Below, one piece after another: positions 1 to 64,000 of a DNA stretch of 64,000 nt (positions are counted from its first letter, which is position 1; every line of letters begins with the position of its first letter). The notes below the pieces were generated by a model. That model saw only the letters and a program-made list of their open reading frames with translations, was not told the origin of the DNA and searched no databases. The DNA is taken from NCBI GenBank assembly GCA_034401135.1, contig JAWZSP010000001.1, positions 2,542,001 to 2,606,000 of the forward strand, in the 5' to 3' direction. Source of the stretch: Volutella citrinella (lineage: Eukaryota > Ascomycota > Sordariomycetes > Hypocreales > Nectriaceae). A program made the position numbers and the translations under genes.

Positions 1-1691
1 CGAAGGAAGGCGAAGCGGGCAGAGCATCCCAAGGGGCGGCAATAAAGTCCACCAGGGAGACGGAGAACTTTGCCAATCGCTCCTTGTTCTTGCTATCGAG
101 CTTTGGGTGGTAAAGGGCTCGAATGCGCTGGATGACTGTAGGGATGCTGCTGGGGGGATATTGCGACACGACGTCGCAAAACTCCTTGCAAGAAGCGGGA
201 CAGGGAAACGTGTAGGGAAGTCCGTTTTCGTCGCCCTTCTGGATGGCGGAAGCCCTGGCGGAGGAATCCTCGTCAAAGACGGGATTTCTTGCTTCCTCCT
301 CGTTAAGCAGGCCTTTGGTAAAGTCATCGTCGTCCAGACCCTCGTCGGCCTCTTCCCCAGAAGCCTCGGAATCGTCCTCATCGTCGCTGTCGATGAGCTC
401 CAGGTCGGAGCCACTGGCGACCAGATCGTCATCGATGATGAAATCATCTTCATCGTCGAAGCCCAATTCCGTCGCAGTGGGTCGAGCCTTGATTCCTGTT
501 CCCAGACCAAAGTCCTCTTCGTCTTGATCAAAGTCCATGGATTCGGGGTCTTTGGAGCCGCCCTCCTCCTTCTCACTCTCGTCTTCACTGTCAGTCACTT
601 CCTCACCCCTCATACGTCTCTGGCGCTTGTCCTCAAGCTCCTCTAGACGTTTAGACTCCTCCTCGGCCTTTTCGTCTTCCGTCTTGGTGCGATCGGATGG
701 CTGGGCTCTTCGGTCTTGTGCCAACTTCTTCACCTCCAAGTCGAATTGCCTCTCAAAAGCGGATCTCTCCACTCCAGCAATGGTGGCTGATTTTGATTCC
801 TCCGCGGGACGGCCCCTCGCATTCTGATGGCCCTGGGAGAGAAGTATCTGAATACTTGAGAGCTCCTTGTCGAGTTCTGCTCGCAGATCGTCGTCTTGAT
901 CCTTGGCCGCTTGTCGCTCGTACTTGTGCATCTTGGACTTGGCGATGACCTCCTCCATGACTTCCTTCTTCGTCTTCTTTCGGTCCGGCTCTCCATTTTC
1001 CCCGCTGTCCTCTGCGTCGCCGTCCTGGGCGGTCATAGCGCGAACTCGCTTCAGTCGTTGCATCTCTCGAACAGAGCCGTCGCTGTCATAATCCTCATCG
1101 AGGTCCTCTTCTTGGAAATCGTCGTTGTCGAAAGTCAATGACTTGCCCAAATGGGTCAGTCCCTCTGAGGGCTCATCATCCTCAAGGTCGAATAGGGAGC
1201 CCTTCTTGTGGCTCCGTTGCTTTTCGCGAGCGAACCGCTCCAGCATCTTCTCCTCGGGTGTCATGTTCGGGTCGTCTTCACCGAATCGACGATCGATGAT
1301 GCCTCCGACTTTGTTCCGGCGTTGCATCTCAACGAGCAGGGTTTCTCGGCGCTGTAAAAAATCAGTCTGCTGTTGGCGTATACGTCTCGTCAAAGCTCAC
1401 CCTCTCCTCGCCCGCGGCCTTTGCCTGACCAGGCCGACCCTTGATTCCGCCGGCGGGACCGGTTGGTCGGTTACTAGTGACTTCGAACTTGGGCGCACGC
1501 GCATGTTTGAGATCGAAGGGATTGAACTGCTCCCGGATACCTTCCAACACCACCCCGCGTTGGAGCCGCTTTTCAGTTCGAGCGCCAACATCCTGAGCGG
1601 CGCGTCGCCTCTGCTTCTTTGATTGCTGTGGTCCGGTGATACCCTGCTCTCTCAAGGACGCCTTGAGGCGTTTGAGCTGCGAGCCAGCCAT
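1..1691 (-). CDS. NOP14: Nucleolar complex protein 14 (Nop14), 5' part, cut by left window edge
   Basis: Nop14 is a nucleolar factor of the small-subunit processome needed for 18S rRNA maturation and 40S assembly. The start is the ATG at 1691 (protein begins MAGSQLKRLKASLREQGITG). Exon 1 is 1691-1401. A 49-nt GT-AG intron spans 1400-1352, and exon 2 runs from 1351 past the window edge, open throughout. About 547 residues are visible, so the C-terminal part is missing. The visible protein has the basic N-terminus typical of the family, including a VLEGIREQFNPFDLKHA block. Next come an RRNKVGGIIDRRFGEDDP block and long acidic Asp/Glu-rich stretches, as expected for nucleolar proteins. It is divergent from the gene starting at 2027. 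The assignment rests on these N-terminal blocks; the diagnostic C-terminal half is outside the window. Confidence 0.9.
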
Positions 1692-2026
1692 CTTGGGTGT
1701 AGAGGTTGCTTTGGGCAGTTGGTTGGTCCTGTGGAATACTGGACTGGATTTTTTCCAGGAAATTTCCATCTGTTATCTTATCGCGAATTGACGGGCCCAC
1801 ATCGCCCCCTCGGGGTCCTGTATGCCCCACTATGAGTACCTGCTCCTGGTGCAACTGGACGGCCAGTTGACAGAGACTCATATTGCGCTAGGCTGAATCT
1901 GGTGAAGAGGAGGCGGTGAAGAGCGGCGCAACTTGGCTCACTCATGTCCGACGTCAGTTCACCCAATGGTACTTACTCAGCAAAGCTGCTCGATTTGGCG
2001 GCCGCAACAACGATGAAGCGCATAAG
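1692..2026. promoter_or_regulatory. Shared intergenic region between two divergent genes
   Basis: These 335 bases separate the start codons of NOP14 (minus) and the membrane-anchored protein (plus), so they should hold both promoters and 5' leaders. I see no clear TATA box. An out-of-frame ATG at 2013 precedes the chosen plus-strand start at 2027 and could act as a short upstream ORF or leaky start. Confidence 0.4.
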
Positions 2027-3127
2027 ATGATCATCAACTTCTCAGAATGGGCGGGTCGCCTTATTTCATTCTCTCGCGATGAAAGGGTGGTCCTCGTGAG
2101 CCTGGGATTGGCAACTTTTGGGCTTGTCAGCTCAGTGATATCGGCCCTCACAATCATCCGTGACGACAGCGAGGTTCCTCCTGCTCAACCAAAGACCCAA
2201 TACATTACCCAGGATACGGAAGATTCTCTTCAGCTAGAAACCATCGAGAAGCTTTTAGATCACCCTAATTACTCTATTCGCGAGATCGCCATCAAAATAT
2301 TGTGCGACCGAGCAGTCAACGACGCAGAAACAACTGAATCCTTGCTCATCGGCATTACGAGGGAGAACTATGATGAGCGCATGCGATGCCTCCGGGCACT
2401 TGCACTCCTTACAGGACAGACGATAGGTAAGCTATAGTATTTAGCACTGACAGGAGCGTCGGTCCGCTAACCATGATCATGAGTAGGTCTAGATGGCCTG
2501 GCCAAACTGAATAACGAGAAGGCGTATTCAGCGCTTGTGAGGTCGCTTGAGCTGAGCCTCGGCGACGTCGCCCGGCCCCGGTTGACTAATAGTTACTGGG
2601 ATGAGTATTACCTTCGTGACATGGCAGAGAGATTCTGCTTGATGTTCATCTTGGAACTGGTCAACAAATACGGGGCCAGCATGCTCGTCAAGGCTCGATT
2701 CGTTGAAAAATGGCTATCCAAGCAAGATTGGGGTGCCACCCCGGAAGAGAGACGGCGCAACTTTAAGGTCTATATGGACGTAAGAAACAATAGGATTGTG
2801 GAGATTGTTGCACGCATCAAGCATTCGAGACGGGGCCTGAAGGCACTGGAGAAGGCCGGGCTAATCGACAAGGAGCATTCAAGGCGGCGGATGCAGGAGC
2901 TCCCCGATCTGATCATGGAGATTGAGGAAGAGCCCCCGAGTGAACAACTGGCAGAACAGCATGTGCCCCGGACCCGGGAGCATTCAGCCGAGGAGCAAAG
3001 GCTTAGGCGACAGAACCGAGAGGCGATGGTCTTCAATGACGGAACGCGGCCGCTGATGCGAGAGGACATTATCGAGCGGAACCCACGGGGCGGCGCTGAT
3101 CCAAATGGAGCGGAAGCCCGAAGGTGA
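2027..3127 (+). CDS. Conserved fungal membrane-anchored protein with helical-repeat region, unknown function
   Basis: Two exons, 2027-2426 and 2487-3127, are joined across a 60-nt GT-AG intron (GTAAGC donor, TAG acceptor) and give 346 residues. I chose the ATG at 2027 because the open frame upstream contains no earlier ATG. Residues about 21-44 form a hydrophobic segment (VVLVSLGLATFGLVSS...), probably one N-terminal membrane span. After it comes a helical stretch (LDHPNYSIREIAIKILCDRA) that resembles ARM/HEAT-type repeats. The C-terminal third is rich in Arg and Glu, with a probable charged helix. I do not recognise a catalytic domain. The protein resembles fungal proteins of unknown function; no role is assigned. 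Confidence 0.75.
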
Positions 3128-4435
3128 TGGATTGCAGGTGGCATTTGTTGATCTGCCAACCTAGGTGTTAGGGGTTTTATTTCCCACACTTCAGGGGGTG
3201 AAAAGCCTGCCTGTCCCACATGAGATAGTTATGAGCACACGATAGTACATAGGCTAAAATCCCTATAAATGTGTAAACACTCCATGCAATGCCAGTCCTG
3301 GCGATTGGCAGAGTTGCCAATCAACTTCCAATCTCGAGCTACCAAAAAAGGAGGGGGTCCCAGAACGCCTGCTAACACTACTGTCACATCAGTGTTCATA
3401 ACATTTGATGGCTGTTCTATTCAACGGCAGGACAGTTTCCAAAGCGGAGGACTAGGAGTCGTGCGCATCAAAAAGTGCACGTTCAAAGATGTTGCACATT
3501 CGGTCCAGTGACTATTTGTTCCCCCCATTGCTGCATGATGAGTTTCGTTTTATTTGGGCGTATGTTGTATGGTGTCAAGGACTGCTGTTGAGCACAGCTC
3601 AAGCAACAGGGAACAAAGACCCGAGGTGCCGTCTTCGGTTGTACGTCCAACACGTATGAATGAACATAACCCTCTGATGTCTTGTGCCATATTGTTTTTG
3701 CCGAGTGGGCTGTTCCCTGAATGCCATAAAAGGGAAACGGACCCTGCCATCTCCATCATTGGCAGAAGGCACACTTATTCCAACACTGCCACCCGACGTC
3801 CACCATGTGCCTCCAAATCAACTACATCAAGCGCTGCTCGGATAAGAAATGCGCCCATTTCATTGCCCCAATGGGCAAGTTTCGGCCTTGCGCAGAAGGG
3901 CTGGAGCTGGGCGAGTTTGGGGGATGTGAACAGGGCATGGGCGAAATGAATATCGCACAATATTCGAAACTACGTTGTCTGGTATGCCTGGGTAAACACA
4001 ATACGGATCCAGGCCAAACCGGAGTACCCAAGGAATAAATCAAGGAGTGTCATTTCAGCCGTCAGTGTAGGGCCATACCAGAGCAACAATGGAAAGGTCT
4101 CGTCTCACAGTGAAGCTAGGATGTGGAATCGCAGTCAAGATAATGCGTGGTTTTATTCTTTCCAACCCCGTCCATTTGTGCGCTTGGTTTTGGAAAAGAA
4201 TTGGGATCATTGGTACGATTCTATAACATATTCTATGCCGTTTCTGCGTACCTATTGTTCTGAATTTCTGCGCAGCAACTCGTACCCGCCCCGTGGTGGA
4301 CTCACAGCCATTGATTCACCTCACTCTCACATTGCATCAGCAGCAGCCCAGCCTCCAATATAAATTGCACCCAGTCACCATCATAACTCCTTCTTCTTCC
4401 TTCACCTTCTCAGAACCTCACCCTTGCATCCAATC
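3128..4435. other. Intergenic region with one doubtful small ORF
   Basis: This 1.3-kb stretch lies between two plus-strand genes. The only coding candidate is the 77-codon frame at 3805-4038, listed separately. The final 100 bases before 4436 contain a CT-rich run (around 4386-4415), typical of a fungal core promoter or leader, and a TATAAA word near 4360. Nothing else is recognisable. Confidence 0.5.
3805..4038 (+). CDS. Possible small cysteine-containing protein
   Basis: A 77-codon ATG frame begins MCLQINYIKRCSDKKCAHFI and contains six cysteines (residues 2, 11, 16, 28, 41 and 59). The ATG sits in a good fungal context (CCACC before it), and a TATAAAA-like word (CATAAAAG near 3724) lies about 80 nt upstream. 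There is no signal peptide, so it is not an obvious effector. A short N-terminus starting MC with spaced cysteines recalls small fungal Cys-rich orphan proteins, but no family is recognised. GT sites near 3980 would allow an intron, so the 3' end is uncertain. It could be a chance ORF. Confidence 0.3.
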   Translation: MCLQINYIKRCSDKKCAHFIAPMGKFRPCAEGLELGEFGGCEQGMGEMNIAQYSKLRCLVCLGKHNTDPGQTGVPKE

Positions 4436-6088
4436 ATGCCACCCGCGAAAAGAGCGCCCGCTGATCAAGGAGTTCGTACAGAGCAGACAAAGAAACGGAA
4501 GGTCATCGTATCGTTCAAAGCCTCACGCGCGGCAAAGGATGCTGCTATAGGAAAGATGACCCGAGAGGTTTCAGACTCTGATGCCAGCCATGATGGCTGC
4601 GATTCTTCATCGGGCTCAGACGACACCATGCCGGCCAAGCAAAAAAGAAAATCTCGAAAGCAACCACAAAAGGGAATCCAGCGCAGCGTACAAAACAAAG
4701 CTTTAAGCAACGAAGCCAACACTGCCGCAGATCCCAGCATGGCCAGCTTTCAAGCTGCAGTCAACCACATGACGGCAGTCGTCAATAATATTATCCGCTC
4801 CCGCGACCTTGCCCAGCGCAACAACGACGAACTGCGGGACGCCAATGAGACTAACCAGCAAAATGCGGCCAAGGCATGGGACAGAGAGCACAAACTGCTT
4901 CGCAAGTGTTGGGACGAAAAGAATAGCCTGGAAAAAGAGAATGAAGCTCTTCAGCGTCAGAATCTACGCCTCACTCAAGAATGCGAGGCGCTCAAACAGG
5001 AGTTGCGTGCATCCTCGAGCGAGAGACAAACGCTGGATGAGTACAATCTCGAGCTGCGAAAAGACGTGGTAGCCATGTTGGACAACAGCAACGACGACTA
5101 TCAAGGAGTCAAAGTATCCGATGATACAATTGTGCACACTTGGAGGAACCTTGCCTTTCGAATTCGGAGTGCTGTTTCCGAGTGTCTTGCTACGGAGTCG
5201 CTGAGCAAAGAGTTCATCTACTTTCACAGATTGGAGAAATGCCAAGGCGATCCCGTGCTGGCAACGGCCCTCTTGCAAAAAGCCATCTGGAAGTTCCTGT
5301 ACAAGCGAGTGTTACACGGCGACACTTCAGATAGTTCCGTGTATCAGAGGGCCCAGTCTCTTTGCGAAGCAGTCACGAGCATGTCATACCTCCTTCTTTG
5401 CCCGTCGCACGCTGACCATTAGCTTCTAGGCTCGCAAGTCGATGACATGCAAAAGTTCGCCGGCATCAAACTTCAACTGGGTGAATGGCTTGAGGCTCAG
5501 TTTGACAACCATCAAGACAAATTTCTCGAGAATTTATCCAAATTCGCCGTCAAAAGCTTCCGGAAAGCAATCATTCCGGGAAAAGAAGAAATATTTCGAG
5601 ACAGCATTGGGACCATTCTCAAGAAGGCACTCGAACTCCGGGGAATGCTCATGAAATCCAAGGCCATCTTCGTCGTCAGTTACATGGCTGAGGGGACTGT
5701 AGACTTTGACGAAGATACCATGGAAGTCAAATATATGCAACGCGAAGAGGGCAGAGAAACGCTTCGGTTTGATCGCTCTATCTCGCCATACATCACCAAG
5801 ATAGGAAATGCGGATGGTCACAACTACGACCAGCGCATGGTGGTTTGCAAGGCCTTCGTGTTGGCAACTGGCCCGTTGGCCAAGCCATCCAGTATTATCC
5901 ATGAGGCGGATGTGTGTGACACGGGCGAACAGGCAGACAACAACACTGAGACGGTCAGCGCAGAGAGCCAGGTCGAGCTCGAGCCGGCCACGCAGGCGGA
6001 TCAAGGGTCCGCGGGAGACGAAGGGAGTGATTCAAGTTCGGCCGAGAAGACTGAGTCAGGGTCTGAATACGGCGCAAAGCACAAGTAG
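4436..6088 (+). CDS. Coiled-coil, charged protein of nuclear type, unknown function
   Basis: The start is the first in-frame ATG at 4436 (MPPAKRAPADQGVRTEQTKK). The second exon runs 5423-6088 after an acceptor TAG at 5420-5422 with a CTGAC branch site. The donor is uncertain: GTCACG at 5372 gives a 51-nt intron, and GTGTAT at 5339 gives an 84-nt intron. Both keep the frame, and the first gives about 533 residues. The N-terminus is Lys/Arg-rich with KKRK and KQKRKSRK clusters that could be nuclear localisation signals. A Ser/Asp-rich patch follows. Residues about 100-210 are a long Glu/Gln/Arg/Leu heptad-like region, probably coiled coil. The C-terminal part is folded-looking and ends in an acidic Ser/Glu tail. 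I recognise no named domain. The gene is convergent with the DnaJ gene, whose end is 190 bp away. Confidence 0.75.
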
Positions 6089-6278
6089 CCAGGGCACAGC
6101 CTGCACGTCTCATGTATCTCAATTCGTGGTTGGAAGATGGGATGACTCCAAGATAATGATATTGCGACAGCGCCACAATTGCTCAACGGCTAAGCAAGAA
6201 TGGCTTCTATGTATAGCTGCATACAATCAAGAACTTTTCATACACTTGTCCGGCCATTTCCAACCCCTCCTAGAATAT

Positions 6279-7637
6279 TTACCTCTTCTTGTTCTTTCGC
6301 TTGTTGGCCTTGCCGCTCTGGGCGCCAGAGGCCTTGGCCTTGCCGAGCGAGTCAGTGCTCTTGTCAAGAAGCTCAAAATCCGAGCCGGCAGAGTCGGAGC
6401 CGGGTGTGTTCTGGGGAACATCCGAATCCTCATCGACCAGTTCATTGACTTCGACATCCTCGGCCTTCTTGGGCAGCAAGCGGCCGACGGTTGCGTTGAA
6501 GAGCCAGATGGGGGCTCGGACAACAGCAGTGTCCACGAAAGTGGGTTGGGCCAGTTCGTTAGGCTATCCTCGAGTTAGTAACCAGGGCGGTGATTAGAGC
6601 GGGCAAGGGGTTTGCTGCTGCAAAGGCTTACATCAAGAAGGAACTCGCCAAAGTTGCCATCCTCGTCCTCTCCCTCGAGGTAAACATCTCCGAGAGAGTC
6701 CACAACAAGAATCTTGCCATTCTCGGCCACAACCCTCTTCCTTGCGCCGGTGGGGCCAGCGGTAGGGCCATCGGAGGACTCCTGAGATGCGGACGGCGCC
6801 GGCTTACGGGCCATTCGGGTTCCAGCACGGCCTCCCTCACGCTTTGCTTCCTTAGTCTGCATGCGTCGCTGCCTCCTGTTCATGGGCTGCGCAGGGCCCT
6901 CCTCATCGTCTTGGGGAGCAGGAGAAGGGGAGGGAGAAGGACGGGACTCGATGCCGGGAATGCCGAGACCACCGCCCCAGGCAGTGTCGCGGGCAAACTT
7001 GATGTAGCGCTCGACGAACTCCCTCTGGCGCTTCCAGCTCATGAACAGAATCAGGTAGTGGATGCCGCCGCCAACGACAAGGAAGAGGCCAGTCAGAACT
7101 GTGCCAAGACCAGGGCGGTAGCGGTTGTAGTAGTAATCGGTACCCTTCCAGAGGGGAAATCCATTGGAGAGGAAGTGATCGTAGCGGTCGCGGTCCGGGC
7201 CGCGCAGGATGCCGGCGATGAGCGAGAGGCGGGCCTGGGCCTCGCCGGCCTTCTTGACAGCAGCATTGACCTCGGAGCTGGTGAGCTTCTTGGCGTTGGG
7301 CGTCTTGGCGCGCTCGGCCCTGAGCTGCTGCTTGACCTTGTCGGGGTGGAGGGAGCGCGTCTTGAGACGGTAGGCCTTGCTGATGTCGTCGATGTTGGCC
7401 GACGGCTTGATGCCCAGGATGTCGTAGAAGGTGGCAGCGGGATCAGCCTCGTGAGAAGAGATCTCGGCTCGGATGCGGAAGATTTCACGATCTGCACGAG
7501 GACAATGTCAGTCAAGTCGCATTGTTGAAGCTGGGGCAGGCTTCCCCAGAGAACAAATACCAACCTTCCTTGCTCCAAGCAGCCGCCAGAGGGCTAAAGA
7601 GGGCCAAAAGGCCGACGGAGAGATGCGCAAACTTCAT
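6279..7637 (-). CDS. ERJ5: ER membrane DnaJ-like co-chaperone (Erj5 type)
   Basis: Three exons, 7637-7565, 7491-6632 and 6563-6279, give 405 residues. Both introns (73 and 68 nt) are GT-AG with CTGAC and ACTAAC branch sites. The N-terminus is a clear signal peptide (MKFAHLSVGLLALFSPLAAA, cut near residue 20), followed by WSKEDREIFRIR. This motif leads into a J domain at about residues 46-130, with the catalytic HPD at 73-75. A hydrophobic segment at about 154-175 is the membrane anchor. The tail carries Arg-rich, then acidic segments and ends in a Lys/Arg cluster (KANKRKNKKR). This layout matches fungal Erj5, a J-protein that places Hsp70 (BiP) partners at the ER and supports ER homeostasis. 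The J domain faces the lumen by analogy. Frame continuity across both introns supports the model. Confidence 0.9.
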
Positions 7638-8627
7638 CGTCGCACTATGCGGCGGAAGGGGGAGAGAACCGGGACAGCGAAGAGCGAGGCAACAGAGCAC
7701 AGCGGGAGCGAAGGAGGAAAAAAAGCCGGGGCGAGACGTGATGGAGTGCGGCGCAACATGAAGTCGTGGCCACTTCGTGAGGATGGACCCCTGTAGCGGC
7801 GGGCTAGGCTTTTGCGGATTGTGCAACCAGGGGTAAGCTCGCTGGGACACTAGGGCCCTAGGCCGGCAGCGCGAAAAAATAAGCAAGCCCGGTGGGAACA
7901 CCTGCATGAGGTGGCCTAATTACTCCGTAGATCTGGGCGCTATCCAATCTGGCACCCTCCGCCAATTACCAGCCCCGGGAGAAAGAGGTGAGATTCAGCA
8001 GAATTCCATGCGAAAGACGGCAAGGACAAGTGATGGGTCCTTTTTTCGGAGTGAATTCTTTGATGGCTAGCGAGCTGGTATTAGAAACACCAGCAACACC
8101 AAAGACCTAAGATACAGTGGCGCAGTGCTCCTCAGAGGACCGGGCGGGCCATCGCTGTGAGCCGCCACTAGAAGGAGCAATCTGGCTTCTGGAACAACAT
8201 GGTCCCTTCCTGGTTTGCGACACTCGCACACTGGTACACACAGTGGGGGAACTGTAAGGTAGAGATCCATTGGTTTAATACTACCAGTCTCGATCAGAGA
8301 CCAGTCGCATCCTTCCATAGCCAATTTTTAAGACTCTCTATCCTCCGCTCAGGCGGGCTTGACGCCTTGCACGCGCAAGACCAAACTGTTCATGTCGCAT
8401 TCAATCCTGGCCTAAGCTGCCAAAGCATCGGTTCAACGAAGCGTCGCCAACCTCCGCTTCCCAGAGTTTCCCTTCGCGCATCAACCGAAGCCATTTATCC
8501 TCAAAGTCAATGACCACAAACCATGCTCTCGTTGAAGCAAAAGAACCGAACCGCTGTTCGCCTCAATGGGACCGTCAATGGAAACCCACAATAGAGCAAC
8601 TTTGCCCCAAGGCTACCCTCGCCGTGC
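7638..8627. other. Intergenic region upstream of the DnaJ gene
   Basis: This 990-bp stretch lies between the DnaJ start (7637, minus) and the end of the Hsp70-like gene (8628, minus). It should contain the DnaJ promoter. Purine-rich sequence on the plus strand at 7640-7740 is a CT-rich leader on the minus strand. One copy of the recurrent 9-mer TACTCCGTA lies at 7921. I see no coding sequence. Confidence 0.5.
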
Positions 8628-10865
8628 CTACGCCGACTGGGGCTCGTTGAACTCCACGGACACATTCTTCGATGCCATCCGTCTGCCCTTGTGGTAGACG
8701 GAAAAGTCAAGTGATAGGCCATCGCTGATCATCCTCAGCTCGTATTGAAACCTGCGCCAAGCCTTGCCCTCTGGGTTTGTCCAAACGGGAATCTTGTTGT
8801 AGTTAGGGACGTCTGTCATGCGGATCGTACACAAAGGATTCACAGAGGAGTCCTTCCGCTGCGGTGCTTCCGGCGAAGAGGACATCACAAGTTCAATCTC
8901 GATGACCGCATCAGGTGTATCAAGGTCCTGCCAAAAATCGAAAGCCACTGGCTTGTTCGGCATAATCACTTCACCCTGTGTCCATGATTAGTTGGCCTGC
9001 TCTGAGAGTGGTCACATCTCGCCTCAAACTCACAACACACAACAGCCAGCGGGTCTGTTCGACCGCTACGAAATCATTCTGGATCTCACAGAAAACCCGA
9101 TCTTTGGAGGAGTGCTCCAGTGGATCGAACGGGTATATGTTCACCAGCGTCCCATAGCTGGCTCTCGCTATTCGTGATTCGATGTTGACAGCGAGGTTCT
9201 GGCCAGGCAGTGCCTGGGCAAGCCCGCACATGACGGCACCGCGGCATACTGCCGTCCACCTATGGAAGCAAGCGTCAACACATTGTCGAGATCAACGGGG
9301 TTCTTTGTCAGCTTACGGCTGGTTGCCACTTGCTTGCAAAACCTCGATTTTCGGGTTTACCGACTCTTTCAGGCACTTGTGCAAATATCTGGATTTCCCA
9401 AACCCACCGACCAGGAGCACAAACTAAACCTGTTGTTCAGTTCAAGTCCCTGAGTTGAGAGCCATCAGATAGCCATACCTTTGGTTGCTTCTTGTGTTGG
9501 AGCTTGACCTGTCGGATCTGCTCTTTGACCAGGTCCACAATCTTGGATACAGTCCTTTGAAAGATGTCTCGGACCATGAATCTGTTTGCGCAGTCTTCAG
9601 CAACCACATAGCAACAACAATTTGTTGAAGAGACCAATATGCTCTCTGATTCTAAACGTACCCGGGGATGGTGACTTTGGGCGGCGCTGTGGTCATGGAG
9701 GCATTGTAGGGGATCTGTATGTCCCAACTGGTGTCTGGGTGAGAGAAGTCGGGCTTAATGCCGTTCTCCCATTCGTCATTGACGATTCTTTTTACGTCTT
9801 CGGCGCTGAGCTTGTTCCATATGTCAGGCGAGACAAGACGCTTGAGTGTCTCGCAAAAAGCACCGTCCAGGAAAATGCTGCCACACAAGTCCCCTTTCGC
9901 ATTTTCAGCAGCAGTCCAAACATATCCTGGGTGATGACGCCTTACCATCTCCTCTTACGCTTTCCCGGACAGTGAAAGGCTTTTTGGAGGTGACCGTGTA
10001 AGAAATTAGATCCTACCATCACATTCAGCAAAGAGGAAGCAGCTTCGGTGGTGCACATACTTACCACTGTCCCACCACCAGCATCACAAACAACGAAGTG
10101 GTCGCCAGCCTAGAAAGTACGATTAGTGTTGCGAGGCACATGCCAGTAAAAGACCGGCATACCTTGATATTGGCCCGGTCGGACATATCTTCCATCATGG
10201 CCACCGCGGCAGCCTCGGGCTCTGATACAAAAGCCATCGTGGTCTCTCCTGCGGACCGCTTGTCCAAAATGCCTGCCATTTTAAAAGCTTCCTCCATACG
10301 CATGCGGGCGTATGGCTTCCAGATAGCTGGCAGCGTTACCACGATGTGAAACGTCGATGCTTTCACCAACGCTTTGCTGTTGGCTTGTTCAATTTTCTCC
10401 ATAGCATGACCCCAAATCAGGCGCAGATAATCGGCAATAGCTTCTGTCGGCAGTTTTCCGGCAGCTCTGAGCGAAGCCTTTGCTAAAGCGAGGTGCTCCG
10501 ATCGGCGGACTTCCGGGGGAAGGTCATCCTGGTCAACCAACAGTAGTTTAAACCATCGCAGTGCATTCTCGTCACCGGGAATGGCGAACCCCCATTTCGG
10601 TGCCTCGTCTTCATCATTGGAGTAGCTTATTGCGGTCGGCGCTTTCTCTTTGTCGGTGTTCAGTCGATGACACGATTCCCAGCTTGTGACAGGAGTGATC
10701 TTGTCTGCTCGACTTGAGCGAGCCCATGAAATACCAGAAAACCTGTGCTGAGCAGTCAGTACAACTTTATCAAGCCGCCAGGGCATCAACCCACGTGGTC
10801 CCAAAGTCAATTCCGATGACTATCGAGGGTTTGTCCATTTCGGACACCGTGCGTTTCGTCGCCAT
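8628..10865 (-). CDS. Fungal Hsp70-like (actin-fold ATPase) protein, HSPA12-like group
   Basis: Nine exons give 592 residues: 10865-10795, 10742-10163, 10109-10065, 10012-9946, 9893-9662, 9581-9479, 9423-9317, 9259-9034 and 8975-8628. All introns are GT-AG, 45-90 nt long, and the frame is continuous through all eight. The nucleotide-binding fold is clear. Phosphate-1 is GIDFGTTFSGISWA near residue 18, and phosphate-2 is FVVCDAGGGTVDLISY after exon 3. The adenosine-type motif is FVLLVGGFGKSRYL in exon 7. There is an EPEAAA helix as in other Hsp70s. No canonical peptide-binding domain or C-terminal EEVD is present; the last ~150 residues are a family-specific extension. Such divergent Hsp70-like proteins are common in filamentous fungi and mostly uncharacterised. 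Some sit near metabolite or incompatibility genes, but only a transporter is adjacent here. I saw no heat-shock element in the 200 bp upstream. Confidence 0.9.
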
Positions 10866-11192
10866 GACTTGGGATGGGCAAAGAAGTCTTTTGCGAGTTC
10901 ATCAACTAGCACAGAACGATACACCGCAGCTCGGGTTGAAAAAAGGATCGCATGCAGCCTTGCAATGTTTAAGGAGCACGAAGTTCATACGAGTTAAAAG
11001 AGAAAGTGAAAGTGAGAGGGGAGAGGCAGGCCCAGGTGGGAGGAGGCCAGGCTGAGAGAAGAGTGAGAAGCGTGAGAAGCGTGAGAACCAATGATTCACG
11101 GACCTCGGTGGCTCACGGGCGCAGGCACCGTTTGTCTTTGGAATCTCTCTATTGTTTATTATCTTGCGTCCTCTATAATAACGTAGGGCTTG
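10866..11192. other. Intergenic region with purine-rich short repeat
   Basis: This holds the Hsp70-like gene promoter and the MFS gene 3' flank, both genes being on the minus strand. Around 11055-11090 there is a short imperfect tandem repeat of GTGAGAAGC. Next to it is a GA-rich run (about 10990-11030). No coding sequence is evident. Confidence 0.45.
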
Positions 11193-12824
11193 TCAAGTCG
11201 CTGAATCGGGGACCTTGTCTCTCTTCAGGCGCCAGCCGCCTTTCCAACCAAGCCAGCCAGTCTCTCTGGGGCCTCTAGCTAGAGCAATTACTATCGACAG
11301 TCCTACAATTGCAACTGCCATCGTGTTAGCTCCGCCAATTTGCTTCTCGGGCGGTACTTTTTACTTACTGCTGCAAGCACCGCTGATCCTCCATCCCCCT
11401 TGGGCGTAAAGCCTATTGCCCACGGCCGTGCCGACCATCTGGCCAATGAAGGCGCAAGCCATGTATGCCGTGTTGACCCTGTTTCGTGCCTTGGGGTTGA
11501 TGTTGAAGATGGCAGCCCGGTTCGCAACCATGGCTGTCTGCTGGCTGAGGTCGATGCTAATGGCCTCAACAATAGGGCCCGCCACAGTGAATGTGCCAAT
11601 GAACGTGCCTACTACTATGCCAATCAAACTGACACACTGCGCCATAAGAATACAAGTTAGAGGAACCCAGCGGTCTATGAGTCTGCCAATGAAGGGGATC
11701 GACGAGATGACGGCCAGTCCGGTCAGTGAGAACAGGCCGATTTGAAGTGACGAGAACTCGTAGGGCTCGGACGCCAGGAGGAACGTCAGCGTTGTCCAGA
11801 ACGAGGTGAAGATGAATGAGAGTGTGAGAATAATGAGGCAGGCTTGCGCTAGAACAGGCTCCGTCACCATCATAGCAGGGATGGAGCCCAGGGCACGGAG
11901 GTAGCTCAAGCCATCTGGGTTTGTCGACGGATAGTCTGGCATGAAGAAGAAGAGAGCCACGGCGAGGAGATACTGGGCGCCACAAGAGAGCCAGTAAATG
12001 TTCCTCCAGCTAGTGAAGTTGCTGACAACGCCGGACAAGAATCTCGCAATCAAGAGACCGGACGTCAATCCGGCGACAACGATAGCCACGCGGGAGGATT
12101 TCTTATCGGCGGGCGCAAAGTCTCCGACAAGGGGGATCATGAGCTGCGGTGTCACTGTCGTAACTCCGCAGAGAAAGGAAAGTGCTCGAAACGCAACGAA
12201 GCTCTGCGTGATACAAAGTCCAATCCACTGTTTCCGACGTCAGCTGCAGTTCCAGCTACAGTACAACAGGCATACACGATTCACATACCATGGTCGCTGT
12301 CGCAAGGACGAGGGCGATAATAAAGGAGCGTCGTTCAAGCATGTCCCCCAGAGGCAAGACGAAGACCAACCCTGCGGCATATCCAGACTGCAGCAACGTA
12401 GCTACCTGGGAAGCTTGCTCAAAGGTGGCACCAAAGTCAATGGCAATCTTATTCAAGATGGGCTGGTTATAATACAAATTGGCAACGGTGAAGGTGGCAG
12501 ACTAGGAGTTGACGCCCTGTTAGCTGGCGCGTGATCACACCCCATTGTCGGTTCTCAGCAACTAACCAGAGCATAGAGTATACAGTGAGATATCGTAAGT
12601 CGCGGGGGGTCTTGAGGGTTCCATCGGACATGCTTGGGGGTAATGATCCTTTGGAACAGGCTGCTATCGTACTTTGAGGGTAGCGCCGGAATGGCCGCAC
12701 ACTCGCCATCGTTGTCGCTCGAGGAAGGCTGTGTTTCTTTGGAATTATCAGGAACGGTTGTTGGTGATGAGTTTACGCCATCAAGCTCCACCGCTGGTTG
12801 TTTGGGGGCTATCGAGGGACTCAT
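11193..12824 (-). CDS. Major facilitator superfamily (MFS) transporter
   Basis: Four exons, 12824-12567, 12501-12289, 12227-11369 and 11314-11193, give 483 residues. The three GT-AG introns are 54-65 nt. A hydrophilic N-terminus of about 75 residues precedes the first span. The first loop contains ANLYYNQPILNKIAIDFG, close to the LYYxQPxL signature of a mainly bacterial-like MFS branch (E. coli YnfM/YgaY type). About eleven to twelve hydrophobic segments follow, with a loop 2-3 motif PLGDMLERRSFI corresponding to the MFS motif G-x3-D-x-x-x-R-R. The tail is short and basic. The substrate cannot be read from sequence; drug or small-metabolite export or uptake are both possible. It is 327 bp downstream of the Hsp70-like gene on the same strand, which may be chance. 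Confidence 0.88.
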
Positions 12825-13785
12825 GGCTCAGTAGGGGTTGACAGACACTTGGCATGGAGCAGGCAGCTTGTCGAAAAAAGGACCAAAAAATGAGAAGGGG
12901 ATGATAAGGAGTAGCCAAGTAGAAAGAGCCTTGTACAGGCGAGTGGTGCAACAGGCGGGTTGCGAGAGAAAGACTCAGCCCCGTCTGTCTGTCTCGAAGA
13001 GGGAAATGAATTGCGAGAGGTGCCGCTTATTGATCAAGCTCCGCATAGTGAGCAACCTCGGGAAGGCTACAATCCGAAGCTGGGTCGGAGTCTCGGAGCG
13101 AAAATTCCAAAATATTAGACAGCATGGGTTGAAGCCGGAATGGGTCACAAATTGAAGCGTCGGGGGACTGGTCGAATCGGCAACTTTGGGGAGGATGAGA
13201 AGACGAGCTTGGGGGTGGAGGAGGCAATGGCATCATTGAGAGAGAGGCCCCTGGCCAACCGGCTTTGAGCCGGATATAAGGAGTAGTTGGCGGTTAATTA
13301 TCGAGGACCCGTCAACTTGCACGACTTACGACATTACCGAGGGTTTAGTTTAGCGTTTAGTCTGAGGCGGGAATTATTGATGCGCTTGCTGGCACGCACA
13401 ACCTGACGAGGTTGACGACAGTGAGGTGAAGCCGTTATAATCCATGGTCGCCTCGAGACCCGGGCTGCTTAGAGCCTCGAAGGTTGCAGCCTTTTAGGAT
13501 GTGGGAGTCAATTAGAGTGACGGTGCTGAAGTTGAGGGGAGCAAGACGCATATAGTTGGGCGACAAAAACGATCCAAGCACCAGAATCGTGCATAGCAAG
13601 CATGAAGATGGGATATGTATCAACGCACATCACAATCATCCCCGTCAGAACAGCCGCGGTCACGCAGTCTCTGTTACAGGGTCCAATAAAAAAAGCTCGG
13701 TCTAAAGAGGAACGGCCATGGGCTTGAGGTGACTCAAAAGGTAAACCATGAGACTGAGCAGACACTACGACATGCTCGACAGGCC
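12825..13785. other. Intergenic region upstream of the MFS gene
   Basis: This is promoter-side sequence for the MFS transporter (minus strand). Short frames on both strands lack introns, domains or composition typical of coding sequence. From about 13.3 kb the sequence leads into the initiator-tRNA region. I see no gene here. Confidence 0.45.
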
Positions 13786-13793
13786 AAAAAAAA
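13786..13793 (-). terminator. RNA polymerase III terminator (T8) of initiator tRNA copy A
   Basis: Eight A residues on the plus strand read as T8 on the minus strand. They begin 7 nt after the 3' end of the mature tRNA sequence at 13801. A run of four or more T is the standard Pol III stop, so this supports a functional Pol III unit. Confidence 0.8.
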
Positions 13794-13800
13794 TACAACG

Positions 13801-13925
13801 TAGCAATTGCACGTTTCGATCGTGCGACCTCCGGGTTATGAGCCCGGCTGAGGAGTATTAGATATTTGTCGTGACTTTTTAGACAAGGTTGTGTACATAC
13901 CGCGCTTCCACTGCGCCAAATTGCT
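13801..13925 (-). tRNA. Initiator tRNA-Met (CAU), copy A, interrupted at position 26/27
   Basis: The two exon parts are 13925-13901 (25 nt) and 13847-13801 (47 nt). Joined, they form a 72-nt tRNA with perfect pairing: acceptor AGCAATT/AATTGCT, D stem GCGC/GCGC, anticodon stem CCGGG/CCCGG, loop CTCATAA (anticodon CAT), and T stem GCACG/CGTGC. Initiator hallmarks are present: the A1-T72 pair, three G-C pairs next to the anticodon loop, and the T loop ATCGAAA (A54, A60). The layout is the same length as yeast initiator tRNA. The gene carries a 53-nt GT-AG insertion between positions 26 and 27 instead of the usual 37/38. An oligo-T terminator follows. The 3' CCA is not encoded, as expected in eukaryotes. 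Confidence 0.93.
13848..13900 (-). other. Spliceosomal-type intron in initiator tRNA copy A (53 nt)
   Basis: On the minus strand the insertion begins GTATGTACAC and ends ACTCCTCAG, with a branch-like TCTAAT about 11 nt before the end. These signals match those of the protein-gene introns in this window. It interrupts the tRNA between G26 and C27, where tRNA splicing endonuclease introns are not found in nuclear tRNAs. Confidence 0.8.
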
Positions 13926-15368
13926 TTGTGGTTGTGATGGATTGTGGGTGTTATTGCGGGTTAAACGGGTCACGGAGATGCAGAATGTGAGGGCTGAGGG
14001 GCCAGCCCTGGTGGGGATTATTGCCCAGAATTATTGCCCAGCTTGTGAGTCACTTTGCAGGTTGCGGAACAAGCTCAAGTGGGGTGGCCTCGTCAACACA
14101 AACTGTGAACAAGGGTTCCTTGCTCAAATTACATCGGGGTTGCGCTGGGAGGAATGAGTGTTGAATGCAATAGAGCAAAAGCGTAGTGGAAATACAACCC
14201 TGTCAACGTCATTTACATACCACAACCGAAAGCTGCCTTACCCTATGTCCAAAGCCGGTATAGTCTCAAAGTCTTGCAGTATCCAGCGGATAGTCTCTTC
14301 AAATTAACAGATCTCCCTGGGTAATTCTGATTTACTAATTATAAACCACTGCTGTTGGGTGAGTTTTCTGATGCTTAGGGTAAGAAATGCCTTGTGAACT
14401 TTCAGCAAGGCTATGTATAAGAGAATAAGTATGGCTCCAGTATGCAAGAAAGCAATTTGGCGCAGTGGAAGCCACGTTTCGTCTGAATAATTTCTAGATA
14501 TAACTTAACTACTCTCCGGTTCTGGGTTAAAAGTAGTTAAATACATTGATATCGTTGGCCAATAACGTCGTTCTGCTGTGAGGCGAGGAAAAATTGGTGA
14601 CAGTGAGGCAGCGGCAGCACTAACGCGGACCCATACCGTAGGGAAAGGACCACACCCGACTTTTTGGGATTGAAACTCCGTATAACGTCGTTAAAAACAT
14701 ATTTGTGATAACCATGACATGTCGTATTGTAAATAAACACAATAATGGTACTAAGTTAGGAGTCGTCCTTTATCCATCACTTCTAGCTGTAGAATTGGGG
14801 TGTCCAGAAGCTGATGATAGCTCCGCGAGGTATGGCAAGAAGAAAAAAATGGATGACGACAAATGGGATCAGAATATCTATAGTAGAGAGCAGCCGGGTA
14901 CTGCCTTGAACTGTGAAGCTTCTAGGCTGGTGCTATATACAACAAGGCCTGTGGGTGCGGCAAGGACACCACCAACACTGGCCGATCACAGTGAAGAAGG
15001 GTATGCAAAGGCCATAATACAAAACTCCATCAAGTAAATATTCCCATTAATTAATACCAGTAGGTGTTTAATTACCTGTCGATATTCCCAAGGTCTCGCA
15101 TCGTCGCGGCGCCCAACCAGAGGTGCTACCTGTGGAAACCCGCTTCCAGAGTCGCTCCTTCCTCGTCAACAGGTTGCAAGCACACCCGCCCAATGGCCGT
15201 CCTTACGTAGATTCGTTCCTTCCAGCTGTTGAGAAACACGGTCATGGAAGCGTAGACGTCTTGCCCGTAGTCAACCGAAAATCCCAAACTCTCATTCCCA
15301 AACCACAGCCTTCAAGCCCAAGCCTACCTTCCTCGATCTCGTTTTTTTTTTCTTTTTTCGTTTTAAAG
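13926..15368. other. Gene-poor spacer between initiator tRNA copy A and the orphan gene
   Basis: This 1.4-kb stretch is locally AT-rich (especially 14160-14560 and 14640-15060) with no credible ORF. It contains a truncated initiator-tRNA 5' half at 14451-14472. A 12-nt direct duplication of ATTATTGCCCAG lies near 14018-14041. A pyrimidine-rich tract at 15300-15368, including a long T run, leads directly to the next start codon. Confidence 0.5.
14451..14472 (+). pseudogene. Truncated initiator tRNA-Met 5' half
   Basis: Twenty-two bases are identical to the first 22 nt of the three intact initiator tRNA copies (acceptor 5' strand, D arm). The match ends at GGAAGC. The next nine bases (CACGTTTCG) match the antisense of the T arm, so the breakpoint may be an inverted junction. 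No anticodon arm or oligo-T terminator follows. This is a decayed or rearranged fourth copy. Confidence 0.75.
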
Positions 15369-16532
15369 ATGTCAACCGAGCGTGCGCGCCTTCTTCTTGC
15401 CGAGCTCCTCAAGGAGGAGGGTGTGTCTGCCGTGCTTCTGCCGACCATGGGTGGTCGGATTGGTGTGCGTCTCGAACTGAGTGCTGGAGAGGAGGAGGAG
15501 AAGGAGATCAAGGCCCTTTTCGGCACCGACAGTAAGTTGGCATTCAAACACACAATGTCACAAAGCTTCTAACAAACTATAGAGCTTTCTCTCCGTCAGG
15601 GAACCAAGAGAAAGGCCGAGGATGATGCTGCTGAGGTTGCCGACGACGAGGACGAGGATGAGGAGCAACTCCTCGAAATCTTCAAGCACAACTCTGGTCG
15701 AGCATGTCATAAGCTCCGCCCAGATGTTTGGACCTCTCATGGAAAGTGGACAAGGCTCTACAAGCACCTCGAGGGTCGTGTCGAGAAGGAAACATCGGGT
15801 GCGGGCGGCAGTCACGGCCGAGTGACCAACCGACCCTTTGTCAGCCATTTTGTTTTGAATGGTGTTATGGTACAGGCTGGATTCGTTCAACAGCAGGCGG
15901 ATGATTATGTTCGCATAATCATTGGGTTTACTCGCGCCAGCTCTCTTCCGCCTACCTACCACGCCATTGGGATGTTCCGCTGCGCCGCGACTGCGGCGAA
16001 GGCATGGTCTGCTCTTGAGCCGACCAGAACAGCTCTGATCACGGCGCTTCCTCGGGCCCGTGTCGCAAGCAAATGGCCATTGCAAGAATCGCGAGCCCTC
16101 ACCTCGGAAATGATTCGGGTTCTGGACGCAGCGGCAGACGGCATGACCGTCGAACTCCTCTCAGTAGGGATCGATGGGTTAACAACAGACGTCTCGAGTT
16201 TTCAATGGCTCCAAAGTACTTGGGGCCAGCGTCTCCGTCTCCGCCTTGTCGCTGTTGTCTCAGCTGAGTTTCCTGGTTCGTTGGAAGCTTTTCCGGTAGC
16301 GTCCAATGGAATTCGGTACGGTGTCTTCGAACTGGTTGAGATTTGCCAGGTACTCGGCAACGACCAGGCTCCCGGAAACGCCGCTTCGAAAACATTGGTT
16401 CAGCTCATCCGAACCGTCCGAGAGATGAAAAATGATCGTGATGAAGGGTATACCCCGCTCAACAGGCTGACTTCTGGTCGCGCAGACTTTCGAGTTTGCC
16501 CGTTGTCGCCGACTGAGTCTGGAGCCGACTAG
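15369..16532 (+). CDS. Hypothetical protein, unrecognised
   Basis: Two exons, 15369-15531 and 15583-16532, join in frame across a 51-nt intron (GTAAGT donor, CTAAC branch, TAG acceptor) to give 370 residues. The ATG follows a pyrimidine-rich leader ending in TTTTAAAG. The N-terminus MSTERARLLLAELLKEEGVS is a likely helix. It is followed by a Lys/Arg patch (KRKAEDD) and an acidic Asp/Glu run encoded just after the intron. The rest is mixed alpha/beta in composition with no motif I recognise. There is no signal peptide or membrane span. It lies between initiator-tRNA copies in an otherwise gene-poor stretch, so it may be lineage-specific. Consistent splice signals and a 316-codon open second exon argue that it is real. 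Confidence 0.65.
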
Positions 16533-18044
16533 AACACTCGACTTTCTCGCGCATTCTTTTACAGAGTTGTGTCATCCATGTGGTTCTAGCTCCAAGTCCA
16601 TCCAATCAATTTCTCATATCGCTAGATTCTTGCGCACCCAAAGACTATGGACAGGTCAAAGTGTCCCTCCTATCAGGTCATGGATAGGTTGTCTTTTTGT
16701 ACAGTGAAGAAAATAACTGTACAGGTGGCGACTGATTTGCAACCGTTGCATACAGTCTAATCCCAGGCCCTGACACAGCTGGAGGATAAGCCACCACCGT
16801 CTTTGTACTAGCTGGACTTGACTGAGCTTTGGGGTCTTGAGGCCTGACGATTGATGGCTCCCTCGAATGCTTACGATATGATGCTATCTTTTGAGAGAAG
16901 GACCTGCCGCTGGATGGTCTACTCTCTCGATGCCAGGAGGTCTTGAGATCTTATGACGAAGGACTCTCTCTTACACTCAAGACATGTCGCCTATTGCCGA
17001 GTATCCCCTTGGGTGATTCGTCCTTTCAGTGTCTGGAGGTCTTGAGGTCTGACTTTTGACGACTCCCTCCTGTAAATGTGGTATATCGCCTACGCTCGCA
17101 TCGGCCGCTGGATTATCCTCTTACATTTTCTGGAGGACTTCCGAGGCCTTGGTGTCCTACATTTCAAAACGTCTTCCCTGGTTTCGACCAACGTGAAAGC
17201 CTGGTAGTCGACAACTCCTTCAAACCTGTGCCGTTCTTGGCTCTTCTGGACTTGTCGCCCTCTGATCCAATATTGGTATTGTCAGCCAGTTCCGGAAGCC
17301 TCGAGCACTGGCGTTCAGTGCCTTCTTCGACACACAATCTAAGGGGTGGCATGCGCATTTTACGAACACCCGAGAGAAATCGATGGTGAAAATGCTGCCA
17401 ACGCATTTCTTTGCCACAGAGACTGGCTGGGTTGATTTCGATAAGCGCCGGCGTTTTTGTTGGGCACATGGGTCTACTTCTGGCTGAACCATGTCGAGCC
17501 TGCTGTCCGATTGACCTTGGGCTACCGGTACCTCTCAATACACTGCGTCACCATGCTCACCATGCACAAAGAGATATGTGCTCCCTCTCGAAGTGGCTGA
17601 TGCTTCTTCTCACACTCGCATTTGGGCTTCTTTTTGCACACAGATGTGATTGTCTTCACACAGGGATTGAAGGATGGGTGGATTTTTCTTGTTTTTCCAC
17701 CTGCCGCTCCGTCTGCGAGTGATCCGGTGATTCCTCGTGCCCCCACCGAAGCCGCCTCCGAGTTTGGAAGCCACCACGATACGTACGAGCCATGCCCTTG
17801 GGGTGCCCCTCATCTTGCACACTCTCGCGCTCTACCTACCTGAGCAAACAAGGCCGGCCCAACCAGTTTGGGAAGATCATTCCCCTTGACACCTCCATTC
17901 TGAACTCAAGATCCCTGTGCACATCGCCTACTCGCGTATCCACATCGCATTGGCTGCAATTTTTCAAGCAGTTGCCTAGAAACAAGCGGGAGAATTGGCC
18001 AGGGGTATACATTCCAAAATAAAAGCCTTCTATACAAGCAACAA
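16533..18044. other. Gene-poor spacer with degenerate tandem repeat
   Basis: No convincing coding sequence. The part 16825-17140 is an old ~100-nt tandem repeat, described separately. The short frames at 17078-17389 and 17411-17722 lack family similarity, introns or good context and are probably chance. The sequence runs into initiator tRNA copy B at 18045. Confidence 0.5.
16825..17140. repeat. Degenerate tandem repeat, unit about 100 nt, three to four copies
   Basis: A core of GG(A/G)GTCTTGAGG(C/T)CTGA followed by a GACGACTCCCTC-like segment recurs near 16831, 16936 and 17035, with a weaker copy near 17125. Inter-core spacings are about 105, 99 and 90 nt. Between the cores, a CGCTGGAT...TCT segment and a TGTCGCCTA/TATCGCCTA segment also recur. 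Divergence is high, so the array is old. No coding potential is preserved. Confidence 0.6.
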
Positions 18045-18168
18045 AGCAATTTGGCGCAGTGGAAGCGCGGTATGTGTCTCTCAAGTCACCAACAGATTGA
18101 ACTTGTACTAACTCATACCAGCCGGGCTCATAACCCGGAGGTCGCACGATCGAAACGTGCAATTGCTA
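18045..18168 (+). tRNA. Initiator tRNA-Met (CAU), copy B, interrupted at position 26/27
   Basis: The exon parts are 18045-18069 and 18122-18168. They are identical to copies A and C and join to a perfect 72-nt initiator tRNA with anticodon CAT. The A box (TGGCGCAGTGG) is in the first part and the B-box region (GATCGAAAC) in the second, so the insertion lengthens their separation by 52 nt. A T6 run follows at 18181-18186. The upstream flank has AT-rich TATA-like words (around 18016-18035), which can assist Pol III in fungi. Confidence 0.93.
18070..18121 (+). other. Spliceosomal-type intron in initiator tRNA copy B (52 nt)
   Basis: The insertion begins GTATGTGTCT and ends ACTCATACCAG, with a perfect yeast-like branch sequence TACTAAC about 11 nt before the end. 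Apart from these signals it shows no extended similarity to the insertions in copies A and C. Confidence 0.85.
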
Positions 18169-18180
18169 GCACAGTATTTC

Positions 18181-18186
18181 TTTTTT
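18181..18186 (+). terminator. RNA polymerase III terminator (T6) of initiator tRNA copy B
   Basis: A T6 run lies 12 nt after the tRNA 3' end, preceded by TTTC. This fits a Pol III stop. Confidence 0.75.
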
Positions 18187-18375
18187 GCATTTGTCGCGAA
18201 TTCCTTTGTGGAGCAATGATGTTCTTTAAATGCTCCTGTTCACTTAGCTTCGCTATTTTTATGTCTTAGGTGCGCCATTGTTGGCCGTTAAAGCACCTGC
18301 ACGGTCGATGTCTGCTTGGGTGGGAATACCCAACGTCTCAAACCGGCAAAAAGCAGCGTGTACGCGCACAAGGGC

Positions 18376-18382
18376 AAAAAAA
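18376..18382 (-). terminator. Possible RNA polymerase III terminator (T7) of initiator tRNA copy C
   Basis: Seven A on the plus strand are T7 on the minus strand, 31 nt beyond the tRNA 3' end. That is more distant than usual, so the primary transcript would have a longer trailer. Confidence 0.55.
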
Positions 18383-18413
18383 GATATGTTCGAGTACAAC
18401 TCGATGCAACCGC

Positions 18414-18542
18414 TAGCAATTGCACGTTTCGATCGTGCGACCTCCGGGTTATGAGCCCGGCTGAGGGACAAGTTAGCCAATGATATCAAATACTGAGATC
18501 ATGCTGGGGGTACATACCGCGCTTCCACTGCGCCAAATTGCT
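18414..18542 (-). tRNA. Initiator tRNA-Met (CAU), copy C, interrupted at position 26/27
   Basis: The exon parts are 18542-18518 and 18460-18414 and are identical to those of copies A and B. The joined product is the same 72-nt initiator tRNA with A1-T72, the three G-C pairs beside the anticodon loop and the ATCGAAA T loop. A 57-nt GT-AG insertion separates G26 from C27. The first good oligo-T run is 31 nt downstream. Confidence 0.92.
18461..18517 (-). other. Spliceosomal-type intron in initiator tRNA copy C (57 nt)
   Basis: On the minus strand the insertion begins GTATGTACCC and ends TTGTCCCTCAG, with a GGCTAAC branch-like site about 13 nt before the end. Its middle is unrelated to the insertions of copies A and B. 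Confidence 0.83.
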
Positions 18543-19568
18543 TCTTCGCTGGATGATGGACGTGGCCGCTTGCTAACACACCTCATGTCGTCCCCCTATA
18601 AGAAAGCGGGGAGCTGATAAGAATTTCAATTATTTAGCGAGTCCTTGAGGAATTCACAAATGGACATTTGACGGAACACAGAAGCCAGACATAAAGTTCT
18701 CAGCTGGCTGAGAGAGACGTTGAGCGCCGTGTGCGGCTCCTGCAGCTGCACGGTTTGGGCGCTTGTCTCGCTGCAAGGGGAAGATTGGTTGCAACGACTC
18801 ATTCGTCCAGAACAATGCGTCTTGGTCCATGTCGTGCATTTCCAGACTAAACCTTCCCGCAACTAAACCCCTGAGTTGCAGCATCTCGCCTTGACCGTAA
18901 CTGTGGCGAGTTTTGCGCGATTCGGCACCTCAGACTGCAAGTGATGCGCTGAGGGGAACTGGGACTAGCTTGAGCCTTGAGTGGGCTGTGCTCCTCCCGC
19001 CTGTTGGCTGGGCCCAGTGCCGCCACACGCGCAGGAGTTCTGTACGGGCTGCGAGAGTGCGTGTCGCACAGCACCTTGGCGGCCTATCGCTCGCTGGGAT
19101 GGAAGACCCTGCAGGGCAGTGCGGGCTGCCCGGGATCGCTAACTGGCCCGGGTTAGTCAGTGCCGGGACGAACCTGGCCCATTGTCCTTAATCTAGTGCA
19201 GACCATCCCCAGGGGCCCCAGAGCGCCTCCCGCCTCCAGCCACTCGAATTATCGGTGAGCCAAAAGGCGTGCATCTGCCCACCACCATTGGCGCGCACTT
19301 TCTGAGCTGAACCCATCCTCATACCCAGACACAGATCTACGCAGCCTCGATTTGGGTGAGCAGGCTGCGCAGCTTTAACCGTCAATCCCCACTGCCTGGC
19401 CTCCACGAGCCTCCATCATCGCGGAAACATCACCCCAGGAGAGCGACGGAGCGTGCTACGCCGTGAGACGGGCTACAGACACACAGCCAGCCAGAGCTTG
19501 GGCCAGCCTCGAATCAGTCTCACCACACCCTCCTCAACCATCCATCGAATTGCACCCCGCCAGCAGCA
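18543..19568. other. Intergenic region upstream of the Arg/Ser-rich membrane protein
   Basis: No convincing gene. The sequence becomes GC-rich from about 18.9 kb. The last 150 bases are C-rich with frequent CA and likely contain the 5' leader of the gene at 19569. Frames across 18913-19191 have no recognisable features. Confidence 0.45.
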
Positions 19569-20353
19569 ATGGGCTTCCTCGACACGGCATTCGCAGACGG
19601 CGCGAGCATCATCTCCGGCCGCTCCTCGCGCCGCCGCCACAAGAAGCACCGCTCGCGCTCTCGTTCCCGGTCCCGCTCCAGCTCGCGCCACCGTCACAGC
19701 AGCAAGCGCGATCGCGGCCTCAGCTCCATCTTTGGCTCTGGACACGACAAGCACCACAACTCCTCCCGGGCCTCCTTCTTCGGGCTCGGCGGCAACAACA
19801 GCCGGTCGAGCTTCTTTGGCAGCAGTGAGCAATCCCCCACAACACCCAAGACGGGACAAGCAAAGCCAAGCTAACCTCCGTGTGTGCACCAGGCCGGTCC
19901 TCCTACTACAAGCGCTCGCCTCGCCAGGGCTTCGTCCAGAGCACATGGAAGAAGGTCAAGCGCCTCTTCCGCGACCTGGTCCACTGGGCCAAGCGTCATC
20001 CCTGGAAGGTCTTCTTCCTCGTCATCATGCCGCTCATCACTGGCGGCGCCCTCACCGCGCTTCTCGCCCGCTTCGGCTTGAAGATTCCCGACGGCATTGA
20101 GAAGCTGGTGGGGGTAGCTGGCAAGGCAGCCACCGGCGACACCGGCGGCCTGGTCAGCGAGGCTGTCCGCATGGCCAGCAACTTTGGCAGCGGTGGCGAG
20201 GCCGCCTCTGTCCGCGTCGAGCGGGAGGCTCACAGCTATGGCTATGCCCCCGATGACTTTGGTGGCGCGCCCGGAGGCGGTGGCGGCGGCGGTGACATGG
20301 GTTGGGGATCCGCAGCTGGAAATCTGGCCGACATCGCCAAGAAATTTATGTAA
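19569..20353 (+). CDS. Arg/Ser-rich single-span membrane protein, unknown function
   Basis: Two exons, 19569-19824 and 19893-20353, join across a 68-nt GT-AG intron with a CTAAC branch and give 238 residues. The ATG at 19569 begins MGFLDTAFADGASIISGRSS. Residues about 20-50 are an Arg/Ser/His-rich block (KKHRSRSRSRSRSSSRHRHS) like RS domains, though here it may simply be a charged cytosolic segment. Residues about 110-140 form one hydrophobic span (VFFLVIMPLITGGALTALLA), preceded by basic residues (KRHPWK). The C-terminus is Gly-rich, with an eight-Gly run interrupted by Asp. I recognise no named family. The basic side before the span suggests the N-terminus faces the cytosol. Confidence 0.75.
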
Positions 20354-21273
20354 CGTGATACAATGAGCGGGTTCTAGAGTCATTTGGTCTTGTTCTTGTT
20401 CTTCTTCTTTGTTTCTTCTGGGTACTCTGGGGGTTTCTTGGACTGGGAATTTATCCAATCCTTTCGCTCTGCATCAGATGGCCAGGGTGAGAGATCACCG
20501 TGGCTCACGGTGGTGGTAGAATGGCGCTATGTTATCGATTGATGCAGCCCACTTCCATTTGCCCGGCCAATGCTTCATTTGGTACGAATCATAAATGAGT
20601 TTCATGAGTAATGATGGAGGTTGTGTTGCCGAATGCATGTAGATAAATACAAGTAGTCCCACATGATTGGCTTGCAGGTCTCTGATGAGGCGAGGTATAC
20701 ACCTTGGCACTATGTTCATTACTAGTTCTGTTGCAAACTATCCCCTGCCAAGTCATCTATCTATGAATACCATGTCTGATCCTGCTTCCCAATTGCCCCG
20801 AAACAACCCAGCGTGAGCGAGCGGTCCATCCAATTGCAGCTTCTCCTTTGAAGTATAAAGGTGAGGCTATATCCCGCTTTGTATCCGCGAACAAGTGCTG
20901 CACCCAGCTCCTAGGAGCCGGATACCACACATGGATGCGCTGCTACCGAGTATAATACCAAGTAAAAATGCCGATCGTGCTATCATTAACCGCTGCGCCT
21001 TCCCATAACTGAACACAAATTGGCTCAAATCAATCCATAGCGTCATTCTGCCTGCCATGGTGGCCCCCATTCAAGGCCCTTTGCGTGGTGGTGATTGCCT
21101 TCGGTTTCGGCCCATGACGGCTCAGTCGAGCTCATCGAACCTACGCCTGGTGCAATTGATTGTGAAATGTGTGCTGTACATAATTATCCATATACAAATC
21201 GTCAAGAACCCTTTCCATTTTCGAGGGCGACGAGTAACGAAGCCAGCCTCAACGGGCTGAAACCCCAACCAGC
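20354..21273. other. Intergenic region between convergent genes
   Basis: This 920-bp stretch holds the 3' flanks of the plus-strand membrane protein gene and the minus-strand Ser/Pro-rich gene. T-rich sequence follows the first stop codon (20380-20440). No gene or structured RNA is recognised. Confidence 0.45.
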
Positions 21274-24138
21274 CTAATCAGTAGGTACGGTGTTCTCTTT
21301 TTGATTAGGCTTCCAGAACTGCATCATCCGACTCAAGCGCTTCGTCCTGCTAGTCTTGGGCTTCTTTGTCGCTGGCTCACTGTCTAGCGTAACCTCCGTC
21401 GACAATTTGCTGCGCTCTCCGTGGGAGCTGTTGATCAGACGGCTCAAGCTTGCTAAGCTAGAGCGGCGACGTCCAAAGGCGCCCGAGGACACCGACACAG
21501 GGCGCGGTTCCCGCATCGAAGGCTGAGACATGCGATGACCGGGGATAAACATGCTATCGCGGGTCATAGTCGAATTGCTCGATGTGAGTGATGGGATGTC
21601 GTAATCCATCGATATCCGCACCTCAGGGCCAGGTTCGCCCATGAGCAACAACGACTGAAAGTTATTCTCGTCCCCAACGGAAGACGAAGCAGTCGATATC
21701 CGCTGCACCTCCATGGACATTGGCGATCGAGGTGATGGGAATGAGGATGAGTGGCTCATGGCATATGGGCTGTTTGGCAGGTTGGTCGGCGTTGGCAAGT
21801 GAATCGGGCTGATGTCGATGTCCTTCGTTCCCTGGTTCCTAGCGGCCAATGTGGTAGAGTCTGGTGTGCCAACCCGATCGGTGAAGAGGCTGTTCGGGGT
21901 TCTGAAGATGACGCTCGGTATCTCCTCCACAATGATACTCTCATGGAGGGATGACTTGGACCGCTCGGCTCGCACAGAACCGGCAGGAGTTTGCTCCTTG
22001 TCGCTGAGGCTAGAGTTCGTCCGTCTCATGCTTTGTGCTGAGCTGTGAACCGAGCTGTGAACCGACAGCTTGTCTTGGGCATCGAGCATCGGATCCCTGG
22101 CAACAGCGGCGGGGGGTGTGGCGTCGCTGTCGGAGTCGACGGCATTACTGTCCCGGGCTACCAGCTTTAATTTCGAAGCTCCTTCCTCCTCCTCCTCCTC
22201 TTCGAAGACATCAGCCATGGTGGAGCTGCTGTTGTAACGGTGAATGCCAGCTCTGCCAGGGTCAAATGGAGGAAGATCAGGCGCAGATTCAGCACGACGG
22301 TGATAATGCATACCCGGGCCGCTGAATCCCTTCATACCCTGTGCGCTATGTAGCCGTCGTCTACCGACATTGCCAGCTGCTCTCTGGGCAGCCTCCCATT
22401 CAGGGTTCGAAGGGAGGGGGGTGTTGAAGGGCCCTAAAGCTGCATCCAAGTCAATCATAGGGTACGCAGCCTCTTCTTGATGACGGCCTGGCGCCGTGTC
22501 TGCGGGTGGTAGATCGGGAGATTCGGTCACAGTCAAGGTGGGTGTCGACGTCTCGAGAAGTTCAGGCTCATCAAGCATCTCCACTGCCTCATCCTCATCC
22601 TCAGCGGCAGCACTTGACGAAGGAGGGGGGGTAGGAGGACGAGCGACGTCTAGCTTCGATCGCTTCCCATCACTCTTGGGCTTGCGGGGAAGCAGTTGGC
22701 CCGCCCAGCCTTTGGACTTTTTATTCTTGATCTTCTTGTTTTTCTTGGCCTTCTTGCTTGTCTTCGTGGATTGGGAGCCAGCAGTCTCACCCGCGGTATC
22801 CGAGCCATTATCAGAATATGACGTGGCTTTCGGTGTAAATTCAAACGAGCTTGAGCTACCAGGCCGAGGTTTGGTGGGTGATGAGCTGGCGGTTGACGGT
22901 TCACGAGCAAAGAAGGACCATCGTTTGAGTACCTTGGTTGGGCTTGGTTCCGGTGGCGGCGCTTGACCGGCCTCTGCAAACTGGAGCAAGGTGGGAATGG
23001 AGTTTCTGCGCTTCGGGGACGAGTTTGCAAATGGCGACTCCTGAGTTCGCTCCAAGATAGCCCCGGCGGTGCTAGGTCGTGATCCGGTGACCTCTCTTGC
23101 TTTTGTCTTGGAAGGAGGGGCAGGGCTCTCTCGGCCACTTGGCGATGCAGCGGACACAATTGACGAAATGCTGCCAGATACAGAATGACCAGGCCGAGCA
23201 GTGACTGTGCTAGACGTTTCATTGGAAACCAGCGACAAGGGCCTTGGTATGAACTCGAGGGTGTCGGAAAAGCCTACCCTCGCTCGGTTGACGGGTTTGC
23301 CGGGATTTGGGCTGCTATCCGCAGATGGGGTGGCTGCTTGCGGGATAGTCGGAGGATCTTCCTGCTTGGGCGTGGACTCGAAGTCTGGGACGACCACCAG
23401 GTCAGCAGGCGATATGGAACCCACGATCTCAGCTCGGTCAAACCCTGTTGGGCTGGTGGGCGCACTACTGCCACGATTAACAGAGCCATCAAAAATCGGT
23501 GGCGGCTGCAGAATGGGCAGGTCGTTTATCGAAATAGCGCCCGAGATGCCTCTGCGGTGGCGTCGTCCTGGAGGCTGCAAGGAAGGTGTCATGAACCCAC
23601 TCTCAGACTTGGTTGGACTAGTGCTCATAACAGCAATTGAGTTGCCTTCTCGAAGGCGCCCTCCGACGAACTCACTTCCACCTCTGCGATGGCCGTGCTT
23701 GGCAGGCCGTGAAGGAGTAGCGAGATTCCTGGGAGAGGCACCGTCGCCGTTGGGAGAGACTGGGGGGCTGAGCAGGCATGGAGAATTCAATTCCTGAGGG
23801 AGCGAGGCGCCCGGATTGAAACTGAAAGCGGGCAAGGCATTTCGTCCTGACCTCTCCGAACCCTCAGACAGCAGCCCAAATGATGTACTTGGGGTTTCAA
23901 TGGCTGACATTGGGCGCCTGGTATTTGAGCGGGCGGCGGAATCCGGTGTGTGCGACGGCGGCAGAGCGGGAAAGACGAAGTGAGGATTCGGTGGAGGAAG
24001 GTCTGCACGGGGTGAAGGCTGCGACCTTAGAGACCGAGAGTCGGACATCTCGCCCATGGTAGCAACCAGGCAGTGATCTTGCTGGACATCGAAAGCCGAA
24101 TATGGTGAGAGTCGCTCAGGCCCAAACGTGGTTGCCAT
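21274..24138 (-). CDS. Large Ser/Pro-rich low-complexity protein
   Basis: A single uninterrupted frame of 954 codons starts at the ATG at 24138 (MATTFGPERLSPYSAFDVQQ). A second in-frame ATG 27 codons downstream (MGEMSDSRS) is an alternative start. The protein is mostly disordered, with many SP and TP sites, several RRxS-type basophilic kinase sites (for example HRRGGSEF and HRRGISGA) and acidic runs. A strongly basic cluster (KKAKKNKKIKNKKSKGW) lies near the middle. There is no signal peptide or GPI signal, so it is unlikely to be a secreted wall protein. Even so, it resembles fungal proteins that databases call cell wall proline-rich protein; this recollection is weak. The many phosphosite-like motifs suggest a signalling or polarity scaffold, which is inference. 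The short tandem duplication GAGCTGTGAACC at 22040-22063 encodes a repeated SVHS. Confidence 0.85.
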   Translation of the reverse strand: MATTFGPERLSPYSAFDVQQDHCLVATMGEMSDSRSLRSQPSPRADLPPPNPHFVFPALPPSHTPDSAARSNTRRPMSAIETPSTSFGLLSEGSERSGRNALPAFSFNPGASLPQELNSPCLLSPPVSPNGDGASPRNLATPSRPAKHGHRRGGSEFVGGRLREGNSIAVMSTSPTKSESGFMTPSLQPPGRRHRRGISGAISINDLPILQPPPIFDGSVNRGSSAPTSPTGFDRAEIVGSISPADLVVVPDFESTPKQEDPPTIPQAATPSADSSPNPGKPVNRARVGFSDTLEFIPRPLSLVSNETSSTVTARPGHSVSGSISSIVSAASPSGRESPAPPSKTKAREVTGSRPSTAGAILERTQESPFANSSPKRRNSIPTLLQFAEAGQAPPPEPSPTKVLKRWSFFAREPSTASSSPTKPRPGSSSSFEFTPKATSYSDNGSDTAGETAGSQSTKTSKKAKKNKKIKNKKSKGWAGQLLPRKPKSDGKRSKLDVARPPTPPPSSSAAAEDEDEAVEMLDEPELLETSTPTLTVTESPDLPPADTAPGRHQEEAAYPMIDLDAALGPFNTPLPSNPEWEAAQRAAGNVGRRRLHSAQGMKGFSGPGMHYHRRAESAPDLPPFDPGRAGIHRYNSSSTMADVFEEEEEEEGASKLKLVARDSNAVDSDSDATPPAAVARDPMLDAQDKLSVHSSVHSSAQSMRRTNSSLSDKEQTPAGSVRAERSKSSLHESIIVEEIPSVIFRTPNSLFTDRVGTPDSTTLAARNQGTKDIDISPIHLPTPTNLPNSPYAMSHSSSFPSPRSPMSMEVQRISTASSSVGDENNFQSLLLMGEPGPEVRISMDYDIPSLTSSNSTMTRDSMFIPGHRMSQPSMREPRPVSVSSGAFGRRRSSLASLSRLINSSHGERSKLSTEVTLDSEPATKKPKTSRTKRLSRMMQFWKPNQKENTVPTD

Positions 24139-27100
24139 CTTTTCCCAACCGCACAGCGGCTACAGAAGCGATGAGCAACTAAGCAGGTCGTGGGATCATA
24201 GGAGAGGCGACGGGGCGACCGAGAGAGAGACGGTTGGTTCGACTTTCGATGTGTTGCGGGACTACGGTCAGAGGCGACTGTTTGACGACGGGCCAGAGTG
24301 AAATGGGAGATGTAGGGCTCGACAACAACAGAATCAAGCTCTGTGAACAAGAAGGCTCATCAGCTTCGAGTGCAGAGACGCGGTTGAGAAGGGGCGAAAG
24401 AAGCAAAGACGGATAATTCAAACGGGGTGGATGAACGCTATGAAGGCATGCCCGTTGGGCCAGGAGATGCTGGGTGTCTGGCAGTGGAAGAGTGCGGACG
24501 AACCTATTCTCGGGTCGAAAGTAATGCAAAATGAGTGGACGGACAAGACCAGGCCAGCTCGAGAGAAACGAGCGACTGGAATTGCACCAAAAGCGAGCAG
24601 CGACGCAGTCGAGAAGCCGGCGGGCGCTCGCGGGTAGAGAGAGTGAAGAGAGACGGGAGGGGGAAGAAGGTGGTTTCGGGATGGAGAGGATGGAGGGAAA
24701 AGGCAAGATGGAGGGCCCGCCTGGGGATGGGGGTGTTCAGCCACGAGCCGCCCACTGCGAGCAAGAGGAACAGTGGAGAGTCTAGCGTGAATGCACGTAC
24801 GGCACAACAACACACCAACACGGGCAGATTGAGGTACCCCGGGTGCCTGCTTGCCGCGAAGGACGCCCGGGCTGGCCACAGTACTTCTGCAGATACCCTA
24901 GGAGGGAGGTACCCTCCCAAGTCAGGTACCATGGCCCTCTGGCAAGTTGCACGCATCATCCCATTCAAGGGGCACCCCGGGGCCCCTGTGGCAAGGACTC
25001 GGGTACGTGCCGACTAGGCCAGGAAAGGGAAGTTGGGTGTGAGGAAAGCCCGCGAACCCCACGCCTCTCATCTTGATTGGATCCCCGGCAGGGGTTTGGG
25101 GGTCCACCACAGCCGGTACACTTGCGGCCGCACAGTACGAGATGGGTGGTACATTAGTTGCCATTCGAAATTACTCCTAGCAGGCAGGCAGAAAGAAACG
25201 CTCACAAGAAACTGCGATGTGTAGGCTCTCTGGAACTTGGTTACCTTGCGCAGTATCAGGGCTGACAGGCAGGCCATTGGCCGTTCATCTTGAGTGCGGT
25301 ACCTTAGGCAGGTACAGAAATGGTTTGATGAATGAATGGTCCCTTCTAAACATCTGTGTAATACTCCGCGAGCCTACTAGTACTAAGTAATTAATCCCTT
25401 GACTGATGCCTAGCGCAACTGCCAATACGTCCACAGCCCATGCCCTCTGCTCCAAGAATAACTCGAAATTACTACTATTCGTACTCCGAGTAGGCATGTG
25501 TCGGCCGTGATGTGTGCTAATCCCCGAGGTGCCGACCTCTTTTGATGGCTTTACGGAGTAGCACAGTGGTGAGGGCCCTACCTCCACCTCCTTGCCTGTT
25601 CAGGCGGTTCAGGTGTGTGCTTGTCGCCCCGGCGCTCACGGCGCCAGCGCCCCTGGCATTGCTGCTAGCACGTACCTGGTAGGCAGGGTCCTTCCTCGAG
25701 GAACGCCTTCGTCCTTGGGCTTTGTTGAAGGCGCCTGGTAAACCGCAGGGGCTGGCCTCCACTGCTTGTCGCACCCCACTTGCTCTCCCTCGTACCTGAA
25801 GTGCCCTTGTCCTTAATGGCCTATCAATTGTGTCATTGGGCTGGGGCATCGTGGATCTGTGCACTTCCCTGCCGTACGAACTCCCTCGCTCATCTGATCC
25901 TCCCAGCGACCCATCGCCCCGACACTGCTTGACCGGGCGTCCGTCTGCCAGACCAGTGAAGGCAAGGTGTATCCGATGGACTCTGGAGATATTCCATCGC
26001 CCTTCCAGCCCTGTTCACTTGCAGGAGACGTGGCTTCTAGAAGCAACTTCGGAATTAGAGGCGCATGAAGGACGATCGTCTCGTCTCATCTCATCTGCCC
26101 ATTGTCCATGGTCGACTCTCGGTGCTGACATGGCAGCATGGGCACCCAGCTCCATCCCGCGGCGCCGTCACGTACCTAAGGGCTTCATGGTGGCCACCAT
26201 TGCCCAACAGCCATTAGCACTCACGAACGATGGCGCTCCACCATTGCCTATTGCGCACTGTGTGTGTCCCACAGGACGCCAGGGGTCCAGCTACGAAGAG
26301 AACCTTGGTCCTGAATTGGTGTCCGTCAGGTTGTGCCAAACGCTGGTCCCATCGGCGCGCTGCCATTTGTTCGTTGCTTCTTTCGGGGCATCGTCATCCC
26401 TATCCTTGTCCGTCCGGTTCTGACTTGTGCCTCTATAATACTGTACCTGCACATGTGCATGCTGCACCAGTGCATGCAAGGAACCGAGTCGCGCTTATGC
26501 ACCGATGTCGTCTTCAAGCCAGCCACTGTCTGGACCCTACAGCGCCAACGACTGTACATAATAGTGCTGGTACATAATGAGCGCTAGCCTGCGCCAAGAA
26601 CAGTAATTATCGCCAGAGCTTGAGTGTGTTCCTAACATGGCAAGATGAGGCATGGCGCTTCGGCGAGGAAAGCGGGGAGGCCAACTCTGCCGAGATGACA
26701 TGCCTCGCGTTGATCTGGCCGGGGATGTACGGACTGCTACTGTATTACAATATCTACAAGCATGCATCGCCAGCCTCAGTATGAAGTGTGTCCGACTTAC
26801 ACAAGGTGTGTCTGGAAACTCCGAACTCTGCCACTAAATCTGTCCTCCAGCCTGTTATTGCATGAGCTCTATCTGTCAAGGATTGGTTCCTAGTTGGCCA
26901 CGAATGCAATCTCAGATCCGATAAATTCCCGGCGAATTAGCATCTCGGCGAGTCGTTACATGCGGCGCGCCCGGTTCGTCGTCGTCACGGCCGCATCATG
27001 CGGTGTCCAGGATGCCAGTTGTGACCATCAACGCTGTGTGCCAGGGTGGGGAGTTCACAAGATCGGGCTGACGGGCGAGACCAATTTGGCCTTGGGTCGG

Positions 27101-29820
27101 AAGACCAGGCAACGCCACGGCCGCCAAATATGGATGGAGCCCATGGGGTTCTAACTTCTGCTGGACGGAGCAGTCCGGACCATTTAATAGGAAAATAGGT
27201 ATCGTCGGCGTGGGCGTCCCCCCGACATACCCCTACCCCCCACATTGACAGCTTGTCCGGCTTCGTTACGGAGCACTTGCTTTCCCATTGCTTTTCCCCC
27301 CTTCTAGGCTTCTCCTTTGTCCCGCCCCTGGCACGCCAGATCTACCTATCGGGGATGGGTTGGCCGGGCCTCCACATGCTGCGCCGACCTCGCCCATCAT
27401 TACGAGGCCAGGGTCAGGCATATGACCAGCATGTCAGGAACACTACTACGTAAAGCGGCCCTGTGGATAATTATCAGCAACAACTCCGCATGTCCATTTT
27501 GATTTGACATGCCTGGCGACAATGGGGATAATGGGTGCACGGAACAGGCTCCAGGCCAAATACGTTGAATTTCCCAAAAATGCCATGATAATTTTACGCT
27601 GTCCTGTTTTTATTCCATAATACCAGACGTCAATGCCGTCAAGAATGGCTTTCATTTCGCCGGATCCGTGACGGTCATCCACTCAATCTCACCCTGACCA
27701 TCCTCCAGGGGCCCTTGCTTCTAGGTCCCACGCAGGCCCCTGGAAATGTCACCTTGAATGAGGATGATGCGCCAGATGACGGGAGCCTTTGAGGCTTAGA
27801 TTTTCTCAATCTGGCCCCTGCGGCGACGTTGGCCCAACTTGGGAACCCGGAAGCTGGGGAGCGGCATCCATGGGCAGCATCCCCTCCCCCTTCATGGTCA
27901 CGATACCTCCGTTGCCAGATGGCGCTACACGCCCCTCAAGGTAGATATTTACAGTGTCACCGGAGTGTCGCTTCACTTTGGGCCTACTACGTAAGCTGGC
28001 CTGAGCACCTCTTGACAGGGAGGCGATTGAATATAGCAAGCGAAGCGATTCTTAGCACACCGTTGGCTGCCTCCAGAGTCGAGACACGGGCTGAAACGAA
28101 ACATCCATGAGGTCTTGTGCCTTTCTGATGCTGACAGCCTGACAGCGTCTTACCAGGCTATGTGCGCACTGATGTCCGATCTGCCCTGGTATTTTAATTC
28201 GATGCTCGGGGAGAATGGTCATGTAGTATTCTGGCAAGGGCGTTGTTGGTCGCCAGTTCACAAGTGAGCGCCTCCAGAGCCTCTCGTTGTAAGCCACTCG
28301 GTCTCGGCCTGATTGGCAAGCGAAATGCCTCGGGCCTACAGTGTCGTCAGATGGAGAGCATAATATGACGCTTCGTACAACGTACAGCGTACTCGCCTTC
28401 GCCCTGGACATAAACGATAGGCGCTCTTGTCAAGGATTCTGGCCGTACCCACTGACCAAGCGTCTTCAGGGATACCTTCCATTGCCTTTCCTGGGCTGTT
28501 GTCTCATTCGGGGCTCCACATCACCCAGGGCAATACCGCCTGATTCGATTCCTGGTGAAAGGGCTGAATTTGACCTCGGTGTTCCCTAAAACGCGCACCA
28601 GCTCCCCGGAATCTTCTGATGAGAGTCTATTGCCGTGACAGTCCGCATCAATGCGGCGCTCGTGCTTATGCCTGCTCTGCCATGGTATTCTTTTTTTGTA
28701 GAGGCCCTTGTTCTTCACATGGACTTCGTACGCGGCAGGCCACGGGCTTTTAATTTCCAGGTGCACAGAACGGAACCTGGGACGTACGGACCAATTTGGC
28801 AATTTGCCTAAGGATTTGCTGGGACCGGTTCTTTTCATTCTTCGAAAATCCTGCGGATCCAAGATCCTTCAACCTTAGGCTTCCCAACCAGGGACCGTCT
28901 GCTGCCTTGATTGGGACCAGCCTGACGTGATATCGCCCAAATTGAAGAACGCTGGGGTCGTATCAGTCAACCTCCATAAGAACAAACCCGGAAAGGCAAG
29001 AGACACAATGTTGCTCTCGGAAAGTAGCCACTGCAAAAGCAAGGCTATAATTACTGCTGGGAAGACGAGAACTCCTTCACAGGGATGTGCTGGGCAACGT
29101 GCAGGGTAGTCAGCAAGACCGGACTCTTGCTCGGCCCCGTCAACTTGCATCGGTACACATCCGACGGGTCTCCATTGCATGTTCCTTCACCCAATCCTTC
29201 TGCCATAAATACGAACCTGGCACTGTCCAGGTCCTTACTCTAAGCACCACTTAGGATGAGTTTAGTGTTTCAGCCTTGACCGAGGCATCAAAACGAACAC
29301 CAAGAAGGGTTGTATGTCTATGCCCCAGGCACATCGGATGGCGGTCATCTTGCTTGCTGGCTTTCTCGAACATCGTCTTGACTCAGGACAAAGTCTCTCC
29401 ATATCCCATCACCAATTAATACGTACGCGAGAGTGATGCTGGGGCGGAGAGGGATATCGCCCTTGCCTTGCACCTTCAGTGGGGTGGGCAAGTAGCATTC
29501 AAAGACCTGGGGCTGAATACCCCGGATTCGGGAGCTAGAGGTGTGATCAACTGAAGCAATGTTACCTTTTTGAGCTGGCATACTCAGTTGTAACTTGTTG
29601 GCCAGGAAGCGATCGATTGATTGATGGCATGTGGAGCCAAGAGGACCCTGGATTCCAGCCACACACGCACGCTATGAGGTGGATGCAAAGGCCTTACCGC
29701 CTTTGGCCCCGCCACGCTTTTTTTGGCCGGCAGAAAATTTGGTTCTCATCATCGGATTCTCATGGGTCCCAGCAGTCTGCTTCAATCTCGAGAGTTAGCC
29801 GTTCAGAGACTCGCGACAGG
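24139..29820. other. Long gene-poor region
   Basis: This 5.7-kb stretch has no frame with domain content, plausible introns or consistent coding composition. The first ~700 bases are upstream of the Ser/Pro-rich gene and probably hold its promoter and a long 5' leader. The longest frames (such as 25830-26423 plus and 24879-24418 minus) read as low-complexity chance translations. Copies of the TACGGAGTA word occur (25552). I found no tRNA, rRNA or transposon signature. It may contain long noncoding transcripts or decayed repeats that cannot be recognised by eye. Confidence 0.45.
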
Positions 29821-30298
29821 ATGTCAGAGGAATTAAGCGCGGTCCCGCAACCCGCCTCGCAATCGGCGAAGCCTCTTGGCATGCGCAAGAATGGTGCGCA
29901 GAAGGTCTTCGTTGCTGCCTTCCCACTGCACTGCTAACTCTCGTTCCCTTAGGCAAGAACTGGCACCTCCCAAAGAAGGCCTTCAGGCCTACCGCTGGGC
30001 TCAAGGCATATGCGAAGCGAACCGAAGAGCGCCTCAGGATGGCCGAGATGAAGGCAAAGGAGAAGCAGATGAAGGAGGAGAAGGATGAAGAGCGCCAGGT
30101 AATATTATGATTGCCTCCAATCGTGGCACATTTCGCAATCTGACAACGCACGAACAGCGACGCATTCAAGCCCTCAAGGACAAGCGAGCAAAGAAGGAAG
30201 AGCAAGAGCGATACGAGAAAATGGCCGAGAAGATGCACCGCAAGCGAGTAGAGCGGTTGAAGCGCAAGGAGAAGCGCAACAAGTTGCTCAACTCTTGA
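29821..30298 (+). CDS. CGR1: rRNA-processing protein Cgr1
   Basis: Three small exons, 29821-29893, 29953-30098 and 30158-30298, give 119 residues. Both introns are 59 nt, GT-AG, with CTAAC and CTGAC branch sites. The exon 1-2 junction rebuilds the family signature [20 protein letters not shown] followed by [13 protein letters not shown]. The rest is an almost uninterrupted Lys/Glu/Arg helix ending [11 protein letters not shown]. Cgr1 is a small nucleolar protein needed for 60S ribosomal subunit biogenesis and pre-rRNA processing. Length and charge match fungal orthologues (about 110-125 residues). The start is the only ATG placing the signature at the expected distance from the N-terminus. 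Confidence 0.95.
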
Positions 30299-31037
30299 TC
30301 GAGTCGCGCATCGCAATGATGAGCATGTGAATACATCTGACGAATGACGACGATATATTGCTATTTCGAAAGGATGGGCAAACGTCCCATGGGAGCGTTC
30401 GATTACTACTTAACTCGCCACTGCTTCGACCCGTGGAGCCTCCAGCGAAACTGGGTCATCGAGATGAGGGGCTGCGCTGTGAGAGTTCGAGACAGGGTGG
30501 AATGAGCAGATGGGAAATGCCGTGCCCAGAATTAACATTTTGTCTTGTCTGCCGCATTCACGACAATACAATTATACAAGACTGGGGGTGCTGAGACCTC
30601 GGGATATTAGGTAGTGAGCAGTCGGGTGGCTCAGAGTCAATTGTCGGCCTGGCCGTGCATAATAAATGAAAAGCGCCTCCAAGTCTCCAACCCGACTTGT
30701 GGAACAAAATCTAAGGCCTTTTTTTCATCATTGTCTTGACGCCTGGCTCGCAACGCCCACGTAACTGATATACTGACCAGGTAATTACCGAGTACGTTGG
30801 TTATACGCCTGTCTTCCACATGACGTTCAGTATGAGGCACTGAGCCGGCCGGCCCCACCGACGCCGTCCGCCGATTCAATAGGGCACTACCCACTGGGGT
30901 GAGGACCGCGGCATCTCTGGCCTGATGCAACCCACGGGACAATTCAACCACCCTTGCGTCACCTGTGCTACCGCACGAGCCTACCAGGTCACCAGTAGCG
31001 GGACGAGCTGGGGCGCCGTTGCCTCTAATTCGAGGCC
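30299..31037. other. Intergenic region
   Basis: This 739-bp stretch separates two plus-strand genes: the CGR1 3' flank and the promoter of the next gene. No coding or RNA feature is visible. Confidence 0.45.
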
Positions 31038-32302
31038 ATGGCCAGCTTCAGTCCTCGAAACTCCGACAGCTCGGTCGCCAACGTCACGCGCTCTGGCAGC
31101 CGCCATCAACTCAAGCGCTCCCTGACCGAGCTGACCTCGCCAACCAAGCTCTCACGCAGCACCAGCCGCAAGGACAGGAACCGGTTTAACGACGACCGTG
31201 GGGCACCGCTCGCACACTCCTATTCCCATTCATATTCCCAGTCGCAGTCGCAGTCGTATCAGCAGAGGGGTTCATCGATTGACATCATGCATCGCTCCGA
31301 GGGAGTCACGCCCCTAATTAGCCCGGACCAGAGTCGCAGACCTAGCGTCATGTTGACACGAGAGGACGAAAGCAAGCCCGCAGGCGCCGTCGCCGCGTTA
31401 GAGCCTGTGACCACCAAGGGGGGGAATCTGCAAGAGGTACGAGGCAAGACGTCGGCACAGGTTGAGTAAGTGAGAACACAATCCAGAGCTTCGAGGTCCC
31501 GTCATTCTAATCGTGGCTGTTCTTACGCAGACGACTGAAGCAATCCCTCGTCGACATGCACGGCTTCTCGACCGCCACGACTACAAAGCTCGACGAAACA
31601 TACTACGCCGTGCTGGAGAAGGTGACGACGCTGCAAAATACCGTGTCAGCTCTAAAAGGCCTTGCCCAGTCGGCTCGCGGAATTCACGAGGGCTTCATCA
31701 GAGACTCCCAGGGCATCGAACACGACATCACGACGCAAGTAGCTTCTCTAGGGGAGTTCAAGGAGCACCAGGAGAACATAGAGTCGCTGCAGGCACGGAT
31801 CCAGCAAGGACGGACCAAGATCCGATCGCTAAGTCACCGCGTCGACCTCGTCCGCACGCGAGTAGAGCGCTGGGAACGCCTTGATAGGGAGTCACAGGAG
31901 AAGAGCAGCAGGCGCCTCAAAGCGCTCTGGGTCTTCATGTCAGCCTTGATGCTGACAATGATGCTTCTTTTCTTCTTCGGCGCCGACTCCGTCCCTCTGG
32001 AACAGTCAATACTGGATGACATCGCGCCGGACCAAGTTGAGTTGGGCGAGCCTGTGGCGACCAGAGAGGCCCCCAGCTTCCCTATTGTTGCCGATTCCAT
32101 CATTGCGGATTCCATCATTGCGGAGCCCGCAGAGGAGGTGGTGTCCAGCAGCTTGCCGTTGGAGAGACCAGAGGTCGAGGAGCAAGACGATGGGAAGCGA
32201 GAAGGGCAGAAACGAGTAGATGGAAACAGAGAAAACGAGCCCCGAGCTGCACGGCGGCATGGTGACGCAGCAGAGAAGCTCCGGGTCTTTGATGAGCTAT
32301 AA
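31038..32302 (+). CDS. Coiled-coil protein with C-terminal-half membrane span, unknown function
   Basis: Two exons, 31038-31465 and 31531-32302, join across a 65-nt intron (GTAAGT donor, CAG acceptor) and give 399 residues. The N-terminal ~140 residues are Ser/Arg-rich and disordered, with an HSYSHSYSQSQSQS low-complexity run. Residues about 143-285 are helical and probably coiled coil (for example LQARIQQGRTKIRSLSHRVD). A hydrophobic span follows at about 290-312 (WVFMSALMLTMMLLFFFGA). The tail is acidic and contains a tandem duplication (ADSII twice) encoded by two identical 15-nt units near 32092-32121. The layout recalls tethered coiled-coil organelle proteins of filamentous fungi. I cannot name a family. 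Confidence 0.78.
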
Positions 32303-34749
32303 CTGGTGGTGGCAATGCGAAAACGTGTTTCAAGTCAAGTTATTATACCATCTCTTCATGATACCCAACGACACTGATATGTTTTTGAGTTGGCCTTGCA
32401 TCATGATTTAGCAGCAGAGCAACTGCTAGTAGTATGTGAACCCCGCCAAGCAACAAATGTCACATTCCGCCCAGTTTCGGAGTTGCCGATGGGGCTTTAG
32501 CACACTTGGCTGCCTTTTACTTGCTGAGTCGTACAACCACGTAAGACCTGCTCGGACCATTCGGCAACGTACGCGGGTGCCAAGAGGGCAAGAAAAGCCT
32601 TGTGGGGCAGGCGAGGCTGAATGCCTTTCCTCCAAAACTCCCAATCCAGCATGAATGGAGAAGCGCTCTACGACGCAGCTTGGCCTCCATTTGCGCAAAC
32701 CCAATTAAAGGCCAAGCCCAGTAGCTTTTCCTGGTGAGTATTCTTATTATTATTGTGGAGAATGTTCAGCTCAACATGGGTCGGCCTTTGGCGATTTAGC
32801 ATGCCACACGCATCAGCGGCATGGGGTAAAATGTTGCGAGAAAAATTACGATTGGCACCCAGCCATGGGCGTCGTAATCATGCATTTGTTCTTCAGCCTC
32901 GTCGAAGCACCGTCATGTAGCTCTGTGCGGCACAGCTATATGCAGAAACGTTATAGGTAGGATCAACGGTGAGGCATCTGCGTACTTGATACGAATATGT
33001 CGGACCGGGTGCCGTTTAGTGCAATTTTCGAGAAGCAGAATTGCAAACGCCCGAGGCTGAAGGATATACGTAACCCAATAATTGCCCTGCCCTATGTACT
33101 AATAAGGAAATACGGCGGCATTACTCCGTAGAGCGAGCCTACTTGGAGCTAGAGCTGTGGACAGTACAATACGTATCCCCGGATACATGGAGTTTGGAAG
33201 GCCTGTGTCTGCGAAAGCCGACCCCCCGTCTTCAACGGGGTGGCGAACGGCAAGATCGATGATGCTGCCCCCTTTGTGGGTAGTAGTAAGCTGTCCCGGA
33301 TTAAATTCCCATGACTATGAGACTGAGGATCGTGTCCTTCATCTGTGCCGGCATGACCCGCGCGTTGCGTAGATGTCACCATGAGGTGACCAATTGCGCA
33401 AGGGCGCGGCATGGCACTTCCGTTGGTGATGCTGCTACTACTATAAGCAAGGTCAGGCAGGTAGGTACTTGGTAGGCCGCCTACGAGGAGTGACTGTGCG
33501 AGCAAACCTGCATTCTGTTTGTTGTAGGCTGGGTTGACGTTGGCGACTGGGGCTGGGTATGGATCATGGGCTAGAGTTTCTCATCATGTCTCCCACCCAC
33601 CCCTGACAGTGTGACAAGGACTACGATTTCAGAACGTCCATTCAATACCACTGCATTCAAGCCTGGTAATTAGTATCGCGGCGCACCACATCGACAAATG
33701 GCTCCAGCTCGCTCGGCTAAGCGGCCGACTCCACTATGTGATGGCGAGATGGTTCGGCAGACGGTAAGATGTGAATATAGCAACGTATCATTTCGAAGGG
33801 CTCCTTTCGGGCCTAATAATGCAGTCGAAAATCGGAAACGGCAGTCGCAGCAGCAACAGCAACAGCAGAGGTGCTGGGCCGAGCACGCACCTCTTACCAA
33901 ACAAACTTGCCGCCAGGTTAGGCCGGGTTGGTGAAAGTTGCCAATGCTGAGATGCGGCCCCAACGGCACATTGCTCCCGATCAACAGGGCTGTGGACCTG
34001 GGCAGGCCGCAGGCGGTGGCTTGGAACTTGGCGGCACACGTCATGCCCCTCACTTTAGCGCCTCCCACCAGACTCCCCCGTGACGACTCACAACGAGGCG
34101 GCGGCGAGGTGAAGGTCCACGAAGACATCTTTTAATAAATGAGCGCTTCATGCCTTGTTCTTGGGGGGAAGGGTGTAGAGAATTGCGTGGGTTTTTAATT
34201 CGGGTTTTCCCTTCTACATCGCACTGGCCTAGAATTCGAGCGCGAGGCCCGACGACGACTGACGGGGCGACATTGACGACCCAGGTGCCTGGCGCTGACA
34301 CTGACACACTCGAGACCCTGACGTAGCGCCCTTCCATTTCGACACGGACTCGCATTGATTTCATTGCTGACTGGCGCGAACCACCTCATCTATTCTCCCC
34401 GCCGTCCTGCACACGGAACATCCCCCAGCCTGGGAAAATTAGCTCCTAGGACCCGCTGGACGGAAACAGAAGAGTAAGCCTTGCAAGCCACTCAAAGCAA
34501 GCAACCCGGCCGCAGGGCAGCAGCTTGCCCCGCCAACACTGGCCCAAGGTGGGCTTGGCCGTCACAGACCTCTACCTTAGCCGGCTGATAGTAGACCGAC
34601 ATACATACATACCTTAACCTGCCGTCGACCTTGGCGCTTGAGTCTCGGCGACACTCCCCTCTCTTCCCCTCCTCGTCACGATCATAGGCAGGCGACTCCT
34701 CCATACACCTGGCCGCACACGACGCTCGCCCGCATCTTGACTGCCAGCC
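32303..34749. other. Gene-poor intergenic region
   Basis: This 2.4-kb stretch has no convincing gene. A CAG/CAA trinucleotide run lies near 33840-33870. A TACTCCGTA word occurs at 33122. The ATG at 33698 has a reasonable context and a nearby GTAAGA donor, but I could not find a coherent second exon, so no gene is called. The last ~250 bases are C-rich leader sequence of the PX gene. Confidence 0.45.
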
Positions 34750-37700
34750 ATGGCCACCACCAACGGAGACCATCTGGCGGATGTCGGGGCCACCACAGAG
34801 TCCGCCAGCTCGCCCGCCGCCATCCAACTACCAGTTCGCACATCCAACGGCAACCGGACACCACCAGCGCCGGGCCAGACGCTGACCGGCAAGCAAGAGC
34901 ACTGTAGGTTCCTCGACAGGCGGATGCGACACGCCATTGGTTCGCGCTCATGGAAGCTAACGCTGGCCCTCCGTAGATCTGAAGCGAGAGCTCATCTCCG
35001 ATCAGGTGGGATGGGAGATCAATGAGCTCAATTCGACCACGGCCCTTCGACGGTTCGGCGCGCCGTTCAAGTCTGAGCATGGTGAGGTCTCGCCCCAGGA
35101 ATCCGAGCTGCCAATCCTGCGATACATCTTTGTGCATCATGTCCGCGACTTCCCTTTTCTGGACAAGGCGCGCGAGAAGGAGTTCTGGCAGGATAAGCTG
35201 CAAGTGGTGAGTCCATCATGGCCTCGCGAGCGAGCGTCTCCAGCAACGGCGCTGACCCCTGGCGCATCTAGTTCCTCGAGTCCTTTGCCGGAAAGGACAT
35301 TTCCTCGTCGGAGGATCGCCTGGAGGAGACCAAGCGTCGGAAACTGGCCATCAAGGCCAAGAAACTCGTCGAGCTGATGATGGTGTCTGGAATCGGGACT
35401 TCGTCGGGGTTCGAGGAGCGCATTCGCTTTTCCGAGATCGAAATTGTCGATAGCAACGCCATCGATACTGGAGTGCTGCACACGCTGCCCGAGGGCAATT
35501 ACATCAATGGGTGGGATGTCAACGTCGCCGGAGTCCGCATAACGACCGTCAGGCATACCATCCGACAACATCAACATGCCGAGTTCATCCTGCGGGTCAA
35601 GAAGAAGGGCGAGCTGGAGCACTTTATTGGTCGAAGGTACAGCGACTTTGCCAGGCTACACAGACAGCTGCGCACAGAGCTACCAGGAAGAATCCTACCC
35701 GACCTACCCCAGAAGAATAAGACCAATACTACAGCAACAGGATTGAGGACTGGTTTCCCCAATGGTAACGATTCAGACGAGTCATCCCTCTCATCCGTCT
35801 CGACGAGAACAGCAGGTCTGGCACCAGCCGAGTACGCCTCAGGAATGCTTACCCCCAACCGTGAGTCCGCAGGAACCATTGGCGCTGTGAGATGAGATCT
35901 GACGACAGTTTAAAGGTCACCGTCGAGCAGGCTCTGCTGCTTCTGCAAGGTCCAGTCGACTTCCCTCCCCCCGAGGCGTCCCTTCTCCCAGAGCCTCCTC
36001 CGATCTGCTGAGCCCTGGTCTCCCACCTAGCCAAAAGGAAAAAGAAGAGGTTTGAACCTTTCTCCGCTACTTTTTTCCTGGTCAATCTAACCACAGGAAC
36101 AGACCGTTGTGCTCTGGCGAGAGAGCCAGAGGATATCGCTTCGAGCCTTTTTGAGATCACTGCTCAACAACACCCAGATTGTCAACACGCGGGCCCTTCA
36201 AGAGTTTTTGACTGGCGAACAACTGACACCGACGGATGATGACGTTGAAGACATCTTACGGCGAAAAGCGCTCGATGAGAAGCGCATCGAAGAACAGAAG
36301 CAGTTCTATGAGATTGCTCGAAAGCGAGCAGCTGAGCTGGATGAGTACATGGAGCAGTCAGTCCTCATTTTTGGAAAATAACAACTTTCCCAGAGCGAGC
36401 CTTGCTGACGCTGTCCAGGTTTCGACGTGATATTGTTGAGCAAAACGGCCTCACCAAACTATTCCAGGAAATCAAGGACAAGGACACCATTGAAGAACTC
36501 AGCATCCAGTATCGGAAGTTCGCAGAGTGGCTGCGCATCGAGATTGCTGCTGTCATCTACCACCTGTTCCTTGCCGAAGACAACTCACCCGAACTCTTTG
36601 CTCAAGCCAGACGAATCCACTCTTTGATACCGTACACAGTTATCAAGAACGTTATTCGCATTGCCAACCCCGCTGCTGTCATGTCCGGAGTGCTGGATAT
36701 CTTCCTGGCGCAACCATTTGGAACCAGATCGCTGATGCAGCGAATCTTCTCTCTTACTCTACACGACGGCATCCGGAGTGTCCAGAGGTCCATTGACGCA
36801 CTGAGCACGAAAATCGCCGACCCTGTCTTCTCGGACAAGCTGCAAAAGTACATTCAGTCTGAGGCGCACATCAAGATTGCCATCCGCGAAGAAGCCGACG
36901 ATGAGAGCGTGGACATTATCGTTGCGATTTTGCGATCCGACTTGATCGAGCCCGGGTTGACCGGCGAGCAAATCCAGAGGCTGTACAACGCCTACGTGGC
37001 CTTCAACAATGCAGTCGAAAACGTCGACGAGGAACTGCGACAGGGCGCTCAGCTCTTCTCGTACCTGAAGCAGCTGCTGAAGCTCAGCACCCGACAGCGC
37101 GACAAGCAAATGATGTTGGAGTTGATTGAGGAGCCCGTCACGCTCCAGCTGTTCCGCGACCTCTTTACCATCTTCTACGAGCCTCTAGTCCGAGTGTACA
37201 AGTCCGCGAACGTGTACAACAGCGTCACAGACTTTGCTGTGTTCATGGATGACATGATCCAGGTGAGATGGCCCACTTCCCCCCAGTTTTGTTAATCCTC
37301 CCTCTAACGAAATATGACAGGTCGTGGATAAATGCAGAGACCAGGACGCATCGGCGGACCCCAATCAGACGGTGCAGGCTTTCATCGACTTGTGCCAGCG
37401 GCATGAACACAACTTTTACAAGTTTGTCCACGAGGTGCACAAGCACGACAACGGGCTCTTCACCCAGCTCATGGGTTGGATAGAGGGCATTCTGGAGTTT
37501 TTGCGAAAGGGGCCGACCAACGGAAAGCTCAACGTCAACGCACTGTTTGAGGGCGGCGTGAGCGCAGGGCTGGTAAATAAGGAGAAGGCCATGGCGGAGA
37601 TCAATTCCCTCATCACCTGGCAGGAGGCACGCAAGAAGTGGCACAATGACAAGACGAGGCAGAAGATGGCGGCGGAGGGACATGCCGGCAGCGACCTAGC

Positions 37701-37971
37701 GATGCCTGGTGCACTGAGCTTGAAATCGACCGACTTCGGATTAGACGAGGAGGATATCGAAGACATGGCATTCGACGACGGGTCCGAATCAGAGGCAGAC
37801 GCAGAGGAGGAAGATGAGCTGGACCCCATCGAGGCTGAGCGACGGCGAAGGGCCAAACAGCAAGACCGACTGCGACGCTCTGCCGGAGAGCCCGCGAAGC
37901 CCCACATTGAGGAGGTGTACAAACTGAAGGATAACTTTTTGGTCATGCTAAGAGAGGTGCTGGCAGATTAG
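34750..37971 (+). CDS. PX domain protein with PX-associated (PXB) and DUF3818 regions
   Basis: Seven exons give 953 residues: 34750-34903, 34977-35206, 35272-35860, 35916-36049, 36097-36356, 36419-37262 and 37321-37971. All junctions are GT-AG and keep frame. The N-terminal ~50 residues are disordered. The helical PXB-type region follows (WEINELNSTTALRRFGAPFK...). A PX domain comes next, with the phosphoinositide-binding RRYSDF motif and a following Pro-containing loop. After a Ser-rich linker (exon 4), a long helical region matches the DUF3818 type found beside PX domains in fungi. The C-terminus is charged. Yeast Ypr097w (Lec1) has this architecture and is linked to lipid handling. A role in phosphoinositide-dependent membrane traffic or lipid homeostasis is inferred from the family. 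Confidence 0.9.
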
Positions 37972-38971
37972 AGCATCTTCTTAGGGAAGGGGGTTAATGG
38001 TGAGGAAACTGGGTGTTATCTGTCACAAAGGCGCGGTTCAACTTTAGAGTCTGTGGAGGATGGACGACTGATTTAGTACCACCAGTACGATAGCAGGCAG
38101 GGTGAGGGAGAGCAGAATCGAATTTGGGTACAGGGCTTCTAATTACAGGTTACAGGAACACTAGTGGCATGGCATACATATTAGACATACTACAACGACC
38201 TTTGATCGTTGCTTGCCACTTTTAATTTTGCCAAGGTACGGAGTACACAGTGACAGGACCGGGTCGGCATGATCTCCGGGGTTGGTCAATGTGGAGCCCC
38301 CGACACGAGCAGCAAGCTTGTGCGGAGCTGCCGAGATGACTGGGGAACGAATGGGCGAAGAAATGCGGGAAGGGAAGCCGATTCGGCACGTGATGGAGTG
38401 CGAGTTGTTCCGACAGAGGCGGATCCCCCAGGTCAAACAACATGCCAATTGGTTTCGCGGGGAGAAGGACGAGGAAACTCTAGTGTCTGTGTAGAACCAG
38501 AGATGCCAAAGGGTCTGCATTGCAGGATTATTTAGTACAGTAGTAACCAATGGACTACATCACTGCCACTCGACTGTGTCACGCACGAATCGCTCACTGG
38601 GAGAAAGAAAATCCAATGCAGCGATTCCCTCGGCCGGAAATCGAAGTCCAGGTAGGGGTGGATACCCAATGCTGCAGCAGGGACAGCGGCACTGGAGCGC
38701 TGAGGCAGGCTGCGTGGGCGCCACGCCAATGGCGCAGATGGACCTGGTACTAATAAGCGGGCGATGATTGGTCGGATCAACCGAGGAGCCGAGAGCATCC
38801 GTCCCGGAGGAGCCTCGCGACTGGCAAACCAAAAAAGCGTCAGAAATCGTCGATTGGCTAAACACTAACCCGCACTCCCACCCCCCCAAGTTTCTCGCCC
38901 AAGGAATCGATTCTCCCCCTTCGATTCTCCCCGCGGATGCAGCAGCTCGGTGCTACAGACTTGCGTTGACG
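37972..38971. other. Intergenic region containing the SDH1 promoter
   Basis: One kilobase separates the PX gene and SDH1, both on the plus strand. One TACGGAGTA word lies at 38237. The half nearest SDH1 carries a cluster of CCAAT boxes, listed separately. No coding sequence is evident. Confidence 0.5.
38547..38857. promoter_or_regulatory. Cluster of six CCAAT boxes upstream of SDH1
   Basis: CCAAT occurs on the plus strand at 38547, 38613, 38666 and 38726, and inverted (ATTGG) at 38767 and 38853. The last is about 115 nt upstream of the SDH1 ATG. CCAAT is the binding core of the fungal Hap/CBC complex, which controls respiratory and iron-using genes including succinate dehydrogenase. Factor binding is inference. 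Confidence 0.55.
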
Positions 38972-41363
38972 ATGGCTTCTTCTATGGCAATGAGGCGACT
39001 GGCCGCCAGCCCTGCCGTACGTTTTGGTTGCTGAACCTTTTCCCACTCCCTCCCGGACCAGCGTCTCCGCGCTGGCAACGGCCTCACCCGCCCGACGCTG
39101 TCCCTGATTGTCCGCATCGCTGACTGAGCTCTTGTTACAGTTCTCGCGCGCTGCGAGGTTCCCGACCCGTGCCTTCTCGACCACTCGACCGGCTGGTAAG
39201 TCTTCTCCTGCCCTCACGGCGCAATCGCAGTCAATTGAATTGATTGTGCCGACGTGCCTCTGCAAGCCCAGTTTGGCTGACCATAACTTCGCACAACAGC
39301 CCGTGTCATCGCCAATGGCCCTCTCCGTGCCAAGGAGGCGTCTCCCTTTGTGAGCGACAAGTACGCCGTCATTGTATGCCTCCCCTTCTCCCCTCCTCCG
39401 CCCCACGGAGCCCAGCTCTGAACTCAATTGACTCCTCATAGGACCACGAGTACGATGCCCTCGTCGTTGGTGCCGGTGGCTCCGGTCTCCGAGCTGCCTT
39501 CGGTCTGGCTGAGGCCGGCTTCAACACCGCTTGTATTTCCAAGCTCTTCCCGACCCGAAGCCACACTGTCGCTGCTCAGGGTGGTATCAATGCTGCCCTG
39601 GGCAACATGCACGAGGATGACTGGCGATGGCACATGTACGACACCGTCAAGGGCTCCGACTGGCTCGGTGACCAGGACGCCATTCACTACATGACCCGTG
39701 AGGCTCCCGCCTCGATTGTCGAGCTTGAGAACTACGGCTGCCCCTTCTCGCGAACCGAAGACGGCAAGATGTGAGTTGGACGAGAGAGCTGCGAACCGTT
39801 CGCTGGTCCATTTTGCTAACCACGTCCCACCTTCCAGCTACCAGCGAGCCTTCGGTGGTCAGTCCCAGAAGTTCGGCAAGGGTGGCCAGGCCTACCGATG
39901 CTGCGCTGCCGCTGACCGAACCGGCCACGCCCTTCTTCACACCCTCTACGGCCAGTCCCTGCGCCACAACACCAACTACTTCATCGAGTACTTCGCTCTC
40001 GACCTGATCATGGAGGACGGCGAGTGCCGAGGTGTCTTGGCCTACAACCAGGAGGACGGCACTCTCCACCGATTCCTCGCCAACCACACCGTCCTCGCCA
40101 CTGGTGGATACGGCCGAGCCTACTTCAGCTGCACGTCCGCCCACACCTGCACTGGTGACGGCATGGCAATGGTTGCCCGTGCTGGTCTTCCCAACCAGGA
40201 TCTCGAGTTCGTCCAGTTCCACCCCACTGGTATCTACGGTGCCGGCTGTCTCATCACCGAGGGAGCTCGTGGTGAGGGTGGTTATCTGCTCAACTCTGAG
40301 GGTGAGCGCTTCATGGAGCGATACGCCCCTACCGCCAAGGATCTGGCCTCTCGTGACGTCGTCTCCCGATCGATGACGATGGAGATCCGTGACGGCCGTG
40401 GTGTCGGCCCCGACAAGGACCACATCTACCTCCAGCTTAGCCACCTGCCCGCCGAGATTCTTGCTGAGCGTCTGCCCGGTATTTCCGAGACGGCTGGCAT
40501 TTTCGCCGGTGTCGATGTCCGAAAGCAGCCCATTCCTGTCCTGCCCACCGTCCACTACAACATGGGTGGTATTCCCACCCGCTACACCGGTGAGGTTCTT
40601 ACCGTTGACGAGGCTGGCAACGACAAGATTGTCCCTGGTCTGTACGCTTGTGGTGAGGCTGCTTGCGTGTCTGTTCACGGTGCCAACCGCCTGGGTGCCA
40701 ACTCCCTGCTGGATCTTGTCGTCTTCGGCCGTGCCGTCTCCCACACCATCCGTGACAAGTTCAACCCCGGTGATAAGCTGAAGCCCATCCCTGCCGATGC
40801 CGCCGCCGATCACATCGAGGTGCTCGACAAGGCCCGAACCGCCGACGGCCCCATGACCACTGCCGAGATCCGTCTGGCCATGCAGAAGGCCATGCAGACT
40901 GAAGTCAGCGTGTTCCGAACCCAGGAGAGCTTGGACGAGGGTGTCCGCAAGATGACCGATATCGATCAGATGTACAGCAAGGTCGGCACCAAGGACCGCA
41001 GCATGATCTGGAACTCTGACCTGGTCGAGACCCTGGAGCTCCGAAACCTCCTGACCTGCGCGTAAGTTGACCCGCTCTCGTGGCAAATCCCCACCCCGGA
41101 AAACACTCTCTACTTGAATGGTGACTGACTCGAGCCCGTACAGCGTCCAAACCGCCACCTCTGCCGCCAACCGAAAGGAGTCGCGTGGTGCTCACGCCCG
41201 CGAGGACTTCCCCGACCGTGACGACGAGAACTGGATGAAGCACACCCTGTCCTTCCAGAAGGACCCCCACGGCCCTGTGGAGCTCAAGTACCGCAAGGTC
41301 ATCTCCACGACTCTCGACGAGAACGAGTGCAAGCCCGTGCCGCCCTTCAAGCGTGTATACTAG
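38972..41363 (+). CDS. SDH1: Succinate dehydrogenase flavoprotein subunit, mitochondrial
   Basis: Six exons, 38972-39016, 39141-39195, 39300-39373, 39442-39770, 39838-41061 and 41144-41363, give 648 residues. Sdh1 is the catalytic subunit of complex II, oxidising succinate to fumarate in the TCA cycle and passing electrons to ubiquinone. The first ~50 residues are Arg/Ser/Ala-rich without acids, a typical mitochondrial presequence. The FAD Rossmann motif GAGGSG is at 68-73. His99, in [11 protein letters not shown], is the covalent FAD attachment site. Substrate-site blocks HPTGIYGAG and EGARGEGG are intact, as is [13 protein letters not shown] near the C-terminal FAD contact. Codon use is strongly C-biased, as in highly expressed genes, which also creates a long antisense open frame. 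Three tiny 5' exons encoding the presequence are usual for this gene in Sordariomycetes. Confidence 0.97.
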
Positions 41364-41944
41364 AGCAGAGTCCAGTTGCTTGGCGGGGGCTTGGGAGGTT
41401 TTTTCTTAGATGTCATTGGAACTCGGGGGCATGGATTATTCGAGGGGCCAGCGTCTCCTTTGTGAGAATGATGTGTGATATATCCGTGGAGTGGGGGTAG
41501 ACGAGGCCCAGCTGTCGGGGGAGCGCGAAATAGCTGACTTCAGTGCGGCCCGAGAGGTGTACTTTCACATCATATGTAGGAGAAAAAAGAAGATTTTTTT
41601 TTGTTCATTATACGGAGCATTTCCCTGTCATTGCCTCGCGCGGTCTGGTCAGGCCGCATGGTTTTGGTGATGGGTCGTCGCACAAGAAAAATGGCTGGTG
41701 ATGTGAAAGGAGAGGGCGCTAATGGTAGGACACTAGCGGAGGGAACCTGACTTTGTAGGGTACCATACGAAGCTGATATAATGGGTATATAATATCTATC
41801 TATCTATCCAACACGCCAGACCTACACAAGTCGCTCACATATCCAGTCCAGCCAGTAATACGCATGTAACATGTACGCCAGAACCCGGGGATCATTCTTA
41901 CCCGGTAGTCATCCTGGGTAAAGAAAACAAAGAAAGATACACAT
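41364..41944. other. Intergenic region between convergent genes
   Basis: These are the 3' flanks of SDH1 (plus) and the GRF zinc-finger gene (minus). A short ATCT microsatellite lies around 41794-41808, and a T9 run near 41595. No gene is evident. Confidence 0.5.
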
Positions 41945-43241
41945 TCAATGGTTCACGTATAATTTCATTATATCGGCCTTGAGTCTGGTCATCGAGTCGT
42001 GCTGCACCTTTTCGCGGGTTTCAAGCGCAACAACCCGCTCTTGGAGCGCCGCAATCTTCTCGTGGGCGGCCTTGAGCGCTGATTGTGCAGCTTCACGCCC
42101 CCTTGCGGCTCCTTGAGCACGGCGGGCGAAGACGGCGAGGATATCCTTGATCGGCTCGATGACGCTGCTCTCGAGCTTCTGGTCCTCGAGCAGGCCCTGG
42201 ATTTCCTTGGTCGGGTCCCAGCTGGCTTCCGGCTGGCTGCTTGTTGGAGAAGAAGCGACGTCGGCAGGACGGGATGCGGCGGGGCGGCGGCTGGGCGTCA
42301 CGAGTCGCATCGGGCTGTCGGTGTTGGCGACAGTAGGTGTGCCTGCCGTGGAGAGGGGCCTGGCATCCTCACCCAAGGGAGTCTGCATCCGGCGTCTGCC
42401 TTGGGTCCCCTGGAACAGTGTCCTGGCAACCGAGGGCGTTGATGATGGGTCGGCGGCGACTCTGCGGGTACGGTCGGTGACTGGTGTGAGGTAGGCGTCT
42501 TGGGCTGTCTGTTGCTCCGTCTTGTCTGCCATGGCAGACAACAGGCGCTCATCCTCGGAATTCAGGTCACTGAGTTCAACATCGTCGTCCTCAAAGATGG
42601 GGCGCTTCCGCTTGGAGCCGGCCTGCGCTGGAGTCTCTGGAGATGATGCCAGCCGCGACGGGCCTGGGAGCGAGGACGGCGATGTAGCGGAGGCGGAGGC
42701 GGCTGGGGCGCCGGGTTCGGCGGCAGTTGATGGACCGAGACCCTCCCACTCGGGCTCGTCGTCGGTGGAATCCGCATCGGTCAGAGCTGGACGGCTCGGG
42801 CGGCGGCGACTGGGTGTACGCTCAATACCGTATTGCGTCAAGTTGGTCTGGGTGAGGGAGGGCGCTTCCTGCGGAGGGCCGGTTGGGAATCCTGGGGGCG
42901 GGGAAGTGAGTCCAGCTTCGCGAGCCTTGGCCTTGTTCCACCACAAGAAGAAGTCGCAGTCTTCGCACTTGTAGAAGAACTTGCCCTTGTTCTTGTTCTT
43001 GTTGGTCTTGGTCTCAATGAGAGCTGCCTTCTTGGGGGGCTCGCAATCGCCTAGCAGTCATGTGTCTGTTAGCGGCCGGGACGGATCAGATCGGTTCTGT
43101 GGGTGTGCACATACACCACCAAGTGCCATCGCGAAACAGACCTCGTTCAGGTCGTTCTGGGCGCCTCCTCTTCGCGGATCGCGGCGTCTCGGGCTGTTGG
43201 GGGCGTACGAAACGAGGTTTGCGATGTGGTGTTGAAGCCAT
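41945..43241 (-). CDS. GRF-type zinc-finger protein
   Basis: Two exons, 43241-43115 and 43050-41945, join across a 64-nt intron with a GTATGT donor and give 410 residues. The splice rebuilds the zinc finger at residues 41-80: Cys43, Cys45, Cys71 and Cys74, with the core NKGKFFYKCEDCDFFLWW matching the GRF signature (G-[KR]-x-F-Y-x-C). GRF fingers bind single-stranded DNA or RNA and occur in TOP3A, NEIL3, APE2 and several fungal proteins. Here the finger stands almost alone at the N-terminus. It is followed by a disordered Ser/Pro-rich middle and a C-terminal coiled coil (about 340-405, rich in Ala/Glu/Arg/Leu). The SP/TP sites and basic N-terminus (KRRRPERPER) suggest a nuclear protein. A DNA-repair role is possible but inferred. 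Confidence 0.88.
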
Positions 43242-43460
43242 GATTGAGCTCGAGGCTCTAAGCGAATAGTGGTGGCAAGAGCGTAGCAAAATAATTATTC
43301 AGTTGCAGCAGAAGTCCATAGCAACCGACAAATGTATGAGCAGAGATCATGGTTGGAAGCGTAGCCAACCGGGTCCGGGAATTGCGGGGGCGGGAGGAAG
43401 AGGGACTCTCGGAGGAGGTTGGTCAATGTGCGGAGGCGGTGCGAGGCGCAAGGCTGTGTG

Positions 43461-43508
43461 AGTGAGCCTGTAAGTGAGCCTGTAAGTGAGCCTGGAAGGG
43501 AGCCTCTG
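43461..43508 (+). repeat. Four-copy 12-nt tandem repeat
   Basis: The unit AGTGAGCCTGTA occurs twice exactly, then once with one change, then once more diverged. It is noncoding here. Confidence 0.75.
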
Positions 43509-44645
43509 AAGGACGGGCGCCTTCCTAGACGCCGTCGCCATCGTGGTATCAGGCTGCCTGCTCTACTTTTCCCAACCGCATCCAGCTGATGCCCATGCCA
43601 TGGCAAAGGACAATTGAACACTGTTTCATCAGCGGCATCCCCTATCAGTGTCCCTGTTGACAAACACCCATCGGTGCCACGTGTGGAGTCGACCGGGCGC
43701 GGGATAAGGACGATTTGCCTGTCGCAATTGTCCCTGCGCAACCGACCATGGCTCGTGGCACAGAGCCTACCATTACTGGTTGCCGGCTCTGGCGCTCTTC
43801 TGCTCGCCACCTCAGGGCCCAGGCGGCCCAGGCTGTCCTGCTGTCTCTCCATGCCAGGATCCAGAGAGTTTTCCAGGCGGTGTACAGGGCCAATACCCAA
43901 TCATGGATGGCCCATTGACCCTGTCGTCATCCCCGCTCGCGCTCCCTCCCAGCATTTTTGCGAAATTACATCTCGGCCCCAGTTTCGCGTCACTGGAAGC
44001 CACATTTCCTTTGCGTGTTTGCCGCTAGTAGTAGAGATGTCGAGACTGCAGCGCACGCAGCGCGGGATGAGGACTGTCGTTGCGCAATGTCAAAGCGATT
44101 TGAGTAGAGGACGGGCAAACGATGCAGCGGTGTTCGTTGACTCATTTGTTGAAATTGAGTCGATGCCCGCCGTGTCCAGTGCTTCAATCAACACGGTCGC
44201 TGCATGCAGAGCCGTAGCTTGATAATCTTGCGCTGGAACTACCCGAACGGATACGTTATTCACTAGTCCTGAGCTGCTAGGCAATTTCTAGTCCTGAGCT
44301 GTAGGGAAAGCCTGAAAGTCGGGCCTTGGTTGGTTGGCACCCTCTGCTCCTGCTCATAACGGTAACGTTGGCTAAAAATAATCTCCCTCATAATTAATTT
44401 ATACTACCTAAGCAATATTTTAATTTATTGACTCTTGGGTCGTCCTCAACTCCTCCCTCTGCTTTTCTCCTCCTCCACCCACCTTCCTTGCTTGTGATTC
44501 CATTCCATTCTCTACACTCCTTTCCCCTTGCAGCTTCTCCAATTGCAATTGCTCCTCCGCCGCCTGCGCCTGCCCGCCGCACGCCGTCACGGTCCCGTCG
44601 TCATCTAGGTCCTTCCTGCCTGCTGATCTCGTCACGCTTCCTTGG

Positions 44646-44670
44646 CCTCGCCTCGCCTCGCCTCGCCTCG
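44646..44670 (+). repeat. CCTCG pentanucleotide microsatellite
   Basis: Five perfect CCTCG units lie about 55 nt upstream of the kinase ATG, followed by a CCA-rich run (about 44680-44702). Both would be in the 5' leader or core promoter. Confidence 0.8.
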
Positions 44671-44724
44671 CTTCCCAACACCAACACCACCACCACCACC
44701 ACGCCCCGTCGCACAGTCCACCCA

Positions 44725-45864
44725 ATGGCTGCCCGCATCCCCCTCATCCCCGGCCGCCTGGCTACTGCGCGCCTGACGCCCCGAGTCTCCTCTCCCTTCC
44801 AGGCCTCGCGCGCCTTCCGCCGTACCTACTCCTCGCAGCCACCCCGGCGCAACGACACCGTCAAGTTCTGGCCCTTCGCTGTCGTCATCGGTCTGGGAAC
44901 TCTCGGCTACTGGAACCTGGTCAACCGTCGCAAAGGTTAGCAGCCCACCCCCCACGGTCCTGCTCAGAGCACCTGCCACCACGTCTCTGCTCCCAGACCT
45001 AAACCTGGTCTAACTTTGCCGAATATCACATGCCTTGCATTACTCTGGGACCTGCCACCTATCTGGTGCTCCCTCCCCCCTGTCCCACCATCTTGCCCTT
45101 GCATCATCTCACTTCCAGATCTTCTGGCATTTTCGGACGCTGTATAGCATCTCATCTGCGCTTCTGCTGACATGACCTCAACCTCTTCAGACATGCCTCA
45201 CAGCGCTCAAGCTCCGGCGGCTGGCCAGCTCGCTGCTCCCCCCAAGCCCACTCCTACCTTCGACCCCAAGGACGTCACCGTCATTTTCGTACTCGGCGGC
45301 CCCGGTGCTGGCAAGGGAACGCAGTGCGCCAAGCTTGTTGACGAACACGGCTTCACCCATCTCTCGGCCGGCGACCTACTCCGCGCCGAGCAGGAGCGAC
45401 CAGGCTCTCAATACGGCGATCTGATCAAGGACTACATCAAGAACGGTCTTATTGTTCCCCAAGAGGTCACCATCGCCCTGCTGGAGAACGCCATGACCGA
45501 CGCTCTCAAGAAGGCCGGCTCCAACAAGGGTCGTTTCCTCATCGATGGCTTCCCTCGCAAGATGGACCAAGCTGTCAAGTTCGAGGAGACTGTCTGCCCT
45601 GCCAGGCTCGTTCTGTTCTTTGACTGCCCCGAGGAGGTCATGGAAAAGCGCCTTCTGAACCGAGGCAAGACCAGCGGCCGATCTGACGACAACGCTGAGA
45701 GCATCCGCAAGCGCTTCCACACCTTCGTCGAGACCAGCATGCCCGTCATCGACCACTTCAAGGCTGACGGCAAGGTTGTCAGGCTAGATGCTACTCCCGC
45801 CCCTGACCAGGTCTTCGTCAACACCAAGAAAGCCCTGACAGAGAAGCTCGGCTCCGATTTCTAA
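44725..45864 (+). CDS. URA6: UMP/CMP kinase (uridylate kinase) with N-terminal membrane-anchor extension
   Basis: Two exons, 44725-44935 and 45191-45864, join across a 255-nt GT-AG intron, the longest confirmed by frame here, and give 294 residues. Exon 2 encodes a complete nucleotide monophosphate kinase. It has a P-loop GGPGAGKGTQ at about 106-115, an NMP-binding region (LSAGDLLRAE), the signature FLIDGFPRKMDQ and a short LID (NRGKTSGRSDDNAESIRKRF) typical of UMP/CMP kinases. The enzyme phosphorylates UMP and CMP with ATP in pyrimidine nucleotide synthesis. Exon 1 adds about 70 residues: an Arg-rich presequence-like start (MAARIPLIPGRLATARLTPR) and one hydrophobic span (FWPFAVVIGLGTLGYW). 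This suggests mitochondrial targeting or anchoring of one isoform. The in-frame ATG at 45193 would give a soluble form of about 223 residues. Confidence 0.92.
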
Positions 45865-46634
45865 ATGCCGCATCTCTGCATGCTGATGCGCCTTCATTCA
45901 ACACAAGCACACTTTTCCACGTACGGCGGGCGCCGCTAGAACCGAGGAGTAACGCAAGGGGGACAAGGGGATAAAGGGGGTTATAGAGGGGCATGAACCA
46001 AAATATTTGAATTATAGAAGGGGCCAAGGGGTCATGACTCTGGAGCTCTAGGATACTTGCCGACAACCGACCTGTTGGCTGTCTTATTTTCTACCTTCAC
46101 ATATGTATGCCTAGCATTTACTAGTAATGTTGTATAACACGTCTTGTTCATGCCTTGATGCCGCACTGATGGAACGACGGAGTGGTACGACAACGTGCAG
46201 GAGCCAGTGTTTTCATTTTATGATTCTTTTTACTGAGGGGGAGCCATCTGCGCGGCTTTGGTACATGAAACCACACTGCCCTCCTCCTCTTTTCGTCTGT
46301 TTCCCATCGAATGCCGAGAAATAGAAGGCCAAGATGCTAATCAAAACCCGGCTACGCCATTTGCAACCTCTTCGTTTCTCGTCAGATCTCGTGCCCAACG
46401 ATGTATTAACACAAAGTGGGTATCAATGTTACCCCCTCCTCCCATTTCCAGTGGCCCATTTTTCTCCGTCGCTCACCAGCACAAAGGTAGTAGTACTCGG
46501 TGGCCTTGGGCATCCCCCTTTCTTGATGTGGCCATCGTTGCACTCTCGACATTTGTTTCCCGTCCCACGTTCCCGTCCCTCATGCCGTAACCACGGCTGA
46601 AAAAGAAAATATACCATCAATCAGAGACGCCTTC
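45865..46634. other. Intergenic region between convergent genes
   Basis: 770 bp between the kinase gene end (plus) and the eIF3m gene end (minus). No coding or RNA feature is recognised. Confidence 0.5.
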
Positions 46635-48125
46635 CTAGTCGTCATTGTCCGTTCGCTCACGCTGCTGGCGGCGCCCGCCCGCACCGCCGCCCTGGCGGTC
46701 GCTGACGCCCACGTTGGCAACCTTGCGCTCAAGCTCCTGGACTTCACGCTCGCGCTGGGTCTTGGCGTTGGCCTGCTCCTGACGCAAGACGCCGAGGACG
46801 TTCTGCAGGGTGGATCGCCAGTGGTCGACACGGGTAGCAAGCTCCTGGTACTGCTTCTGGCCGAAAACACGGTAGGTGACCTTGTGGACGAGGAACATGT
46901 GGCGCTGCTGGGAGAGCTTGCCTTCGACGAGGCCGGCGCGGATGACATCGATGGCCCACATCTCAATCTCCTCGGAGGGGATCTGAAGCGCCTTGGTGAT
47001 CTTGGCGTACTCAATCTCGCGGCTTGGGGTAGCGGCAGCCAGGCTGGCAAAGGTTAGGAGGCGCATCTTGCGGTGCAGCTTGTCGTGGTCCAGCTGCTCC
47101 TTCTCGACCCAGCCCTCGTGCTCCTCGCAGAAATCGTTGTAGTCCTCCAGGTCCTGCTCAGCAAAGATGTCGAGCAGTTGCGAGTAGACCGGGTGAGAGT
47201 CGCTGAGTGCCTGCACGCTAGAGATGGCCCGCAGGTCCTGGAAGAGGAAGTAGGTGCTGGAGAGGAGGGCCATCTTGACGGCACGGAGGGATAACCGCTG
47301 GGCATCCTCAGAGGAGGCATCGTCCTCGAATGTTCGGAGAGCCTTTAGGATATACTCATAACCCTCGCTGCAGAATATTAGCACTCGGTGACTAAACGAA
47401 CAGGGAACCGCGACAACCCAAGGCGCCTCGTCGATATATCGCTTTTCGACATGCAGGCGGGATATGTATCGAGGTACATAGCGCCGTTGCGACCTGCATG
47501 CCATTGGCGAAATATGGAGCAGCCTCAAGTTGTCACCCGGGCTCCGGGTAAAAACTCACGTTTCTTCACCAGCCTCCAGTGCCACTTCGGCCACCTCCTC
47601 GTACAACTTGCGCTGAAAATCCTCGGCAGTACCCCAGGCCTGGAGCCACTCGGGGAGCTTCTCGGCATAGGGTCGTAGGCTGCTGTACATGCCGTGCGTG
47701 CGCAGGAACTTGAGGATCTCCATAAAGACACGGGCGCGGATAGGGTCGGTGGGCTCGAGCAGGTTGAAGACTGTAGTCAGGGCGTTGAGCGAGAGGCCGG
47801 TGCCGTGGACGGGAGAGTTGAGGAGGGGCTTGGCGAAGGTGCCGCAGAGGGTGGGCAGGTACTTCTTGGGGTCGGAAGATTGCAAGACGAGGTAGATCAT
47901 CAGGTTGGAGGCGGCGGTGTACTCCTTCTCGGGCACGGTGTTGAGCAGGCCGGAGGCGTTGACCAGCTTGGATAGGACATCCTCCTTGGGGGCGGGCTTG
48001 TCCTGGGAGAGGAGTTGCTTGACCTCCTCGGCCTTGAGGTAATCGGCCATCTCGGCGGCGAGGTCCTCGAAGGCTCCATCGACGAAGAGCAGCTGGGGCT
48101 GCCCAGCTTTGTTCGCGGCAGGCAT
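46635..48125 (-). CDS. EIF3M: Eukaryotic translation initiation factor 3 subunit M (PCI domain)
   Basis: Two exons, 48125-47560 and 47367-46635, join across a 192-nt intron (GTGAGT donor, CTAAT-like branch, CAG acceptor) and give 432 residues. eIF3m is a PCI-domain subunit of the eIF3 complex that helps recruit mRNA and Met-tRNAi to the 40S ribosome. The N-terminal half is helical ([20 protein letters not shown] onward) and contains the conserved [20 protein letters not shown] stretch. The PCI domain is in exon 2, including the winged-helix part ([20 protein letters not shown] and [17 protein letters not shown]). A coiled coil and a Gly/Arg-rich tail end the protein. The acidic [14 protein letters not shown] block is also typical. 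It is on the opposite strand to URA6 and convergent with it. Confidence 0.95.
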
Positions 48126-48976
48126 CTTGCTTGGGTCGAGCGGGGGTCGGTGGGTGGAAAGAGAGAGAAAAAAAAATTAAATCGGGATTCGGTCGCAAGG
48201 CTCTCTTGTTCGTGCTCGTAGTTGCTCGTCCGCCGTTGCAGGAGTGGGGGAGAGGGCGGCCGGGACAATCTGAGAGTCGAGACAATGCAAGATCAACGAG
48301 CGGAATAGTGCGAAGATGTCTGATCCCGCTGGCAGGGTCGGCGCCCGAATAGCCCTCTGGTGGGGCTTGGATTGTGCCACCCCGCCAAATTTTCTGCCGC
48401 TCTCATTGTGTGGGCGCTAAGCGAGGGCGGTGACGCGGAGAAACCGCCGGGCCGTTTCCACTCACAGAGACAAGCACTACTTGCTTTTGGAGTCTTGAAT
48501 GATTTCCAGGTTGCTACTACCTACAAGTGGTAGGTAGCAGTGGGCAACACGTGGCGGAGTACTACTACTATAGTAGTTGTATGTCCACATGCATCGATGA
48601 GGTTATAGTAGTGAAAGTGTGCAAACGCCTGTGTCGTGTAGCAACTATGTTGATGATCGGCTGCACCTTCGCCAGCCTTCAATGTGTGACGATGCAACCT
48701 CCTATTAGGCGTCCTGCAGTTGCCATCAATGATACCTGCAGCAAGATCCATATACCCATGTCCCTCCCTTCTGAGATCGCCTCCAGTAGAGAAATGCAAA
48801 TCCATATAAAAATATACCACCTGCCTCGCCCAGTCGAATGCAGACTGTCCCCGCTCTAGTCCTGAGTTACGAACCAGCCCGCCAAAGAAAGACACAGTGA
48901 GCGCGGCTCCGCTTTGCGTCTCCAATCCATCCTAATTCAATACACATTTCAGCCAGCCCTGTTGTGGTTGTTGTTC
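48126..48976. other. Intergenic region upstream of eIF3m
   Basis: The region directly above 48125 holds the eIF3m promoter; on the minus strand a T-rich run (around 48165-48180) lies in its leader. The remainder is 3' flank of the Chk2-like kinase gene. No gene is evident. Confidence 0.5.
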
Positions 48977-51235
48977 TCAAGCAGTTGGCTTTTTTGGCGT
49001 TCGCGACTGGGAGGCCCCCTCTCCAGTTGGGTAGATGCTCTGACTGTCGTCTGGGAATAGCTGTTGATCTCCCTTGCCTCCCATCTCAATGAACTCCCCG
49101 GGTTGCCGCTCTTGGGACGGGCCCGACTCTTTGGGCGCGTTGGTGACACGCCCCTTGTTCTTCGCAAAAACCTTGACTGGTGCCTTGTTTTTACCCACCT
49201 CAACTTGTGTGGTGACTTGAACTGAATTAAGCGATGCGAGCAGAGTCCGCTCACGGGCTGGTGCCCTCCTGTTGACTTCAAGTCCGGCGATGCCCCCAAC
49301 GAGGCCACCAGTACTGTCGTTAACAGTTGGCGCACTGTGAGTCAGCCATGGGTGTTGCAGACACTGATCAATGGTGTAACGCTTCTCAGGGTCCACGATA
49401 AGCATGGAGTCGATCAGATCCACTACGTTGTCAGTCAGCAAAGTTTTTCTCTCCCAAGAACTAAATTGGAATCTTACAAGCCGGGTCTCCGACCGAGTCC
49501 CAATAAGGCGACGGATAATCAAAGCGGCCACTTTTGATCTGTTGAGAGAGCGTAAATGGGAAATCGCGGGAATAGAGCTCGTCGGAGAACGGAGGAAACC
49601 CGCAGAGACAAATGTAGAGTACAACGCCAAGAGACCATATATCGACAGCCTTAGTATACTTGCGTTGCTTCGAATCGGCCAGAATCTCGGGTGCTACATA
49701 GCTTGGAGTTCCGCACAATGTGGTTGTGAAAGACTCTTCTCCGATAATCTTGGCCAGGCCAAAGTCAGCAAGCTTGACTTGTAAGTTCTTGTCGACCAAA
49801 AGAATATTCTCCGGCTTGATGTCTCGGTGTACAATGTTTCGTTCATGCTAGTGAGCTGAGATTAGACTGCTTGCCCAAGGACAAGGACATACGCATTGTA
49901 TTCTTACCAGATACTTCACACCCTGGAACAGCTGAATGAACAGTTTCCGGGTCTCGTCCTCACTCAGCTTTTGCCTCATGACAATGAAGTTGAACAGCTC
50001 TCCCTCGGAAGCCAACTCAAGAACGAGATAGACACGATCCCGCTCGTTGAAGGTATCCTTGAGACATAGGACGTTAGGGTGACTAACACCCATAAGCACG
50101 CCGATCTCTTGCTGCAATCCTTCCGTCTTGGACCGGTCTTCCATACCGGGGTGTTTGGTGAAAATCTTGACAGCGTATCGTTGGCCAGTGGACTTCTCGA
50201 CACAGAGGTACACCTCAGCAAAGTGGCCCTTGCCCAACTTTTCCAGTAGCGTGTACTGCTGCAGAAACTGGCTAGTCTGTCGGCTCTGGGGGTAGCGAAA
50301 TACGAAACGGGCCTTGCCATGAACCGCGATCTCGTCCTGCTCCTTCAGTTCGCGCCGCTGGTTGCGTCCGACGAGGGCCTCGTTGACAAAGGTGCCATTG
50401 CTCGACAGATCCTCGACAATAGCAACTGTGTCGGTGCCCTTGTTTTCGCAAAAGAGCAGGCAGTGTCGGTTTGAGACGATGCCGTCATTGACTACGATGT
50501 CTGTGGAAAACAAGTAAGACTCTTGCGCACCATAGTTTCTGTATAGAATTCATACCACACTCGGGATGTCGTCCAATCAGATATCCGCCAGAAGCGGCGC
50601 CCTTGGTCTTCTTCTTCTCGGATGCCTCCTCATCCTTGGACGGCGACTTGCCACGGTTTTTCTTGTCATCGGGCACAACAGGATCTGGCAGCGGGCATGC
50701 GCTGCGCCTCTTCAACACTAAAGGCTTGTCGCCATACTTGGGGTCAAAAGGCACGAGGTAACCCCAGACACCTTCACGGACCTCATCCTCAATGTCATCG
50801 GAGAAGGCGGGATGGCGATCGACAAACTGGCTGAGAGGCTGTGTGTCTTGCGGTGGAGAGGAAAGGGGTTGCGAGAAAGCATCATCTGTCTTGCGGGGAG
50901 TGGTCTCATTGATGTGGGATCCTGGTGGTGTTTTGATGAACTCGCTGGAATCCTCCGTGTTCAGGTGTGTCACAGGCGATGGAAGATGCTGCTTATTCAC
51001 GATCGGAGTCTTGGTGGGATCGGGGGAGTGAGGGTCGGACCGACGGGCCTTCTTGGTGTCTGTTTCATCATCAGGAAGCGAGCCCTGGAACTCGGTCAGC
51101 TCTGGCAACAACGGGAGAACGGGACCGTAGCCATGGGAACGGTGCGCAGCGCAACCGACGACGCAAAGCAGAATATGAACGTACAAGGGGGCGCTTCAAT
51201 TGGCTCTTCTCATTCCGTGGAGCCATGTCGGCCAT
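48977..51235 (-). CDS. prd-4: Checkpoint kinase 2 homologue (FHA + Ser/Thr kinase; PRD-4/Cds1 type)
   Basis: Five exons, 51235-51185, 51099-50556, 50500-49908, 49847-49478 and 49422-48977, give 667 residues. Exon 1 encodes only 17 residues. Its intron ends in CCAGAG, and only the second AG keeps the frame. After a disordered SQ/TP-rich N-terminus, likely ATM/ATR and CDK sites, comes an FHA domain. It is split by intron 2 (YLIGRHPECD joined to IVVNDGIVSNRHC; then SSNGTFVN). The kinase domain follows: GKGHFAEVY P-loop, YAVKIF lysine, HRDIKPEN catalytic loop, DFGLAK, and APEIL in the activation segment. The basic C-terminal tail may hold nuclear localisation signals. Chk2/PRD-4 is activated on DNA damage and in Neurospora also links to the clock. 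A second ATG at 51226 is an equally good start. Confidence 0.95.
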
Positions 51236-53186
51236 GGCCAAGCAAGGCGAAGGATGATGGTGGGAAGCTGCGATAATATCCAGAAAGCGGAACAGGGTAA
51301 GAAGGGTCAGTGTTGTGGGGATGTTGCCTGGCGAAAAGTAAAAGAGTGCGTCGCGTCGTGAACCGGGAAACCCAGATCGGGAGGGTTTGACTGGAGATGG
51401 GAAGGGATGAGGACTTGGAAGCCTGGAGCTTGCTGCGACTAGAACTAAAGTAAGCCAAGGCCGACTGCGAGTGGGCGGCCCAGTCCGGATGCTGACGGTA
51501 GGTACCTTCCCAGGATCCACTGGAAGGCTGGTGACTGTAGCTCATGGTTTCAGTGGAAGGAAGTACTGGAGTGGCCGAAACTAGCACGTACCCACAGGGC
51601 TGGGAGCTCCGGCCAGGCTCGGGGGGGGGGGGCAAAGTGCTCACCTTGGCTGGTGCTAAATTGCACACAAACTCCCAATGTCAACCCCATGCTTGCTGCT
51701 TCATCGTTGAGGCACATGAGCCAGCTCAGGCTACCGTCTTGTCTTGTCACTTTTCTTACACCATGGGCACTTATCTCCGACTCTGCTCAATATGGGACTA
51801 CCAGACCTAAACGATCCTGCTTGTCGAAGAACCCAAGGGGTGTGCGCGTCATACGTGACCCATCCCCAGGTAACGAGACTCACTCCACTGGGCCTGTCAG
51901 GCCAGCCGGTATGGTCATGCAGGCCCGATGTAGGGGCAGCACTGCCCTGCTGTTTGCCTTGCGTTCAGGCCCTCGGGGTGCGACAGTTGAACAGGGGCTT
52001 TTCATGCCACGATCTCTTGCCCGCCAGCATCCAATGTTCGTCGATTCTCATGCTGAAGCGCCTATGTACGGCCTCACAGGTGCAGTAGCCGGTGCATCAA
52101 TGAGCTTCCCCCACACTGCACGACAGGCATACTTGGGTAGTGTAGTCCCAGTTGGCTGCCTGCTCCTGGCCCCAATCGTTGCCGCATCCACTATGTGCCT
52201 CCACGCTCAGAAATAGCGGCCACAGCGGACCAGCTGGCACGAGCAGGACGATCGCCTCATCCAAGTTGCCCTATAAGTGGAGCCCTTGGCATGCCTTGCT
52301 TCTTCGATGCTTCAGCTTGCTTGGAGATGCTGCCATGGCACGTGCTGCCCGCTGGAACCCGCAACATCATCCTTTCGCGATGGGGGCAGTGCACGGGACG
52401 TTATGCAGATGAGTGACTGACTACTACTCACGTTAGGGCAGTAATAGTAGTAGCTGGCTCGTCGGTCGATCGACTTCACTTCCTGTCGTTCGCGCCAGCA
52501 TCTCGCCCACAGGTGCTTTCAGTGGGGCGTGGGGTTGAGGCACGCACCCGCCGCCTGGGCTTCGACTTGGCTTTGTATGCTGAGAGGTGACTCGCTCGTC
52601 TCGTCACCCGTCATTCGGCGAGTCACATTGTTCAGCACCATGCCACCAGTACTCGAGAGTCACGAGTCACGACGGAATCATCGCGCCCAAGACTCATCCT
52701 ACTCGTTCGTATTTCATCATGGATAGGTATGTGGCAACACAACATATACGCTACATTGTTTTGGAACTCCATTTATCAGGAGCGAGATGGCCTTTGGATC
52801 GGCGATATTACCATTATTCACTATCCATGCCCGAACACGACTACGTCTCGCCTGTAGTCTATCCAACGCTGTTTACGTCCTGACTAGCACAAGCACTCCA
52901 TATATCCCGGTTGCAAGGCCCGCGTCTCGTGCCCCTGTGCAGGGCCTCCCTTTGTCGCCCACTTCGCCTCCTTTGGGGAGGGAAATCCATCGCAACTCCC
53001 GTAGTAAACTCCACTGCGCCAATCCCGTTGCTTTCAAAATTGCCACCCAGTCGCTGTCAATGTAACATGGCCATCATGCAACTTCAAATCAAAACCTCAT
53101 TTGCTCTCCAAGTTTTGCACGTAGGGGACTTCATACACTTGGAGGCAGAACCCAAAGCCTGCCAGTCGTTCCTAGATTCGGGGCTC
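51236..53186. other. Gene-poor intergenic region
   Basis: About 1.95 kb between the kinase gene start and the Csx2-type gene end, both on the minus strand. It holds the kinase promoter. A G12 homopolymer lies at 51621-51632. Frames such as 51653-52216 look like chance. No RNA gene is seen. Confidence 0.45.
51621..51632 (+). repeat. G12 homopolymer
   Basis: A run of twelve G, noncoding, about 390 nt upstream of the kinase ATG. It may be prone to length variation or sequencing error. Confidence 0.9.
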
Positions 53187-55947
53187 CTACTTCTCCGGAA
53201 TGGGTGACCTGGCCAAGCGCCCCCCAGTACTGACACGTTTTTGCAGCCGTGCTTCCTTCTCCCGCTGAAGCCTTTCACTTGCGCTGAGATTTGCAGGAAG
53301 TGAGGGAACCGAGTCGCTGGATCCGGTGGCACGTCCGCGTTTCTGCTCCACATACTGCTGCGCGAATCGTCCTAGTGGGAATGCCGGCATGGCCGCGGGG
53401 ATCTCTGAGCCGTTTTGCACGAGTAGCTCTGCTACAGGGAACGGCACAGCCTTCGAATCCGAATCTGTAGCCTGCCCGGGGATTTGTAAGGGTGTCGCGG
53501 GATCGGCGGCTGCAAGTGCCAACCATATGGCGTGCGTTCCTCTCATCTTGTCCACCGTGTTCGGATTCGCCTTGAGTGCTAGTGCGTACAGCACCTGCTG
53601 AATCTCATTCTTCTTGATGGCTGCCAGGAGCGTCTCGTCAGGTGTAGCGTAGCGCGACAGCGTTGGGGAGATCGGTTCCACAAAGGACTTATCCACGTAC
53701 TTGCTCGTGATGAACCTTAGTCGTTGCTCTCTCGTCGCTTGGGCTGTAGGCTTCATTGACTGGTCGAGTTTCGCTTCCCAAATCATATTCGAAACTCGGT
53801 TTCCGATGAGGAGGAGCAGCTCGACAATATCGATTGTGAATGACTTGATATCCAGCGTAAGGGACCGTACCTTGCTGATGTGTGTGCCCAGCGACCGATG
53901 GATTCCGCTGCACTCAATGCAAAGAATGATGCCCAAGTTGATGGATACCCATTCCACTTTGCTGCCTGAGCTGCAGTCGGCGCACCATAGGTTGCCTTGA
54001 TCGTTATCCCGGACCTTCTGGAGCAGCCTGTCGGGGTGCTCATCAAACCCAGAGCTTGCCGTCCGCACCGCGCTTGGCCGGGCCCCAACAGTGATTCTCC
54101 TACTTGGCACTCCGCTTGAGCTTGGGCTGTGGTGATGGTGCCCATGGCCGAGGGATTGGGTTTTGCCAGTAAGGACTGAGCCGATGTCGCGTTTCAGGGA
54201 AGAATCACCGTTGGAGGATGCCGTGGATGGCTTGCCTCCATACGCTCGTCCTTCCATGGCACTCTGCAACGCATTGTTGATTGATAAAATCCAGCTGTTC
54301 ATGTCCTCCTCTGAGGTGGCCTGGTATACTCGCTTGAAATTTGGCGTTATCACCTCGAAGCAGAAGCGGCGCTCCGCATTGCGAGCTTCGCGGACAGAAG
54401 CCATGCGGAGATCGATCGGTTCCATGTGAAGGTCTAGTCTCTGCTTCCAGTTACTGTATTCGGACAGCTTTCCTTGGTCTAGCACAATCCAAAATCTGCA
54501 GCTGGTTAGCAAGAGCTACGGGTAAGCATGACGGGCTTACATACTTATGCCATCCTTGTTTGTTGAGATTCCGAGGGTCGACGTGGCCTCCCGGTCGATT
54601 TAGCGCCCAAAGGAGGCCTTCTTTGCGCTGAGTGAGTCCGGATTGCGAAGGATCTCTTTCTTCCAGGTCACGAATGCCCTTGAATTTGGTAGAAGCAGCT
54701 GGGCTTGCTAATGATGGTTGTCCGAGGCTACCAGGAGACCGTGAAAGCTCCGAACCTGTCACGCCTGATCCGGGGTTGCTTCCGCCAGAGACTGCCGCCT
54801 TCAATTGAGATCCAGTGCTGTCTGCTCGACCAAGATCCGAGTCTGACGTATTGCCCGTAGCACCGTTAGAGCTTACAACGATAGTCGCGCCACTTGACTG
54901 ATCGGGCTCCGTGTATGGTGTGTTGCTCTTTTCGAGCAGGCGACGCTTCTCTTCTCGCTCACGCCTTTGGTATTGATACTCCTTATCTGCCTCCCCGACT
55001 TCGGTTGACAGAGCCTCTAGCTGAGGCAACAGGTCTTCGATTTTTTTCGAGGTAGCGAGGAACGATCGTGTCTGGGTGTCGGCAAATTTGGTGAGGTGAG
55101 ATAAAACTTCTTGTTCCTTTCTCCCGCCATGGAGATCCTGCATAAAGCTGGAGTAGTCGAAGCGCTTGAGTTCGAAATTACGACGCTTGGTTTGATACTT
55201 GGAGTCACTATCCGCCAGCTTCTTAGCCTTGACTGAATCCTGTCGCTGCCCAAGGTACCGAGCGACATATGAGTAATAGTCTTTGCTCTCTTCCTCAAAG
55301 TCTCGCTTCTTATTTTCGGCTTGCTTAATATCGACTTGGTATAGTTTTGTAACAGGCTCAATGATGATTTTTTGAAGGCTGAATGTATTTTGTCGTTCGT
55401 ACGCCAAGATCTCGCGTGCGATCTTGTCGAAATAATGCTCTAGGGCGGGCTGGACGGCGTTGGCGTTGGTAGAAGAGGCCTCCCGCAGGGCGTCGACAAA
55501 CCCGAGGAATGCCTCGTTGGCCTCGGACTGGGTGGCATGGGCCTGCTCTGCTTTCTTCAGTACCTTCTTCATCTGTGATCTCATGTTCCCCGTTTTCTGC
55601 TCGAGAGCCTTCAGGGCAGCACGGAACACCGGTCCGTCATCCCCGGTAGTCACATCGTCCCCAGGCCGCGGACAAGCCACGTCCACCTTTACTGGCTCCT
55701 TCACCTGCGGCGCTTGTGCGGCAGGGGCGGACGCTTCCCCCGGTGGTAGGACCGGAGACACGGGCTCGTCGATTTCGGCATTTGTAAGGCGAGAGTCGAC
55801 TGACTGCGAGGACGCAACTCGAATCTTGGGAGGGGAAGGCAAAAGAAAAGGCGGTGTTGGTGAATTTGGCTGGCTCAGAGGGTTAGATGCGCCTGCTCGA
55901 GGTGTTAGAGGGGTTTGATTCCAATAAGATGCAAAATTAGCCGCCAT
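53187..55947 (-). CDS. csx2: BAR-PH-ArfGAP protein (Csx2/ACAP type)
   Basis: Two exons, 55947-54545 and 54495-53187, join across a 49-nt intron (GTATGT donor, CTAAC branch, CAG acceptor) and give 903 residues. Residues 1-100 are Pro/Ser-rich. Residues about 105-340 are helical and match a BAR/AH region (YFDKIAREILAYERQNTFSL onward). A PH domain spans about 445-550 and is split by the intron at GWHK/FWIVLDQGKL. The ArfGAP zinc finger is at about 620-740, with CADC, then 16 residues, then CIEC, followed by GIHRSLGTHISKVRSLTLD. The Arg in GIHR is the catalytic arginine finger. Ankyrin-like repeats and a basic tail follow. These proteins stimulate GTP hydrolysis on Arf GTPases and shape membranes in endocytic or secretory traffic. 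The start codon overlaps the 3' end of the upstream gene. Confidence 0.92.
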
Positions 55948-56795
55948 TACCTGCTACGAAGTAGGAGAAGCTAGCGAGAGTGTGCAGTCGATGAGCGCGG
56001 GGATCATACTCGACAAACTGGCCGATATTAGCAAGTAAACTGGTAGCCCCAACCACTGATGAACATTACGCTGCACGAGTTTCTCCATCCACCGCCTCGG
56101 TCTTCAGAAGGCCTCGGTGGCTTCCATTTCCAGGTCCACTCGAACGTTACTGAGGGAGTTCCGCCAGTGGTATAATCGCCGACGAGAGCAACGTTTGAAT
56201 TCTTGTGAAGATTTGGGTCCGCATGAAATTCACGTGTTACAAGGTTCTCGACTTCCTTAGGCGTGGAGGCGTAGACGTAGGTGAGCCCTGAAATGTTGGT
56301 ATCGACAGGAACTACCTTGGTATCGGCATTGGACGAGGCGGAGGCGGGGAGTACGGCTTGGGACACCTGGCGCAGGATGAAGGTAAATGTGAAGATGAGC
56401 TCGTCGTCGTTGCTCAGCTTCAGGAGGAAGTTTGTGCCGCCGGCTGAGCTTTGGGGGTCGGGGTCCTGATGGAAGTGTGTCAGAAACCGGCGTGCGAAAG
56501 GATAGTGGGCTGTAAACGGCGCAAACGAACCTGCACAAACTCGATGGGAGAGCTGTCAGCGGCGGGCCGCTGGACCGATAATCTGGTGGCTGGGAATGCA
56601 TTAGGAGTGATGTTGACGGAGCTGCGCTTGCGTGGGTTTGTAATGATGAGTGAAGATATGGTTACTGAGAAGGGGTCAGCCAAGATGGTAAGAGGAGGTG
56701 GGAGCGCGCAAGGCGCGAAGCGTCAGCGTACAGCGGTTCTGATCTCTCAGGTAGAGAGGTGCCCCCTCATCGGGCTTGCTGCTGACGATGCCCAT
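55937..56795 (-). CDS. Small conserved protein with N-myristoylation motif
   Basis: Four exons, 56795-56732, 56664-56531, 56465-56070 and 56017-55937, give 224 residues, with frame kept across three GT-AG introns (52-67 nt). The N-terminus MGIVSSKPDEG fits an N-myristoylation signal (Gly2, Ser at positions 5 and 6), so membrane attachment is likely. The body is beta-rich (LTISSLIITNPRKRSSVNIT, FLLKLSNDDELIFTFTFILR). It ends in a conserved-looking block, FEWTWKWKPP, then EYDPRAHRLHTLASFSYFV. I recognise no named domain. A compact beta-sandwich-type fold is a guess. The stop codon TAA (55939-55937) lies inside the first codons of the Csx2-type gene on the same strand. The last codons also contain an AG|GTAATG donor-like site, so an alternative C-terminus cannot be excluded. 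Confidence 0.75.
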
Positions 56796-59700
56796 CTCGA
56801 GGCGCGTCGTAAAGGCGGCGGCGACAGCGACAGCGGCGAGAAGCTTGGTGACGGTAACGAGGTGGGCTCGTTGGACGGTACTGCGGATCTTTCAAGAGGG
56901 ATTCAGAGGCCACACCTAAGGTGCCAGGCGGCAGGGACAGGCGACACAATCACAGCGAATGCAGAAGATAGCGCGGGGCTCAAGGCGGGACAGGGGGATC
57001 CGTCATCTGGCGCTGAGCCAACCGGAGAGGCCCACTTGCGACTAGACTAATGTGCAGAGGACAAGTTGGAGCTTGTCGGCCGGGGCAGCGACGTAGGCGG
57101 CGGCCGAGGCGTCGCGACCTCGTTGCACTGTATCGTGGCGGCAGGTCTGGTCGCCGATGCCAAGCCGCTGGGAGTCGCAACGGTTAGGCAGAGGACCCAA
57201 GGCTGGACAATGGGCCGAAGTCGCGTAGAAGGCAATGTTCAGGCGGCCAAAAAGCCTTCGACTTACGGCCACGGCCAGAAAGAATACCTTCGGTAGGCGT
57301 GGTTGGGAGGAGCAGTGGGAGAGCCCAGACGAAGATGGACGATAACGGCGGGTGTGGTATTTCGGCAAGCGCGATAGAGCGGAAGTTGAAGAGCCAGCTG
57401 GAAATGGAGCGACGAGAGGGCCGAGATCTTAAAGCGCAGTATAGACGTGATGAAGGAGGGAGCGCAGAGGTGATGCAAAGAAGGACGAAAGCGAGGGATT
57501 CGCTGCCCGAGCAATGTCGAGCAGAAGTATGGAACATGGAAGGAGGAGTCGTGCCAGCAGCATTAGTACCCAGGTGGTACCTCCAAATACGATCAAAGTG
57601 GCAGGTGCCTTAGGTACTAGCGTGTACTAGCCGGACAAGGAATCACCACAACCTTGCCAGACCAACTGACCTTTTGTGCTAAAGCAAGGTCGTTGGGTGA
57701 GGTGGGCACTGCGCAGTCCGGTTCCAGGCAGGGTTGCAGGGGTGTCTTCCCTTTGCCATGACATGGGAATCAGGGAATGTCAATGTATGGATAGATGGCT
57801 GCCTCCTCTCATAACAGGGCTGTCGTCGTGTTGGCTGCTTGAATAGAGCCCTACATTGGCCGCCAGGACAGTTCGATCCATAGCTTACCTTCAGGCAGAA
57901 GCTTTGTGAGAGGCGCTGATGAAGAAAAAGTACCATGTGCCATTGGGGTTGAGCCAGGGTTCGAGCGGGTGCGTCCATGACAAACAGGACGCGCAGTTGC
58001 TTCGCCTTGCAAGGAACAAGTCATGTGTTGAGATTTATGTAACTCGTAGTATCTACACGCAGAGCGACGAACAATCGTCGGCGGAAGTGTTGGTTGGCAT
58101 CCAATCATCTCCCGCTGCTTGCCAGCCTGGTGCTGGGCTGAGTCCCGTACCTCGAGTATTGGGGGGCAAGGCTCGCAAAGAATTGGATCATTCCGATGGA
58201 TGACTGCGATGAGTGTTGCGACCACGCGTCTGTGGTCATTGCTTCCGTACCCCTCCCTCGCCGGCAACTCGAGCCCTTCGTCGCTATCTTCTCAATCAGA
58301 CAGGCCAACCTGCTGTGGCAAGGGGGCGCAATCATCATGTCCCCTGTTCACGGGACCAGAAATAGCAGCCAGGCAGAACAGGCCCAACAGCGTGATGCGA
58401 GCGCCAGTGGACACCGAACGCAACGACCGGCAAGCAGTTGGTCAGTCGCTAGACGTCATTCGTTATTCGTGGGCGGAAGGCATGGCCCCCTAGTCGCATG
58501 TTGGGTCGTTTCGGCGTTGAAGACGAGGCCCACAAGCAAACACCTGGTAGCACCCTCTACCTAAGCCACAGCAGGTTTTAGGTTCGGATGCCGGGGCTGG
58601 GGCTCTCAGGTTCAGGTTCAGGACCCTGAGGCTAGGACATTAGGAGGAAGGGTCTGAGACTGGGTGCGCCAGAAGGCTCCCACATGCGACGATGGGCTGT
58701 GTGGCACAACTATCGGCCAATGTGGCCAAGCTCTGACGGAGATCTAGTCCACAAGACTGCACTGCTTTCAGATGACCAGGGGCGACGAGGATGAGCTGCA
58801 GATCTTACACTGGATGCAGAGTGTCAACCACTACACGTCCAGTGCCGCCTTATGCCAAAACTACTGGCTGACGGATACGTTCATAGATCAACATGTGATG
58901 AGGATCGCTGCTTCAGAGCCACAAGTTATCCCCCACATTGGCCCGGCGTCGAAATTGACGGACTCCGCCAACGTCGTTTCGAAACCACGCGCAAAGAGAA
59001 CGGCGGGGCTCGCCCACCACTCAGCCGGCGGCACGAGCGGCTCACAACAGTGGAAGCTGGTCTCATCAGGCCCTTATTTAGGCCTAGTATCACTAGGAGT
59101 CTCCCAGATCCCAGGGTTCGGGAGCGCCAGCAGCCTGGAGATGTTTTGGGGCTGGCCTGCCATGTCCCTTCCCACACCACTACTGCACCAAGCTGCTTGT
59201 GGCTAAGGTACCTTAGGTATCTGTTCGTATTCCCAGAAGAACGCGCTATGCGATGCTCCTGCGTACGTACCACACATCATTCAAGCCTGAGCCCCTGTCA
59301 CTTGATGGCAATGATCTCCTCACCAGAGACGATGCTGTGCACGAAACAGTGCTTTCCACCACTTACGCCTTGGTCAAACGCTGAAACCAAACAGTAGCAG
59401 TGCCAGGTTCGGTTCACCTTGTGGCTAGCTACACTGTGACAAGCATACAGGTGTGCTTGTGCATCGAAAGGCACCACCGATGGTTGGCAGTGCACCCCGC
59501 CCTCGTGAGCAACACCGCCATGGGTCCAACACGATAAATCCTGCCGCGTCTCATCGTGGCCCAGTTGCGTCACATGAAGATGCAGGCGGCGACAATGGCA
59601 CGTACGCCAACCTATTCGCTGCGCCCGAAGAGCCAAAGCTCGAAAGCCGATGAACAGCTCTCCGTGACTGAGAGAGCACAGCCTTTAGCGCAATTAACGT

Positions 59701-60969
59701 TATTATTTATTTTTAGACGTGGTTTAACCGGTTACCTGTTTACAAGGCAAGAAGGCCATGAGGCTTATCGACAAGATGGCCGACTTGGCACATTGCTAAT
59801 ACTCTGACTCCATCTTCAGCTGGCCATGGTGTTGTACGCCCTCAGTGGCATATGTCCATATTGCCCCCCTAAGGCACCAAATGCTGCTATCTAATAGATG
59901 GTATGTGGAAATTCCATGCATGTCGTGACAGGCATGCAGTTTGGGAAATGACGGGGTTACCATCCCTCAACTGCCCCATTTTTGTGTCGCAGTGCGTCAG
60001 GCAATCAATGACAATTGATCGCAAACGGCATCACCGGCCACTACCTATATCCATCCAAGCCATAGTGTGACTACCTAATAATGTCTACAGACTACTCCGT
60101 ACTCTGCACAATACCCAACTCACAATTATGTCATCCGTCTGATTGGCATCTTGGTTGGCGTAGGACTAACCAATTCCCAAGTGGTAATTTAATACCGACG
60201 GGAGCAATGGCTGACACTGAGGGGTCTGTCAGAGTGACAATAGCTTGGCGCTTAGCTTAGTCGCTTGGGCGGCTTCCTCAGGAATCAGGATGACGCGGGC
60301 GGTCTCTTGGCCATCCATTTGGCCTGCGCTGGAATAATTAGAAACAGTCGGACAGTGGGCCCTGCAATGGTACTATCAGTAATCCCCCCGCCATCAACTG
60401 TTTTACACTGCACGGCGCTGTCACCGGCTCTAATCAATTGTTTGTTGCGTCACAGCATCCCCCCTGTTCTCTCCCTCTTAATCTAAGTCCTAACAGACCG
60501 ACGCAGGTCGGGCACCTATGGCAAGATAACTTGCCCAGTGCGCTGGCGATTCCACGCTGTCGTGGCAGCCCAGACTGGACAGCTCAACGCCAATCTAGCG
60601 GTTGGATGCACTAAGTCCTGCTCCAGGTGCCTCCCGTCCTGCTGGCCGCCGACCGGGCAAGTCTGGACCCTCCACTACGTAATTAACGGCTCGCTCACAT
60701 TCCCTGCCCTGTTCCTCCCCACGCATCATCTTCTGGCCATTCCCACTTCTCGACACATATCTGTCTACTGCAACATCTCCCCAGCTCTGCCCGCCGTCCT
60801 CCTGTCCCATCAACAAAGAAACCGGTTGCCTCGTCGATTTCCGCGCATCTCCCTCGCTACCCGGTGCCCTTCACCCTCTCATCCGCCCTTGGCCATGAGC
60901 CAGGCGCCCAGTCCGCTTGGGCATCATCTCGCTCCCTGAGCCTCACCCCGCCACCACTACCAGCCCGTC
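56796..60969. other. Long gene-poor region
   Basis: About 4.2 kb without a convincing gene between a minus-strand and a plus-strand gene. Both flanks are promoter-side. The first kilobase contains several chance frames on both strands. A TACTCCGTA word occurs at 60093. C-rich sequence from about 60780 to 60969 is the likely leader of the Unc13-like gene. No tRNA, rRNA or transposon is recognised. Confidence 0.45.
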
Positions 60970-63900
60970 ATGTCGACATCTCGCCGCTCCATGCACTCGG
61001 GTCGTCGATTGGGGAGCAGCAGAGATATAGGTCGCAGTCGCGCCGCTTCTCGGGCCCAGCCTTTCGTTGTTGAGCACGAGGAGGCCCGCTCCTTCGCCCT
61101 CCGAACCGCCTATCTGCATTACCTCCTCCAGCCCAAAGCGAAGCGCAAACAATATGTTCCCGCGCCGAAGCAGCCTCCCCGATCGCATACCAGTGTCGGT
61201 GCTCTGGTTCAGGAGTACTCCTCCGGCTCTTCTTCTGGCCTGAAGCTGCCGCATAACTTCGCCGCCGTCCTGCTCGGTCGAGTCGGCGGTGTCCTCAGGG
61301 GCGTGGAACGCTTACCCGGCTACAACGATGCTGCAGTCAAGAGGAGCTTTGCCGAGGCGTACACCGCTTTCTCCGAACGCAACTTTCAAAAGACCATCGA
61401 CAAGGAGCGGAAGCTCGAACCTCTTATTCTCATCTTTTATTCTGCGGCGACCAAGGCCGCCCAAAAGGGCGTGGCTCCCGATGACGACTCCTGGAAGCTG
61501 TTGCCCGACCGCCACCTTGCTTTGTTCGTTCGCCTCACAGCGACCACCCTCAGGGAAAGCGGACATGACCAAAGCAAACCCGAGCTGATGTCCAGGCTTC
61601 AGTCACTCGAAAAGAAGCTTCTCACACACGACCAAGACCTAGTCGCTGATGGAGCGGGGACCACGATCGAGGTCGTCGTGCCTTTGAGCTATGATGTGAA
61701 GGATATGCATATGGTCCACGTTGTCGCCCATATCTTTGGCTTGAGCTTCAGTGAGGTGCAGGCCGAGATCAACGAAAAGCGCAAGATATGGACCGAGGAG
61801 GCTGCCGCCAAGGACCTCAAGTCCTACCAGGCAAGATTGAACTCGGATCTGCCGGGTGCCCTGCGCAGCCAAGACTTTGATCTGGATGAGTCCTTTCAGG
61901 AGTGGAAGAAGGCCGAGGCCACTTATATCTCACAGATGCTACTGGAGATCTTGATGGCCAAGCCAGATGTGAGCAAATCTGCCACAACAAGCCAAGACAA
62001 GCCCCTGCCCGGTCGGCCTCAGTCCACCATTGATGACCGAGTCTACGCGGAGCTCAGTCGCGTGTTATCCTCCTCGGACAACCCCTCGTCCCCACTGTCT
62101 GACCCTTCAATGGGCATGGCTGCATTGTCCTTTGGTGACCCAAGCTCCAGACCTATTGAGGACGACATATATACATTTATCCCTCCAGAGCCCAGAGCCT
62201 TTTTGAAGTACATCATACAGCATGCCATGACCTTTGATCAGCTTCATGCCGACCCAAATCTTGATTACCAACCTTTATCCAGGCAGTCCATGGAGCTCGT
62301 CACTGAGCTATGTGTTCGATGGCGAGTGCCTCAGAGCTCGAGGCTGATTGCGACTCTCGAAGTAGCTGCCCGGAAGTATGTTGACCAAGAGTTGGTTCCC
62401 GAGGAGCTCGATGCCGTGTTTGATTTCGTCAAGACACCCCAACCCGAACCGAAGAAGCCTCCTCATATGCTTCAGCACTCTGCGGCTCTGACAGACATTG
62501 ATTCCAGTAGATGGACTGTCCATGATTACGCTGTATATCAGCACACTCTTCAGACAGTATACGAGTCTCTCCTCCGCGAGCTTCTTGACCTTATGGAGCA
62601 GTGTTATGGCACCAAGCCGCCCCAAATATCGGCTGTTATGTTTATCCTCGAAAACCATATTTATGGGGACCGAGCGTTTTCGCCCAGAAAGGATGCCGTT
62701 GCCGAGTTTGCTGACCACCTGTCCCGCAGCTTGCAACAAAGCGCATGCGACACGTACCGGCAGTACATGGAAAAGGAGATCCCGGCGAGCAAGGAGGAAT
62801 GGGAGTTTGGCCATGTCGTCAAGCTCGGCAAGACGGTGATCAAGCTCTGCGAGCGGATTAAGAAACGTTACAAGAGCAGCCCCGAGATTATGGGCGTGAA
62901 CCCATTCATCATTCTTGTCCGGGAAGTTTTCCCAAATTTCGAAGAAGATGCTAGTACCATTCTCCAGACCATCTTGGCTGGCGCCCAAGACCATGATACC
63001 CAGATTGATATTCAGGACGGATTCGATCTCTACAAGGAGCTCGTCTCCATTCGCCGGATCCATCAAGAGAACCTACCAGATCGGCCATTCGCCTTCAACA
63101 TTGAGAATCTTCTGGTCGACTTCGTCTGGCGTTGGATCCATGCAGCTGAGGAGAGGATGGAGGAGTATGTGGAACAGGCAATCAAGCAGGATCAATTCCA
63201 GGCCCGCACGGAAAGCCCGGATCAAATTCCATTGGATTCGGAACGGCACAGTGTCTCCATCATCGACATGTTCATGCTCTTCAATCAGACAGTGGATCAA
63301 GTTTTCCAACTGGGGTGGGATAACGATGAGCACCATGCGCGTTTCATGACAGCACTCGCAAAGACCTTCTCCATCGGCATTGGAAAGTACTGCGAGATTG
63401 TTGACGCCCGCTTCGCCAAAGAGATGGACCGGCCCTCAGCTGAGCAATTGGCCGCACAAAACCAGACAACCCAGGAAAAGTGGATGCAGTATGCCAAGAA
63501 TGCCTGGAATACTAATGAAAGAGTCGAGCCTTTCCAGTTCTACCCTGAGGTAAGGCGGCTCCAGCCAAGGCATGCTTACTCTCGCGGATACTGACCCCTC
63601 ATGTAGTCATTTGTAAAGCTTAACAACATCGAATACGCCATGCAGGAACTGGACAAGCTGGAGAAATCGATGAACTCAGACGCATGCGCTGATTTGCTTG
63701 AGAGGATTGACGGCCCCAAGAAAAAGGTCCGCCGACCGAACAAGTACACGTTCACTATCAAGGTGGTCGAGGCAGAAGACATCAAGGCTTGTGACCCCAA
63801 TGGCTTGAGCGATCCTTACGTAGTCTTCGGCGACGAGTATCAGAAGCGACTCTTCAAAACGCGCATCATTTACAGGAATCTGAACCCTCGATGGGATGAG

Positions 63901-64000
63901 TCCTTCGACATCACAACGCAGGGGCCGGTCAATATGATTGCAACCATTTGGGATTACGACACGTTCGGTGACCACGATTATGTGGGCCGAACGTCCCTTA
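60970..64000 (+). CDS. Unc13/Munc13-like C2-domain protein, cut by right window edge
   Basis: Exon 1 is 60970-63549 (860 codons). A 57-nt intron (GTAAGG donor, CTGAC branch, TAG acceptor) ends at 63606, and exon 2 is open to the window edge. About 991 residues are visible. After a basic N-terminus (MSTSRRSMHSGRRLGSSRD), most of the protein is helical and fits the MUN/MHD (DUF810-type) region. Near the right edge a C2 domain starts (NKYTFTIKVVEAEDIKACDP, then GLSDPYVVF and NPRWDESFD) with the Asp residues expected for Ca2+/phospholipid contact. Fungal Unc13-like proteins, such as fission yeast Ync13, coordinate exocytosis and endocytosis at growth and division sites. A further MHD2 region is expected beyond the window. 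Confidence 0.92.

Follow-up and report, generated by a model that had tools for sequence, protein, structure and literature searches.

Introns of tRNA genes and introns of mRNA genes are taught as two systems, each with a separate machine. Canonical eukaryotic tRNA introns occur at position 37/38 and are removed by the tRNA splicing endonuclease (SEN) and a ligase. As Tani and Ohshima in 1989/1991 and Canzler et al. in 2016 are said to have described, the U6 snRNA of fungi (S. pombe and others) contains mRNA-type introns. According to PMC10484740, the U6 intron is thought to arise by reverse splicing near catalytic bases, and a paper from 2017 (PMC5832005) states that frequent interruption by an intron is so far known for no small structured RNAs other than U3 and U6. 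In PMC4090602, rarity of non-canonical introns is supposed for eukaryotic tRNAs in general, with nucleomorphs and a red alga as exceptions.

A sequence-only reading of the DNA treated here had known of no described precedent for a spliceosomal intron in a tRNA. This agrees with a search of the open-licence literature (titles and starts of abstracts), which gave no such precedent among the matches listed; similarly, no paper in the open-licence literature searched was returned for phrases that name spliceosomal tRNA introns directly. The prior for a spliceosomal tRNA intron is therefore low. Nevertheless, the best explanation of the genes described below, held with a probability of about 0.87 on sequence grounds, is that they are functional Pol III initiator tRNA-Met genes, of which a U2-type intron of 52-57 nt between G26 and C27 would be removed by the spliceosome.

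Anatomy of the initiator tRNA-Met genes

The sequence-only reading had reported three initiator tRNA-Met loci of 72 nt, split after nucleotide 25, in the window, which is the whole stretch of 64,000 nucleotides analysed (C1:2542001-2606000). These loci were recovered at exactly the same positions, and inserts of 53, 52, and 57 nt, all starting with GTATGT and ending with CAG, were seen in them as described (Table 1). When the joined exons were used as BLAST query against the genome (45,099,969 bases in 26 contigs), ten pieces were retrieved, corresponding to five loci. The genome thus has, as far as found, five genes for cytosolic initiator tRNA-Met, of which the window holds three and C6 and C7 one each; all are split at 26/27 and none is intact. 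By its ITS and by the order of its mitochondrial-like tRNAs, the genome seems to be of Hypocreales type; in PDB, an ORF of PX-protein type had no match and an eIF3m ORF had remote matches only, neither of which pointed to a taxon.

Table 1. Positions of the initiator tRNA-Met (iMet) genes and of other introns mentioned in the text; positions without contig name are those of the window
Feature	Position	Strand	Remarks
iMet copy 1, whole locus	13801-13925	-	53-nt insert
iMet copy 1, exon 1	13901-13925	-	25 nt, to G26 (standard numbering); same in all five copies found
iMet copy 1, spliceosomal-type intron	13848-13900	-	53 nt; GTATGT...ATCTAATA...CAG; branch A 10 nt from intron end
iMet copy 1, exon 2	13801-13847	-	nucleotides 27-73; CAT anticodon, A54/A60 T-loop, A73
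iMet copy 1, T8 run	13786-13793	-	presumed Pol III terminator
iMet copy 2, whole locus	18045-18168	+	52-nt insert
iMet copy 2, exon 1	18045-18069	+	
iMet copy 2, spliceosomal-type intron	18070-18121	+	52 nt; GTATGT...TACTAACT...CAG; branch A 10 nt from intron end
iMet copy 2, exon 2	18122-18168	+	
iMet copy 2, T6 run	18181-18186	+	presumed Pol III terminator
iMet copy 3, whole locus	18414-18542	-	57-nt insert
iMet copy 3, exon 1	18518-18542	-	
iMet copy 3, spliceosomal-type intron	18461-18517	-	57 nt; GTATGT...GGCTAACT...CAG; branch A 12 nt from intron end
iMet copy 3, exon 2	18414-18460	-	
iMet copy 3, T7 run	18376-18382	-	presumed Pol III terminator
iMet copy outside the window	C7:313909-314033	+	53-nt insert
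iMet copy outside the window	C6:2165952-2166078	-	55-nt insert
U6 gene L041, intron 1	C4:4223888-4223937		50 nt; GTACGT...CTGAC...CAG
U6 gene L041, intron 2	C4:4223949-4224004		56 nt; GTCCGT...GCTAAT...TAG
Intron flanking SDH1 block	39771-39837		GTGAGT...GCTAAC...CAG
Intron flanking SDH1 block	41062-41143		GTAAGT...CTGAC...CAG
Single candidate intron	15532-15582		GTAAGT...CTAAC...TAG

In each window copy, an exon 1 of 25 nt and an exon 2 of 47 nt add up to 72 nt, including the discriminator A73, and all 72 bases are the same across the five copies. G26, which closes exon 1, is separated from C27 by the insertion, which falls on the hinge of the D-stem and the anticodon-stem; the exon/intron junction can be drawn one base earlier too, because of a shared G. 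Eukaryotic initiator tRNA-Met is marked by a CAT anticodon, an A1:U72 pair, three G:C pairs beside the anticodon loop, and A54 and A60. All of these marks were present when read directly from the sequence, and ARAGORN assigned the joined exons to tRNA-Met(cat) with a cloverleaf. Read by eye, a Pol III A box occurs in exon 1 and a B box in exon 2. The longest T-run within the five genes is 3, and runs of T6-T8 start at +8, +13, +32, +19, and +28 downstream of them, a pattern that suits the predicted transcription by Pol III.

The window is devoid of tRNAs according to default ARAGORN and to Rfam at the gathering threshold; once introns were permitted, ARAGORN misread the initiator genes as Gly, Val, or Pyl. 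Since standard tools miss or misread the split initiators, the same arrangement may have been overlooked in relatives. This is a practical blind spot of tRNA annotation, as initiator genes split at 26/27 escape default calls.

Splice signals in the initiator introns and elsewhere in the genome

GTATGT at the start and CAG at the end are common to all five initiator inserts (52-57 nt), and each of them contains a branch-like motif, CTAAC or CTAAT (fitting CTRAY), of which the branch A is located 10-12 nt from the intron end. In copy 2, GTATGT is combined with TACTAAC, both as in the consensus of S. cerevisiae. With the inserts' own base composition, and for motifs that were defined after inspection, the joint occurrence of GTATGT, a branch motif, and CAG by chance amounts to about 3e-8 per insert. 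The inserts are poor in G (14%). Between these signals, the intron interiors are alike at shuffle level in nine of ten pairs, with z from -1.4 to 1.5; only C6 and C7 show a higher likeness (68%, z 4.3). For the 200-nt flanks, the likeness is 49-57%, as compared with 47-50% for shuffles, which were made for the interiors and not for the flanks. The main argument is thus the contrast between interiors that drift and exons and splice signals that stay fixed, which is as expected if the spliceosome removes the introns. It supports the suggestion, made from the sequence of the window, that the organism may use the spliceosome for its initiator tRNA; further backing comes from the 26/27 position, from a search for BHB motifs that gave nothing above chance, and from introns in U6 and U3 genes of the same genome.

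Concerning the latter, an Rfam search for U6 gave four matches. L039 and L040 scored over the cut-off, L041 fell slightly short of it (43.2 versus 44 bits), and L042 did not rise above chance. The gene on C4, L041, is a U6 gene that is interrupted twice; removal of both introns leaves a U6 core, including ACAGAGA, that can be aligned to L039 and L040. Its first intron holds a B-box-like element (GGTTCGAAAACC), and a B-box-like element is also found inside the U6 intron of S. pombe. Its second intron holds a T5 run, indicating either that T5 is no Pol III stop in this organism or that readthrough takes place in this gene, which tempers arguments built on short T-runs. L039 and L040 have no interruption, both reading GCATTTCCCC where L041 reads GCATGGCCCC; as two uninterrupted U6-like copies exist, U6 need not depend on splicing in this genome. 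In addition, two U3 genes were found among 24 of 650 candidates scored, with introns of 177 and 88 nt. Both introns follow GTATGT...GCTAAC...GCAG, and the search pattern had demanded GT, CTAAC, and CAG but not GTATGT, the 5' splice site that the U3 introns have in common with the initiator introns. An internal precedent would be provided by the U6 gene with its two predicted introns, together with the GTATGT introns of both U3 genes.

The statement of the sequence-only reading that the signals are the same as in neighbouring mRNA introns found little support. Two introns flanking the block for SDH1 (succinate dehydrogenase flavoprotein) share this kind of signal, as do the U3 introns, but a heuristic mRNA intron finder gave no clean set. 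Under strict settings, one and four candidates were obtained in the window. Under a looser setting, nine GT donors were found versus 11, nine, and seven for the false donors GA, CT, and TG, respectively; two further settings gave seven GT donors versus 8, 8, and 8 and 14 versus 17, 18, and 14. As GT donors were without clear excess over false donors, no 5' splice site consensus is claimed for the genome. The single mRNA intron cases (Table 1) are consistent in kind with the signals of the initiator introns.

For the transcription and splicing of the initiator genes and for the splicing machinery involved, the following course is proposed. Pol III would transcribe through the intron, from a gene with its A box in exon 1, its B box in exon 2, and a T-run as terminator, yielding a precursor of about 125 nt. 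The spliceosome would recognise GUAUGU, CUAAY, and CAG, excise the intron, and join the halves, and end processing would then give the mature tRNA of 72 nt. The cell thus probably makes its initiator tRNA with its mRNA splicing machinery. Since each of the five copies found has its interruption at one and the same site, the supply of initiator tRNA would depend obligately on the spliceosome. An ancestral initiator gene may have received the intron once and then been duplicated, upon which the exons would have stayed the same while the intron interiors drifted; such an origin is the simplest one to assume, given the position and signals shared by the copies.

Alternative explanations of the interrupted genes

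Ordinary tRNA introns occur in this genome as well. ARAGORN found introns in the anticodon loop of Arg-TCG, Lys-TTT, Val-TAC, Ala-TGC, and Thr-AGT, and a 5'-half pattern with ten matches added nine further loci of this type (five Trp, three Lys, and one Glu according to ARAGORN; Lys-CTT by own reading), the tenth match being no tRNA. These anticodon-loop introns measure 13-24 nt, and the other tRNAs examined have an ordinary anticodon-loop intron or no intron (63 of 1061 genome candidates were scored with the tRNA profile RF00005). An elongator tRNA-Met was not located with either of two patterns, the first giving four matches at two mismatches, none of them a tRNA according to ARAGORN, and the second, the 5'-half pattern just mentioned, giving none among its ten matches. 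Two genome loci match the tRNA splicing endonuclease family PF01974 over the cut-off. The presence of both endonuclease-family genes and anticodon-loop introns indicates that canonical tRNA splicing exists beside the initiator case.

These SEN-type genes could also act on the initiator precursors, if the inserts were tRNA introns of a non-canonical kind that SEN and ligase process, like those of archaea, red algae, and nucleomorphs, and if their GT-AG likeness were coincidental. According to the excerpt of PMC4090602, archaea have non-canonical sites such as 25/26, nucleomorph tRNA introns also occur outside the anticodon loop, and BHB substrates can be cleaved by the eukaryotic enzyme. In MFE folds of the five precursors, the acceptor, D, anticodon, and T stems are kept in four, the C6 copy losing its D stem, so that cleavage by an unusual endonuclease is imaginable. 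Also at variance with the spliceosomal reading, MFE folding of the joined 72 nt does not return the cloverleaf that ARAGORN gives: the acceptor and T stems form, and the D and anticodon arms re-pair otherwise. However, no perfect BHB was present in any of the five introns when both junction registers were searched, the best BHB scores being matched or exceeded by 417-500 of 500 shuffled introns for every one of them, and no common intron structure was seen by eye in the precursor folds. The same excerpt considers the eukaryotic enzyme to measure from the tRNA body by a ruler mechanism (PMC4090602), and the introns of other tRNAs here are located in the anticodon loop. Endonuclease cleavage would moreover leave GTATGT, CTAAY, and CAG unexplained in five of five diverged introns. 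The lack of a BHB above chance and the insertion at 26/27, instead of 37/38, in all copies speak against the tRNA splicing endonuclease, and this route was rejected as very unlikely.

A still smaller likelihood was given to the explanation that the five interrupted genes have become pseudogenes or fallen silent, and that an intact gene escaped notice because its locus is unassembled, masked, or too diverged. Room for such a copy is left by N stretches in the searched sequence, for instance an rDNA locus, by an assembly of which the completeness is not stated, and by contigs C9 to C26, which were pattern-searched, with a closer look at the rDNA, mitochondrial-like, and C10 stretches only. Across the whole genome, an exact 3'-half pattern gave five matches, all of them interrupted initiator copies, and the same five alone were retrieved with three mismatches allowed, when the backward control gave one chance match. 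A 5'-half pattern with one mismatch gave the five copies and one further place (C8:1625583), its backward control also giving one match; this place was discarded as an initiator gene, as ARAGORN reads no tRNA there and the sequence looks coding by eye. Similarly, tRNA-Met genes on C16 were not retained as cytosolic initiators, since C16 was read as mitochondrial DNA. BLAST and patterns up to three mismatches thus yielded no intact cytosolic initiator tRNA-Met across the 45.1 Mb genome, in a DNA search that scores the best candidates only and that a copy more than three bases off the pattern would escape. The sequence-only reading had proposed to look for an intact copy, and its interpretation withstood this search of the whole genome, with five of five copies interrupted. 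The eukaryotic initiator 3' half had no matches in a collection of genome contigs and none in a collection of viral contigs. Contigs C1-C8, of 3.5-6.75 Mb each, account for 40.1 of the 45.1 Mb, which suggests a near-complete assembly. Furthermore, the exons are the same at 72 of 72 positions amid dissimilar flanks and hence look selected. A hidden intact copy was rejected on these points.

Lastly, the tRNA might function with the insert retained, its junction of D-stem and anticodon-stem being enlarged. The four stems formed with the insert present in four of five MFE folds speak for such retention, but it was dismissed as hardly conceivable, as the five inserts are dissimilar in sequence, have no common fold, and would carry meaningless splice signals.

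Comparison with known intron-bearing small RNAs

Removal by the spliceosome, if true, would mean that a tRNA, and the very one that starts every protein, needs the spliceosome, which would break the division between tRNA and mRNA introns. U6 would then no longer be alone among Pol III RNAs in undergoing spliceosomal splicing, the start of translation would be linked to splicing, and a case would be provided for the entry of introns into non-coding genes. The balance leans modestly towards spliceosomal maturation of a tRNA being known here for the first time, with initiation directly tied to splicing capacity, a possible link to regulation or quality control, and perhaps a clade-wide occurrence.

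With canonical tRNA introns, the initiator introns share their location in a multi-copy nuclear tRNA gene, but they differ in position (26/27 versus 37/38), in length (52-57 nt versus 13-24 nt in this genome), and in having GT-AG ends and no BHB. The ectopic introns of archaea, Cyanidioschyzon, and the Guillardia nucleomorph are likewise situated outside the anticodon loop. According to the excerpts of PMC4090602 and PMC3978253, those of Guillardia measure 3-24 nt, with excision confirmed by RT-PCR; ectopic introns are BHB-guided in archaea and the red alga, the nucleomorph mechanism is unknown, and spliceosomal signals are unmentioned in these excerpts. Intron-bearing fungal U3 snoRNA resembles the initiator in being a small structured RNA with normal spliceosomal introns, but it is a snoRNA and not a tRNA, and its intron lies in the 5' stem-loop, as given in the excerpt of PMC5832005. 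Finally, the mRNA-type introns of fungal U6 are alike in representing a U2-type intron within a small Pol III RNA, whereas U6 is itself part of the spliceosome and a tRNA has no such contact to the active site.

Changes at tRNA genes

The window contained an incomplete copy of exon 1 of the initiator tRNA-Met gene, in which nucleotides 1-22 of 25 were exact and the stretch 5' of which was also similar. At its break point, the copy gives way to 9 nt that match the T arm in inverted orientation (CACGTTTCG); it looks like a rearranged relic. The two tRNA-Thr(AGT) genes of L004, which lie close together, were identical in mature sequence; a 22-nt intron interrupts the anticodon loop of one, and the other has no intron, a difference that is read as a young intron gain or loss.

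Positions of the features discussed
Feature	Position	Strand	Intron
Partial initiator exon 1	window 14451-14472	+	
tRNA-Thr(AGT)	L004 1272-1365	-	
tRNA-Thr(AGT)	L004 1501-1572	-	
L039, U6-like	G000:C2:4256403-4256508		uninterrupted
L040, U6-like	G000:C3:5044332-5044432		uninterrupted
L041, U6 snRNA	G000:C4:4223888-4224004		two
L069, U3 snoRNA	G000:C7:2231115-2231380		177 nt
L070, U3 snoRNA	G000:C4:1250439-1250706		88 nt

Introns in U6 and U3 genes

Both introns of L041 are of the mRNA type; the first includes a B-box-like GGTTCGAAAACC and the second a T5 run. L039 and L040, each followed 3' by T-runs, share GCATTTCCCC where L041 has GCATGGCCCC, and represent either variant U6 genes or processed pseudogenes. 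The intron comes after GTCGACAATACTTCA in both U3 genes found, with the signals GTATGT...GCTAAC...GCAG in each.
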